NCBI GenBank assembly: GCA_947034895.1
Contig: OX344761.1
Span: forward strand, 36,778,863-36,842,862
Length of the DNA stretch: 64,000 nucleotides
Reading direction: 5' to 3'
Origin: Rhytidiadelphus loreus
Taxonomy: Eukaryota; Streptophyta; Bryopsida; Hypnales; Hylocomiaceae
Below are positions 1 to 64,000 of the stretch, piece after piece (the stretch's first letter is position 1; every line of letters starts with the position of its first letter). The notes beneath the pieces are model-generated. The model saw only the letters and a list, made by a program, of their open reading frames with translations, searched no databases and was not told the DNA's origin. Made by a program: the position numbers and the translations under genes.

Positions 1-1437
1 AAAGTCCTTCAAAGCTTGCAAAAACAACAAGATGAGCTTGAAATGCTCAAAAAACACACGTTGACAACTTTGGCTCAAAAATGGCCAAAAACTCCACGTT
101 AATGGAGCATGTATATAAATTTGCCAAAAAATGGCAAGAAGGGGTGAGAAGAGAGGAGAATGAGTGCCCTTTTATACATTTCCAAGGGCACTCAACTCCT
201 CTCATTTTCCTATGGTAACCTTATCACTTAGGATTTTCATCCTAATTTTCCCTATTTTTACTTCTACGCTGGACCTAACTTCTAACTTTTGGAGTTTAAC
301 TCCAAATCACAAACGGATTGTGACATTGGCTTCAGAAGTCCATTTTTAGTTTTAGAGGTACCCCCTCTCCCTTTTCTATCACTAAAAACTCAACGAATCC
401 TAACGCCAACTTAACGACCAAAAAGGGTAAAAATCCAACTTTTGGAGTTTGACTTTTGTATGAAAAGTAAGTGTCCTAAGCTTTTTAGTAGGTGTAAGGG
501 AGTAAGAAAAGACCTAACTTCGACCTCATTCCGATTTCGTATGCTCCCGAAACGCCGGTCAACTCCACGGTAATCTTTAAATTTGCCGGTCTTAGAGGAA
601 TCTTGCAGGTTCGGGTACTTTTGGCTATCAAAATGTCTTGAAACTTGTTGGAGCATCTTATTAACATAAAACAAGCTACCCTAATTTTTAGTGAGATTTT
701 ACCGCAATCTGGGTAATTTCTAAGAATTTTTCATCATAGATTTTGAGCGGTTGATTGCTCGGAAAAATATCTTTGATGATAAAAAAAAACCGAGACTTTT
801 TGTGGAACCTCTCATGGAAATCCACAACTCATGTACAAGCTCATATTCTTACTTTGCACAATGGTCATAGGAGATTTGAAGGATGCCATCTCCTAGAATT
901 ACCGGTGTCTAGGGAATCTTCCACATAAAGAAGAATTTTGGTGAATCGACTTCGCCGTTGAGCTCCTAACATGGTATAAACTCCAAAACACCATCCCTTG
1001 GCCATAGATTCTCTCTATTGGCCGGTCTTGAATTTGTAACACCTGTAAGTTAACAATTGGGGTTTCTACTAAATGGGACAAACGATTTGGAACTGAAACC
1101 TCTCTTTGGGAATCGACTTTAGGGTTCTCACCTAGGTTCTTTCGGACCAAATTGGCCATAGTTTGTCATAAGCAGGGTAGATTAGGCTATTATGGGCAAT
1201 ATCACTCAATATATACAGTTTGCCCTATTTCTCGGGTTTCAACCTATGTACAAGCGGGTTTATGAACTAACTAAGCCAAAACACTCAATTTATGCCCATA
1301 TACCGTATTGATATGTGACATACTCATTTTGGCTTTCCACTCTTTTTTCGGCTTTTTGTACTTAAAACCTAACTTAATTTTGCAAAAATTGAAAAAAAGA
1401 AAATCATGAGTCTCAAGTGACGAATTGGGAGCTCACA
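1..1437 (-). repeat. Long repeat, probable LTR, copy 1 (cut by window edge)
   Basis: This stretch aligns with 12590-14314 in the same order. Both contain a purine-rich block followed by 'gcccttttata', a 'tttggagttt' or 'ttctggagttt' block, the phrase 'taatttttagtgagatttta' and an 'agcggttga' block. Both finish at 'GGCTCACA' or 'AGCTCACA'. Read on the minus strand the end becomes TGTGAGC, the usual start of a plant LTR, so I infer an LTR or solo LTR lying on the minus strand. The two copies are strongly diverged, so this is old. No long ORF belongs to it. The boundary at 1437 falls inside the HECT-like coding frame that follows, which suggests insertion into that gene. The other end lies outside the window. 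Confidence 0.55.
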
Positions 1438-2720
1438 TAGGGCCACTGTAATTTGAGATCCTCCAAAGAACTCCAACCCCGTGATAAAAACAACAAGCTT
1501 CATTCTCTCTGAGTGGGTCATCTCATGGACAGTTGTAGTGAACCACTCTTGTTGTTCTTCGCTGATTGTGTTCTCAAACTTCACTACTTTCATGAATTGA
1601 TGTGCCTCGATGCTACAAGATCCTGAAAAGGCAATTTTCAAGCAGTCTGTAGTAAGTTGCATCACTTCACTCCTATATTTCTCTTTCTTTGTAGCATCAA
1701 CGGGTGCCGTCTCTATTGCTTGGAAGAACCCACCTCTTAGGGCTTTTCCCACTAATTCCCTACCTTTGAATAAATAAGACCAAATGATGCTCCCGAATTT
1801 CTTCTCCACCTGTTCAACCCAAGTGTTTTCCTGCAATTCGAAGTTTACAAATGACCACCCCAACTCCTCATTGATTTCTTCTTCAGCTAGTTGAGAAACT
1901 AACAATACAACATGTGGAAATGATTGCCGAAGTTGATGCAAGATGCTCCATTCGGATGGGAAGGAAAGTTAAAAATCCCTCTCTAAATTCGATCGGAGCT
2001 GGATATCAACACCTTGAGTGAGATCTTGTGATTCAGGAACTTGGTTGCATATCATCAATAACGTTGAATACGTGAATGGTTTGTTGACTTCCAAATCTTT
2101 TGAAGCAATCTCCCATATCAAGTGACCAACCATATACCCCTGAAAAATGTCAAATGTTGATGAGAAACAAATAATATTCAAAATCCATAATTTCAATTTA
2201 GAAATGTAAGAACATAATTGCAATTGAAACCCGAATTTGATGTGTAAGGGACAATAGGTACACCATCTTTGATGCAAAAAGTGGTACATACATACCGTAT
2301 CAAGCTACAACTTTGGACGAATAATGTCTGAGTCTTTCATTGGATGAAGAAGGGCCCCTTCTCTATTTGTATACTCAAAAATAGGGCTATAGTACTGATG
2401 AAAAACAACCAATTGATTAGGGTTTAAATAAACCACTAAAGAATGAATGAATATTAATGCAAACAAATTTGTAATAATCTAAATATGTTTACATAAATGT
2501 AAATTGCAAGATAATGAGAATACTTACAAATGGTAAAGATATGAATTGCTTCCAGCAAGTTGTTAGCCATGAATTCCAGAGGCCGTCTTCATCAATCGTG
2601 TTCTTCTCTTCAATACCAGAACCATACATATATTCCACTTTGGCTTTGTAACATGCATTCTTCGTGAGAACAATTTGTCGCCATTGGGAACAAAATGCTT
2701 GAAACTCCTAGCCTTGAGTA
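1438..2720 (-). pseudogene. HECT-like E3 ubiquitin ligase domain, broken 3' part of the gene
   Basis: Three minus-strand exons can be read. About 2710-2528 carries 'YMYGSGIEEKNTIDEDG', which matches the conserved acidic patch of the HECT N-lobe, and ends at a GTAAG donor. 2394-2296, after a TCATCAG acceptor, carries 'PIFEYTNREGALLHP'. 2139-1438, after a TTTTTCAG acceptor, carries 'GYMVGHLIWEIASKDL' and later 'MKLVVFITGLEFFGG', which resembles the start of the C-lobe. HECT enzymes pass ubiquitin through a C-lobe cysteine in an 'LPxAxTC' context. Here the frame runs into the LTR-like repeat at 1437 before any such cysteine. In-frame stops occur at 2305-2307 (TAG) and 1969-1971 (TAA). The nearest family I know is the HECT protein annotated as G2/M-phase-specific E3 ligase-like in fish, which is linked to transposons. 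The HECT call is by recognition of scattered motifs, so moderate. Confidence 0.6.
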
Positions 2721-2738
2721 ACTTTGATGTAAACTGTA

Positions 2739-4062
2739 TCAACCAACCTTGAAATATCTGAAAAATGCATGTACGAGTGGAAAACTTGAAATTGAAGGAA
2801 GTACCTCTGCCCTCTGGTATCGGAGTAAAGCCATCTCCACTTCTTTCCTTCTATGCAATAATTCTTCTTCTTCCATGTCTTTTGGTGCACTATTTGATTT
2901 GCACATCAATTCAAGCAATTTGAAGGAGATTTTCTTGGTACAACGAAGTTTGAACAAGTCTTCCAACTCATGGATGCTCTTGAGTCCTTCTTCGCCATGT
3001 GAATGAAGCACGATATGAGCTGCATCAAGGTATGGAACATCTTTGGATGCTTGTCCGATCATATAAGCAAAATCGTCCCAATCCCTCCAAAAAAGTCTCG
3101 CATTCTTCTCAAACTCCAACTTCAAATCAACTAGAGTGAACATCTGCATTGTAACATGCATTACGACTTTGTTGAGGTCCACATCGGTAAGGTTGATGCT
3201 TCTTCTTAGGTTCCTCCTTTCTACCAATTTGATGACGATGTTCTTAATTGTTGAAGTTGGACTTGCAAGTACCTTCGTTTCAAGCTCGATGATGGACTTC
3301 CACAACGAATTGCTCCTCTCTATGTCCTCACAGTCTTGAATGGTTGTAGGGTCTATTTTCTTATTTCTCCTCTCCAAAGCTGCAAAATATGCCTCTTGCA
3401 AGCGTATCCACTCATCGGAAAAGTAATCTAAGTTTGTCTCATCTACAGTTCCAATACCTTCAAAAGTAGGGGCGGTCAAATCAATGAAGGATGATGATGA
3501 TGACGGCATCTGAGATGGAGGCAATTGTGGTGGAGGTGTCTCCAATAAGGACAATGGCGATGGAGGTGTCTCAAACGAAAGTTGCTCCGGTGAAGGCGTC
3601 TCAAATATGGCCAATGACGATGGAGGCGTCTCAAATGCAAATTGCTGCGGTCGAGGTAGTTGAAATGGAGGTGTTTCCAATGGAGGAAGTGGACATAGAG
3701 GCATCTGCAAAGGAGATGCCTCGACACGTGGTGACAACTGCATTAGAGGCATCTGTAACATGGACAGCTGCTCGGTACTTGTCCTTGGTGCAAGTACGTA
3801 TACTACAACAGTGTTGGCACTAAGTTTGCCATAAGCTGCATCTACTCGTTGAACGTATGACTCTAATCTATACGCTCTCTTCGACTCTACCCCTTTCTGT
3901 TTCTTAGTACGCTTCAAGAAGGATCCACTAACAACACTACCAACTGTGTGTTGGTATTGGGGCAATCTAGAGAAATGCTCAGCTACATGGAATTCAACGC
4001 TATCTAGTGGAAAATTACTAGGGTAATTTAGACTTGCCCACTTCTTTAAGTCAGATAGACTC
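2739..4062 (-). pseudogene. Proline-rich N-terminal part of the HECT-like gene, 5' end lost
   Basis: An open frame of about 440 codons. It has a short charged N-terminal part (about residues 1-95) and a proline-rich low-complexity part (about 100-190). That part holds several imperfect repeats of 'FETPPSPLSLLETPPPQ' type, roughly every 14-18 residues. A helical, charged part of about 240 residues follows, ending 'VHAFFRYFK'. HECT-type coding begins directly downstream on the same strand, so I read this as the N-terminal half of the same protein. There is no ATG at the 5' edge: the frame opens on a GTG made by the terminal CAC of a CACTA-type MITE at 4062, and the first ATG is about 100 codons in. 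The true start was probably displaced by the MITE and palindrome. I recognise no domain in the N-terminal or helical parts. Confidence 0.5.
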
Positions 4063-4237
4063 ACTAGAAGAAACCCATGTTTTAAATTATGTTTTGTAAT
4101 TTTTTAAAACGGATTTTAGGTGACGTCCATTGCAACATACCCATGTTTTTATGTCAAAATTGATGTTATATTGAACGTATTGTTGACATAAAACATGAGT
4201 ATGTTGTGATAGATGTCACCTAAAATCTGTTTAAGAA
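4062..4237. mobile_element. CACTA-type MITE, 3' end missing
   Basis: It starts CACTAGAAGAAACCCATG, the CACTA terminal pattern, and then carries the family core 'GGATTTTAGGTGACGTC' and its inverted copy 'GATGTCACCTAAAATC'. The sequence is closely related to the hairpin MITE at 4644-4858 but stops about 30 bp before the expected inverted end, at the point where the left arm of the palindrome begins. The 3 bases before it are ACT. It interrupts the 5' side of the HECT-like gene. Confidence 0.7.
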
Positions 4238-5261
4238 AATAAGTGCAAGCCCAAATGCACGGATGACAGTTTTCCCAAGACCAATTGGAGAAAGAGCATT
4301 AGTTTTTGCATGTCCTCCGAAAATTGGAATGCATAGAAGGGCACTACAGCTTCATCATTAGGAGCCATCTCTTCTTCACATCAAAGAGCTCCAGGCATAG
4401 TTCTCCGTGAGTCTCCTTCTTCATTTGTTTCTTCTTCAAGTGTCTCTCCTTCAACTCCTTCTTCCTCCCTTGCCTCCACATCACGTGCGGTACTATCAGA
4501 TGTTGTTCCCTCAGTAGCTTCAACACCTGTACAATACATTACCCGTACGTTTTTAGTCATTTCTTGATGGTACACAGTGGCCGAGTAATGGAGTGCCGTC
4601 CATTACTCATTGGCCACTTCAATTACAAACCGTAGCGGTAAGTCACTATAAGAAACTCATGTTTTAGGGTATGTTTTGTAATTTTTTAAAACGGATTTTA
4701 GGTGACGTCCATTGCAACATACCCATGTTTTTATGTCAACATTGATGTTATATTGAACATATTGTTGACATAAAACATGGGATGTTGCAATAGATGTCAC
4801 CTAAAATCTGTTTAAAAAAATTACAAAACATACCCTAAAACATGAGTTTCTTATAGTGACTTACCGCTACGGTTTGTGACTGAAGTGGCCAATGAGTAAT
4901 GGATGGCACTCCATTACTCGGCCACTGTGTACCATCAAGAAATGACTAAAAACGTACGGGTAATGTATTGTACAGGTGTTGAAGCTACTGAGGGAACAAC
5001 ATCTGATAGTACCGCACATGATGTGGAGGCAAGGGAGGAAGGAGTTGAAGGAGAGACACTTGAAGAAGAAACAAATGAAGAAGGAGACTCACGGAGAACT
5101 ATGCCTGGAGCTCTTTGATGTGAAGAAGAGATGGCTCCTAATGATGAAGCTGTAGTGCCCTTCTATGCATTCCAATTTTCGGAGGACATGCAAAAACTAA
5201 TGCTCTTTCTCCAATTGGTCTGGGGAAAACTGTCATCTGTGCATTCGGGCTTGCACTTATT
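4238..5261. repeat. About 1 kb near-perfect palindrome (inverted duplication)
   Basis: The left arm (4238-4643) and right arm (4859-5261) are inverted copies with only scattered mismatches. Both contain the same short reading frame (minus 4381-4575 and plus 4903-5118, 'MTKNVRVMYCTGVEATEG'). The CACTA-type hairpin MITE at 4644-4858 lies at the centre, so the whole kilobase could fold as one hairpin. The right arm continues at 5262 into proline-rich coding sequence, while the left arm is joined to the broken MITE at 4237. This suggests the right arm is the original sequence and the left arm is an inverted duplicate. Confidence 0.85.
4644..4858. mobile_element. CACTA-type hairpin MITE, 215 bp
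   Basis: Its ends are CACTATAAGAAACTCATG and CATGAGTTTCTTATAGTG, exact inverted repeats, and the element is almost palindromic throughout. It shares the core 'GGATTTTAGGTGACGTC' with 4062-4237 and 40043-40265. Flanks are AGT and ACT; they are mirror images because the host DNA here is itself inverted. No coding capacity. Confidence 0.85.
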
Positions 5262-5347
5262 GGTGGTGTTGGTATCCGCACATTTGTGCTTGGTGGTGGT
5301 GGTGGTGGTGGTGTCTCTTGACTTGCAAGTGGTGCTGTGTTCTCCAT
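5138..5347 (-). pseudogene. Short proline-rich reading frame at the edge of the palindrome, 69 aa
   Basis: The frame opens with ATG at 5347 and reads 'MENTAPLASQETPPPPPPP' and then 'FPRPIGERALVFACPPKIG', ending at TGA 5138-5140. It lies on the same strand as, and upstream of, the proline-rich HECT-like gene. It may be a displaced upstream exon of that gene, cut off by the palindrome. The poly-proline comes from a GGT/ACC-type microsatellite, so part of the frame may be chance. No domain recognised. Confidence 0.25.
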
Positions 5348-5869
5348 TTTGCAATGACTGTGATAAAAAATGTTCGGAGTAGGTATGTCTGCAAACAAGT
5401 GATACATGAACCCTTTAATAATGACCAAATCACAACATAAGATTGCACAAGAACATAACTTGACAAATACAAATTTATACAACCCTAAAGCTAGGTTCAT
5501 TCAATCAAGGTTTAATACATGAAATTAACTCCCAACTTGCGTTCTTTAGGATTGATTCAAACTAACTTAGCAAATACATAAAAAAATGCAATGTACCTCA
5601 CAAAAATCAGGCAAAAAACACCTGAAGAAAACACAATAATATTTAAAGGTGTGCTAGTTCCTTCTTTCTTGCCTAAATGATCAACCTTAACACACTACAA
5701 CTTGCATGTGCTAAGTACTTGTTCGTGGCTTAACTTTAGTGTATTATTAGGACCAAACTAAGTGTATCAAGTCAGCATTCAATGAATGTAGACACAAAGT
5801 TCCAAGGCTTATCCCCTTTTACTAGTTTACTTGGGACTTAAGTCTATGTTTTCTTTACTATTTGTCCTA

Positions 5870-6425
5870 GTCTTTTTCAATGACAAGGTGTGATGTAAGC
5901 TTATGTCTCAGTCTTTTTTGATGACCAAGGTGTGATGTAAGCTAATGTCCTAGTCTTTTCGATGACAACGTGTGATGTAAGCTAATGGCCTAATCTTTTT
6001 CCATGACAACATGTGATATAAGCTTATGTCCTAGTCTTTTTTGATGACAAGGTGTGATGTAAGCTTATGTCCTAGTCTTTTTCGATGACAAGATGTGATG
6101 TAAGCTTATGTCCCATTCTTTTTCGATGACAACGTGTGATATAAGCTAATGTCCCAGTCTTTTTCGATGACAACATGTGATATAAGCTAATGTCCCAGTC
6201 TTTTTCGATGACAAGGTGTAATGTAAGCTTATGTCCCAGTCTTTTTCGATGACAACGTGTAATGTAAGCTAATGTCCCAATCTTTTTCGATGACAACATG
6301 TGATGTAAGCTAATGTCTTAGTCTTTTTTGATAACAACGTGTGATGTAAGCTTATGTCCCAGTTTTTTTTGATGACCAAGGTGTGATGTAAGCTTATGTC
6401 CCAATTTTTTTGGATGACCAAGTGA
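5870..6425. repeat. 41-bp minisatellite, about 13.5 copies
   Basis: Tandem units of about 41 bp follow the pattern 'gtctttttcgatgacaa' + 'ggtgtgatgtaag' + 'cttatgtccca'. I count 13 full units and one partial unit. Two positions vary in a structured way: 'aagctTatg' or 'aagctAatg', and 'aaGgtg', 'aaCgtg' or 'aaCatg'. The array lies between the integrase pseudogene and the palindrome. The apparent repeat protein on the minus strand is a by-product of the array. Confidence 0.95.
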
Positions 6426-6970
6426 TTTCAATCATCATCACGTAGACACGTACAATTGTATGTTACAACAGAAAATCGTGAAAAACATTTGTAGGTGACT
6501 TTAATTTTTGAATAATGTATTGATATTTCTAAACTCAAAAATTTACCTACCCCCACGGTGATAGGTCCTTAGTACATTTTTTTTTTTTAAATCCCGCTCA
6601 TGGGCTCACAGTCTCACAAGCTCACACTCATAGACTCGCATGCTAGCAACCCTGTAATGAACACTATGATTGCAACCAATCACTTGTTCTAATATCGAAA
6701 CATCATTAGTTCAAGGTGCCTAATTATTTGAAATGAGAGTCCTTTCTAATTTCTCTAGCCTCTCAAGACAAGCGCCAAGGTGGCTCCTAAAACCGAACAA
6801 GGAAACATCAAATGAAAGTTATGAAACAATTAAACAATCGTCACATTGAGTTTGAAAGTGCTAATTAATTATCTTAAGCAGTAACTGGAAGGCTTGTATA
6901 CTTTCAGTAGAATGTTCAAATGGAACAATTTGTTCTATAGGAATGCCACTCTCATGAGACAAGTAGCAAA

Positions 6971-7210
6971 CTAGCAATAATGGGACATGAAGTAGTGTAA
7001 ATGAAAACATTCTACTATATCTTTCCCAACCTTCCTTCTTTCATATGCTGCATTCCGAAGGGCAGAAAGGACAACCAACAAGTCAGGAACTTCAAACATA
7101 GTGGGATTTGGTGCACCTCTACTAGCAATCCAAGTTCGTAAACCACATGGGCCCAAATCTTGGATACCAATATGCTCTTGATTATCTTGAGCATGCATGT
7201 CTTGAATATG
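6971..7210 (-). other. Possible 3' exon of the integrase gene or separate fragment
   Basis: A minus-strand frame includes 'IQDLGPCGLRTWIASRGAPN' and 'FEVPDLLVVLSALRNAAYE', with non-random composition. It lies about 130 bp downstream of the integrase frame on the same strand and could be a spliced 3' exon encoding a variable C-terminus. I do not recognise it, and the acceptor is not certain. Confidence 0.25.
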
Positions 7211-7340
7211 TGATGTCCATTTATACCAGCATTACAACACAATTGTAAAACACAATTAGTAACAATTGAGGACAATATAGAATGGAATATCAATAAGAAT
7301 TTGTGAACTTTTATATTCACCCATGAAGACGTTCATATTC

Positions 7341-8645
7341 TCAAAAATATCTTGCTGGCACATGAGATGGACGAAATCTTCCTTGCTCATTGATTAATTG
7401 CACACGGTGCACGTTCCAAATCCCAATCCACTCATTTACAATGTCTTGTAAAACATGTATGTAGACAGCTTGAAAAGAAGTCCTATGATATGGATCATCA
7501 GGAATGAAATACCCTTGTTGAACTATTTATTGAATAGCATTTTTGTGAAACCAAATAACTTTCTTCCACAACAACCTCCACCAATTTTCTATCCTTTGAT
7601 TGTGCACTGATGAACCAACAAGGAATGGATTTTGAATCCTTGCTTGTACTTCCAACATGTGTCTCCGAATTAAAGCATGCTCGGCAGCAAAATCAGACCT
7701 AATCCGTACAGGAGAACCAAATTTTGTGACAGCTGCAAAAAATGGTTCAAAAAAGGTTTTTTGGATTTTGTTTGGTGCAACTCTAGCATACAAGACGTAA
7801 TGTGAAGCCCCATCAATGCAACCATGTATGCGTAGCCCGTACATTGATAATTTATCATATGCTGCATAAAAAATGTATTTTCAATGTTAAACAAATGAAA
7901 GGTGAGACACTTTGTTCCTAAGCTTTGGAATGAAGTTTAAATGAAGAGATAAAGTCACATTTTTAACTTACACTTTGTTCCTAAGCTTTGCAAAGAATTT
8001 AAAATGAAGAAATAAAGTCACAATTTTAACTTACACTTTGTTCCTAAGCTTTGCAAAGAATTTTAAATGAAGAAATAAAGTCACAATTTTAACTTACAGT
8101 CAATATGCCAAAGGGCCATGGGTAAAGAGACATTATATTGCCGATGAACAATGGGTAATGCTCGTCTACGTCTATCATAATGTGCCTCTGTACATACGCA
8201 AAATTTAAACATATTAGAGTTTTTTAACCAACATAAAGAAAAAACCCAACAAAAAAATTGAATCTAAAATGTACCTGATATGGATTGCAAGGCTTTTTCC
8301 ACCGTACGCCTGGGTGCCCTAATGTGCAAGCATGCAAGTACTGCCTTCACATGCCGGATTCCCCAATTAGCTCCATATATGCTCTCGAATAGGAAGGGCA
8401 TCTTGAATTTTGTTGGACATTTCTTCTGTTGTGAAGCTATGATGTACTTGAAATTTATATCCCAAAGCTTTGGTCATCATTTGTTTAAGTTGTCTTGGAT
8501 CATAGATGTTCAACGACTCTGCAATTTTTTTGAATCGAGTTTGGGATTGAGCTCCTTCCTTTAACATAGTTTGCACATAGTCAACCAATTCACATGTAGC
8601 CTCTACATTTGATTCTGCCATACCACTACACAACCATGCCCACAA
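7341..8645 (-). pseudogene. DDE integrase/transposase of eukaryotic IS3-like type, three exons, broken
   Basis: Three exons splice in phase: 8645-8275 (donor CAG|GTAC), 8187-8098 (acceptor ACAG, donor T|GTAAGT) and 7861-7341 (acceptor TTATGCAG). Exon 1 gives an N-terminal helical part and 'WGIRHVKAVLACLHIRAPRR', like the region before integrase cores. Exon 2 ends 'MALWHID', placing the first catalytic Asp at 8101-8099. Exon 3 gives 'IHGCIDGASHYVLYARV', 'RIRSDFAAEHAL' (second Asp, 7694-7692) and 'GSSVHNQRIENWW' (Glu, 7589-7587), with 34 residues between the last two. The block 'SVHNQRIE' is typical of integrase-core proteins that are abundant in fish, cnidarian and other eukaryotic transposons. 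Two lesions break it: a frameshift near 8400 in exon 1 and an in-frame TAA at 7527-7529. After that TAA the frame stays open to TGA 7341-7343. Confidence 0.8.
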
Positions 8646-8871
8646 ACATAATTCAATTATGAGTTTTTTGAAAATATCTTAACAGAATTATAGTATTTTG
8701 TAGAAATGAATGTCACATTACTTCTTGAAACAAGAAACTAAATCCAACCATGACATTTATTGAATACAATTGCACAATAACTAAACTCTTTTGGACCTTG
8801 ATGAACTCCTGACAATGATATAGTTGCATGTGAATAATTGTACCAAAATCCTGATGCTTCGAAGGAAAACC

Positions 8872-9080
8872 CTAAACCAGCTGACAGGAGTTCTTCCTAA
8901 GGAACGAGGCCAGTTGCAGAAGCTTCGGGACCTTTATGTCTACAACAACAATCTTATTGGTGGGATTCCGGTAGAATTAGAGAACCGCTCCAGACTTACT
9001 AAATTGAATATGGAGTATAACAAGCTTTCTGGACCCATTCTTGGGTAGTTAGGAAGTTGCACTGAACTTGCTTGGGCACA
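8872..9080 (+). pseudogene. Leucine-rich-repeat receptor kinase fragment
   Basis: The plus frame reads 'NQLTGVLPKERGQLQKLRDL', 'YVYNNNLIGGIPVELENRSR' and 'LTKLNMEYNKLSGPILG'. These are two to three plant-type LRR units (LxxLxxLxLxxNxLxGxIPxx). A TAG at 9049 interrupts the next unit ('LGSCTEL' follows in frame). There is no kinase domain, signal peptide or further LRR around it. It is a short captured or relic piece of an LRR receptor kinase, about 230 bp upstream of the integrase gene and on the opposite strand. Confidence 0.75.
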
Positions 9081-9753
9081 AATCCAGACTGCATGTCCTT
9101 CACTGATAATTTCCAAATACAACACAACTCCAAGAACAAAAAAGAAACGATCAATTACTTTATAAAATTCTCCAAATATTTGTGATATTTCTAGTTCGTG
9201 ATCTCATATTGAGTTCGAACATCTGGTGAAGATTCAAGTGTCGAATTTCAATACCTTTTTCAACAATAACTTGCTTTCAGTCGGTAAGAGGAATTCAATC
9301 AGGGAATGCATACTGAAGTCAAGTGGAGGATAGAATGATGAAGGAGACTATTGAACCCGAATGGCTGAATGGTCAATTTTGTTGAATTGGCACGATTCCA
9401 ACGGCAAAAATTGTGACATATATGTACTGTACATAACGGTTTAAAGTCTAGGACATGTATGGATTAATGTTTCAGAACATGCTTTCTGACTTAAGGTGAC
9501 AAAATATATATTGGAAGACCGCCAATTCAATTGACGTTAGAACCAAAATACCTCCAGGTTACCAGCTTCCCATTCGAGCACGTTGAGTTCCTTCCAACCT
9601 ATACTGGAATTGAAAGCTGTGAAACCCGTTCTCGATCCCATCGAGTGCCTCACAAATTTCGAAGACTTCTCTTGACTTACAGTTGCAAGCTCCTTTTGGC
9701 TTTGTTAAATTAATTTGCCTCCAAAAGATCTCTCAAATGGTCTCATCTCTGGA

Positions 9754-10335
9754 CTAGGGGAGGACACTCTCACTACATTTGGGGTACCCACGTGTGGCGG
9801 TGGAAAAAGTAATACATGTAATTCACCTTGAATAAACTATAATTTCATTCTAAAATTTTGAGCTTTGTTTAACAATGACTAAAGGTTTCTATTGACAAAA
9901 AATTCAATTCCAAATAACATAAGATATATTGTCTAGAAAGGGTTGAAAAATGAACTAAAATGGCATGTTCTCCAACTAAAATATTTATAGAGCTCACATG
10001 AAGATGACTATTGCATCAATATTCAACCAAAATAAACTTTCAATAGAAAGCTATTCTATATAATTTTTTTTTCATTTTTCAAATTTTTTTTCTTATATAA
10101 TATAGAGGTGTGAAAGTTATTTTCAACTTTACAGTGTATCTTTTTTCTTCAAAAATTTATAACTAATTACTATTAGCACAAAAAAATACCAATAATTCAA
10201 AACATAAACTTCTAAAGTAGTAAAATCTATCCATAATTTTTTTTTGAAAAAGAAATTAAATTTTAAGGTGCATTACTTGTTTTACTTTTTCTGCCGCACG
10301 TAGGTTGCTAAAACATAGGGAGTGTCCTCCCCGGG
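9754..10335. mobile_element. hAT-like non-autonomous element, 582 bp, 8-bp target duplication
   Basis: The ends are CTAGGGGAGGACACTC and, in inverted orientation, CCCGGGGAGGACACTC. Further inside, 'AAAAAGTAATACATGTAAT' matches inverted 'AAAAAGTAAAACAAGTAAT'. It is flanked by identical 8-bp repeats TCTCTGGA at 9746-9753 and 10336-10343. An 8-bp duplication and ends starting C-N-N-GGGG fit the hAT superfamily. The interior is AT-rich and non-coding. Confidence 0.75.
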
Positions 10336-10499
10336 TCTCTGGAGACCGTCCTCAAGCCCCATATGCCAAACCTGCTTAAATTGTAACTCAACTGGGATAT
10401 CAGTACATGGAAAAGTACAGATTGAAACATATCCTGCCATAGGAAATTGCTAACATCGTCATTTCTGTTGCAGGTTTGGTGAAGTTCTGCAGTCAGAAG

Positions 10500-10780
10500 A
10501 AGAAGAATAGGTGGCAATTCCACCGATATTAAAGACTAAATCTACTTCAATAATTCCCATCACGCCGGACAAAATGGTTGTTCCAAGACCTACTCGAAGG
10601 CCGATTTCCGAGAAACAAGCTTTGCCCATTGGTGGGCATGGAAGAGGACACCGAGGATCAGAGAGGGAAAAGTCTCCATCCAGTGAAACACACTAGTCTG
10701 ATGAAGAGGAGCGTGCTGAGCTTGATAGAGAAGGATCAAAAGGGGTTACGAAATCTAGATAGTTGGTGATGAACCTGCGG
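10500..10780 (+). other. Unrecognised coding-like fragment
   Basis: More GC-rich than its surroundings. One plus frame (10511-10696) reads 'MVVPRPTRRPISEKQALPIG' and 'GSEREKSPSSETH', then a stop, then 'SDEEERAELDREGSKGV' in the same frame. This looks like a disordered, charged segment of a real protein with a nonsense mutation. The family is not recognised. Confidence 0.3.
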
Positions 10781-10937
10781 GAGCTGTGAAGAAATCAACT
10801 CTTAGAAGAAGTAAGCGGAATCAAAAAAAAGATGATACATGAATACATCTTCTAACAATGATGATTATGTACCAAAATGGCAATTAATACTTGATGAAGG
10901 TGAAGTATCTACGCACCAGGATTCAGATAGGGCACAT

Positions 10938-11381
10938 TCAACGATGGTATATTAATTTTTTATTTATGACAACAACCACATAAACACCATAGAAACCATA
11001 CCTCTGCTGAATTGTCCCCTTCTGAGCTAATCTTGTAGACATCATTTTAATTCCATCAATATCAACAACAAAGTTGCTCATCACGCATGCATACCCAAGA
11101 AATAATGAAGAAATGGTCCCAGAATGAAGCATCGTCCGAAACATGTGAAATCGAGGTATGCTGAGTAAGTCCACAATTCTTCCACTCCTCAGCTTCGGTG
11201 CCGAAGCAGCAATTTCCAATAGCGTCATCCACATGACATGTGAATGGATGAAAAATGAGAGTGGGTCGTGAAAATTTTGACAAAAATTCTTGAGCGCAGG
11301 TACCCCGGGCTTGAGCGCGGGTGACCCACAGTTGAGTACAGGTACCCCACGCTTGAGCGCGGGTACCCTAGGCTTGAACAA
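10938..11381 (-). other. Unrecognised minus-strand frame with heptapeptide repeats
   Basis: A 147-codon frame. Its N-terminal 30 residues are four heptads of 'PGVPALK' type, produced by the 21-bp tandem repeat at 11290-11379. The C-terminal part includes 'LGYACVMSNFVVDIDGIKMM', which may be a gene relic. There is a GTATGG donor-like site near 10995. No family recognised; it could equally be chance. Confidence 0.2.
11290..11379. repeat. 21-bp minisatellite, just over 4 copies
   Basis: Tandem units 'ttgagcgcgggtaccc' + 'taggc' start at 11290, 11311, 11332, 11353 and 11374 (partial). Period 21 keeps the reading frame, giving the heptad repeat above. Confidence 0.9.
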
Positions 11382-11399
11382 AGATTACACCGTATGGCT

Positions 11400-14314
11400 C
11401 TTTTGGTACACCGTACCCATCCTTGTTTAGTTTGTTGGTCCCTCCCCGTTCAGTTGCTAGTCCCGTCCTTGTTCAATTGCTGAATGGTTTCTAATTGCTG
11501 ATTTTAAATTGGTTTTAGTTTTGGTGCTAATTTTTAAATTCTGCAGAATAACAACTCACTAATCAAAGCTTAATGATATATAATCAAAATTTTAAACACT
11601 AAGGTTTACTTTCTAACTAAGTACCAAAGAAAGCTAATTTTGGATTCTGACAATAAATTTTAACTAAAGAACTAGTCCATTGGTCAAGAAACTTTAAGAT
11701 AAATTCTAATTAAGGAATCTAACTAAACAATTTAAGAAATAATCTAAATTTTGTGGAATTTTGTGGAATAAGATTCAAGCAAGCAAATTTCAAAGGAAAA
11801 TCCTCTATTCTCAAGCAAATTTCCACCACTTTCTCATGGAATTAAGCACCAAAACATTATCACATGCAAAGGCAATTTTCAAGCATGGAAAGAAAGGAAA
11901 ATTCTAATGGGATCAAATGTTCTAAGACTTGATGCCTACTAAAAGGTAACAATTTCAAATATTTAGGGTCAAAGCTTTGCCGTGCAGGAGCAACATGGTT
12001 TAATGGGTTCCAATTTCCAAAGACGATGTTTTTACTATTATAAGCCAAAGCTTCGCCATGCAGGGGCAACCTGCAACCCTAGGCTTAATAGGTTCTAAAG
12101 ACGATTTTTTTGACTAATTAGAAGCCAAAGCTTTGCCGTGCGGGGGCAACCCTAAGTACAAACGGTGTCCCCAGACAAAGCAATAGTATTTTGAAAGTTC
12201 AATTTTTAAAGGAGGTACACATGATAGTGTTTAACCGAACATTAGCAATTAATCAAACCAAACATTCGTTATACAACAAATTTTGACACGTAGTGATACA
12301 TAAAACCTTTTGACCAAGTTTAGCTTTGCCGTTTTAAAGTTTTTAGATCACAATTTGTTTATTAGTATTTGAAAGAATCATAAAATCAAATAGAGTTTAG
12401 GAATTTTTTCCTCCTAAACTCTCGAAAATCAAAGTTTTGGGGGCTTGAAGCTTCCAAACTCAAATAAGGAAACAAATCAACTTAAATAGTAATAGAGTTT
12501 GGGGATTTTCTCTTCCAAAACTCTTGAAAATCAAAGTTTTGGGGGCTTGAAGCCTCCAAATTCAAGCAAAAAAACAAGCCAATCTTTAAAGGGACCCTCC
12601 AAACCTTCAAAGTACAAAAGAATTCAAATAAAATAGTCAATTCTTGGCTTTAAAAGTACTTCGACAACATTTCAATAGCATAACAAGAACAACAACAAGA
12701 AATGAAATAAGAGAATGAGGGCCACTGACAACTTTGAAGAAGGCCCTTTTATACTCTTTTCCAGCCCTTCCCCATTAAGTTGTCAGTAAAAAATTTCTTA
12801 CTTCCAACTTAAATATTTTTCTAAATTAACCTAATGTAATTCGCAAAATATCCTTTGTTTAATGGCAGAAATCTCTAGAATCCTCTCCATTTAGCTAATC
12901 AAATCAAATCCAAGATTTTATTCCAAAGATATTTTGAAATTAACCTAATTAACCTAGATATTTTGCATATTAATCCTAAGTTAATTCCAAATTGTATTTC
13001 TTTAGTTCAAAGTTGGATTCTTACGCAAAAAAAGAGATCTTGAACAAATCCAATCTTTGATTTTCCAAAAGACATTTGTAAAATCACCGTAGATTAATCA
13101 CAAATTACTATAAAAAAAAAGCCAAACTAAGGGCTGACCCTCTCTATCTTTTAGGAGACAACTCGAAATCAAAAATCAATAGTGCCATCGCATTCAAAAG
13201 ACTCCAATTAGCCTAGAGGACCTCTAACCCCTGCTTCTTCGGCTGTTTTTAAGCGTAATTTCGAGTCACGATAACTCCAAATAAAAGTCAAAACTCTAAC
13301 TTCTGGAGTTTGCGCTTTCTAATGAAACTATCTAACTAAAGTGGCTTAGAATGTTTATGGGAGTAAGAATTGATCCTTGATTTTCTCCATTTGGACATTG
13401 TTAGCTCCTGGTACACCGATCAACCTGCTACCAAGTTATAAATTCTTGTGAAATTCGATGTCGGTCTTAATTCCAGTACTTGGGAATGTTGGAATGTTAG
13501 AATGTTTTCAAACTTGACATGGCTCTTTATTAGCACACAAAACTCCATCCTAATTTTTAGTGAGATTTTATAGCAATATTTGTAATTTCTAGGAATTTAC
13601 TAATGCGTTTTTAAGCGGTTGACTTCCCATGGAGTCAACGTAGAATTTTTCAATTTTATGAAACTTTTGGGAGAACATTTAGGACATTCCTAGAATCTTA
13701 ATGCAAGTTTCACGCTCACATTGCACTAGTCTAAATATAATAAATTTAAATAATTTCCACTGGGGGGAAATCATTCTAGATATCGAGGGAATCTTGAATG
13801 ATTAGATCTCAATTTGACCTTCTAGCATGCTTTGACCTAACAAAGCACCTTTTTGTATGCTTCAATCACCTTTTCCTCCATCTTGGTTTACAAACGGCTT
13901 GTATTCTCAAAACTACCTACAATGTTTAAAATAATAAACCCAACTCTTTCTCAAATTGGATTTTGACTCAACATGACTAGACTCTATTACTTAGCCAGTT
14001 TGTCACATACATACTTATACATGTTGTTTTGTATGAACAAGACACTAGGATTGACTAACTCTGATATATACTCTCTTCTCTCAAAATTACTAACTATTCA
14101 TTTAAACTTACCATTAAGATTTAAAATTAGTGAAAACATAAAGTTTTATGTGTTCCACGTTTCTAAAACCACTTTTGATTACTTTGGTAGGGACTTCTAT
14201 CAAAACTCTCAATAACTCTCTTTTTATGTGTTTTTGCATAAAAATAATCTAAAAACTAACTAAAAATCGCAAAAAATAGATTTAAAGTTCCAAGTGCTAA
14301 TTTAAGGGCTCACA
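11400..14314 (-). repeat. Long repeat, probable LTR, copy 2
   Basis: 12590-14314 matches 1-1437 block for block and ends at GGGCTCACA (TGTGAGCCC on the minus strand). The part from about 11400 to 12590 has no counterpart inside the window because copy 1 is cut, so its membership is inferred. It contains internal repeats: 'ccaaagctttgccgtgc' with 'ggggcaacc' three times (11969, 12041, 12123), and 'aatcaaagttttgggggctt' twice (about 12427 and 12529). No coding sequence. I could not fix the left boundary or a target duplication. Confidence 0.5.
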
Positions 14315-16455
14315 TATGGTGGTCATCTGCGGTACGATTGCAAATTGTGAGAACCCAGATCTTCCTAACGCTTGATTATAGACACACGGTCAAGCACATC
14401 TGATGATTTTTTTATTACATTAAAGATTTAATCAAGTTGTCACCAACATGAGAATGTATATAATTACTAAGTGGTACTGGATTCTGGATGACACACCCTT
14501 ATAAGGTTCCAGACTTGAGATAAAACATACCAACATGAATTACCAATCAACAAGTATAGATGTAATTGGTCCTAACCTAAATTCATGATGGTCTCTAACT
14601 TTGAGAACATGTAGATCAAGATGAAATGGTGAAGTTTCACATTCCTAGCATCATTGTTGATGTGGTTGCATTATAAAATAATTTTATTGAAAAAGTCACA
14701 AATGCTTAGTATATGGATTTAAGACAAGTCTAAGGACCCATTTTCCTATAAAGACTTTTTGATGTAAGTCTAAAAGACTTAACACCAGACTCTATAACTC
14801 TAAAAATGATTCATTAAATTATCTTGATAATTTTCTTATTATGATCCGCCTCAATCGGAGTTGATTTGGAGAAAAGGATAGAAAAAAAACGTACATTTCA
14901 AAACTCCTATGCAATTTTGCACTCAAAATTGGTATGCATATTAATAAGCACACTCAACAAGTGGTTAAGCTTCAATGTTTTAGAGCTCACTTGAAAAATG
15001 TCTCCAACCGCCTTCAGTCTCACTGACTTCTTGTCTTGTCACTAGCCCAGGGGCGGGCGGTGCCCTGGCAACAGCTCAAAGTTCGAATCCTCGTCGCCGG
15101 TTTGTTATTCTAAAGATCAACGCTAAACTACGGCCATCGGTTTTGATGGCTTGGAGACGACTATCTTCTTGCCGGGCAGGTATAAATACCTTTGTTGCCT
15201 ATCGATTGAACTAATAAAATGGTAAAGATATAGATAACCTATCCCCCCCAAAGAGGTGAGCTACCCCATCACTCCTAAGATGTAAATAGGCTACCAATCT
15301 TGGGGAAGAATGCAAAGAGACCCACGAACTGTAAGTACTTGTCTGTCTTTCATTGACTCTTGAGTGATGTTAATGACTTCCAAAAGATTTGCAAATTGGC
15401 CTTCAAACATAACGTCGTTGCCAGGCTACAAAATCTCCATATTCTTGAGGTAAATTAATAATGACCTGGCCTTGGATGGCCACGGCCCCAGATCCTCCTA
15501 AATTGGGAAAATTCTCTCCTACGGTATTTTGCGTCCGGGTTGTGATTCCTCGTCTTACGGTCGTCTTTGAGTGTTTGATAACTGGAATAACTGCATCGGT
15601 TCTTCTTATGTATGTTGTGAAGTTGGATTGTCCATGGGCTCTTGATTTGGCTCCTCCGTGACTTGTAACTGCTAAAATTGTTCTATCGTGATCTCTTGTG
15701 TTCACTCCTCCGGTGGTGATAGTATTGGAAACTAAAAAAGTTGTTGTGACTTGGATTCAGCCGAAAGTTGAGACATAGATTCGTCCGGGTTTGCTGTAGT
15801 GATGTGAAACTCATTTTGGGGCATTGATTGGCCTATAATTCTAAACTAAACTACTTCTACTATGAAATTGGTGAATGATAATTTTCCTAATCTTGATGAT
15901 GGTTTGGCCTAGGTTCCTACCTATTATATCATTAGGATGAAAATAATATCCTACTCTAATAATTGATGTGGAATCACTAACCGACGTCCCCGTCTATGTA
16001 GACATTCAAGCTAAGCTAATTTTTACGACTTGGATTCAACGTGGCTCTGATCTTCAGCTCCCCGGTTCACATCGCGAATGAAAATAAATAATAAAAAGCA
16101 CTACAACTTGGATTCAAAGGTTTCAACCGGTTCACGTTGTTAGTGATCAACTAATCAAAATGGTACAACTTGGATTCAACGTGGCTTTGATCTTCGGTTC
16201 TCTTGGATTCATTTAGGGCTCTGATCTTCGGCTTTCCGGTTGACGCCGTGAATGAAAATGAAATCTACTCTAAAAATTCAAGTAACCATGAAGAAAAAAC
16301 TCAAGATTTGAAATCTTAAGCCAAGTGACTGTGACTAAAGGTCTGAGACTAGAGTCTGACTTTTACCAAACAACATCTAGTGGCCAAACAATAATGGACT
16401 CTTATTTCTATATTAGAGTTGGAACATAACATGAAGAAGAAAGAAAGAAGATGGA
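14315..16455. other. Intergenic or old retroelement sequence, no clear gene
   Basis: No convincing gene. 15960-16260 has three to four imperfect copies of 'cttggattcaacgtggct' followed by 'ctgatcttcggct' and 'ccggttcac', spaced about 100-150 bp. The minus frame at 15403-15705 (100 aa) is compositionally plausible but unrecognised. This may be the internal region of the element whose LTR ends at 14314. Confidence 0.4.
15035..15230 (+). repeat. Possible tRNA-derived SINE
   Basis: 'ctagcccaggggcgggc' resembles an A box, and 'gttcgaatcc' about 37 bp later is a good B box of a pol III promoter. The sequence continues about 120 bp and does not fold as a tRNA. A tRNA-headed SINE is the simplest reading. 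I saw no second copy here and no clear A/T tail. Confidence 0.3.
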
Positions 16456-16459
16456 TTAA

Positions 16460-17382
16460 CCCCTAAAGGACCATTGTCCCCTCGGGGGACAAAATGAATT
16501 TCGGACAAGTTCCTATGATCTCAATTTTCAGTGAATTTTTTTGAAACTTTCTCATAAGATAAGAAAACTTATGAGCTTCGTGGGAATATAAATTTTATTT
16601 CAATTGGTGCCCGAGAGCAAAAGTTATAGCATCTTAAACATAATTTACACGTCACCGGGCAGAAAAATAAATCTACAAAAATTTGAAATTAATTTTTTAA
16701 TTTCTTTTTTCTTAAAGATCATATTTTTGTCTACATGTGAAGCTTTGATTCATTCCATTTGGATTAGTAATGTGAAAGTTATGAACAATCTTGTTTTTCA
16801 GGTAGTTTGAGCATCTTCTTGAAAAAATAACTTATAGGATTCAATTCTGAATGCAATTTTCACAATTTTTCAAAAAAAATTGTTTGACAAGGTTAAATTT
16901 TCTATTTAGAACAATCTCACCATTGAGATTATTGTGTTCCAATCCCATTTTAGAGCTATTAAAGATTTAGTTTTTCTTTCAATTTTGGACCTACTTCTAC
17001 TGAACAATTTTTTAAAGAATGAAAATCAATCGTGTTTTTTTTTAATTTTTTTTTCTAGACTTTCAACTCAATTCTTCAACACAAAATTTTTTAAATTCAG
17101 GGTCCATGGTGTAATTTTTTTCGCCAAATGGCATTCAAAGTCATCTGAAATTGCAGGCTAGTGTTAAAAAAAACTTTCTTTTTTCAACTTTGAATGCTAA
17201 TATCTTCCAATCTGTACGGTCAAACTCCATGAAATTTTTACCACATGATACTAGACTAGTAAAGTACAAGATCCTACGGTTAGATTCTAAAAAAAGTATT
17301 TTTTTGTTTTTTTGGATGAATGCAGCAAAAATAGCAGTTTTGAGTAGTTTTTGACAGAAGAATGGCCCTGGTCCTTTAGGGG
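16460..17382. mobile_element. TTAA-flanked piggyBac-like non-autonomous element, copy 1 (923 bp)
   Basis: TTAA sits directly outside both ends (16456-16459 and 17383-17386). Termini are CCCCTAAAGGACCA in inverted orientation, an exact 14-bp match. TTAA duplication with ends starting CCC is the signature of piggyBac elements. The interior is AT-rich and non-coding, and it matches 38631-39533 in reverse orientation along most of its length. Internal frames up to 98 aa are not conserved. Confidence 0.75.
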
Positions 17383-18904
17383 TTAACACATACTGTTGTC
17401 CCAATGTCTTTTCTTTTACATAAGATTTAGCTAACAATAGGATTTACTATAAGAAACCCGCGTTTTTTGTGATGGCAACAAAAAACACGGCATGTTTTTG
17501 CAGACAGGACGGCGTCACAAAGTTTGAACCAATGGGTGGCAAATTCCGATGGACATTGCAAAAAACGTGTACATGTCCATGAAAAAAACATGGGCATTAT
17601 ACAAAAAAACAAGTATGTTTTGCAAGACATCCAAAAAAATGTTGTCATATTTTTTGTGATATGCAAAACAATATGACAATGCCATGTTGGCAAAGTCAAT
17701 CAATTTCACTACAAGTAAATTTCCAGGAGTTATTGGACATCCATGTAAAATGTTAACCCAATCTGAAAATCATAGGAGAAGGGTAGCTGCTTGGGAGTCT
17801 TCCAAAAAACCCTTTCATGAATGGATGATGAAGCTACTATTCACTATTTTTTAGTTAGGATTTCATGAAGCACAAAATCTGTTGGCATCTCTTCTATAAG
17901 CATGTGTGTACATAAACATAATTATTGGAAATATGTCTAAATCCTTTAGAATTTCATATGCCAAGTACGATGTACTACGTTTCACTTTCGATCTTACGAT
18001 TCATGTGTATATGTTGTACTGGAAGCTTTCAAAGCATGTGCGGACTTTTCAAATTATGTTCATATACATCAATTACTTATAGGAATAAATGAACTCTTAT
18101 TTTCATTGTATTCAAATTGTTTACAATAATTCCTCTATCCCTAATACAATACTATAATATTGATAGTTCATAAATGTATCATAGAAGTAATTTTTGTAAG
18201 AAAATGTGATGCTCATCCAAACAAAAAGTCAACCCCAACCTTCCACAAAAGACATCCATTTACAAAGATGAAAGATTCCACTATATTTTTAATTAGAAAG
18301 TGCAAAAAAATAATTCCTAGCATTTGTTTTTATTTCTATTCAATGGGGGGATTTTATTGCACTGCATCTACAAGAAGGGCTTCCATTGTCGTCACTTCTA
18401 GTGTTGGTCATTGATTGAATAAAGAACTTTGTTTTGAAAAAGCGACTATGTCATTTTTTCTTTAGAAAAACTATCCACAAATCAAGTTGAATATTAAGTG
18501 TGTTTGAGCATAATCAATATCCATTTCATACCACAAGGGGACTATACAATCCATTTCACATTTAGATAAGTAACTCTTATATTATATACCATTCATTATA
18601 ATTACTTATAATGCATTTTTCTTCAATCTCAATGAATGTAATTTGCTATAATGTAAAAATTGCTCGTAGCCCTTCCAACAAAAAATCTAAAATCGTATTC
18701 ATATACATGACAGGTATATTCTTCAAAGACAATAGTAGTATTAAAAAACTTATTACATGAATTTTTTTAATGCATGCATCATACCAAAATCTACCCAACT
18801 ATTTGGTGTTCTTAGTAATTTAAAAAAGAAATAGAACATTACAAACAAATGTTAATTTCAATTGGAGGGAACTCTATCTATGGATTTTTAAAAACTCCAC
18901 ATAC

Positions 18905-19018
18905 ATCTTTTTATTCTTCATATATTTTATTTATTTTATTTATTTTTATTTTTATTTATTTTATTTTTATTTTTATTTATATTTATTTTATTTTTATTTT
19001 TATTTTATTTTAAATATA
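18905..19018. repeat. ATTT/ATTTT microsatellite
   Basis: About 110 bp of mixed TTTTA and TTTA units inside the CACTA element. Confidence 0.9.
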
Positions 19019-19994
19019 TAAGTCAATTTTTTCTACATTTCATCTTTTTCTAATTGGTCCTCATGTACTTTCTTGATCAATCTAATTTCATATACTTTTC
19101 TATAGAAGTTGTCTTGTAATCCGTTCTAATGCCATTGACCCTTGCATATCATACAAGAGTTGCATCTCTAGAACTTTACATTCTTCTGTAAGACAAATTA
19201 GAAGTTTTTTCATACATTAAATGTCACAATTTCAGTACATTTAGGTTCAATTACTTTTGTATAATACTTGCACTATCAATTGACATAGATCAGTTCCATT
19301 TCATATGCTCTTGCTATCTTTTAAAAAATTTCAAAGTATACAAAATCTCTTAAAAGAAATACATTTTCTCTCATTTGTTTTGTACACATAGATGGAGTTT
19401 GATACATACTACAAACAAAGGTGTAGACAGACTTTGGAGTCATTGCAAGAAAAAAAAACTTATTTTTGTAGCATTTGCACAGTCCTCATAATTTTTGGCT
19501 GAAATACTTCTTTATTAGAAAAACAATTTGAAAGAAACATGAGAAATATGTTCCAATGTATACACCTTTACAAAAAAGATACCCTAAGAAGGAACAACAT
19601 AAAAAAAAATTGTGACTGGAAAAACTGGAAAAGTGCAGAATCTCATGAAGATAGGTACTTTGACATTTTAATTTGTAAAAAGTAGGAAAAACAATTTTCA
19701 AGAATACTAAAAATAGGACATTTGAAAATAGTTCATGTTTTAGGGATTTCACAATTCAAATTGTATTAGAATATTTTAAAATCTTCCAAAATCTATCAAA
19801 ATCATTTGGAGTTTTCTATAGAGTATAAATTCAAAGTTTGAATTTTAATCAATTGAAATTTTTAATAGGTATAATTTGATTTTGAATGTGATTTAAATTC
19901 CAATGAAATTCAATAACTATGATGAAAATTTAATATTTAATCAAAATCTTAATAAAATTCAACTCTAATTCAAAGTTAGGTTGAAATAACTTAA

Positions 19995-20330
19995 CCCCTA
20001 AAGTTCCTTGACTATGTTATCACCAAAAATGCTCAAAAACTGCCATTTTTTATATAAGTACCAAATTTCTTAAAAAAAAATTTGTTTTGACACATGTAAC
20101 CATACAATCTTGTAGAATGCTAGTTTGAGAAGATGTGCAAAAAATTTCGAAAATTTCTACCTTGTAGATTGTAAGATATTAAGGTTTGAAGTGACAAAAT
20201 TCTTTTTTTTGCCCCTGCAAAAATCTGGGCAGATGCACTTCACAAGATCAGATCATTATGAAAAATTGTCCAAAATGGTTGCAACTTTGTGGAATCATTC
20301 TTCAAGTTAAGTTGGCTACATGCTTTAAAA
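19995..20330. mobile_element. Partial TTAA-family element nested in the CACTA element
   Basis: TTAA (19991-19994) is followed by CCCCTAAAGTTCCTTG. The following 300 bp resembles the beginning of the copies at 38631 and 63932 ('gctcaaaaactgccattttt', later 'gtagattgtaagatattaag'). The opposite end was not found, so it is truncated. Confidence 0.55.
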
Positions 20331-22090
20331 AATTCAGATTTTTTGGAATTGTAAAACATATAGGAAAAAAATAATAAGTAGAAAGATGTAGGGAATGATT
20401 CAAAATACTAAATTGTTAACAATTTATTTATGGAATTGAAAAATGAAAATTTAATGGTTGTAATGTTGTAATTAAAAATCTACAACATTTGAGAATTTAT
20501 GAAAAAGTTTATATATACTTCTACAACATTTGAGAATTTTTATTCTATTTTTTGAGACATTGACTAAGATGTCTTCATGTTTTTTGAGTTGTTTTCTAGG
20601 GACATCAAATCAAATGTCTCTAGAGACATTTTTGCAATGTCTATTGAGACATCCAAATGTTTTCATAGACATCAAATGAGGCATTGCCGTGTTCATTTCA
20701 TGTTCATCTTTGAAATTTTACTTTTAATACAAACTACACGTTCTACATATCCCATATGGTTTGCCATACTTCCTACCACCCCACTTCTATATAAGCTTGT
20801 GTTTTCATTTCAATATACTCACAATAAATTTCCAAATACAATGTATCTTGTATGGTGTATTGTACTTGTTGTATAACGTATGTTGTGTAAATGATGTATG
20901 TTGTATAATGTATGTTATATTTTTAATGTATGTTGTATTCTGTATTGTGCAAGAAATATGGTGTATTGTGTATGAATGTAGTTGGTTATCTCAATTGATG
21001 TCTTAGAAAACATGTGGATGCTGTAGATGATGTGCCAAAAAACATGTGGATGTCTTTGTGGACATCCATTTTGCAAAGGACATGCCATAGCATAAGGGTT
21101 AATGTAAATGATTTAATTGTAAACATCAAAGGAAACATGTGCATGTCCCAGAAGATGTCTTTTTGGACTTCAGATTGGACACAATACAATGAACATGTCA
21201 AAATTTTGAACTACTACAAAGTTGACATGTGGTAGTGATGTCATGGCTAACGTCATCCAAAGAATGGATGAAAAAGTAGCTTATGTGGCATTCACTGCCC
21301 TGTCATCGCTGAAGTGGCGCACATGTGGCAGCCACATGGCAACTTCTTAACATTTTAAAAGACCATGTTTTCTAAGACATCCTCCTAAATCTTCTTCAAA
21401 TCTTATCATGTTTTCTGTAATTTTGCATGTTTTTCGGCTTGTCAATCCTGACGCATTTTTTTTTATATCTAAGTTGACGCATCTAATGTCCATACAAACA
21501 TGCCTACCACGTTATAGGCATGTTACAAAAAGCGCGGGTTTCTTCTAGTGATTGATCAGTAGCTTCATGAAGAAGATTGACACCTTTTTGCCTCCAAAAA
21601 TCTAGTGGCTTCACTTGAAGACTTCGACTAAATTTGTACTAAAGGAATCGAGTGGCTTCATCGTGAAGATCTAATCAATCATACTATGGCTAAAAACCAC
21701 AATCAACAAATAAATTAGTAGTTAGCTTAGTATTGTTGCCCTAATACCTTTTTTTTTACGCTAATCCATCTAATAATGGAAATAATCTAGAGAGGCTTCT
21801 TGAATAAGACAGAGGTCCTAACATCGCTGGAAATTAGGTGGCTATACTTGTAAACTTCCATTCTAATTATTCCAGTGGGAATTGGCAGCTTTCAAGAATT
21901 TTGCAATGAGTTCAATAAACTTGTATTATTGCACAATCCTTGAACTTTTGTAGTTTTGTTTAGCACATTTGACAAAATGTATGTGATAAAAGTAAAATTC
22001 TTTTGACAAAAATCAACTCTAAACATTGGTAAAGTATGTATACGGTCTTTTGATATATGGATGTCAACTTCCTAGAATTCATCAAGAACC

Positions 22091-22242
22091 ATAGTAGAAA
22101 AGGACGTCCTGGAATACCAAACTATAGTGTCAGAGTTTGGTATTCTAGGACCACATGAACACCAAATTGGTTCTCATATGGTCTTGGAGCACCAAGCTTT
22201 GACACTATAGCTTGGTGCTCTAGTACACCCTTTCTACTAGTG
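22091..22242. mobile_element. CACTA-type MITE, 152 bp
   Basis: The ends are CATAGTAGAAAAGG and inverted CACTAGTAGAAAGGG. A 3-bp target duplication AAC flanks both sides (22088-22090, 22243-22245). Inside are two hairpins: 'aataccaaactatagtgtc' with its inverse, and 'agcaccaagctttgacac' with its inverse. Confidence 0.8.
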
Positions 22243-22300
22243 AACCAAATCTACTTACTAGGATATTACTATTGATGAACTTATTCTTTAACCATGGAAT

Positions 22301-22414
22301 CACTACATAAAAACAAAGGTATAATTGTATAAATGTCTTGTTCACAATGACTACAAAATGACTATTTTGTAGTCATGGTCGACAAGTCATTTCTACCCTT
22401 GTTTTTACTTAGTG
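22301..22414. mobile_element. CACTA-type MITE, 114 bp
   Basis: The ends are CACTACATAAAAACAAAGG and inverted CACTAAGTAAAAACAAGG. A 3-bp target duplication AAT flanks both sides (22298-22300, 22415-22417). A central palindrome 'gactacaaaatgac' / 'tattttgtagtc' makes it a hairpin. Confidence 0.8.
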
Positions 22415-22583
22415 AATGTTGGTCTCGTCATTGTAGAAATCATTTTTTTTTGGCACCTTGTGAATCTTTTGTTTAAAGAAAACCAAGAACACTTAGTGTG
22501 AATCAAAATACTATGCAAGACCTCCCTTTTGACCTTTTGATACAAAATTCCAAGGATGATTATTTGTCCTCCATTGGGCACTT

Positions 22584-22750
22584 TAAGGTAAACTACCCTA
22601 TTATGGGCAAAAAGGGAGTAAGCCTATTGTGGGCAAAATTATAATGGTGATGTACATTCAAGTTCTAAATATACACCAATTCACCACCATTACAATTTTG
22701 TCCACAATGGGCTTGCTCCCATTTTGTCTGTAATGGGATAGTTTACCTTA
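22584..22750. mobile_element. Palindromic MITE with TAAGGT ends, copy 1
   Basis: Inverted ends TAAGGTAAACTACCC and (inverse) TAAGGTAAACTATCCC continue inward as 'gggcaaaaagggagtaagcc' against an imperfect inverse. It shares terminal TAAGGTAA and general layout with 50093-50244. A target duplication is not clear. Confidence 0.65.
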
Positions 22751-23286
22751 ATATCCGCAGTGACATATAGACATACATGATACGTTTAGCAATGCTGATG
22801 GAAGAATCCATGATATTTGCCAAACATCTAAGCCATATTAACTGACAGATAATCTTCACCCTTCTATCTTCAGTGCAACCCGATTCATTTCAACTGACAA
22901 ATCTTTTTAAGGGAATTTGTTTTCACAATCAACAAATGGAACCCAGAGCTGCTGTTGCACCAGGGCAGCAGATCCTTACGCCAACAACCCCGCTTCTCCA
23001 ACGGCAGGCGTTGAGTTCTATTTGAATTGGAAAAGCAGCCAGTGCGACTGAACAACGGCACCTTAGTTAATGATTATCGTTCGTCTCTTGCAACTGAGCA
23101 CGTGGTTCACAAAATGACACTCTAATTCATCAGAGTATACTTGATGCAAGCCTAGCCCCTAGAATTGATAGAAACCCGATTGGGCGATTGATCTATCTCC
23201 TCCGATACGAAAAGTAATATACAATTGGAGTGGCACGCGCGACCAATTCCATGCCTGGTTGGAAGCTAGGTTTCGTGTCGATCTAG

Positions 23287-24762
23287 CTAGTAGCCCATCC
23301 TTTGTCTTCGTGCCCACAGGAGCCCCGACGGAATGAGTCCTGGTGGCACCAAGCAGAGCCACACCGGCGTATCCGCCCCTTCTTCCGCCGAAGTGAGCTC
23401 CTCATTGCCGAACCTCCCCTTCGCCACTTGCTCCTTGTACGTCTCGTAGTCCATGGCTTGCAGCAACTGGCGGTGCATGTCGGTCTGCACGAACCCCGGA
23501 TGGCAGTTGTGCACCAAAATCTGATGCCCTGGCGGACGCTCGCGCAGTCGCTCGGATAGCAAGCGGAGGGACGAATTGAGAAGCGCTTTGGAGAGGCGGT
23601 AGGCGTTGTTGGCGTACAAACGGTCGTGGCCAGAACGACAGGCGGACAGATAGCGCTGCAAGGTGGCGTCCAGGAAGTCTTGGTCGAACTCGCTCTCGTT
23701 CTCCAGTTGACTCCGCAAAGACTCGTTGTTCAGGTTCTGGACATGTGCATAATACAGTATCGGTTGCATCCACATCAATTGAGTTCCCTTTGCTTGCTGG
23801 CACAGTAGTTGTCTAGAAGAGCAAGCGGGGGGCGTTTTCATTACAATGGCGGTGGTTCAGAGCGCCGACATTGTGACTTTGCACAGTGCTCTGAAAACTA
23901 GCTAGGACTGGCATGGATCTGAGGTTCTGGACAGGTGTCTGCGAAAAATAACAAGCTCTGGAAATTCCGCCAATTTATCAACTACTGATGACGAAAAAAA
24001 TTGATCGAGCAAATAGATCGCCTGGCCCATTCAAAATTCTCACAGACCCTGGAGTAGTACTTCTCAAGGTAATGCTAGAATTTAGCTAGACGTCACGCCA
24101 CCCCTGGGGTAAATGTGTGTCGATCATGGATCCCATGCCTTTTTGGAAAGAAAAGAAGCACAATCACCTTCTTGCTTAAGTTTGCCCTACATACATAAAG
24201 GAATCACAAGCACACTAGAAGCGAAGCAAACCAAAAGAATGAAAACGTCAGAGTAGTTTGTGGAAACATGAAAGTTAAACTGCAAGTTGGGATGAGGGTG
24301 GTTAAGACTAGTCAGAGAGTACTCACCATCAACAGTCCAGCCCAGGAGGACACGGTAACAATTCGTGCTCCGGCAGGCGACGATCGGAAGAAGGGCAACA
24401 GTTTCTCAATCACGTCCATCGTCCCCTGGTAATTGACTCTGAACGTTTCCACCACCCCTTCGTATCTACTATCAGTGTAAAAAAGCGCCGCATTGTTCAC
24501 CAGGATGTCCAGGCCACCATACGTACCCCCAATCCACTCTGCGAAATCCTTCACGGAGTCCTCGCTGCTGATGTCCAGTCTCCGAAACACCACGTTCTGG
24601 AACCCCTGCAAACGCAGCTCCTGCGTGGAGTCCAGCCCCCGCCGCTCGTCACGGGCAGTTAGGATCACCGTGAGCCCCTCTTGTGCTAGTCTCCGCACGA
24701 TCTCCAAGCCAATGCCCTTGTTGCCCCCAGTCACCACCGCCACTGTGTCCGCGCTCCACCAT
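23287..24762 (-). CDS. Short-chain dehydrogenase/reductase (plant carbonyl/menthone reductase-like), exon 1 not found
   Basis: Two minus-strand exons are clear. 24762-24327 follows a CTCCAG acceptor and ends ATG|GTGAGT; 23736-23287 follows a TGTCCAG acceptor and ends at TAG 23287-23289. Together they encode about 295 residues. Motifs in order: 'TGGNKGIG' NAD(P)-binding loop, 'LDISSEDSV', 'DILVNNAA', 'VNYQGTMDVIEKLLPFF', 'IVTVSS' with the catalytic Ser, and 'YRLSK', the YxxxK active site. The C-terminal part 'CHPGFVQTDM' is also typical. 'RWWSADTVAVVTGG' near the start is typical of the plant SDR110C group, which includes neomenthol dehydrogenase and salutaridine reductase. The substrate cannot be told. 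Upstream of 24762 the frame meets TGA at 24792-24790, so a short first exon supplying the start must lie further upstream; I could not place it. The gene looks intact otherwise. Confidence 0.85.
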
Positions 24763-26441
24763 CTGGAGGCCAAACGACCGCGCAAACGTCAAATCGCTAG
24801 CTAGACTAAGATCGACCAGAACATGCAAATTCATCTCAGGGTTCAATCCAAACTGGCAGTCCAATTCGGGTGCAAACTTTACAAATCACTACAAGACACT
24901 ACCGGAAATCTATCTTCTATAATTCCGTAATTCGGGTTCAAACTTCCAGCTAAATAGAAACGATCACACTGCAGTTCAATTCGGGCTCAAACATGCAATC
25001 TAATAGAAACAGATTACCATATACAGGTCTGGTTCACACTGGCAGCCAAACAGAGAATGATCACAGAGAGATTATCCCTGTTTCTCTTTCTAGAAAATCA
25101 GAAGTTCCCTAGATCATTTTGCAGAGGAACCGAACGACAAACAAAGAAAATCAGTGGTGCCCACAAATTCTCCCAGTTGACAACACTGCAACACCAGAAA
25201 TGGCAATGCGGCAAACAGAGATCATCTCCCCGTGGATCACCAAAATTCAAATCCCGTAAAAACTTGTAGAGAGTCCAAAATTTTGCAATTACAGAAAACG
25301 AATTAAAGGTTCAAAAGGCAAATCCAGTTCTACAATTCACGTGCGTGGACTGAATCTGTGCTTCTGGCTATGGCCGTTTGGAAGCAGTTGCCCCCTGGCG
25401 ACATGAATCTAGCTAAGAAGTACTCGATCTTGCTATCTAGAAAATCCTCCGATCCAGCTTCCAGATCAGTGCTTCTGGAAAAGCGACTCCCCTGGAAACT
25501 AGAGCATGATTGAGCTTTCTGGAAGCTTGGCGGAGGAAACTAACAGACAGCTCTTCAATGACCCAGTTGCAACTTGCAAGTGACGACAAGAGTGAGTGTG
25601 TTGAGACAAAAGTTCAGAGAAACCACGCACCGATCTCCCATGAGTGCCGGTGGCACTGTGAGTCTTTCTTCTGCCAATTCGGGATCTGATCACAGTCCTC
25701 TTTCCACAGAAATACAATCATGCTTCCATTCCCTACCCGAGCTTGAGCTTTCTTCCGCCACTTGAGCAGCCAGCTTTATACTCCTGACCTGCCAGCAAAA
25801 GCAACGGAGAACTCGTACGTTATCTAGCTATCTCGCTATGTATCAAAAGCATCGATCGGATTCCGCTTCTTCACAACGTCACTCGCAGCTGCCTGGTGAC
25901 GTGATTCGTTCTACTCCAGCCTCATCAGACCTGATCAAGAGCTGATTTCTGCTGTCGTAAAGGGGAAAACATTCAAAAGGTTCAGTTGTTGCAGGCAGGG
26001 CCGCAGGGGTGGCTGCACGAGCTTCCCCGCCATCTGCAGTTGGGAGGACACAGATGCTGGCGATTTGGGGATTTTGGGCAATTTTATTTATTTATTTATT
26101 TATTAGTATTTTTTTTGTGCTCATGATGAAATTTATTTCAACGGAAAAATGAGGAGGTGAAATTTCAATGTGTGCCAATAAAAGAAGAGATGAGGTGAAG
26201 TCCGTCAGGGTAATTTCGCAGGGACGCACGCGCCGCCTCCACCCCACTGGCACTCTTGAAATAGTGAGTAACTGCAAGTTTTGCATATTTTTTTAACAGT
26301 TACCCCTTCTAAATCCTTCCCGTGCAATTCTGTAAACTTGGGTAAATATTTGTGCTGAATGAAAGCCTGAGTGAAAATGAAAGATTAACAAACTTAAAAT
26401 ACAGAAAACAAACTGGAATGATTCCTTTGGCCTCCGCCGGC
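24763..26441. other. GC-richer upstream region of the SDR gene
   Basis: Probably holds the missing first exon, 5' UTR and promoter of the SDR gene. The frames here (for example 25499-25717 minus) are not recognised. A short TTTA microsatellite lies at 26083-26105. Confidence 0.4.
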
Positions 26442-26716
26442 CCTCGGCACTAAGTCCCCATGAGAATCCGACCTAACGCCTGAAATTTTGAACTGCCCCT
26501 GCCCGTAGGAAACACTAAAATTTTTTATTTTTTACACAAATTTTTTTTTTGAAATTCTGAACTCATATTTGCAATCAGAGGCCCCGAATTACTGCAGGGA
26601 GTGTAGAAATTCCTAAAAATCGGTTCAATACAGGGGGCTCCTTTTATATTTTTTGGCCGGGCAGGCATGGCCTGCCCGGCGTTAGGTCGGATTCTCATGG
26701 GGACTTAGTGCCGAGG
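26442..26716. mobile_element. Mutator-like MITE, 275 bp, 9-bp target duplication
   Basis: Inverted ends match over about 37 bp, starting CCTCGGCACTAAGTCCCCAT and continuing through 'gagaatccgacctaacgcc'. The flanks are TCCGCCGGC (26433-26441) and TCCACCGGC (26717-26725), 8 of 9 bases identical. Long inverted ends and a 9-bp duplication are the Mutator signature. Non-coding. Confidence 0.85.
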
Positions 26717-26809
26717 TCCACCGGCACTCCAGAAATATAACTGATTAGACTTGAAAGGTTCATGAATTCCATGATCTGGACGCCAGTCACTGCACCTCGA
26801 CTTGTTATG

Positions 26810-27064
26810 TACACTAAATAGTGAAATTTGGTTGCCCAACAATAATTTCTCGACATTCTACACTATATAAATATGTATTGTTTCTTTACAAGAATTTACT
26901 ACTTTTTTTAATTAAAAATTTATGCATGTGGGACTTATGAACCACCATGTGTACAAACAGATTAAATAGTAGACATATTTGTTGATTGGTTGGCTTGTAA
27001 AGTGATTTTCTTGAAGTAAGGCAACCTAATTGTTAAGGCAACCTAATTTCACTATTTAATGTAG
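26810..27064. mobile_element. MITE with GGTTGCC-type ends, copy 1
   Basis: The inverted ends share AAATAGTGAAATT followed by 'aggttgcc' or 'tggttgcc'. It matches the element split by Stowaway at 36963-37800 in reverse orientation, including 'caagaaaatcactttacaag' and 'atttatatagtgtagaatgt' on the inverse strand. Non-coding. The Copia element is inserted 16 bp to its right. Confidence 0.75.
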
Positions 27065-27080
27065 TGAGTATTGTTGACCT

Positions 27081-27337
27081 TATTGAGATTACAAAGTACT
27101 TCAATGGAAGAAAGGCTTTACTTAGATGGTAGGAAGATACCAAACCCCATGAGTGGATTGAACATAAGGTAGAAGCCTTTCACTAGTTATCCACATACAT
27201 TATGGGATAACTAACCTTAATGGGCTGCCTTTGACTACAAGCAATACCCAATGGATTCTAGGTCTAACTAAGAGTCTAATGCTACTCCTAGGGCTGAATG
27301 TACATAGTCTACACTAATATGTACATGATCTTCAACA
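27081..27337 (-). repeat. 3' LTR of the Copia element
   Basis: On the minus strand it begins TGTTGAAGATCATG and ends GTAATCTCAATA, so the last two bases are TA instead of the usual CA. It is identical to the 5' LTR except for two substitutions near the 3' side. Confidence 0.95.
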
Positions 27338-30300
27338 CTCCCACTTTGCAAGTGGTCAAAGGCTCGAAGGCCCATCTTTTCAATCAAGTTTTGGTGTTGT
27401 GGCTTCCCAAGGGACTTGGTCAGTACATCAACAACTATAGCTTGGGTAGGCACATACTTGAGCTCAATTACCTCAGCCTCCACTCATTCACGAATGAAAT
27501 GGTGTTGCACATCAATGTGCTTCGTCCGGACGTCCGAGAGTGGTGGGTGGGATTCTTGGCCAAAGCAATGGCCCCTTGGTTGTCACACAAAATTTGTGTG
27601 CTCTCCACTTGGACAAGGCCAACATCAGCCAAGAGTTGCCTCAACCAAATGGCCTCCTTGGTGCATTGGCTCATGGCCATGTATTCAGCCTCCGTTGTAG
27701 AAAGAGCTATGGTGGGCTACCTCCTGGAATTCCAAGTAATGGCACCCACTCCAAGCATAAACACGTAACCGGTGGTGGATCTCCTATCCGCCTCATCACC
27801 CGCCCAATCCGCATCACAAAAGCCATGCAACTTCAGCCCATTGGCACGCCCAAGTTGCAACTTCAGCCCAAGTGTGCCTTGAAGGTACCTCATCACCCTC
27901 TTGACCGCAGCCCAATGCTTTGGGCCATACTTGGATGTGTGTTGACTCACCACACTCACCGGGAAGGCCAAATGTGGCCTTGTGGCTACCATGGCATACA
28001 TCAAGCAACCCACCGCTGCCTTGTAAGGCACACCTTGCATTTCAGCCCTCACCTCTTCAAATTCAGCATCCGTGAGCTTAGGCAACTTCCCATGAGTCTC
28101 AAGTGGTGTACCTATGGCTTTGCACTCCTCCATGCTGAACCGCTTGAGAATTTCTTCAAAGTACTTGCGTTGGCTCATAGTGATGGTGCGGGCAGCCCTA
28201 TCCCTCTTGAACTCCACTCCAAGGCAATACTTCAACTCTCCAAGATCCGTCATCTCATACTCCTTCTTGAGCATATCCTTCACTTCAAGCATCTTGGTCA
28301 TGCTACTTGCAAGGAGGATCAGATCATCCACATAGAGGATCACAATCACCAAATGCTCACAACTTTGCATGGTGTATAAGGAGTGATCAACATAGCCTCT
28401 TTGGAAGCCCTTCCTTGCAAACATAGCATCAATATCCCTATACCAAGCTCTCCCTGATTGCTTCAACCCGGGAAGTGCCTTCTTCAACTTGCACTTGAGA
28501 TGCCCTTGGCCTTCTTGCACAAAGCCTTGGGGCTGATCCATGTAGATGACCTCCTCCAACTTGGGGTTGAGAAAGGCCGTCTTCACATCCATTTGAGGCA
28601 TCTCCAAGTCCATGGCTGCCCCAAGAGCCACAATGCACCTAATGGTGCTAAACTTAGCAACGGGGGCAAAGGTCTCATTGAAATCCATCCCTTCCACTTG
28701 AGAAAAACCCCTAGCAACTAGCCTTGCCTTGTACCTCAAAATGTGACCCAAAGCATCCCTTTTGGTGGAGAAAACCCACTTACAATCCACACTTGATCTC
28801 TTGGAAGGGAGAAGTGCAAGATCCCATGTCCCTTTGTCAATGAGGGCCTTGTACTCCTCTTGCATGGCCAACTCCCACTTGCTTGCATCTTCACAATTCA
28901 GCACCTCTCCAAGTGTAGATGGATCTCCAAGGAAAGCCACATTGGCTTGATCTTCATGTTGTGGGGGAAGAATGTGATTCAGCCACCAATCTCCAAGGGG
29001 CTTGCGGGTCCTTGTTGGATAACATGGCTCCTCCATGGTCTGATCTTGCTCTTCCAAGGATTGATCTTGCTCTACCAAGGGCTGATCATGCACTTGCTCC
29101 CTTAGTGAAGTGCTTGGAGAAGGAATTGCTGATCTCTTCACTTGGGGTGTGGCCACCTTCTTCTTGGGCTCCACCAAGTTTTCATCTTCCCCTCCTTGCT
29201 CTTCATCTTCATCTTCATCTTCTAAATGCACTCTTGGAGTTGTGCCCACCTTTTGGGCTGGTCCTCCATTGCTCCCACTTGGGCTCATCTCCAAGAGCTT
29301 GGAATCAACACCTCCATCCTCCAAGAAGGTCACATCTCTACTCTTGATGATGGCCTTGCTCTCCACACACATCAGCCTATAAGCTTTGGTTCCCTCACAA
29401 TAACCAAGGAAAAGACACTTGATGCCCTTGGCATCCAACTTGGTCCTCTTGGCACTTGGAACCAATGCATAGGCAATGCACCCAAAAATCCGCATGTGAG
29501 ACACATGGGGCCTAATCCCACTCCAAGCTTCTTGGGGTGTCATGCTTGTCAAGGCTTGTGTAGGGCACCGGTTCCTTGTATAAACCGTTGTAGACACCGC
29601 CTCACCCCAAAGCTCAAACTTCAGCCCTTGGACATGAATCATGGACCTTGCCATCTCCACAATGGTGCGGTTGGCACGCTCCGCTACGCCGTTTTGTTGA
29701 GGAGTGTAAGGTGCTGATGTGTGGTGCTCAATGCCATGGGCCTTCAAGTACTCCTCAAAGGCCTTCGACACATACGCCCCTCCATTATCCGACCGCAGCA
29801 CCTTCACCTTGCAATCAGATTGGGCCTCCACAAGGGCCTTCCAAGTCTCAAAAAGCCCAAACACCTCACTCTTGCACTTCAACATATACACCCACACCTT
29901 GCGTGAGAAATCATCAATAAATGTCAAAAAATACCTTGCTCCTCCTATGGTGGTGGTCTTCATCGGCCCACACACATCGGAATGCACAAGCTCCAATGGC
30001 TTGGTAGCCCGGGTTGCCCCATCCTTGGGGAAGGGCTGCCTTGCTTGCTTGCCCTCAATGCACCCCTTGCACACCATAGAACTCCAATCATGCTTGCAAG
30101 AAGAGAGGTTCAGCCCCTTCACTATGTGTTGGAGGCTCTTCATGCTCTTCACATTCAAGTGCCCAAGCCTCCTATGCCAAAGCTCCACAAGGTCTCCTTG
30201 AGCTAATCCTTGGGCAACACATGCCAAGGAGGTGCCATTCACCTTGGTGAAGTGGAGGAGGTACAAGTTGCCCTCATGAGGGGCTGATGCAATCAAGACT

Positions 30301-31472
30301 CCACTTGGTGACCTCACAACACACCCCACATTGTTAAAATGCACTTTCAAACCTCCCAAAGACAACTTGCTCACCGAAAGCAAGTTGGCATGCAACTTGG
30401 GGACATGGAGTGCCTCATGGATCTGAATCCTCCTAGTCTCCCCCTTCACTTGCACCTCCACAATGATGGTCCCCATGCCAAGGGCCTCCACCATGCCATT
30501 GTCTCCCAAATAAATCTTCTTCCCCGAGATGGGTTGATATGTGTGGAAGGCATCTCGATGGCTGGTCATGTGTTGAGTGGCCCCCGAGTCCACAATCCAT
30601 GTAAACATATTGGCCTTCTCCCCTCCTCCTTGGGTGGCAAAGGCAAAATCCTCCTCCTCTTCCTCTTTGGAAGCTTGGTGTGCACTCTCCTTGCCTTTGG
30701 CTTGGCTGACCTTGCAATGCTTAGCAATGTGGCATGATTTGCCACACTTGAAGCATGTCCTTGTCTCCTTGAACTCCTTGGTGTTGCCTCCTTTGCCATG
30801 TCTTGACACAAGGGCTGATCCCTCTCCTTGGGACTCATTCTCCTTGCGCTTGGTCACCTCATGCATCAAGCGGGTTGTGACAAACTCCATGGTCAGCTCC
30901 TTCATAGGCCTTGTCTCCAATGCGGTGATGAGGAACTCATAAGATGGTGGCAAGCTCTCCAACAAGGTCATCACCACATCTCCATCCGTCACGGGTGCCT
31001 CCAAACAAGCCAACTCATCTGCAAGAGCCTTGATCTTGTTGACATGATCCAACAAGTCATCCTCCTCTTGCATCTTGCTAGTGAAGAACTTGTGGCGAAG
31101 AAAGAGGATGTTGGAGAGGCTCTTGGTCTCATGAATGTTGCAAAGGGTGGTCCATGCTTGGGCTGGTCCCTTGCAATGGCGAATGTGTGCAATTTGCCGA
31201 TCCACAAGGTTGATGGCAATGAGAGCAAAGGCCTTCTTCTCCTTCCTCTCAAACGCCTTCTTGGTCTTTAGATCAGCATCTTCACTTGGAGGCTCCTCAC
31301 TCCCATCCACCACCTCCCACAAGTCCTTCTCCGCAAGGATCATCTCCATCTTAAACTTCCACATGCCAAAGTTCTCCCCATTGAACTTGTCAATGATGCA
31401 CACGCCTTCTCCTCCACTTGATGCCATGATGGAGCACCTCCCATTTGTTGGCAGCACCCCAAGTGTCTCCAA
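27268..31472 (-). pseudogene. Copia gag-pol polyprotein, nearly intact, RNase H end broken
   Basis: The frame runs open for 1251 codons from ATG 31472; a second ATG at residue 17 ('MASSGGEGV') is the more usual start. Approximate residues: gag about 17-235; zinc knuckle CxxCxxxxHxxxxC at 238-251; protease 'DSGATQH' at 293; 'LWHRRLGHLN' pre-integrase at 430; integrase 'HSDVCGP', 'RSDNGG' and 'NGVAERANR' at 496-600; RT from about 890 with 'YVDD' at about 1046. The frame stops at TAG 27717-27719, just after 'AITWNSRR'. RNase H sequence ('LSTTEAEYMAMSQ') continues in frame to about 27539. There an 8-bp direct repeat (27523-27538, cgtccgga / cgtccgag) shifts the frame. A further TGA follows, then 'ELKYVPT' and 'DVLTKSL' complete the normal Copia C-terminus. 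This copy cannot make a full RNase H. Confidence 0.95.
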
Positions 31473-32484
31473 GAATTCACAAACTCAATTCAGCCTCCAA
31501 ACAATCCCTTGGAAGCCAATTGGGCTGAAATGGCACCAATCAGCCCTTCCAAGCACCTCCAAAGAGCCTTCCAACCCTAAGATCAACCAAACACTCCTCA
31601 CAAGTGCAAGGACTCCTCTAAACACCAATTCAGACCCTAATGAAGCTCAAAATCACCACATGCACATCATGGGCAAGTGCTACTTCAAATCAACAAACAA
31701 ACTCACAATGCTCCTCCCAAATAGGGTACTCCACACTCCAAGGAGCTCAAGACTTGCAATCAGCCCTAAATGGAGCTACTACTCACAATTCACACCACAA
31801 GGACAACAATGGTCTCCAACAACCCTAGTTGGATCACCAAACCACCAAAGGACCCTAATTGGCTCCACAAATCTCACAAGAGCACAATTCAGCCCTCTTG
31901 GATTCACCAAGTCCACTAATTCGCCTCACTCACTCACAAGAGCACAATTCAGCCCTCTTGGATTCACCAAGTCCACTAATTCGCCTCACTCACTCACAAG
32001 GGCACTAATCAGCCCTCAATGGATGGCAAATGCCTCAAGCAACAAAAAATGCTTCCAAGGCTCACAAAGGACTCTCACTAGATTGCAATTGGCACAATCA
32101 CAATCCACAATGCACCCAAATGCACAATCAGCCTCAATGGACTCCCAATGTACACCTCTAAGCACAAACTCAAAATAGGAGCACAAATCAGCCCTCACTA
32201 GGTCTGATTACTACCATGAGTAAACTCACACCCAAAATGTACTCAAAACCTCACAAACCAGCCAACAAAAGTCCAAGGAAAGAATAAAAACTTTCTTCTT
32301 TTGTTAAAAAAAAAAAAAAAAGAAAAAAATTCACTCCAAAGTTTGTTTTTGTTTTAGACTTACACCACATGGTTTGTAGGTGACAAAGACACAAAAGGCT
32401 AGTTGCTCCCCCAAGCTCCAAGATCTCCTCCAAATGATTTGAATTTCTCCTCAAACGCAACTCCAAGTGCGTGGGCCCATAACC
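31473..32484 (-). other. 5' leader of the Copia element
   Basis: A non-coding leader of about 1 kb between the 5' LTR and the gag start. It is rich in 'aattcagccct' and 'cactcacaagagcac' motifs. It contains two exact 60-bp tandem units (about 31874-31993) followed by a partial third, and a poly-A stretch on the plus strand at about 32307-32322. Antisense frames across it are artefacts. Confidence 0.8.
31874..31998. repeat. 60-bp tandem repeat in the Copia leader
   Basis: The unit runs from 'ctcacaagagcacaattcag' to 'actaattcgcctcactca'. Two identical copies are followed by a truncated, diverged third. Confidence 0.95.
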
Positions 32485-32741
32485 TATTGAGATTACAAAG
32501 TACTTCAATGGAAGAAAGGCTTTACTTAGATGGTAGGAAGATACCAAATCCCATGAGTGGGTTGAACATAAGGTAGAAGCCTTTCACTAGTTATCCACAT
32601 ACATTATGGGATAACTAACCTTAATGGGCTGCCTTTGACTACAAGCAATACCCAATGGATTCTAGGTCTAACTAAGAGTCTAATGCTACTCCTAGGGCTG
32701 AATGTACATAGTCTACACTAATATGTACATGATCTTCAACA
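32485..32741 (-). repeat. 5' LTR of the Copia element
   Basis: A 257-bp match to the 3' LTR with two substitutions. It starts TGTTGAAGATC on the minus strand and should carry the promoter of the element. Confidence 0.95.
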
Positions 32742-32746
32742 AACCT

Positions 32747-33671
32747 GTACTGGCCTCGTTCTGAGTGGAGGTCCCTCTGGTTGTTTCAAAAACATATACA
32801 TAAAAATAAAAAATAATACTAACTTCGGCTAGTTGGTAGCTCACTCCTTTCAATACAAACGGTTACTTTTTCAAAAATGAAAAAATGAAAAAATGAAACC
32901 CTAGTCTTAATTGGTCTTTGTGGTCGGTTGGTTCTCAATTCATTCTTCAATTTGTGCCATAACATAATAAAAATAAAAAAATGAAATTGAATCTTATTGC
33001 CTCATTTTTCCTATGTGTGTAAACAAATAAGAGCTTCAAGTTACAAAAGGTACGGTCTGATAAACTCTTTATGCAATGTGGAGGTGGTCATTGGTGTTTT
33101 TCTTAGTGATAAGATAGGAGGTCCATAAATTGCCCATTTAAGAGTTGAAACTGAATTTTGGGGAGGTGAAACTTCTTGAAATATTTTTCAAAGACAAGTG
33201 GAATTGGCATCTAATCCAAGTCATTTCTTATTTTTTGGAGCTTTGTGGAATTAGTTATGATATTTTGAAGTTGAAATGGCAGAGGGCTCTAAAATCGCCC
33301 ACCTCTTCAAATGTACATTGTTTGGACATAAGCAAGTGCCTCCAAATTTAAACCAACACAGTGAGGGCACATGATGATTATTGTTCCATCCACCTCTGTT
33401 GATGGTGGTACTTATCATAGAGAGAAACTTCTTACTTGATAAAGATAGTAATCGCATATGAACTTGTAGTATACATTCTTCTAAAATATACTTCTAAATT
33501 TACAGACAAGGGTGGAATTAGAATGAAGTAACTTATTATTGATGATTTTTGCCGAGATCATCACCCTGTTATCCAAAGAAACGGGAATCCATAATATTGT
33601 TAATCAGCCTAAACCATTCTTCCTTGACGATTGGGATAATCTCTCCTAGGTTGCATGGGAAAGAATTTAGT
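32747..33671. other. Intergenic DNA without recognised genes
   Basis: AT-rich. Frames of 60-70 aa only, none recognised. I see no clear repeats. Confidence 0.6.
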
Positions 33672-33675
33672 TTAA

Positions 33676-34327
33676 TCCCTAAATGCCCAAGGCCCCAAAA
33701 TTTGGTGTTTGCCAAACTTTGAAATTAAATAAAATCTAACTAAATTTCTATTTTTAGTAGTTTATATTTTCTGGAAAGTTCTTCTTGAAGTCTAGTTTTA
33801 GCATAAAAAATCTGATCTTGAAAATAAATGATAGTGATTTTTCTATTCAAGATTTTGTGCAAGGGTGTCCATTGCAATCTTTACTTCCTGTAGTGTTGAG
33901 AGTTCTTGGAAATGAGCCTCAAATACACTAGATCTTGGAGAAAAAATCACATTCAAAATTCATTTAAGAAAAAAATTATAGAGTAGATTTTGAGGAGCCA
34001 TAAATTGATGGGGTTGTAGATGTTAGGCCCTTTAACCTCCTTTTTTTTTGGTCACCAACTTTCTAGATTTGACTTGTGAAAAGAGGATTGAAAGACTTCA
34101 CATCACTTTTGCAGTTTTAACATCTTCATGGTCAAACATTATAATCTTTTATTCCATAAGTGATATTGTTTGTTTGTTTTTCCTATGAGATCTCTAATAT
34201 GTCTAGTTTGAATTTGTATGGTTACAATTCAAAAAAAATTGATACAACTTATCAAAATGTTGACATTTTGTTCAATTTATTAGAACAAATTCCAATAAGC
34301 TCAAAAGAGGCCTTGGACATTTAGGAG
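33676..34327. mobile_element. TTAA-family element, 652 bp
   Basis: TTAA flanks both ends (33672-33675, 34328-34331). Inverted ends TCCCTAAATGCCCAAGGCC and (inverse) CTCCTAAATGTCCAAGGCC match at 17 of 19 positions. These are the same kind of ends as 38631 and 63932. Non-coding. Confidence 0.75.
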
Positions 34328-34373
34328 TTAATGAGCAAAGAGCCATTCGATGACTAAGTAGGGAAGTTGCAAT

Positions 34374-35242
34374 AGGGGTAGTCACACCTTCTTCACTTGG
34401 CACTTGAAGAATGGAGAATGAGAAGTTGGGGAGGGTTTGGAGGAGTCAATGGGAAGCCGTGGTGAGTGAAGGAGGTGTGACACCCCTAAAAGATGTGTTG
34501 AGAGTGGAGAATGAAAAAAGTGGAGAAGCAACTTACCTAAACCTAAGATTAGAAATAAAGTTGGAGGAAAATCGGCAACAACAAAGGTAAAGCGGCAATG
34601 AAAGGTAAAAGTGTAGAGCACAAAGGAATATACTTAAGTACGTATATCTTCCGCACTCCCAATCTTCACCTCCGGAGGTGAAGAGTGGGAGTGCGGAAGA
34701 TATACATACTTAAGTATATTCTCTCTTGAAAGGACAAGTTCAACCAAATCCCAAACCGCCACGTACGTGTTCTCCATTCTTCAACTCCGGAGTGAAGAAG
34801 GTGTGACTACCCCTTAATAGGGGTAATCACACCTTCTTCACTTTGCACTTGGAGAATGGAAAGGTGGCGGCTTCAGGTTGGCTTCATGTTGGTAGAATAT
34901 ACTTAAGTGCTTATATCTTCTACACTCCTAGTCTTCACCTCTTGAGGTGAAAGTTGGAAGTGCGGAAGATATACGTACTTAAGTATATTCCTTTGTGCTC
35001 TACACTTTTACCTTTCATTGCCGCTTTACCTTTGTTGTTGCCGATTTTCCTCCAACTTTATTTCTAATCTTAGGTTTAGGTAAGTTGCTTCTCCACTTTT
35101 TTCATTCTCCACTTTCAACACATCTTTTAGGGGTGTCACACCTCCTTCACTCACCACGGCTTCCCATTGGCTCCTCCAAACCCTCACCAACTTCTTATTC
35201 TCCATTCTCCAAGTGCAAAGTGAAGAAGGTGTGACTGCCCCT
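34374..35242. mobile_element. Large palindromic MITE-like element, 869 bp, 3-bp target duplication
   Basis: The outer ends are AGGGGTAGTCACACCTTC and (inverse) AGGGGCAGTCACACCTTC, with AAT on both sides (34371-34373, 35243-35245). The left half is almost the inverse of the right half, so the same 79-residue frame appears on minus 34382-34621 and plus 34995-35234. At 34809-34822 there is an internal back-to-back pair of the same ends ('cccctt' + 'aatagggg'), as if two copies of one element were joined head to head. Smaller hairpins around 'cttcacctccggaggtgaag' lie in each half. Confidence 0.8.
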
Positions 35243-35245
35243 AAT

Positions 35246-36962
35246 GCTAGTTTCAGTTGATGAGTGGGAAGTTGCAAAAGTCACTATCTGACTCGGAAGT
35301 TGCGATGCTGGGGGCTCCCACTTTCCGAGCAAGCCAACAGAAAGCTGCTGTTCTGTTTCGGGCTTTCGGCTTTTGTTGCCTGCATCTCTTTTGTTCCTGA
35401 AGAGGGGATTCATTAATGCGACAAAACCATGTTTCAAGGTCAATTTGCTTTTCTTGGCTGTCAGTTGTTTTCATCCAGTCTGCGACTCTGGTGACTGGAT
35501 CCCCGAAAGGTTCTCCGGTGCTAATAAAGCTTCACTCACGTATGTTCCTTGTGTCTTCCGTTCGCGTCAAACAAATAGGCAGACTGGCAGATGGCCGTGG
35601 TGCTAATGGTACGAAGTCCATGAAATTAGAACTTGATTGGTTTGGACCCACTGGGGAGGAGGCTTTTCATCGACAGAAGCCAATAATCACAGGTAGTAGA
35701 ACCTCTCTTAGTCAGTACTCTGTAAACCAATAAACCTCTGTCAAGAAATGTTGATTGCCAGTCCCATACCAAACATCATGACTGCAAATGTCCCTATGCT
35801 CCGCAAATTGTTCCTCCCTCCATTACCATTCCACATTTCTAGTGTGCTATAGAGACAGGGCCTCTCATAGCATAGCTACTTGTTACCGTCAAACCATGTG
35901 CACATCTTTTTCTGCGAACTTTGTAAGAGGAATTTGCACATTTTGATGTAAGCCTTCCACCAAGCAGTGGAAATCTATGTTTCTGCGGGAAAATAAACTA
36001 AGTTCTATCTTTCTAATTTTTGTGTGTGCAGTCAAGGAATATCCGAAGAACATCCGGGAAAGACCATTCCATATTAGAATACTGCTGGAATGATGTATAA
36101 CAGTATTAGAGCTCTCATATATATTAACCGGCTTGACTCAAATTTCACCCCGAGCAGTCCAACACGGCTATGTTCCAGGCACCCTCAGAATCTTAGATCA
36201 CATCATTAGGTGGATTTCTTTTGACAAAAGTCTTCCACATGCCAACACTGGTGGTGAAGGCATGAGAATTGTGCGCACGCAGGCAGAGGCATGATTACCA
36301 GCCAGAGTCGTCACCGAATGAAGCTGCGTCAGTCAGTCGGTTGCGTGTGCAATGGATGCAACAGTTTGATGATCGAGGAGGCTGCCCGTGAGCTAGGGAA
36401 GACGTACCGGAAGACCCAGTCCCGGTTGCACTATTTGGGCATCACCTTCGAGAATCTTCTTAAAGTTCTAGTGTCTACACCTTGCATCTTTTATTGGTGA
36501 TTCCAAAACTTATGCAACCGGTGAGTGAACGTGAGTCCTACGTGAATGACTGACAGACGGTGGCACGCTCCCAAGTCCCAACAGGCGGGGCCCAAAATGT
36601 CAAATACAGTAGGAAAGTCACTGTACAAATCATAGGCCGTGTGTGTGGAAGGACTAAAACGGGACAAAACGACGAAAACGAGCATTGTTCGGCGTCCCGC
36701 ATTCAGCCAGCCTGGTGCATGATCGCATGGGACAAGAGGCTCCTGCTATTCTTGTGGTTCCAGAAATTACACGATGAGTTTACTAAAAGCCCCAAGGCTT
36801 GTCGTTTTGCTCCCGCAATAGGACAAACGTACAGAGGGACGCTTCTGTCTAGTAAATACAAAAATACCGTACCCGGGACTTGACTTGGCTTCCTCTGCTG
36901 CCTCTCACTCATCCTCGCAATTTGCCAACAAGGAGAAGGGTTCATTCCTCCAGAATTTGATT
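35246..36962. other. GC-richer region, possible gene relics, none recognised
   Basis: 35250-36960 is clearly richer in GC than its neighbours, like the SDR and SINA islands. Frames such as plus 35416-35733 and plus 36291-36500 ('IEEAARELGKTYRKTQSRLH') have coding-like composition, but none shows a family I recognise. It may contain short exons of an unrecognised or decayed gene. Confidence 0.35.
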
Positions 36963-37800
36963 CTACACTAAATAGTACTCCCTCCGTCCCAAAATGATCT
37001 TCCGGTTCTCCTTAATTATTTGTCCCGAAATGATCTTCCGGTTGCAATCTGTGACATGGAAGGAAAGAGGCTAGTGACGAAATTGGAATCATAATGTGTA
37101 CAAAATAGTAAGATGCACCAATAATGTATGTGGTTGTGACACATGGTCCTGGGCCACACATCTAGCTGCCATACATGGACCTTACTGGCTCCCATATATG
37201 AGCCTCACTGGCTGCCATACATGGGATTGGGCCAACTACAGGTCAACAAAGCCACATGGGCTTGGGCTACAGGTCATGGCCCACAAGTACTGCTGAATTT
37301 TCTTTTCGACCCCACACATGATCTTGGAAAAGACTTCACAATGAGCAATCGAATGGCCACCGGTGCTCCTTAAAATTGCCCCAAATTTTATACTTTTGAC
37401 TACTCCAAAACTATACTTCAAAAAAGATTTTGAAACTCAAAATTTCAAGACAATAGGAGTGCTTCAAACTCTATTCACAACTCAAAATAGGAGAAAATAA
37501 TGTTATTTTTAAGCTTAATCCACAATATTTTGTCTAACAGGAAGATCATTTTGGGACGGAGGGAGTAGTAGGTTGCCTTAACAATTAGGTTGCCTTACTT
37601 CAAGAAAATCACTTTACAAGCCAACCAACCAACAAATATGTCTATTGTTCTTTTTGTTTGTACACATAGAGGTTCGTAAGTCCCACATACATAAATTTTT
37701 AATTCAAAAAAGTAGTAAATTATTGTAAAGAAACAATACATATTTATATAGTGTAGAATGTCGAGAAATTAGTGTGGGGCAACCTAATTTCACTATGTAG
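36963..37800. mobile_element. MITE with GGTTGCC-type ends, copy 2, split by Stowaway
   Basis: The ends are CTACACTAAATAG on the left and 'gcaacctaatttcactatgt' on the right. Apart from the Stowaway insertion at 36978-37565, it matches 26810-27064 in reverse orientation. The insertion sits a few bases inside the left inverted end and replaced about 7 bp there. Confidence 0.75.
36978..37565. mobile_element. Stowaway-type (Tc1/mariner) element, 588 bp
   Basis: The ends are CTCCCTCCGTCCCAAAATGA and its exact inverse, the well-known Stowaway terminal sequence. TA flanks both sides (36976-36977, 37566-37567). The left end repeats 'aatgatcttccggtt' about 40 bp inward. At 588 bp it is longer than usual Stowaway MITEs. 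The middle holds several 'ctgccatacatgg' copies but no gene. Confidence 0.9.
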
Positions 37801-37895
37801 TCATTTGCATGAATTTTCTTGCAATTAATGTTAATAATTGCATGTGAAAGAATTTATTCAGGTTATGTCCTTTGGAGAGACACTATGAATTAGGT

Positions 37896-38457
37896 TAAGG
37901 TGGGTACACCCAAAAGCGCCACAAATTGGGCTGTGAGTAATTTGAAGGCTAATTAGATAACAAGGAATACAAGATTGTAAAGAGATGTGTAAAAAAAGGA
38001 AGAAATGCACAAAAAAAAATTCAGATTTTGAGAAATATGAAACCACGGTAGGAATACAAAGTTTTGGAAGTAGAGTATTCAAAAACACTCATAGGCTACA
38101 CTAAAAATCAGCAGTCACATGCACAAAGTTCCCCTCCCAAGGTGTTGCAATTGTGTTTAAAACTATGAAAAAAAATACCAAATTAGTAACCAACAAGCAA
38201 TAGAAAAGTTTGTTAGTAATCAATGGGAATTGTCCATGTGTTTCAAAGAAGATAAAATAATGATTATCTTGTCAAAGAAACAAATTAACATGTGATGTGA
38301 GCTTAGAAGCATGTCACCAATACCAAAATGGCCAATGGTTCTTTGATAAACCTCCATATTCACTCACTGACAATTTTTAGTAGATAACTACACCATTTAA
38401 GAGCTTAATCTAGGGTGCGCTTTAAGGCACTGCGCCATAATGGGTGTACCCACCTTA
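37896..38457. mobile_element. MITE with TAAGGT ends, copy 2 (562 bp)
   Basis: The ends are TAAGGTGGGTACACCCA in inverted orientation, followed by 'aaagcgcc' against 'ttatggcgc'. Terminal TAAGGT is shared with 22584-22750 and 50093-50244. The interior is AT-rich and non-coding. Confidence 0.65.
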
Positions 38458-38573
38458 TTGCAAAGGAGGCCAAGTTCTCAAGAATAATCGTTGGTTAGGA
38501 CCTACTAAGCCGCATGTGGCGAGGTTGGTACTCACTTGTGATTATTCTTGATGACTTGACCTACTTTGCAATT
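38458..38573. repeat. Hairpin-forming inverted repeat, 116 bp
   Basis: 'ttgcaaaggaggccaagttc' with 'tcaagaataat' is inverted at 'attattcttgatgacttgac' with 'ctactttgcaa'. It directly abuts the element ending at 38457. It may be a small MITE; no target duplication was seen. Confidence 0.6.
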
Positions 38574-38630
38574 ACTAGACATATTGTCAATGTAGGAGAG
38601 TTGAGTCGTTTGACTTCTTTGATTGCTTAA

Positions 38631-39533
38631 CCTCTAAAAGACCAAGGCCATTTTTCTGTCAAAAACTACTCAAAACTATCATTCTTACTACATTCACACA
38701 AGAAAACAAGACAAAATAATTTTTTTAAGAAATTAACCATAGGATCTTATACTTTACTGGTTCGAGATCATGGTAAAAATTTCATGAAGTTTGATCATAT
38801 AGATTGGAAGATATTAGCATTCAAAGTTGGAAAAAAGAAATTTTGAACACTAGCCTACAATTTTAGATGAATTTGACCGCCATTTATCAAAAAATTTAGC
38901 ACTATGGAATTTGAATTAAGAAAAAAAATTGTGTTGAAGAATTGAGTTGAATTTTTCTTTTTAAAGTTGATTTTCATTCTTTAAAAAACTGTAAAGTAGA
39001 AACAAGCCCAAGATTGAAAGAAAAACTAAATCATTAATAATTCTAAGATGGGATTGAAACACAATAATTCCAAGAACAAGATTTTTCTAGCAAGCTAACT
39101 TAACCTTATCAAAAAACATTTTTTGAAAACTTGTGAAAATTGCATTCATAAATGAATCCTATAAGTTATTTTTTTCAAGAAGATGCTTAAATTGCTTGAA
39201 AAACAAGATTGTTCATAACTTTTACATCACTAATCCAAATGGAATAAGGAAGCTTCACAAGTGGACAAAAATATGATCTATAAGGGGAAAAAAATTAATT
39301 CAATTTTAATATTTTGTAGATTTCTTTTTTTGCTCGGCAACATAAAAATTATGTTTAGAATGGCGTAACTTTTGCTCCTAGACACCAATTGAAATAAAAA
39401 TTATATTCCCACAAAGCTAAGAAGTTTTTCTAACTCATGAGAAAGTTTCAAAAAGTTTCATTAAAAATTGAGGTCGTAAGAACCTAATGGAATCCGTTTT
39501 GTCCCTCAAGGGAACAATGGTCCTTCATTCTTC
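38631..39533. mobile_element. TTAA-family element, copy in reverse orientation, about 900 bp
   Basis: TTAA (38627-38630) is followed by CCTCTAAAAGACCAAGGCC. The whole interior is the reverse of 16460-17382: for example 'gtccctcaagggaacaatgg' at its right corresponds to the left end of that copy. The right terminus is mutated, and a clean TTAA is not preserved there. Confidence 0.7.
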
Positions 39534-40042
39534 AATGGCAAAAGTGTCATGCATTTAGATTATATTAGGTGGATTCCCAGTCACTAAGTTAATACCGGTT
39601 GGTAGTAATAGAGATTTCTTTCTAATTTCTCTCTAATTTCTCTCACACCAAGACCTATGAAATTTCTAGTTCATACCAACCTTGTTGAAAATTTGCACAA
39701 GATAAGTAGTGAGCATTACTCTCCTTAACCAATTGAAACATGCCACAATGACAAAACTCTCATGCATTGACATTATAGCATTGACTCCCATTTTCAATCT
39801 AAGTTTCCAAATCCATATCTTAAGTTAGGTTGTTTGTTTATTTATTTTGTTTTATTTGTTTGTTCGTTATGATGAGATCTCTTAGACCATGTGTCCCCTA
39901 GTTGCGTACTTAGTACTATCGGAAAGCCCTCGGTGAGGAAGGGTGCATGGACTTTGTTTCATGGCATTTGGACATATTATGTAAATGTTATTGAATTTCA
40001 AAGTTTTTATGAATTAGAGAATTAGAAAATTACTTTTACTTA

Positions 40043-40265
40043 CACTATAAGAAAGCCGCGTTTTAGTTGGCAACTTGGCATTTTGTAATTTTTTCAGACG
40101 GATTTTAGGTGACGTTGGAAAAAACAACTTGTGTTTTTTACATCCAATATGACATCCGGATGTCATATTGGACGTGAAAAAACACAAGTTGTTTTTTCCA
40201 ACGTCACCTAAAATCTGTCTGAAAAAATTACAAAATGCCAACTAAAATGCGGCTTTCTTATAGTG
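40043..40265. mobile_element. CACTA-type hairpin MITE, 223 bp
   Basis: The ends are CACTATAAGAAAGCCGCGTT and the near-exact inverse. A 3-bp target duplication TTA flanks both sides (40040-40042, 40266-40268). The whole element is a nearly perfect palindrome. It contains the 'ggattttaggtgacgt' core shared with 4062-4237 and 4644-4858. Confidence 0.9.
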
Positions 40266-40268
40266 TTA

Positions 40269-43068
40269 CATTTTGGTTTGTGGTAACAGTACATGGTATA
40301 CTAGTTCTATCTACAACTGCATTGACATTGGCACAACACATTATAATTTGGTTGGAGTGGAGAGAACCTCATGGTCATACCATTCTTGTTTACAATATTT
40401 TATTTTTATTTCTTAAAACAAGTCAGTGTTAAAGAAATATAGTATAAAGGGGGGCCATCAAGAAGAGAAGTTGATTTTACACAAAGTAATGAACTTGTCT
40501 CAGTTAGGTATTAAACCCTCAACCACATGATGTAGTAGTATTCTTTTTCGAGGAACAGGTCAATAAGATTGTATGGATGTGCATTCAATGGGCTTTCATA
40601 AAACTATACTAGTACTACTAGTCTTCTTAGGAAGGGTAAAAATTTGGAGCTTCAAATTTCTACATTGATGGAAACGCATGAATAAATTTTAAAATGCAAA
40701 TGATAAAATTTAAAAAATTTAAATTCATATTTGGAATCCTAGACCCTAAATAAGTCATATACATTTCCAAAGTAGTTATTGAAGGTCACAAAATATGAAA
40801 TTGATGGGGGGCACATTTTTACAACCATGACAAGCATTGGGGGGGAGGTTCTCATCCTTCTTTGAAAGGCTTGTAGCACTACATTAGACAAATCCATGCT
40901 TGAACTAGTTGGTAGTTCATTATTTGGAGAAGAAATCAATATTGTGCTAGGTTATATACATGGTGCTTTTTGAATGGTGGAGAGAATTTTTTTTTTTTTT
41001 TTGGGAAGGGGGAGATATTCCCAATGCCGCCTCCAACCATGTGCTTGAATTTTGAAGAAAGTCTCACTCCCTTGAAAATTGAAGCACGGGGTTAGAAGCA
41101 CCATTACGGGTATTGTCTCCCTCCAAAAAATAGTAGAAGGGAGTGAATTAGTAGAAGCATTGAATCAAAGGAAGAATGGAGGAGAATTTATATAACAGAG
41201 CAAAGAAGGTATGTTCATAGATTTTTGAATAAGGTACCTTTATATGCAATAAAGGTTCCTTTAGAAAAATTTAGAATTTTTCCAAGAAGAGAGATAAATA
41301 ACATCAAAAAAATTCTATATTGGTGTGAATTAATGACCTATTCATAATTTCATATTAGATCCTACATACAATCAAATTTGTTTAGGAATATTATGAAATA
41401 AGATGAACTCATAGTAAAGTAAGGGCAAACTTCCATGTTCTGTTGGAATCAAAAAACAATTTATAATTTTTTTTAAATTGGAGTTGCTTTCACTGAGTTT
41501 CATGATGTTTACACTTCTATGTCAAAAGAAACTACTTTGGAATTAATTAGCTTTGACTTGTTGTCAAACTAAAAAAAGCTAAAAGCAACCAAAAAGTTCA
41601 AGTCCAATGTTAAAATTAGTTTTTGGAAGTTAGAAAGCTTTTTCTCTCTTGCTTTTTTAGAGTCTCTCCCTAAAAATTTGTTGGAGAGTGTTTGCAAGAA
41701 ACATCAAGCCCTTAATTACATCATACATAACTTAATGAACTTGTAATCTACTATAATTTTTGAAGCATGAAACTGATGAACATGAATTTTTTATTTATTG
41801 GAGATGGATGTAATTTCCATTGCAATCATATCCCTCATTTTTCAAAAATTTTAAAAATAATATTAAAAGTCAATTTTGCTAATTTATTACAGCTTCAGGT
41901 TTAGAAGTTTTGGAGAATTAGGACTTAAGAATACCCAAAATTAATGATCTAAAGCTAAAATTTTGAGTTTTATTACTCTATTTTCATAGTAGATGGTTAT
42001 GTTCCATACAAGTATCATCTAGAAATATCTTATTTTATGTCCACGTTCATGCAAATAGGGCTTCCTAATGTGTACACTTCTAAATATTGAAGATGGTTTC
42101 AAACTCTCATTCTTTTAGTAAAATCTCATCACCATCAAGTCTTCATAAATAACCAATTTTTAGAATTATTTTAAAATATTTTTACTATTTTCTAATAAAT
42201 TAAATATCAAAGTGTCTATTTTCTTTAGAAATATTGTCACTCTATTTCATGAATAACTATTGGTCTATATTTTTTTAGGCCTCAAATTTTGGTGATATGT
42301 TATTATCAGAATTTTATTATTCTACTAATTATCCATATTATAATTTAGTTTAGTTTTAAATCATTTATTCCAAAAGGTCCATTATATGTTTTTTTGCTAC
42401 TCTGGAGGGCTACGAGTTCCCATTTGGAAACCCGCCAAAATGATCATTTTGAGCAACTAAAAGATCACTTTGGAACAAAAATATTAAGGGGAATTAAAAG
42501 ATTATTTTCAAAATTCCAAATGTACTTTATTGATATGTAGTAGCTACAAATTGGGGCTCTTAGCTTAGTTGCACAAAAAATTAGAAAAGGCCTCAATCAT
42601 GGCACCCCATCCTCCAAGCTTCAACCCATAATCACCAAAGTGACCATTCCTTCTTGTTTGCTCATATTGTTTGAGATACAAAGACCTCATCTCATCTTTG
42701 AATGTTTATCATTAAATATAAAAATCTAAAAAAAAAATTTGTAGTGAATTCAATGCCAATACTGGAGCTTAATTGATCAAATTCCAAATTAAACTCTACC
42801 TTTTCAAAAAAATTGAGATAGAGTTATATATTATAGTCTAATTCTCATGGTCTTTTGTGCAATTTGGATATGTATTGAAATTTCAATCAACCAATGGTAT
42901 TTTTGCAAGAATTTTTGCCATTGCAAAAAAGGAAGATCCAAGGAGTTCAAGGAAGGTCATGTGTATCCATTATTTTGATTCTCTCAAATACTACTCTCAT
43001 GTCAATGACTAGTATGCCCAATTGCAAATTTGATTTCAAAATGAATAACTACCAGAATGTCGTGAATT
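40269..43068. other. AT-rich DNA without recognised genes
   Basis: About 2.8 kb. No frame over 70 aa, no host gene and no clear element ends seen. A poly-T run lies at about 40988-41002. Confidence 0.6.
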
Positions 43069-43402
43069 TAATTATGGGCAATTTCATTAAAATGGCGGTA
43101 TCCCATATGCCATTTTCAAACTGCCCGGCTTGAATTGTAAAACTGCCATCTAGGACAGGTATAGATTTTTTTTTAAATTTACTTTTGTAGATTTCAAAAA
43201 TCTAGGACAAGTATAGATTTCTAAAATACACAATTTGAATCGTAAAAGTGACATCTAATACTGGTGTAGATTTCATACATTTAGAAAAGTTGTATATTTC
43301 AGGCATCCAAAGCCATTGTACATTTCAAACCACTAGGTCTAAACTGTCAAAACTGCCAAAATAGCAGAATGGCACCAATTTAACAAAATTGCCCATAATT
43401 GT
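43069..43402. mobile_element. MITE with ATGGGCAATTT-type ends, copy 1
   Basis: The ends are AATTATGGGCAATTTCATTA and (inverse) AATTATGGGCAATTTTGTTA. Both continue inward towards 'aaaatggc' or 'aaattggtgcc'. The same family, with GGTC in place of GGGC, occurs at 62884-63152. The internal phrase 'tctaggacaggtatagattt' occurs in several imperfect copies. Non-coding. Confidence 0.7.
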
Positions 43403-43542
43403 TTAAGACAATATTTTAGTCTCTTACATTTCAATGAGCATTACAACCAATTAAGTAGTTAAAGGTTTCATATTACAAGCCCAATGGATCAAATGCCAAT
43501 GTGTACATACAATGTTTTTGCTAGAAAAAAATAGTGACTTAA

Positions 43543-44288
43543 TCTCTACACTATGTCAAAATCTTGATATGGTTTTGAAAGGATTTTGGGCAAGTTTCTA
43601 TGATGTCAAATTTAATTTGATTTTTAAATTTTGTTAGAGAGGTAAAAAAAAGTACTAGCTTTCTAGAAATATAATTTTTTATTTTAATTAGTGTATGAAA
43701 GAAAATTATGCCCCTCTAAGCACAAAATGCTAGAGTTTGGCCCTCAGTTGCACAAAAATCCCTACAAAAATAAAAATTGATTTTTATTTATTTTTGCTTA
43801 TAGAATGTATTTATATCTACAATAATTTCACTAATAAGATTGGCATGTTTCAATTTCACTTAGAACTATTAACAATTTAGTTTTTCTCTTCTTCTTCTAT
43901 ATACTTATGATTGCTTAACAACTTTTTTTTAAATGATAATAAATTAATTTTTTCTAATTTTAATTTCTAAATTTCCAACTCAATTTTCCATGTTAATGAT
44001 TTATAACTTAATACTCCATAATGCAAAAAGAATTAGTAAAGAGGATTCAAAGTAAAAAACTAGTATATATAGTATAGAATAAAAAAAACTTTGTTTTTGC
44101 TTTGAGCACTAATATCTTACAATCTATTTGGTCAGAAAAATTCAATTTTTTCTATACATTTTCATACAAGTCTAATCCTATAGTTGAGTGTGCTAAAAAT
44201 AGTATTTGCATTGTAGCCCATTTGCACTAGAATTGATAGTTCAAAAGTATTTTTGGGTGAAGCATAGTCACATTAACCTTTGAAGGGC
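43543..44288. mobile_element. TTAA-family element, strongly diverged copy
   Basis: TTAA (43539-43542) and TTAA (44289-44292) bracket sequence homologous to 16460-17382 in the same orientation. Shared features include 'caagtttctatgatgtcaaa' against 'caagttcctatgatctcaat', and 'ataattttttattttaatt' against 'ataaattttatttcaatt'. The termini are degenerate. Confidence 0.5.
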
Positions 44289-44338
44289 ATTAAAAAGAAA
44301 ATCCAATTAGTAAAATAATTTCCAATTATAAAGGGTGA

Positions 44339-45331
44339 TTGCAAGAATGACCTACTGATTTTGTTTAACTTTGGTAGTTTTCAGCCTTTAAGGGGGAGTA
44401 CTATAAAATCAGAGAAACATTTTTTAAATATTAAGAATAAGTCCAATATATACACTTATAAAAAAAATACTCCATGAAGGAAAAGCATTTAAAAAATCTC
44501 TAAGCAAGAGAATTAGAAAAATGCAAAATAACAAGAAAATAGATACTTTGATGTTTTAACTCATAAAAAATAGAAAAAACAATTTTCAAAGAAACTAAAA
44601 ATTAGACATTTAGAAGGACTTTATGGTGAAGAGATTTCACCAAAAGAATGATCTTGAAACCATCTTCAATGTTTAAAAGTTCACATGCAAAGAAGCCCTA
44701 TTTGCACAAATGTAGAGGACATAAAATAAAATATTTTTAAATACCCCTTAGTAGAAACATGACTTCCTACTATGAGAATAGACTACATAAATTCCTATTC
44801 TATATCATTAAATTTGAGGACTCCATAGTACTCAAAACCCTTAAAACCCAAATTAATTAAATCAAAATTTAAATATAAAATGATTTTTTAAAATTTGTAA
44901 AAAATACAAAATATGATTATACTCGAGCCAACCTTCTCCAATAAAAATTTCAAGTTCATGTGAATCATGCTTCAAAAGCTATTGTGAAAGTAAGCTTTGG
45001 CAATCCCCATGTGACAAATAAGTAATATTGGTCATTAGAGGAGATTTCAGTCTCCTGGAGGGCCATTTTGAGCACCTCTGGGCGCTAGTTCCTAGCAGTC
45101 CCTGCGAACGCCAACGCTGCCACGTCACCCTTTTTAAAAATTAAAAAAAAAAAAAAAAATTTACTTCGCAAAATGCAAAAAGAAATTGAAAAAAAACATT
45201 AATTTTAATTTTCAAAAAATGACGTGACAATCTCCATTCCACGTCACTACGTTGCGGGAGCGCAGTTCCCGCATTGGAAATGGGCTGGGAACTCGCAGCC
45301 CTCTGAAATCTCCTCTAATGGTTTCTTGCAA
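44339..45331. mobile_element. TTGCAAG-ended element, copy 1, with a nested MITE
   Basis: The left end is TTGCAAGAATGACC and the right end (inverse) is TTGCAAGAAACC. The right end is split by the MITE at 45033-45320; the sequence left of that MITE continues the terminal homology to 60791-61421 and 56395-57157. Non-coding. Confidence 0.45.
45033..45320. mobile_element. MITE with CATTAGAGGAG ends, 288 bp
   Basis: The ends are CATTAGAGGAGATTTCAG and an exact 18-bp inverse. The interior is more GC-rich, with 'gccacgtcaccc' and 'gacgtg' motifs around an A-rich centre. No clear target duplication. Non-coding. Confidence 0.75.
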
Positions 45332-48101
45332 TGATCCAAAGGGCAAGATTTAAGTCTCTCATGTACTTATTGTTATAGCCAGAAATTTATCATTCCATTA
45401 CATCCTCATTATGATATGTATCTAACAGTGCAAAATGAATTTTTAAAGCTATCTCCTTAGAATTAATAGCAATAAACAAAGATTTTATAATTTTTCACTT
45501 TTATCAAATTTAGTCCCAAGATCTTAAATTACATTAGTTATAAGTTATTGTGATACAAAAAGGTCATAATAATATTGTTTGCAGGTTCTAAGATTTTAAA
45601 GTCTCATCATACAATCAAGGGGTTAGAATTCATTTATTTAGTTTTAGCTTTTGCTCGAAGTCTTTCAATACTTCAAGTAATCAAGTACTGCGTCAAATCT
45701 AAAGTCATAGTCATGAGAGAATATTTGAGGTTATGAAAACAACATTCATTATCTTAGACAACTTATATATTAATTTGAAGATGTATTCTACTAGGTTTTG
45801 TAATTAATTTTTCTTTTTAAAGTTTTTCTATTTGGTACTAGCACCTAGCTACTATATGGATTATTTCCCATGATAATTTCTAGAATTTTAGATCCTTGAA
45901 GACTACATCCATCTACCATGATAATTTATGGACTTTTAGATTTACATGCTATAATATTTAGCCTTGAAGACAACACATACCTTTAATGTTTTAATGCTTG
46001 CTAGTACTTAGACTTGAAGATGACATCTATCCACCTTTGATATTTTAATACTTGCTAGTACTTAGCCTTGAAGCCACTACACATATCCCCCTTTAATATT
46101 TTAATACCAACTAACAACTTTGAAGGTCTTTAAATTTACTTCAAACAAGGTAGCTGCATCTAAAACCCAATCCTTTCTAAAAACCAACCCCTTCAAATTC
46201 TTGCCAAAAATGTATTTCTACTATTCATGAGAGTCTAGGATAAATTATAAAAACACCTATTTCTTGCACTTTGAAAATTCATAATTTATTCATACAATGC
46301 CTAAAAAATGCATTCTAAGAAAATCTAGAATTCCCTTTTGACTTCCAATAAGATCCTTCATAATCTTTTTCAATATAAAAGTGAGAACCATGTTGAATTT
46401 TTTATTCGGACCCTTTTAGATGTAGTTACCTTAGTGTTGTATTCCTCTACTTGACTTGACTTCAAATTGTTCACCATTGGTTTGAGATGACCCTAAACTA
46501 CTAGGTGATGATGGTGGTGAGGTATCCAAACCAAATGTTGTGGTTGCAAATCTAATACTTGGCAGTGATAGGTCCTTTACTTTGTTTGAAATCAGACTCT
46601 CTTCTTGACAGAAACCCTTATAGTGTGTTTTTTGAGCATGTTTGTATCAAAAAAATAAAAAAATAGTCTGCCATTGTTATCAAAATTGAGACTAGTTAAT
46701 ATTAATTTTCACCTAATGTTAATTTTAGCCTATGGATGAAGGCATTAGATGTTATTTCAGCCAAGGGAAAGGCTGTTTCAAGCCCGTTCTCTTGGTTGTT
46801 CCATATGTAGGGAAAGAACGGTGACCTGTCAAAATATTAATTAAAAAAATTCATTTAATTAAATTAAATTCTTAAAAAAAATTTTAAAAAGAAAAAAAAA
46901 TTCATTAAATTTTTTTTTGTGACATGTTTGGCCATGTCAAACTACTATGCCACTGAAAAATCATCTAATGATTATTAGTAAGCTAATAAGTATATATAGT
47001 TAACCCTAGAAAGATGGGTTGGTAACTGTAGAAATCATGCTTTTTAGTATAATGTGAATCATTTGTTAAAAAAAACAAGAGCACTCATTAGAGGTCAAAC
47101 TATTGTGTATGACCTTCCCTTCTCACACAAAATTTCAAGAATGAACATTTGCATTTCTATCCTACATAGAAGGATTCTTTGTCATTCATCACACTTGATG
47201 TCCGTAGCGTCTTTCTAGGGTTAAGATCACTCTTTCTCTCTCCCTCCTCCATTTAACTTACAAAGACCTACTACCAAGAATTTTGCTTGCTCAATTCACT
47301 TGCTCAATTTGCTTGTACTTTGTTTGCTTGCAGTAGATTTAGAGAACTAGATTGCACAACTAGCTTGGTGCAATTGGTGGGAAAGTAACATACTATGTAA
47401 GGTAGAAGTTCCATAAAGTGTTTGGGCTCAAAAAGTGTCATCTTATAGAGATGTACATTTTGCTTTCTCATTGCACTAGCAATATGCAAATAATGTACAA
47501 TACATTTCAAGAGGTGGACACTTTTAGTGACCATTACATTTCAACTTCAAAAATCATAACTAAATAATTCAATGAAGCTCTGGAAATATAGGAAACAACT
47601 TGGATGCCAATTCCAATTGTCTTTCAAGGAAAATTTACTAAAAACATTTTTCAAAAAGTCTAACCTCACCAAATTAATTTTCAAGGAAAATTTACTAAAA
47701 ACATTTTTAACAAGTCTGACCTCACCAAATTAATTTTCAGTCCATATATAGGCGCTTTATGGACCTTCTACCTTTAACTTCTTTTGAATTGAACTATTTC
47801 ACATTCGACTGTCTCACAAGATAGATCAATTTTTTCTTAATGAGATTAGACTCAAACAACAATTCACCTTAGTTAATAGAATTATTTTTAATAAGATTTT
47901 ATTTTTACTTTGAAGTTTTATTGACACCAAATTGTAGTGGCTTAGATGGTTAGGTTTTACTGGTAACTCCACCACCACACCATGATTTTTAATTTTATGA
48001 TTTTCAGAATGAAAATGATTTCTCCCAGTGGCCATACGGGCCCAAGTGAATCACTCTTAGTGAAACGAGACTATCAAAATTAGATTAAATTCAATTTGTT
48101 T
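45332..48101. other. AT-rich DNA without recognised genes
   Basis: About 2.8 kb. Short imperfect direct repeats occur, for example 'ttagccttgaagacaacaca' type phrases about every 60-70 bp at 45880-46130, and two copies of 'tttcaaggaaaatttactaa' near 47625 and 47683. No gene recognised. Confidence 0.55.
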
Positions 48102-48105
48102 TTAA

Positions 48106-48634
48106 CCCTTAAATGACATTACAAGCCCATGCAAATTTTGAAAGTCAAAACCTAAATTTTCACATGGTTCTTGGTTTTAAATGTTTTAAATATTTATTAA
48201 GAAAACGTAGCTCCAATGATATGTTTTTTACTCCATTTTAATTTTCTTCAAATTGTTAAAATTATAATTTATGTAACACTTTGAAAGCTCAAAATACACT
48301 ACTTTTAAACTTTTTCAATTGTATATTTCGTGCCGTGATTTCAAAGAGTACATCAATTACACTAGGATGATTGAAATTATTGTTTCCATAATTCCATTTT
48401 TCTTAAATGAAATTATACTATTTTAAGTATTTCTTTAATTTATATGATTTTTACAAAGAGATTTCTTTTAAAATCATATAAAATTCAATTTGATGTTTTT
48501 GATTATAAAAAAATGAGATTAAATTTTAGACATACATTGCTACATGTGAAAAATATTGAATTTTTAAATATGTATTTCAATGTAGAAATCTAATGAGGTT
48601 TGACCAAACCCAGACACAATATGTCCATTAAGGG
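48106..48634. mobile_element. TTAA-flanked element, 529 bp, related ends
   Basis: TTAA on both sides (48102-48105, 48635-48638) is followed by CCCTTAAATGACAT on the left and (inverse) CCCTTAATGGACAT on the right. The ends begin CCC like the other TTAA elements, but the interior is not clearly the same. Non-coding. Confidence 0.6.
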
Positions 48635-48638
48635 TTAA

Positions 48639-50092
48639 AAAAATAGGCAAGAGGATCTCCAAAATATGAAAAATGAAAGTCCGCATTTCTGCAAAGGTCC
48701 TCAATTATTCAACTCTGAATAAGCTTTCTTATTTTTCCATATATTGGGTGCAATCTTAGGAGAGTTAGATTGCTGGGAACTAGATTTGGGAATCTTTCTT
48801 TGATGAATTGGAGAAGAGCATTTATTTGGCCCAAAGACAAGCATTAATTAAGGGTTTGTATTTTGAAGTATGTACAAATATAATATTTCAACATATATGA
48901 TTATTAGAAACAATTAATAAATTTTTCAATAAATTTTTGGGTTTCCAAATTGGAGTAGAAACAAGGATTAATAAACTTCATTTACTTTGTTGAGTTCAAT
49001 TTTTTTTTAAATCATTTGTATGACAAAAACTTAAAGCAAAAAGTAAAAAGTTGTGATCTCATAGTTACAAAAAAACATCTTTTGTGATTCATTTTAAAAA
49101 TAATCCATAATACTTTACTTTGAGAATTTCCACCGTAATCCTTTAAAAAGACACTCAAGGAAATTTAATAAGGAAATTGAATGAAAAATTGAAATCCTTC
49201 ATTAAATATTGTTCATTTGAAATTTTGAATGTCTTGGATTAGATGGGTAATTTGCTAGGCAATTGGACAATAGGACATTCAACCTAAATGCCATAAAGTC
49301 AAGTTTTGAAATCTTCACTCTAAGCTTTATTTTTTATTTTTTATATATGAATGAAAAAAATTATTTTATTTTTCAAAGACAAAAACACATGTTTTTTATT
49401 AGTCATATCTTGTATTATTATATTTTCAAATTTTGTAATGAAGATTTGAGATCAACGTTTGGATAGTTTTTGGAGTTGCCACAATAATTTACCTCTTTTT
49501 TGTAGAAGGAGTTGGATTTTTTCAAGAGCATTGGTTGCATCTTCTCTTTATTAAAATCTCATGTTTCATTTCCTCTAGTATCAAATTCTCGCCAGTCACT
49601 TTCTTTCAACTTCAAATTTGCAATGGCTACAATCCTCTTCTATCAAAGACACGTCAAATTTGAAACTAAACTCCAAATTTAATTACATTAGGTAGACATG
49701 GACAATGGAGTAGGGGTAGGCCACCACAACCAACCCCAAAGTGATACTCGTCCATTTGTCCAAGCACTCAAGTCCCTCAACAACCAACCCTAAAGCAATA
49801 CATGCCTTGTCCCAAAACATACCCACTTGTCCAATAAATTGGGTATTAACTTTGGATTTCAAATGGCAAGCAGCTAAAATATGCTAATTCTATGAAAGCA
49901 ACAGCTACATGTCCACCTTTTATTTTTGTGCATTTGGTTACTTGCCAATCTTGACAATTTTTTGTTCAATTTTGGATCCTCCATTTCACACTCCAACCAA
50001 TTATTTTCCCCAAGACAATAGCTAATAATAAACTAAGAGCAACTCCACCGCAAACTTGAAGGCAATTGTAATTGGGTGCCTATAAGGTAACT
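48639..50092. other. AT-rich DNA without recognised genes
   Basis: No frame over 70 aa. Nothing recognised. Confidence 0.6.
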
Positions 50093-50244
50093 CTACCTAT
50101 GACAGGCAAAACTTGGGACCAACCCAATGAAGGGCAAAAAAATCATGAGCAATACATTTCACAAGACACATGTACCACTCATGAACTTTTTGGCCTACAT
50201 TAGGCTGGTCCCAAGTTTTGCCTGTCATAGGCAGAGTTACCTTA
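50093..50244. mobile_element. Palindromic MITE with TAAGGT ends, copy 3 (152 bp)
   Basis: The ends are TAAGGTAACTCTACCTATGA and (inverse) TAAGGTAACTCTGCCTATGA. The arms continue through 'caggcaaaacttgggacca' for about 39 bp in total. It is similar in layout to 22584-22750. Confidence 0.75.
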
Positions 50245-51615
50245 GTGGAGGGCAGCACTTTTGGGCTCCACTGCATCACTGCTATCGATTTCCACTCTTC
50301 ATGGAGAGACGCTACAATGTTCAGTCCACTGTATTTCTGAGGTCTTTTGAGTCCACGCTGAGAGCTAACGCAACTACTTACAAACCTCGTGTCAGTCAAG
50401 GAGGGAGCAACATTCGCGTGAGCTGGAACAACATTGGCGAGAGGGAGCGACATTCACGAGAGGGTCCCAGCAGCAACAAAGTTGCAACAAGGTTAATTCT
50501 ATTGCGGGGATGAAGCGGGACGCACTAAGATGCCAAGACGCTACTGGAAGTGGCCCGGGGCTTGACTGTTCACGTTGCATGTGAAGTTCAAGCGGTGCCG
50601 ATGCTCTAACCGATAGTTCTTCCCTTAGAAAATGCTGAAACATTCAAAACATGCTAGCTAACCTTTAGAAAATCTGAATATTTATCATACGAGTATTTGT
50701 GTTATAGAACATTGTACTATATCCCAAATTTCCGTGTCATTCTCTATTTAAATGAGTTGTCAACTTTACACTGCAATAAAATTTCAGGAATTTCTCAAAG
50801 AAAGTACCCTACAGGTCTCCTGTACCTCACACTCTGGCAATTGTAATCACAGAGTTTGATAGCATCATACATAACCTTCCATTCTGGAACCTTTGTTACT
50901 ACATTCTCAAGCAACGTCAAGTGAGCAAACTGAGTACGCTTAAAACTTTCATATACTCACGTACTCACCTCAATCTCTCAAATACTACCTCACACAACAA
51001 CCTCACAACTGGTAACGTCAGGCATATGGTTCCAAGTGGATTACTGACTTTCTCTTAAGGGTGGGATCGATGTGCATCTAATATTGTGATCTCCTTCTAT
51101 GGTGTGTCCTTTAGTAACCAAGCTTAGAAATGATAGCAACGTAGAGAAGTTACTTGAACAATGGCGACGAATTAATTGCAAATACTGAAGATGTTGAGTT
51201 TGTGGAGAAGTCACACATTGATTTTGAAGTAGGACTATCGTATGTGTGTAAGACTCAAGTCTTGAGTACAGTACGTAAGTCAATCCTCTGATTGTGGTAG
51301 CATTATTTCCCCGTTCAACTTGAAAGTGTGTTGACCACCTTGGGTGCCTTTAGATGGATTAAAATTGTGACTTGTTGATATGAATCACAAACAAAATATG
51401 ATGGTCATCTCTTACGAATCATGCCTCTCAGACATCATTCACCAAGCCTCAAATGATCAAAACTCCGCATAAACTAGGTCAGACAGGATTAAATTCGAGA
51501 TCAGTCCTTTCCTTAAGGGAAACTCATAACGAAACTGTTCAACAGCAAATTGAATTTGCCCCTGACCAGCTTGCTGTTCTGCCAAATTCAACGGTCTACT
51601 TGGAATATGATAGTT
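50245..51615. other. Region downstream of the SINA-like gene
   Basis: 50245-50640 is GC-richer with coding-like frames of up to 128 aa on both strands, but no family is recognised. 50640-51615 is AT-rich and probably includes the 3' UTR of the SINA-like gene, which is transcribed towards here. Confidence 0.4.
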
Positions 51616-53196
51616 TCAAAGCACAGTGACCTTCAAATCAAACTCCAGATCCGGCACTTCGTTCACTTCGTGAGGAATATTGAGGAAAGGTCCAACCAAA
51701 ATGTCTGCCAGAGTAATGCTCTCAAAGTCCAGATCACTATGACTCTGGGCTATATTCTGCACACAGGTGAACGTGCGATATATTTTTTCCTCCTTTTTGA
51801 GCATAACGCGCTCCAGCGAGAGCTTGTGCGTCACTTTCACTTTGGAGCTTCCAAATACAGTACAGAAGAGATAAGAACCGAAATCGAAGCGGCCACTCCA
51901 GCAGTTCACAATTAGCCAAGCCTTCTCCGTTTTAAACAACTTCATTGGACATGTGGCTTTCATCGTAAAACATGTGGATCGACCAGATTCAAGACATGAT
52001 TCTATGCTTTCAATGCCATGCTGCTCCGCCAGGTGCGAGGGGATTGTAACCCCGGGACCGATGTGCAGGCATTGCCTCGGGGTTTGTAATGGGCACTGCA
52101 GTGGTCGATACTCACAGAGCTTGTTCTCGTGCTCTTCGATCTCGTCTCTGTCGCTGTACTTCAGCTTTGTGGTGCACCCATGGAGAGCATGTTTACAGTC
52201 TACCTGCAAAGACTGAATAACTTTCTCAATGGCTGAATTTCTGGTCAGACCAACAGGTTGTGAGCATGTCGGACAGCCTTTGGTAAGCTTCATGCGACAT
52301 GCAGAGCATGTGCTGTGACCATTCCTGCACTGAGATTTCACAACCGCACTATAATCAGTTTCAGTACTATGGACGTTTCCTTGGTCATAGTTTCTCACGA
52401 AGCCACAACTTAATTAATCAAGACTTTCAGCGACAAAAACATATGTATGTAGCCCAGGGCTATAAGACCAAGAGTTCGTGGTTATAATAAAACCAAATTG
52501 AGTGATTATACAGTGACAAAATGTAATTGACAGGGTCAAATTTTATATCACTATCTAGTTGGAAATCCTGGAATCAGTCAAGAACATGGCAAGTGTTTGG
52601 TTCAAAATTAAATCAAACTGATCAAAAAGAGGGGCTTCATATGACTTAATCAAAAGTGATTAAAAAAAACTCGTAAGCTAGGTCTAATTTGGTCTTTTAG
52701 GGTTTAAGAGCAGAATACCAATCAGCTGCAAAAGTACCGCACTACCACAAAGGAAACTCCTAAAGCTAGGAAGTCCCTTAAGAACGCAAAGGAAACCCGT
52801 AGAGAGCCACTCTAAGAACCGAACAAGTGGTTGCTACCTTCGCGTGCTTGACACTCCCCTCTGAGAATTAGACGTTGCCAATGTGCAACCAAAGCTTAGG
52901 AAGAAGAAAAAGATAGCACCCATGCCAATTGATTTCTAGGGAGCGCAGACTTCGCCTTCCATTCTTCAATGTGCCATCCAAAGATACGTCCACTGAAGCA
53001 TACCACCACCAACAGGGTGCCAATCGATCTAGTTTGGCACTTCAAACAAAAGGGTTGTACAAGAAGTTCTTACCTGGAACACTGGTATGGAAAAGGGTTT
53101 TAAGCAGTTGGGACATTCCAGAGTGTCGGTGTCCAGATCACATTTTCTCTTCTTTCCGTTGCCCTGTGAAGTGCCTGCTGTTGGAGGCTGCGCCAT
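51616..53196 (-). CDS. SINA-like RING E3 ubiquitin ligase, two exons
   Basis: Exon 1 is 53196-53074 (donor CAG|GTAAGA) and exon 2 is 52329-51616 (acceptor TCTCAG), joined in phase 0. They encode about 278 residues, slightly short for the family. The start at 53196 (gccATGGcg) has good context; an upstream in-frame ATG at 53229 is possible. The RING finger is split by the intron: C28-x2-C31 in exon 1, then C42, H46, C49-x2-C52 and C60-x2-C63 in exon 2. Next comes the SIAH/SINA zinc-finger region (about residues 80-145), including 'CKHALHGC', 'HENKLCEYRPLQCP' and 'HLAEQHG'. A C-terminal beta-rich substrate-binding part follows. The protein should transfer ubiquitin from an E2 to bound substrates. 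All metal-binding residues I can place are present, so the gene looks functional. Confidence 0.88.
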
Positions 53197-53734
53197 GGCC
53201 ACTCTCGAAGAAGTTGCAAAGCACTGCACACCTAAACAAGTTACAAATCAGATCCTTCACCAGATCGAACTACAACCTGCAAGAGTCTTTAGTTACTAAT
53301 TGTTCCAGCAACCCGCCACAACGAGATAAACAAAAGGTTACGTTCTGTCACTAACCTTCAAGAGGGATCGAATTCCTGCATTTCATGGAATGCAGACAGC
53401 AAGTAATTAAGAAACGCATACCAGCTGGGATTTGAACAGTTGCCTTACCTTCGAAGGAAACGAGCTTGGTTTTCCGCGCACTTCCAAAGTAAGCCTTGTG
53501 CAATTTAATTCGCACCTTCCTCACTCAAGTTCAGGGGTCGCTGAAGGTATTCAAAAGATGACCGCTGCAATGTGACCCCATGAAGGGCCCAGCTCTTTCT
53601 TATGGCCTAGCTTGTGGTTGGCATACGGGGCATGCCTTAGACTTGACGGGGCGACTGTCCAGTTACAGACAGGCGCGCAATGGAAATGACTTGCTGAGCA
53701 GGCTTTTGTTAATTTAGTTTTTTTCCTTAAAGAA
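53197..53734. other. Upstream region of the SINA-like gene
   Basis: Probable 5' UTR and promoter. GC-richer than the surroundings. No specific element identified. Confidence 0.4.
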
Positions 53735-54475
53735 GATATGACAAAATAATGATATCAAACGCGACCCTTCACACAACCAAGCTTTGTAATAAGTTGTGAC
53801 GATGTGGAAGGAAAGTCACTTGTCGATTCAAGCTTTGTAATAAGTTGTGACGATGTGGAAGGAAAGTCACTCGTCGATTCAAGCTTTGTAACTTAATAAG
53901 AAGTTGTGATGGTGTGAAAGGAAAGTTGTTCCATCGATTGATAGTATGGCACCATTGTCATAAGGAAAGGGAGGTATACTTAAAGTTGTCCTTTATTTCA
54001 AATTAGTCTTTGTTCTAAAGAAGATATGACATGTTCATTGTAATTCACAATCTTTTCAATCACACAAGTCAAAACAATGATATCAAACGCGACCCTTCAC
54101 ACAACCAAGCTTTGTAATAAGAAGTTGGAAGGAAAGACACTCCGTCGATCCAAGATTTGTAATAAGTTGTGATGATGTGGAAGGAAATTAAAGTCACTCC
54201 GTCGATTCAAGCTTTGTAACTTAATAAGAAGTTGTGATGGTGTGTAAGGAAAGTTGCTACATTGATTGATAGTATGGCACCATTGTCATAAGGAAAGGAA
54301 GGTATACTTAAGGTTGTCCATTGTTTCAAATTAGTCTTTGTTCTAAATAAGATATGACATGTTCACTGCAATTCACAACCTTCTTATTCCAAGCCAAAAC
54401 AATGATATCAAATGCGACCCTTCACACAACCAAGCTTTGTAATAAGAAGTCGTGATGATGTGGAAGGAAAGCCAG
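53735..54475. repeat. Compound tandem repeat: about 325-bp unit x 2.3 with a 53-bp sub-repeat
   Basis: 'atgatatcaaacgcgaccct' with 'tcacacaaccaagctttgta' recurs at about 53750, 54079 and 54402. Inside the units, the roughly 53-bp phrase 'aagctttgtaataagttgtg' ... 'ggaaggaaagtcactc' recurs two to three times. It lies just upstream of the SINA-like gene. Confidence 0.85.
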
Positions 54476-56394
54476 GCACGGTAGTGAGTGAGGGACACGG
54501 TTAGTGCCTATTTTGAATGGATAGTGATAAACTTGTCACATTTCATGAAAACCATACATGAATTACAAAAGGGGTACGCATGTCATTTTTGTATTAGTTG
54601 TTAAACTTCTACACAAAGTTTAAAAGGGGTATATGTGTCTTTTTTTGATGAATGTAAAACTTATATATATATAAATTATCAAAGGGATACACATGTGATT
54701 TGTTTGTTTCCATTCCAAACTTCAAAATTTCCATTCCAAAAAACCAAAAGAACTAAAGAACGCAAAGAACTAGCAAGGAGCTTTGGCATATACCCTCCTA
54801 CGAATTCTTGCATTCATATGGATGGAAATTGAGCAATGTGAGTAGATAACCAAAGGATCACAAAACCATCAAATTTACAACCTAGCTCTTATCTCAGCCC
54901 TAGCTGTGTCCACACAAATAGTAAATCGCCCTTGATAGTTGATACCACTGCAAAGACAATGAATAAGCACAAAACATCATTAGATGTATATGAGAATTAA
55001 ATGCATCTCCTACAATATGCATGTCAAGCAAAACTTGAAGGAAATTATGGGACAAGAATGTACAAGCCTATGCCATGATTTGAAAACCTATAGCTAAATA
55101 GGATCCTCGTTCAAGTACTCTTTCAGCTCTTCTTTATTCAAAGTTTCTAGCTGAAAAAGCTTCGCCTAGTCATCTTCCATATAAGCTCTTCTGCTATCGG
55201 TACTAAACCTAACTCTTTCCTCTCCACCACATTAAAATCCTTGACCTTGCAATAACAATCCAAAAATTGAAGGTTTGGGTATAATTTCATTTGATCTTCC
55301 ATTGTAGTTAACATGTGCTAAATAAACCCTTAGGAGAAACCCTACATGGAATCGGAGACAATCCTTTTTTCATACACATAGAAGGATCAACTTCAATTCT
55401 ATAGTAAGAAGAAAAAATACTCTTGTAACTATAGCAATTTTATTTCAAGGACATGCACTTGCCTTTTTTTCTTAATCTACAACACAATGTGTTTGTGAAG
55501 ACATAACTAAAACCAAAATGGAAACTCTATAACTTGGGCCATAGATCCATGGTGATAACAATTGCTAATAAAGTATCTTTCACAAAGTGATAAGATGGTG
55601 AAAGATACTTTTTTAGCAATTTTTCTCTTATAGAAAATGAAAAATATATGTACAAGTTAATTTTTTTAAAAGAGTGTCTTCATATCCCCCAAACACATGT
55701 TTGCGTAAAATCCATTTTTCTTCTTTTACACTGAATAGAAGGAAAAAGGAATATCATGAGTTTGAGTGTGGAACATACAACATTCCTATCCATGTCCTAA
55801 ATTAAACCACCTACTCCTTAGGTAATTGCCTATTCAATTAATTGCTCATTCCCTAAAGAAATCTTTCCAACCAGCAAAGCTCTACATTGTTCCCGCTAAG
55901 CTTTTTTTTCATTTTTTTATGAAATGCTAAAGTGGAAATATAAAATATAATAGTAGTGCTCCAAATTTCAACATTCATTTACATATTGGATAGAAAAATT
56001 ACATTAGCCCCTCAAAATAGCCCTGATTCATGCCTATTGTTTGCATCCATATATGAATTTGTTTATGCCATACATGAATCTTTTTATGCCCTCTTCATTC
56101 CCGTCCATAGTTTCCATCCATACCTCAAGCCTTCACGTCTGCTTGTGCCCCATACTTTAATCCTTTTACATCCAACTATTGTCAATGTTCACACCTCAAT
56201 ACTATGTTGTTGTCTCAACAAAATGCGTTTTGACAACCCTTTTTTTTTGGCACCATGGGTCCAAATTTGCACCATTTTAAATATATATCTATTTTTTGCT
56301 AAATAAAATTAGTCTTTTATTACTAAAATTTTTCCATGTCTACTTTAAATGTAGATGAAATTATCAAATTTAGATGAAATATGCATGAGGGTTG
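54476..56394. other. AT-rich DNA without recognised genes
   Basis: A 116-aa frame at plus 55956-56306 is not recognised and has low-complexity composition. Nothing else supported. Confidence 0.55.
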
Positions 56395-57157
56395 TTGCAA
56401 GAAATACTTAATGTTTTTGTCTCAAAAAAGTTGTTTTTGACCATAGGACTGCTACTTTTACAATTACTAAAAGTACTATGCAAAAGCAATGCAATAAAGA
56501 TCATGAAAGATCATAAAAAATTAAATAAAAAATTAGAAAAAACATTAAAAAAATCAATTTAAAAATCAACACACCCACTCTACAATGCTATGTATTGCTA
56601 TTAAGTGTTGTGAACTACTACAAAACTAGGGGACTAGAAATCAACAAAAAAATGGATTTGTAAACATTTTGATTTTTAGTAATTTAAAGAAATCATAAAA
56701 ATAAATTAAAAAATGGACATTTTTCTACACTTCAATGCATTTGAATTGCACCAAATGCTTTTAAAAGGATTTTTTTTCATTTCATGTAAAGAATGCACAC
56801 TTTGAGTCCATGAGCAAACTACACATGTCAAAATTTGCATAAGATCTCATTGTCACTAAGTGTAATCTTAGTATGATACCTACTTCCCCAATTTTGACTC
56901 CAAATTTGCATATTCAAGATGAGAATAGGACCAAATCTTCTAAAATGGCAAAAATAGACATCCAATTAGGGCCTTTTTAAAAATTAAAAATTAAAAATTA
57001 GTTTCTAAAGGTGAAAAAAAAAGTATTTAATGTCTACGGTCTACCACTATCACATGCAATTTTCACGTACATTGGACTTACATTATAAAATTTATAGCCA
57101 AGAAAACTACTTGTCCAAGGTTAAATGGACAAAAAATAGGACAAGTGTTTCTTGCAA
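56395..57157. mobile_element. TTGCAAG-ended element, copy 2 (763 bp)
   Basis: The left end TTGCAAGAAATACTTAATG matches the inverse of the right end of 60791-61421. The right end (inverse) TTGCAAGAAACACTTGTCCT matches the left end of that copy for more than 30 bp. The two are therefore copies in opposite orientation. Non-coding. Confidence 0.65.
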
Positions 57158-57289
57158 ATACCCATGAATATAATTGAAAAGCGTTTTTTGGTCCCAAAAA
57201 TGGATGAATGTAGAAATCCAATGCTTCACCACATTTTAAGTACCACCATTTTGGCACTTTTTCAAAAAGGAAAAATAATGACCTAACAT

Positions 57290-57387
57290 TGAATGTCATT
57301 GTTGACATAAAAATAAGGGTTGTTAAATTTGACGTCACCTAAAATCTAACAATTTAGACATAAAAAAACTCTAGTTTCTTATAGTGA
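57290..57387. mobile_element. Right end of a CACTA-type element (fragment)
   Basis: 'gttgacataaaaataagg', then 'gacgtcacctaaaatct', then 'agtttcttatagtg' corresponds to the right half of the hairpin MITEs at 4644-4858 and 40043-40265. I could not find its left end. Confidence 0.6.
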
Positions 57388-60300
57388 CCCATACCCCTAA
57401 TTTTGCCACCCATATCCATCTGCTTGTACCCCTAATGCTCATGCCCATTCCTTATATTTTTATTCATAGTGCTTGTGCCCTTTATGTTCGTGCCTACATT
57501 TTAGCATCGAATGCTACATCATAATCCCAATGCTATGTCACTTAGTAATAATAAACTCTAGATGGGAACAATGATTTTTTTTCATAGGTCTAAATCCAAG
57601 ACCTAAAAATCTAAATTTGTTTACATTGAATGATTTGTCTATCTTGTCTTACTTGATGGACACATCTAGTGACCCTAATCCGCATGATTGATGTGATAAC
57701 CCTGATAAAAAATATATTTTGGGGTACGCAAATTAGGCATGTTGTCACCTAAAATTAGTAGTCTTACATAATCCAATCCCCAAATTTGAGGATGTGGATT
57801 AGAAGTGTTCATCTGCAACTAGCTTCCATCCACTCAACATTTGAATGCTTCACCCCTCTGTCTCTTCTGCCATTTATCCGTGTTGTCTCTTGATTCTTGA
57901 TGTTGACAAACATGTACCGTACATGCTTTCTCTTACACCATAAAAGGGCAAGGATGATCATTTGTAAACGTGTACATTGTATAAGCATACATGTGATTGA
58001 GTTGATAGGTGACATAATTTGATTTTAAGTACGTGAGGTCATTAGGATGAAAGTGACTCTCTCTTTGATATTTGATAACTTTTGAAGATAACTTGTAATA
58101 GTGTGTATTGTGTAAGCTTAGGTATGAGTTGATAAGTGACATAATTTAATTTTAAGTGCGTGCACATTGACACTTCATATGAGTAGATCGAGGAGTAGGC
58201 CACTTTGTGTGACTAATTTTACTCAATTTTGGCCATGGAACTATAACAATTTAATGACCCTTTAGATTCCTATAATTAAATTGGAAAGGTTGCCTCAACG
58301 TGGTCTTTATTGTATTGTATATCGCTTCAAAAAATGCTTAAATAATTATTTAAGTAATTTGTAGGCAAGAGAGGCATATGATTTGATGCATGCAATATAA
58401 TTTTACAAATTTGGTGATTATATTTGTTATAGTGGTTGGATTCCAAGTTATTGATGGCTATGATAAAACCTTTAAATTTACAACTAGGCAAAAATTTGAT
58501 CCTCTCTGCTCTACCAATAATGACCAATTGAAGATTTTGGAATGCTAATTAAAATGTTTAAATTTCAAAAAATTCAATTTTTAAAAGAGATGAATATAGA
58601 AATTATAAGTTTTAAACTTGTGATTTTTCAATTTTTCAATTTTTCAATTTTGTGCCTATTATATTTCAATATTTGTGAATTTATAAAATTTATTATTTAT
58701 TATTTGTTAATTTAAGATTTTTTATATTTTAAATTATAAAAAATCTATGAATTCATATCATTGAGAAAGTGGAGGGTGGAGCCTGGTGGAGCAAACTTCA
58801 AATATTTATGCTCTAATGTATTATAGTAGATGAGGGAACAAAGTTTGAAGGCTAAAGATTCAAATGCCATGTCTAACTAATTGTGGATTTTGTAAAGTCT
58901 AGAAATAATAATTTGTGTGGCCCATATATTACATAGAATGATCTCAATATTTGGCAAACAATGATAGGATTAACCACTCTATGTCTTATAATTTTTTTGT
59001 GGAAAGACTCCCTAAACTCCAAATTCACCAACACACTTATATTCAAGATGTGGACTATCTCCTTGTATCCCCTAGACACTTTAGGGGTAAATTTATACCA
59101 CTCAAATTCTGCCACATGTAGAGAAGGTCTATCCAAAACCACTACATTGATCAAAAGATCACTTGGTGTATTTTACAAACTTGTAGTGTTTTGTATGTGA
59201 GATACACAAAAATTTCCCATTGAGATACTTTGAATTGAACTCATATATATTGAAGTAAGACAATAAGATAATACCTAATTCCATAGAAGAAATATAGAAA
59301 TCACTTATTCCAATATAAACATTCAAGCAAGAGTAGCAAATGGATCATAAAAAATTGATGCAATCACAAGAAGATCCCAAATAATTCCAAATCTTTGAGT
59401 GATAGCTAGTAATAGACAAAATGAAAAAAACAATTGATACTCGTCAATTCATCACTATAAATTAACCCTCCACAACAAACTCATCAAGATATCACCTCTT
59501 GTAGCTATGAAGTATTAGAAAGTATCAAAACAATGAAAAGGGGTTTAGAATCTCCATATAGACCTATCAATCTATCGTGCAAGATGAGACACAAAAGAAA
59601 GGAATCAAATGGTAGTTTGATTTGGATAAAAGTCTGAGAATGCTTGCTCATAATACCTCCATTTTCTTAAAAATCCAATCAATATGAATGAATTTTATAA
59701 TAATACTTCTTTTTTATATGGGTTTTTCAAAGTGAGAAAGAAAATAAATCAAATCTCTTGAACCCTTGTGAATAATTGATGAGGAATTACTAGTTTATGA
59801 ATATATAATGTCTCTATGTTGAATACAAGGAAAAAATTCAACTCATTCCTTGTTAGATTAATCTTTCAATAATAATTCAACATATATTATATGTAAGGTC
59901 ATCTTGATAGTCGAAAGTCAATAAAATTCTTGCTATAATTCATTAGATATCAATTTTAATCACTTCCTATAAAACGACAATACAACTATTGAGAGACCCC
60001 TTGATAGTTTTAGAGGTGATAACTCCTATTCACATATAGAAAATGACCCCTTATCATTAACATAGATCAAAAGATTGATCATTGTAAATCAAGATAGTAG
60101 GATCCCCTAATAGTATGTCTACTATCCCAATCGATAATTTACACCATCATAGTGACCATTGAAAATAAGCATCAAATGATATTTCAATGAATTAATAAAA
60201 CAACATTTAACTATTGTAATCAAATCAACTGTGAAGACACAATCATGATACTATCAAGTACAACAAATACCATACATTAAAGGAAAAAAATATGGAATCC

Positions 60301-60790
60301 TTGCAATGACCTATATATATAAATTCTAGAAGATAAAATGTCTAGAACTAAGGACATAATCCAACTAATAGAAAAGACTTCCATAACATCTAATGCATAA
60401 TCAAAGGAAAATAAAAGTAATTGTTGCATGCATATTTCAAAGGAATAATAGTATTTGCATATAATCATCAACAAACAATGAGAGAACTATATGTCAATAT
60501 TCAACAAAATTGGGCATTGTTTAATTTTGAGATCCCCTCTACAATGTCACTTATATGTAGATAAACTACAAAGTTCACTTTTGAATCTTAGTAGAACCTG
60601 CTCCCATATTTCAATATTAGAACCTACAAACTCCGTTGTGCTTGTCACCTTGTTCACAATTAGATGGCTAGAATGAATATTCAGTGTTGACTATTGGTGA
60701 AGGAACATTGTAGTTGTGACAACTACTAAACATCTCTGATATCTATTAGGTAGTCAAAATCCAGTTTGTTTTCCAATGATCATTGGGTGA
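57388..60790. other. AT-rich DNA without recognised genes
   Basis: About 3.4 kb. Frames up to 93 aa, none recognised. A direct repeat of 'agttgataggtgacataatt' type with 'ttaagt' lies near 57997-58035 and 58128-58160. Confidence 0.6.
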
Positions 60791-61421
60791 TTGCAAGAAA
60801 CATTTGTCCTATTTTTTGTCCCCTTGGCCTCTTGAATATGTGATTTTTGCTCGTAACTTTTGTGTTGTATGTCAATTTTACATGAAATTTGAAATAAAGG
60901 TACACATAATAGTTGTAGACATACCATTGGAGGGGGGTGTAGTAATATTTTTGACCCAAAAATTAGAATTTGAAGCTCAAAATTGGGATGTAAGAACTTA
61001 TACTAAACTTGCACAAGCCCATAAAGAGATTTTCTAAAAATAGTCAAATGTCCTCCTTCTACATGTGCTCAAAGTGCACTACCTTTGTGCAAGTGCAAAG
61101 ATAACAATTTTTTCTCCAAAAATGAAAATGGTTGAGAAGGAGCACTTTCAAATTAGAAAAATGGATTTTTTATTTTATTTTTTTGAATTTTCTTACTATT
61201 TTCTAAAAACCAAATCCATTTTCTTGATATTTTTTATTGTGTTTTTATTGCATAACTTTTAGAGATGAATTTTTCTAGGTGTGAATTTTTAGAGACATAC
61301 TATTTCCAATGCTTTACAAATTATCCATATTTTATTTCATTTAAAAAAAATCTATTTCAAAAGTCACAATACTCACTCAAATAGACTATTTTGAGCCAAA
61401 AACAATAGGTATTTCTTGCAA
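60791..61421. mobile_element. TTGCAAG-ended element, copy 3 (631 bp)
   Basis: The ends are TTGCAAGAAACATTTGTCCT and (inverse) TTGCAAGAAATACCTATTG. It matches 56395-57157 in reverse orientation at both ends. Non-coding; the superfamily is not assigned because I see no clear target duplication. Confidence 0.65.
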
Positions 61422-62883
61422 CGGGATCTCTCAGGTCTTCACTTGTTGTCATAGACATTTTGTAATGCAGATGGATGAAATTGCCTGTGACTTGGTTTTC
61501 CCTCCACCACTTGCAGACATCACACAAGAACTTTGCCAATTCCATGGGATCCCTCATTGTGTGCCACATGTGCAAAGTAATGCATTGTTGAATTCAAGGA
61601 CGTCTAAACAATGTCCAAACTTTGCAAGAAGGCTGCATGGTTTGGCATAGAATTCCCATGCACTAAGAGACCTTTCAAAAGTTAAAGTTTTAATCATGAA
61701 ATTGAAGTTTGCAAAGCCATTAAATTGTGAAATATACTTGCTCATTATACTTGAAGAAAATGAGAACAATAAAAAAGGCTTATAAGTTAGTCTACTTGCA
61801 CATGAATGAATAAAGCATAAATGTGCAAGACAAGTAGGTAATTCTTTTGGACAATCAATGAATGGTTTGCAAATTGCAATGAAACATTCTCCCTTGAACC
61901 ACTTTTCGAATGTGGAAAAAGCTATCATGTCTCATTGAAATGCACTTAAAACTCCTAAAGCTCCTTCAATAAAAAAAATTGAGAGCAAGTAATGTAAATG
62001 AAGGATAGGTGATGTTAATCCATAGTAAGAAACTTAGAGTAGAATAAATTAACTAAATTGGGCTATCCTCTAATTCCTCTTCTATACAAGTGAACAAGTA
62101 TGATAGTCAAATTAAGTTTCTAGACCAAGGTTGGAAACCTAGGAATAATTAAATTGACAAGAAATCTACAATCATTCTAAACACAAGTACAACGGTAACT
62201 TCAAATTGTGTTGTGGCTGTTATAGCCACTTTTGGGTGCATAGTGACACTTCTGTCACTATGCACTCAAATTTTTAATTAATTAATTTAAAATTCCACTC
62301 CAGCCCCCCTGGGTTTAAAAAAGAAATTTAATTAAAATTAATTTCTTAAATTTTCATCCCCCCCTCCCCTTACTTGTAATTTTTTGAATGAGGTTATCAT
62401 GACAAACAATATGGGACAATGAAAATCCTGTATCTTGTATCCCATATCCCATATCTCGTATTTGTATTGTACAATATTCCAATATCAAATATTTGTATTC
62501 GTATTTTGGTACCATATTTGTATTTGTATCCGTATTCTATTTGTATCCGTATTTGTATTTGGATGGATGGCTTAGATTCAATCTCAAAGATCAACGACTT
62601 AAGAAATTTTGAGAAATCAATGGCATTCTGGAGGGGGAAGTATTTAAAAAAAATCAAAGGCCTATTCATTTTTGGGAGAGGGGGGGCAACTAATGGCAAC
62701 CAAATGTGTGACTGCCACTTTTGGCCTTTTGGGTGCATAGTTGTTCACTTGTTTTCTCCCATCTTGAGTACTAATAATTAATAAAATGGATTAGAAATCT
62801 TACATAAGATTAAGGTGTCTAAGTAATCATACTTAGAAAAATAAAATTACTAATAAAACTTTGGAATGATGCCCTAAACAAAC
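61422..62883. other. AT-rich DNA with short repeats, no recognised gene
   Basis: A strong small hairpin 'gtgcatagtgacacttctgt' / 'cactatgcac' is at 62231-62270. A degenerate 'gtatttgtatccgtat' repeat is at 62440-62575. The phrase 'gccacttttgg' with 'gggtgcatag' occurs at about 62228 and again at about 62714. The 120-aa and 113-aa frames here come from the degenerate repeat. Confidence 0.5.
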
Positions 62884-63152
62884 AAGTACAATAATGGTCA
62901 ATTTCGTTAAAATGGCAATATTCCGCATGCCATTTTAATGGAATATCTTCTACAAATGGAGAATAAGTGTGCCACGATAGGGTCATACATGTGCCAATTT
63001 TATGCCTAGCACATTCAAATCACTCCTAGTTCACGCATTTCCACTCCCCTCGGACAATCTTTCCATTGTTTTCATTCTTTCAGTGGTTTCATTTTGTGCC
63101 ATTTTAATGCAATACCGCCATTTTAACAAAATTGACCATAATTGTACTAATA
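62884..63152. mobile_element. MITE with ATGGTCAATTT-type ends, copy 2
   Basis: The ends are AGTACAATAATGGTCAATTT and (inverse) AGTACAATTATGGTCAATTT. Both continue into 'gttaaaatggc'. Same family as 43069-43402. Non-coding. Confidence 0.75.
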
Positions 63153-63927
63153 CTAAACTTCAAATCTACTATGTTAGTCTTTAGTATTTGAAGTGGAGTA
63201 ACTCCTACAATGTTGAATTTGTTTTTTGTAGTAGTTTGAATCAAGTGTTATAGAGAGAGACTAAATCTATAATTCCCTAGAGAATGTAAAAGAGAGGCAA
63301 AAAAACCATACTTATAGCTCCTTAGGCTGTCAACCCCATACAAGACAATTGAAAAGGAACTAAAAAGCAAATTAAGTAATTCATTAGGCACATTGCATAC
63401 AATTATAAACTCAATCAAACAGTAAATGCAAAGAAATGAAAGAAGTATGTGCATGGAAAAAATATAGTATATTTGAATTTTAGAAAGTGAAATCTCCAAA
63501 AGAAACATGAACAAAATTTTCAATCTATGCTAATTGCATAGAATTACAAGCACAAGAAACATTAAGCATGCATGCATCTCTTTTAGGCCACCACCCACAA
63601 GCATCGAAGGGACCAATGTCCAAACCCTTGAAATTTCACTCAAATGATGTTCTAAAATACATTGACATTGACATTTGGAGATCTCATAATGATCATCTAG
63701 CCCAATGAAATCCCACTTGATGAAAAATACACCTGCATGATCATGAGTTTCTACTAATTAAATTGTCATCATCAGATCTTTTAGTGATTGTATAGACAAT
63801 CAAATGTTACATTAATTAGAAACTTACACAAACAATTAAGGGGTTCACTAAGTTTGCACTATTTTATTTGACAAGCATTGGCTCCATGACCTCTTTAGGA
63901 ATCATTTTGGTCATTGGATCTATTAGT
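63153..63927. other. AT-rich DNA without recognised genes
   Basis: A 91-aa minus-strand frame at 63248-63523 is hydrophobic and low-complexity, and not recognised. Confidence 0.55.
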
Positions 63928-63931
63928 TTAA

Positions 63932-64000
63932 CCCCTAAAGGCCCAAGGCCATTTTTTTTGTCAAAAACCACTCAAAACTGCCATTTCTACTGTGTTTCTC
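63932..64000. mobile_element. TTAA-family element, cut by the window end
   Basis: TTAA (63928-63931) is followed by CCCCTAAAGGCCCAAGGCC, then 'gtcaaaaaccactcaaaact'. This is nearly the same as the left end of 38631-39533 and better preserved. Confidence 0.75.

Follow-up and report, generated by a model that had tools for sequence, protein, structure and literature searches.

The window, that is the whole stretch of 64,000 nucleotides of Rhytidiadelphus loreus DNA analysed here, contains the remains of an integrase gene and of a HECT-like gene, and raises the question whether both were once carried by a single mobile element. Our reading, held at a probability of roughly 0.8, is that they belong to a decayed transposon of the IS3EU/GingerRoot type, whose full-length copies have two genes between inverted repeats, the first for an integrase-like DDE transposase and the other, which follows downstream in the same orientation, for a HECT E3 ubiquitin ligase.

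The decayed element in the window

With its inserts included, the whole decayed DNA transposon measures 17,198 bp (17.2 kb, C1:36773080-36790277). Most of it lies in the window (1..11415, minus strand). The whole element is delimited by terminal repeats that match each other and by a 6-bp target duplication that is the same on either side. The extent of 1438-8645 in the original prediction was too short, as the right end was mapped to window position 11415 and the left end to 5.8 kb before the window. The termini read TACGG..CCGTA. On the integrase side the terminal inverted repeat (11180..11415, minus strand) starts with TACGGTGTACC on the minus strand and shows 89% identity over 236 bp with the repeat at the other end (C1:36773080-36773315), and 72% over 127 bp with that of a copy on C2 described below. 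It is followed by the target site duplication CCCATC (11416..11421), an exact 6 bp, of which the same six bases directly precede the other end. The HECT gene is located downstream of the integrase gene on the same strand.

The spliced integrase read-through scored 128 bits against PF24764 (cut-off 26), with 85 bits for exon 3 alone. Exon 1 (8275..8621, minus strand, counted from the first Met) was aligned with the relatives P0001 and P0006 and has a frameshift near 8385. Exon 2 (8098..8187, minus strand) follows by an in-frame splice and ends in the WHID motif with the first catalytic Asp, and exon 3 (7318..7861, minus strand) carries the RSD and SVHNQRIE motifs, with the second Asp and the Glu, and two in-frame stops. 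The anticipated DDE integrase pseudogene with its SVHNQRIE block was thereby confirmed, and the three exons proposed for it (8645-8275, 8187-8098 and 7861-7341) all splice in frame; exon 3 had been closed at 7341 because of one of its two stops, and a fourth exon had been overlooked. The latter (approximately 6971..7219, minus strand, its start being approximate) was recognised because the relatives P0003 and P0005 extend into 7219-6971, and it matches their C-terminal parts and that of the C2 copy. The integrase of the C2 copy reached 135 bits against PF24764. A PDB search with the integrase profile gave one match, weak and unrelated.

The HECT gene, also on the minus strand, is more fragmented. 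An N-terminal piece starting MENTAP (5138..5347), by eye like the HECT N-terminus of the C2 copy, is separated from the rest by a palindrome. The large proline-rich exon with the region following it (2811..4060) is an open reading frame with the segment order of the C2 copy, and comparison with this copy also placed the next segment (2524..2756) and a short one (2301..2397), each with one in-frame stop. The main part of the HECT domain (1438..2138, one in-frame stop) belongs to PF00632, is 77% identical to P0018 and stops short of the catalytic Cys. The ORF at 1369-1968 scored 26.7 bits against PF00632, above the cut-off of 23.9, in agreement with the predicted proline-rich HECT-like gene on the integrase strand. 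A PDB search with the HECT read-through of the window gave just two myosin chains, at an E-value of 0.23.

At 1438, approximately 45 residues short of its C-terminus, the HECT gene is split by a 3796-bp insert (C1:36776504-36780299, of which 1..1437 lies in the window) with TG..CA ends and a duplicated TAGGG; the end of the gene with the catalytic Cys is found beyond it, outside the window, at about C1:36776364-36776503. A two-LTR element was rejected for this insert since terminal direct repeats were not found, so it can only be called LTR-like or a solo LTR. The palindrome (4238..5261) has arms that are 96% complementary and contains a second, inverted copy of the 5' region of the HECT gene, with a hairpin MITE at its centre (4643..4859) and a second copy of this MITE at 4061-4240. 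All three agents to which the breakage had been ascribed, an LTR element, MITEs and a palindrome, were therefore seen, the first as the LTR-like insert. An LRR fragment is present inside the element (8890-9040). The window also has an SDR gene, of which the best PDB matches are, judged by their names, plant-type reductases.

Joint mobility of the integrase and HECT genes

Other copies were sought in the same 407-Mb genome, a joint locus being defined as HECT and integrase loci within 30 kb of each other. For nine of the 13 HECT loci an integrase locus was found within this distance, where about 0.03 pairs are expected by chance. In seven of these joint loci the two genes share a strand and HECT follows the integrase; in the other two the strands are opposite. 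That two unrelated repeat families became neighbours by chance at the window locus might be argued from the unpaired loci, as 9/18 integrase loci have no HECT match and 4/13 HECT loci no integrase nearby (two of these four do have a terminal repeat 2–3 kb downstream in the expected orientation). This explanation is nevertheless extremely improbable: in the three delimited copies (window, C2 and C3) both genes are enclosed by one repeat pair with matching target duplications, and these shared repeats, together with the nine joint loci against the chance expectation, led to its rejection.

Over their full length of 11.3 kb, the C2 and C3 copies (C2:34042837-34054165 and C3:17876643-17887935) share 98.7% identity; each contains both genes, flanked by inverted repeats of 1.09 kb with the termini TAGGG..CCCTA. 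Their target duplications differ, being AACTGA/AACTAA (five of six bases) for C2 and CCTGGG/CCTGGG (exact) for C3. They are the only two near-full-length copies of the C2 type that were found, and a single in-frame stop interrupts the HECT gene in C2. Pairs of terminal repeats also occur without genes. Among six such pairs (a seventh, at C1:32.89 Mb, was left out of the counts), five end in TACGG..CC(G/A)TA, and in the remaining one the end that was inspected is ..CCGT; the 6-bp duplication is exact in four, has five of six bases in one and is unreadable in one because the end of another element abuts. The integrase relative P0013 and the HECT relative P0036 are each listed for an ENA contig of 282,641 bp. 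No relative was detected by tblastn among viral contigs scanned with A2 and A1 (78 and 50 pattern matches) or genome contigs scanned with A2 (141 pattern matches). The integrase and HECT genes thus move jointly, as originally proposed for the window: other copies carry both, the C2 and C3 copies share their repeats and differ in their target duplications, and the window element has its own 6-bp duplication.

Relation to IS3EU and GingerRoot elements

Set beside the superfamily by its described features, the element fits IS3EU/GingerRoot, IS3EU having been the closest label in the original prediction. According to the available part of PMC10045372, this superfamily has an integrase-like DDE transposase, TA..TA termini and 6-bp target duplications, all of which are seen here, the transposase with its WHID, RSD and NQRIE motifs. 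Fungal IS3EU members end in TAYGG..CCRTA, as stated in the part of PMC12730594 that was available. Cutting or copying by the transposase would take place at the TA..TA ends, and insertion with a 6-bp stagger. The integrase of the C2 copy also matches the bacterial IS481 and IS3 transposases, weakly (44.7 and 21.4 bits), with curated cut-offs far above these scores (224 and 160), and the C2 gene is eukaryotic and spliced.

The integrase–HECT pair had been thought undescribed in plants. For the superfamily this does not hold: the published GingerRoot elements, which are classed with IS3EU, come from the clubmoss Selaginella lepidophylla (PMC10045372, available part). The present lineage differs in adding a HECT ligase gene, and this cargo appears to be undescribed: a literature search yielded no paper containing both 'IS3EU' and 'HECT', none was recognised in a search for a HECT-carrying transposon, and HECT is unmentioned in the available parts of PMC4255032 and PMC12062965. 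A further difference concerns the inverted repeats, which at 1.09 kb in the C2 and C3 copies are longer than the 100–150 bp reported for Selaginella GingerRoot. Accessory genes as such are known from rusts and truffles, where IS3EU elements carrying TET/JBP and alpha-kinase genes occur (PMC12730594, available part); there the cargo is a DNA dioxygenase and a kinase, here a ubiquitin ligase, in another host kingdom.

The HECT protein and its possible role

HECT identity among the transposon lineages is about 25–45%, and a search for relatives gave 34 matches among 6413 candidates, with no named animal or plant protein. Against PF00632, four of nine relatives scored above the cut-off, two below it and three had no match. 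The C2 copy scored 58 bits, the top value reached by any relative. A profile of the relatives matched 54 PDB sequences at E≤1, all HECT-type ligases by name, which supports the predicted family placement. The best matches belong to the NEDD4/WWP2 and HUWE1 group (E = 2.8e-6 to WWP2), with the C-lobe and its catalytic Cys motif in common; the transposon protein differs from these ligases in being encoded inside a transposon and in lacking any recognised N-terminal domain. A protein that has preserved the fold and works as a partner without catalysis, e.g. a DNA-binding or transposase-assisting factor, would suit the observation that Pfam scores the HECT domain in its C-terminal part alone, leaving the upper part unrecognised, and the poor predicted model (pLDDT 63.8; no match at E≤0.001 in a PDB fold search). 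We consider this unlikely, as the catalytic Cys with its surrounding motif is the best-kept part of the protein and the Cys is retained in 8/8 aligned sequences; that of the window element lies beyond the insert.

Both genes were also compared across loci. The integrase and HECT identity matrices correlate with r = 0.87 (nine loci), 0.77 (eight) and 0.69 (seven), with permutation p-values of 0.0002 to 0.0006. Between C2 and C4 the HECT exon has a dN/dS of 0.077 over 376 codons, with 84/54/190 differences by codon position, and the integrase one of 0.076 between C2 and the window, both rough values, dS having reached saturation in those comparisons that are informative; the decayed pair of the window and C4:66.31 gives 0.40, and C2 and C3 differ too little. 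The codon pattern of the HECT exon shows purifying selection, with dN/dS about 0.08 at saturated dS. Other plant transposons carry captured gene fragments, and the HECT gene could likewise be a host gene or fragment, passively captured and riding in the element without serving it. The LRR fragment in the window element means that host pieces do enter, and the finding of just two near-full-length C2-type copies is compatible with such a passenger. Its presence in several diverged element lineages, a divergence correlated with that of the transposase, the codon constraint and the retained Cys speak against passive capture and make it rather improbable.

The predicted ligase would be catalytically active and of use to the element. 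Most likely it would tag proteins of the host by which the element is silenced or restricted, or else it would tune the transposase level. Tentatively, and at somewhat less than even odds, we suggest that this plant transposon lineage retains the putative HECT ligase under selection as a weapon against silencing or restriction, removing host proteins as a ubiquitin counterpart of the fungal TET/JBP. Accessory enzymes of transposons reveal ways of escaping host control, and if several diverged lineages keep a ligase beside their transposase, protein degradation would be indicated as one of these ways. With C2 and C3, two nearly identical copies are at hand on which the question can be tested. 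The HECT gene diverges faster than the integrase, and at C1:2.98 Mb it is nearer to the window lineage than the integrase is, so exchange of genes between elements is possible.

Integrase and HECT genes of the window

The three integrase exons of the original prediction (8645-8275, 8187-8098 and 7861-7341) were all present and spliced in frame, with a fourth exon at about 7219-6971. The spliced read-through matched PF24764 (128 bits); two in-frame stops and a single frameshift disrupt the gene. The HECT-like gene was likewise recognized, its ORF matching PF00632 at 26.7 bits (cut-off 23.9). A profile of nine HECT relatives out of 347 candidates (P0018-P0026), in which some copies have the catalytic Cys motif, had matches at E≤1 to 54 PDB sequences, every one of them named as a HECT-type ligase.

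Joint mobility and element ends

In the host genome (407 Mb in 489 contigs; window at C1:36778863-36842862), at least 19 HECT and at least 55 integrase matches were found, which we grouped into 13 and 18 loci, named by contig and Mb position (C2:28.49 and C2:28.50 taken as one; one integrase locus at E 4.5e-4 only). As expected for one mobile element carrying both genes, an integrase locus lay within 30 kb at 9 of the 13 HECT loci, with about 0.03 pairs expected by chance (computed with 17 integrase loci). HECT is downstream on the same strand at seven (the window, C2:34.05, C3:17.88, C4:28.98, C3:8.48, C1:50.57 and C1:2.98), spaced by 26 kb at C4:28.98 and 15.5 kb at C1:2.98; at C4:66.31 and C1:13.49 the strands are opposite. 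No integrase was found within 30 kb of HECT at C2:54.97, C2:28.50, C3:35.10 and C5:50.04; at the first two, a terminal repeat oriented as expected lies 2-3 kb downstream of HECT. Half of the integrase loci (9/18) had no HECT match nearby. Outside this genome, integrase P0013 and HECT protein P0036 appear, judging by its length (282,641 bp), to share one ENA contig. Three loci, at C1:13.50, C3:35.10 and C5:50.04 Mb (L016, L017, L019), hold a third and distant HECT lineage, about 22-26% identical; at C1:13.49 a diverged integrase is present on the opposite strand at a distance of 17 kb.

Comparison of the C2:34.05 and C3:17.88 copies, which match at 98.7% over their full length (11,336 columns, with 95 mismatches and 50 gap positions), revealed inverted repeats of 1.09 kb (98.8% identical), ending in TAGGG..CCCTA and flanked by the duplications AACTGA/AACTAA and CCTGGG/CCTGGG, respectively. 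The terminal repeat matches window 11415-11289, and the window element could thus be delimited, with TACGG.. ends at window 11415 and C1:36773080, CCCATC duplicated at both and a size of 17,198 bp. In the C3 HECT gene a single supposed intron links two open stretches of 542 and 387 codons. The C2 HECT gene has one in-frame stop, and where the integrase was matched neither copy showed a stop.

The window-type repeat had 28 genome matches (25 candidates scored), forming seven further inverted pairs, 2.4-7.1 kb apart, with no HECT or integrase genome matches inside. Among six pairs with ends read, the 6-bp duplication was exact in four and had 5 of 6 bases in one; the remaining pair adjoins another element end. 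The C2-type repeat had six matches, four of which are the termini of the C2 and C3 elements. At L062 (C1:47809525) a C2-type repeat adjoins a window-type gene-less element end, apparently a nested insertion.

Divergence and constraint

Pairwise identities of HECT and integrase correlate over the nine joint loci (r 0.87, permutation p 0.0002), also without C1:13.49 (r 0.77, p 0.0002) and without both C1:13.49 and the C3 twin (r 0.69, p 0.0006), HECT diverging faster. The C1:2.98 HECT groups with the window lineage (60% vs 37%), whereas its integrase does not (60% vs 64%). The HECT exon shows constraint: for C2 versus C4:28.95, dN/dS was 0.077 over 376 codons at a saturated dS of 2.6, with codon-position differences of 84/54/190, and integrase comparisons gave 0.075-0.097. 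The decayed pair window/C4:66.31 showed 0.40 (229 codons) and C2/C3 0.395, a value resting on five differences.

Class, inserts and neighbours

IS3EU and GingerRoot, the latter from Selaginella lepidophylla, are described in PMC10045372 as a single lineage whose members have TA..TA ends and 6-bp duplications. The features tested place the element with them. In fungi, IS3EU elements carry genes for TET/JBP and an alpha-kinase, as stated in PMC12730594; among the papers searched, 35 mention IS3EU and none names it together with HECT. DDE-type integration would occur at the TA..TA ends, and an active ligase may aid the element, either by removing host proteins that restrict or silence it or by tuning the transposase.

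An insert covering window 1-1437 (C1:36776504-36780299; 3796 bp) has TG..CA ends and a 5-bp duplication, and no terminal direct repeats. Between the two genes is a 41-bp tandem array (5863-6418, 13.5 copies). A 96% palindrome (4238-5261) is centred on a hairpin MITE with a second copy at its edge (region 4061-5261) and resembles an inverted duplication that arose when the template switched from one MITE copy to another; related MITEs lie at 40043-40265 and 57288-57388. The element also contains a leucine-rich-repeat gene fragment (8890-9040) and a MITE-like stretch (9752-10337) with 18-nt inverted ends. The surroundings suggest a plant host: besides the leucine-rich-repeat fragment there are a Sina-type gene, a Copia ORF and an SDR gene, the best PDB matches of which are named as plant-type reductases.
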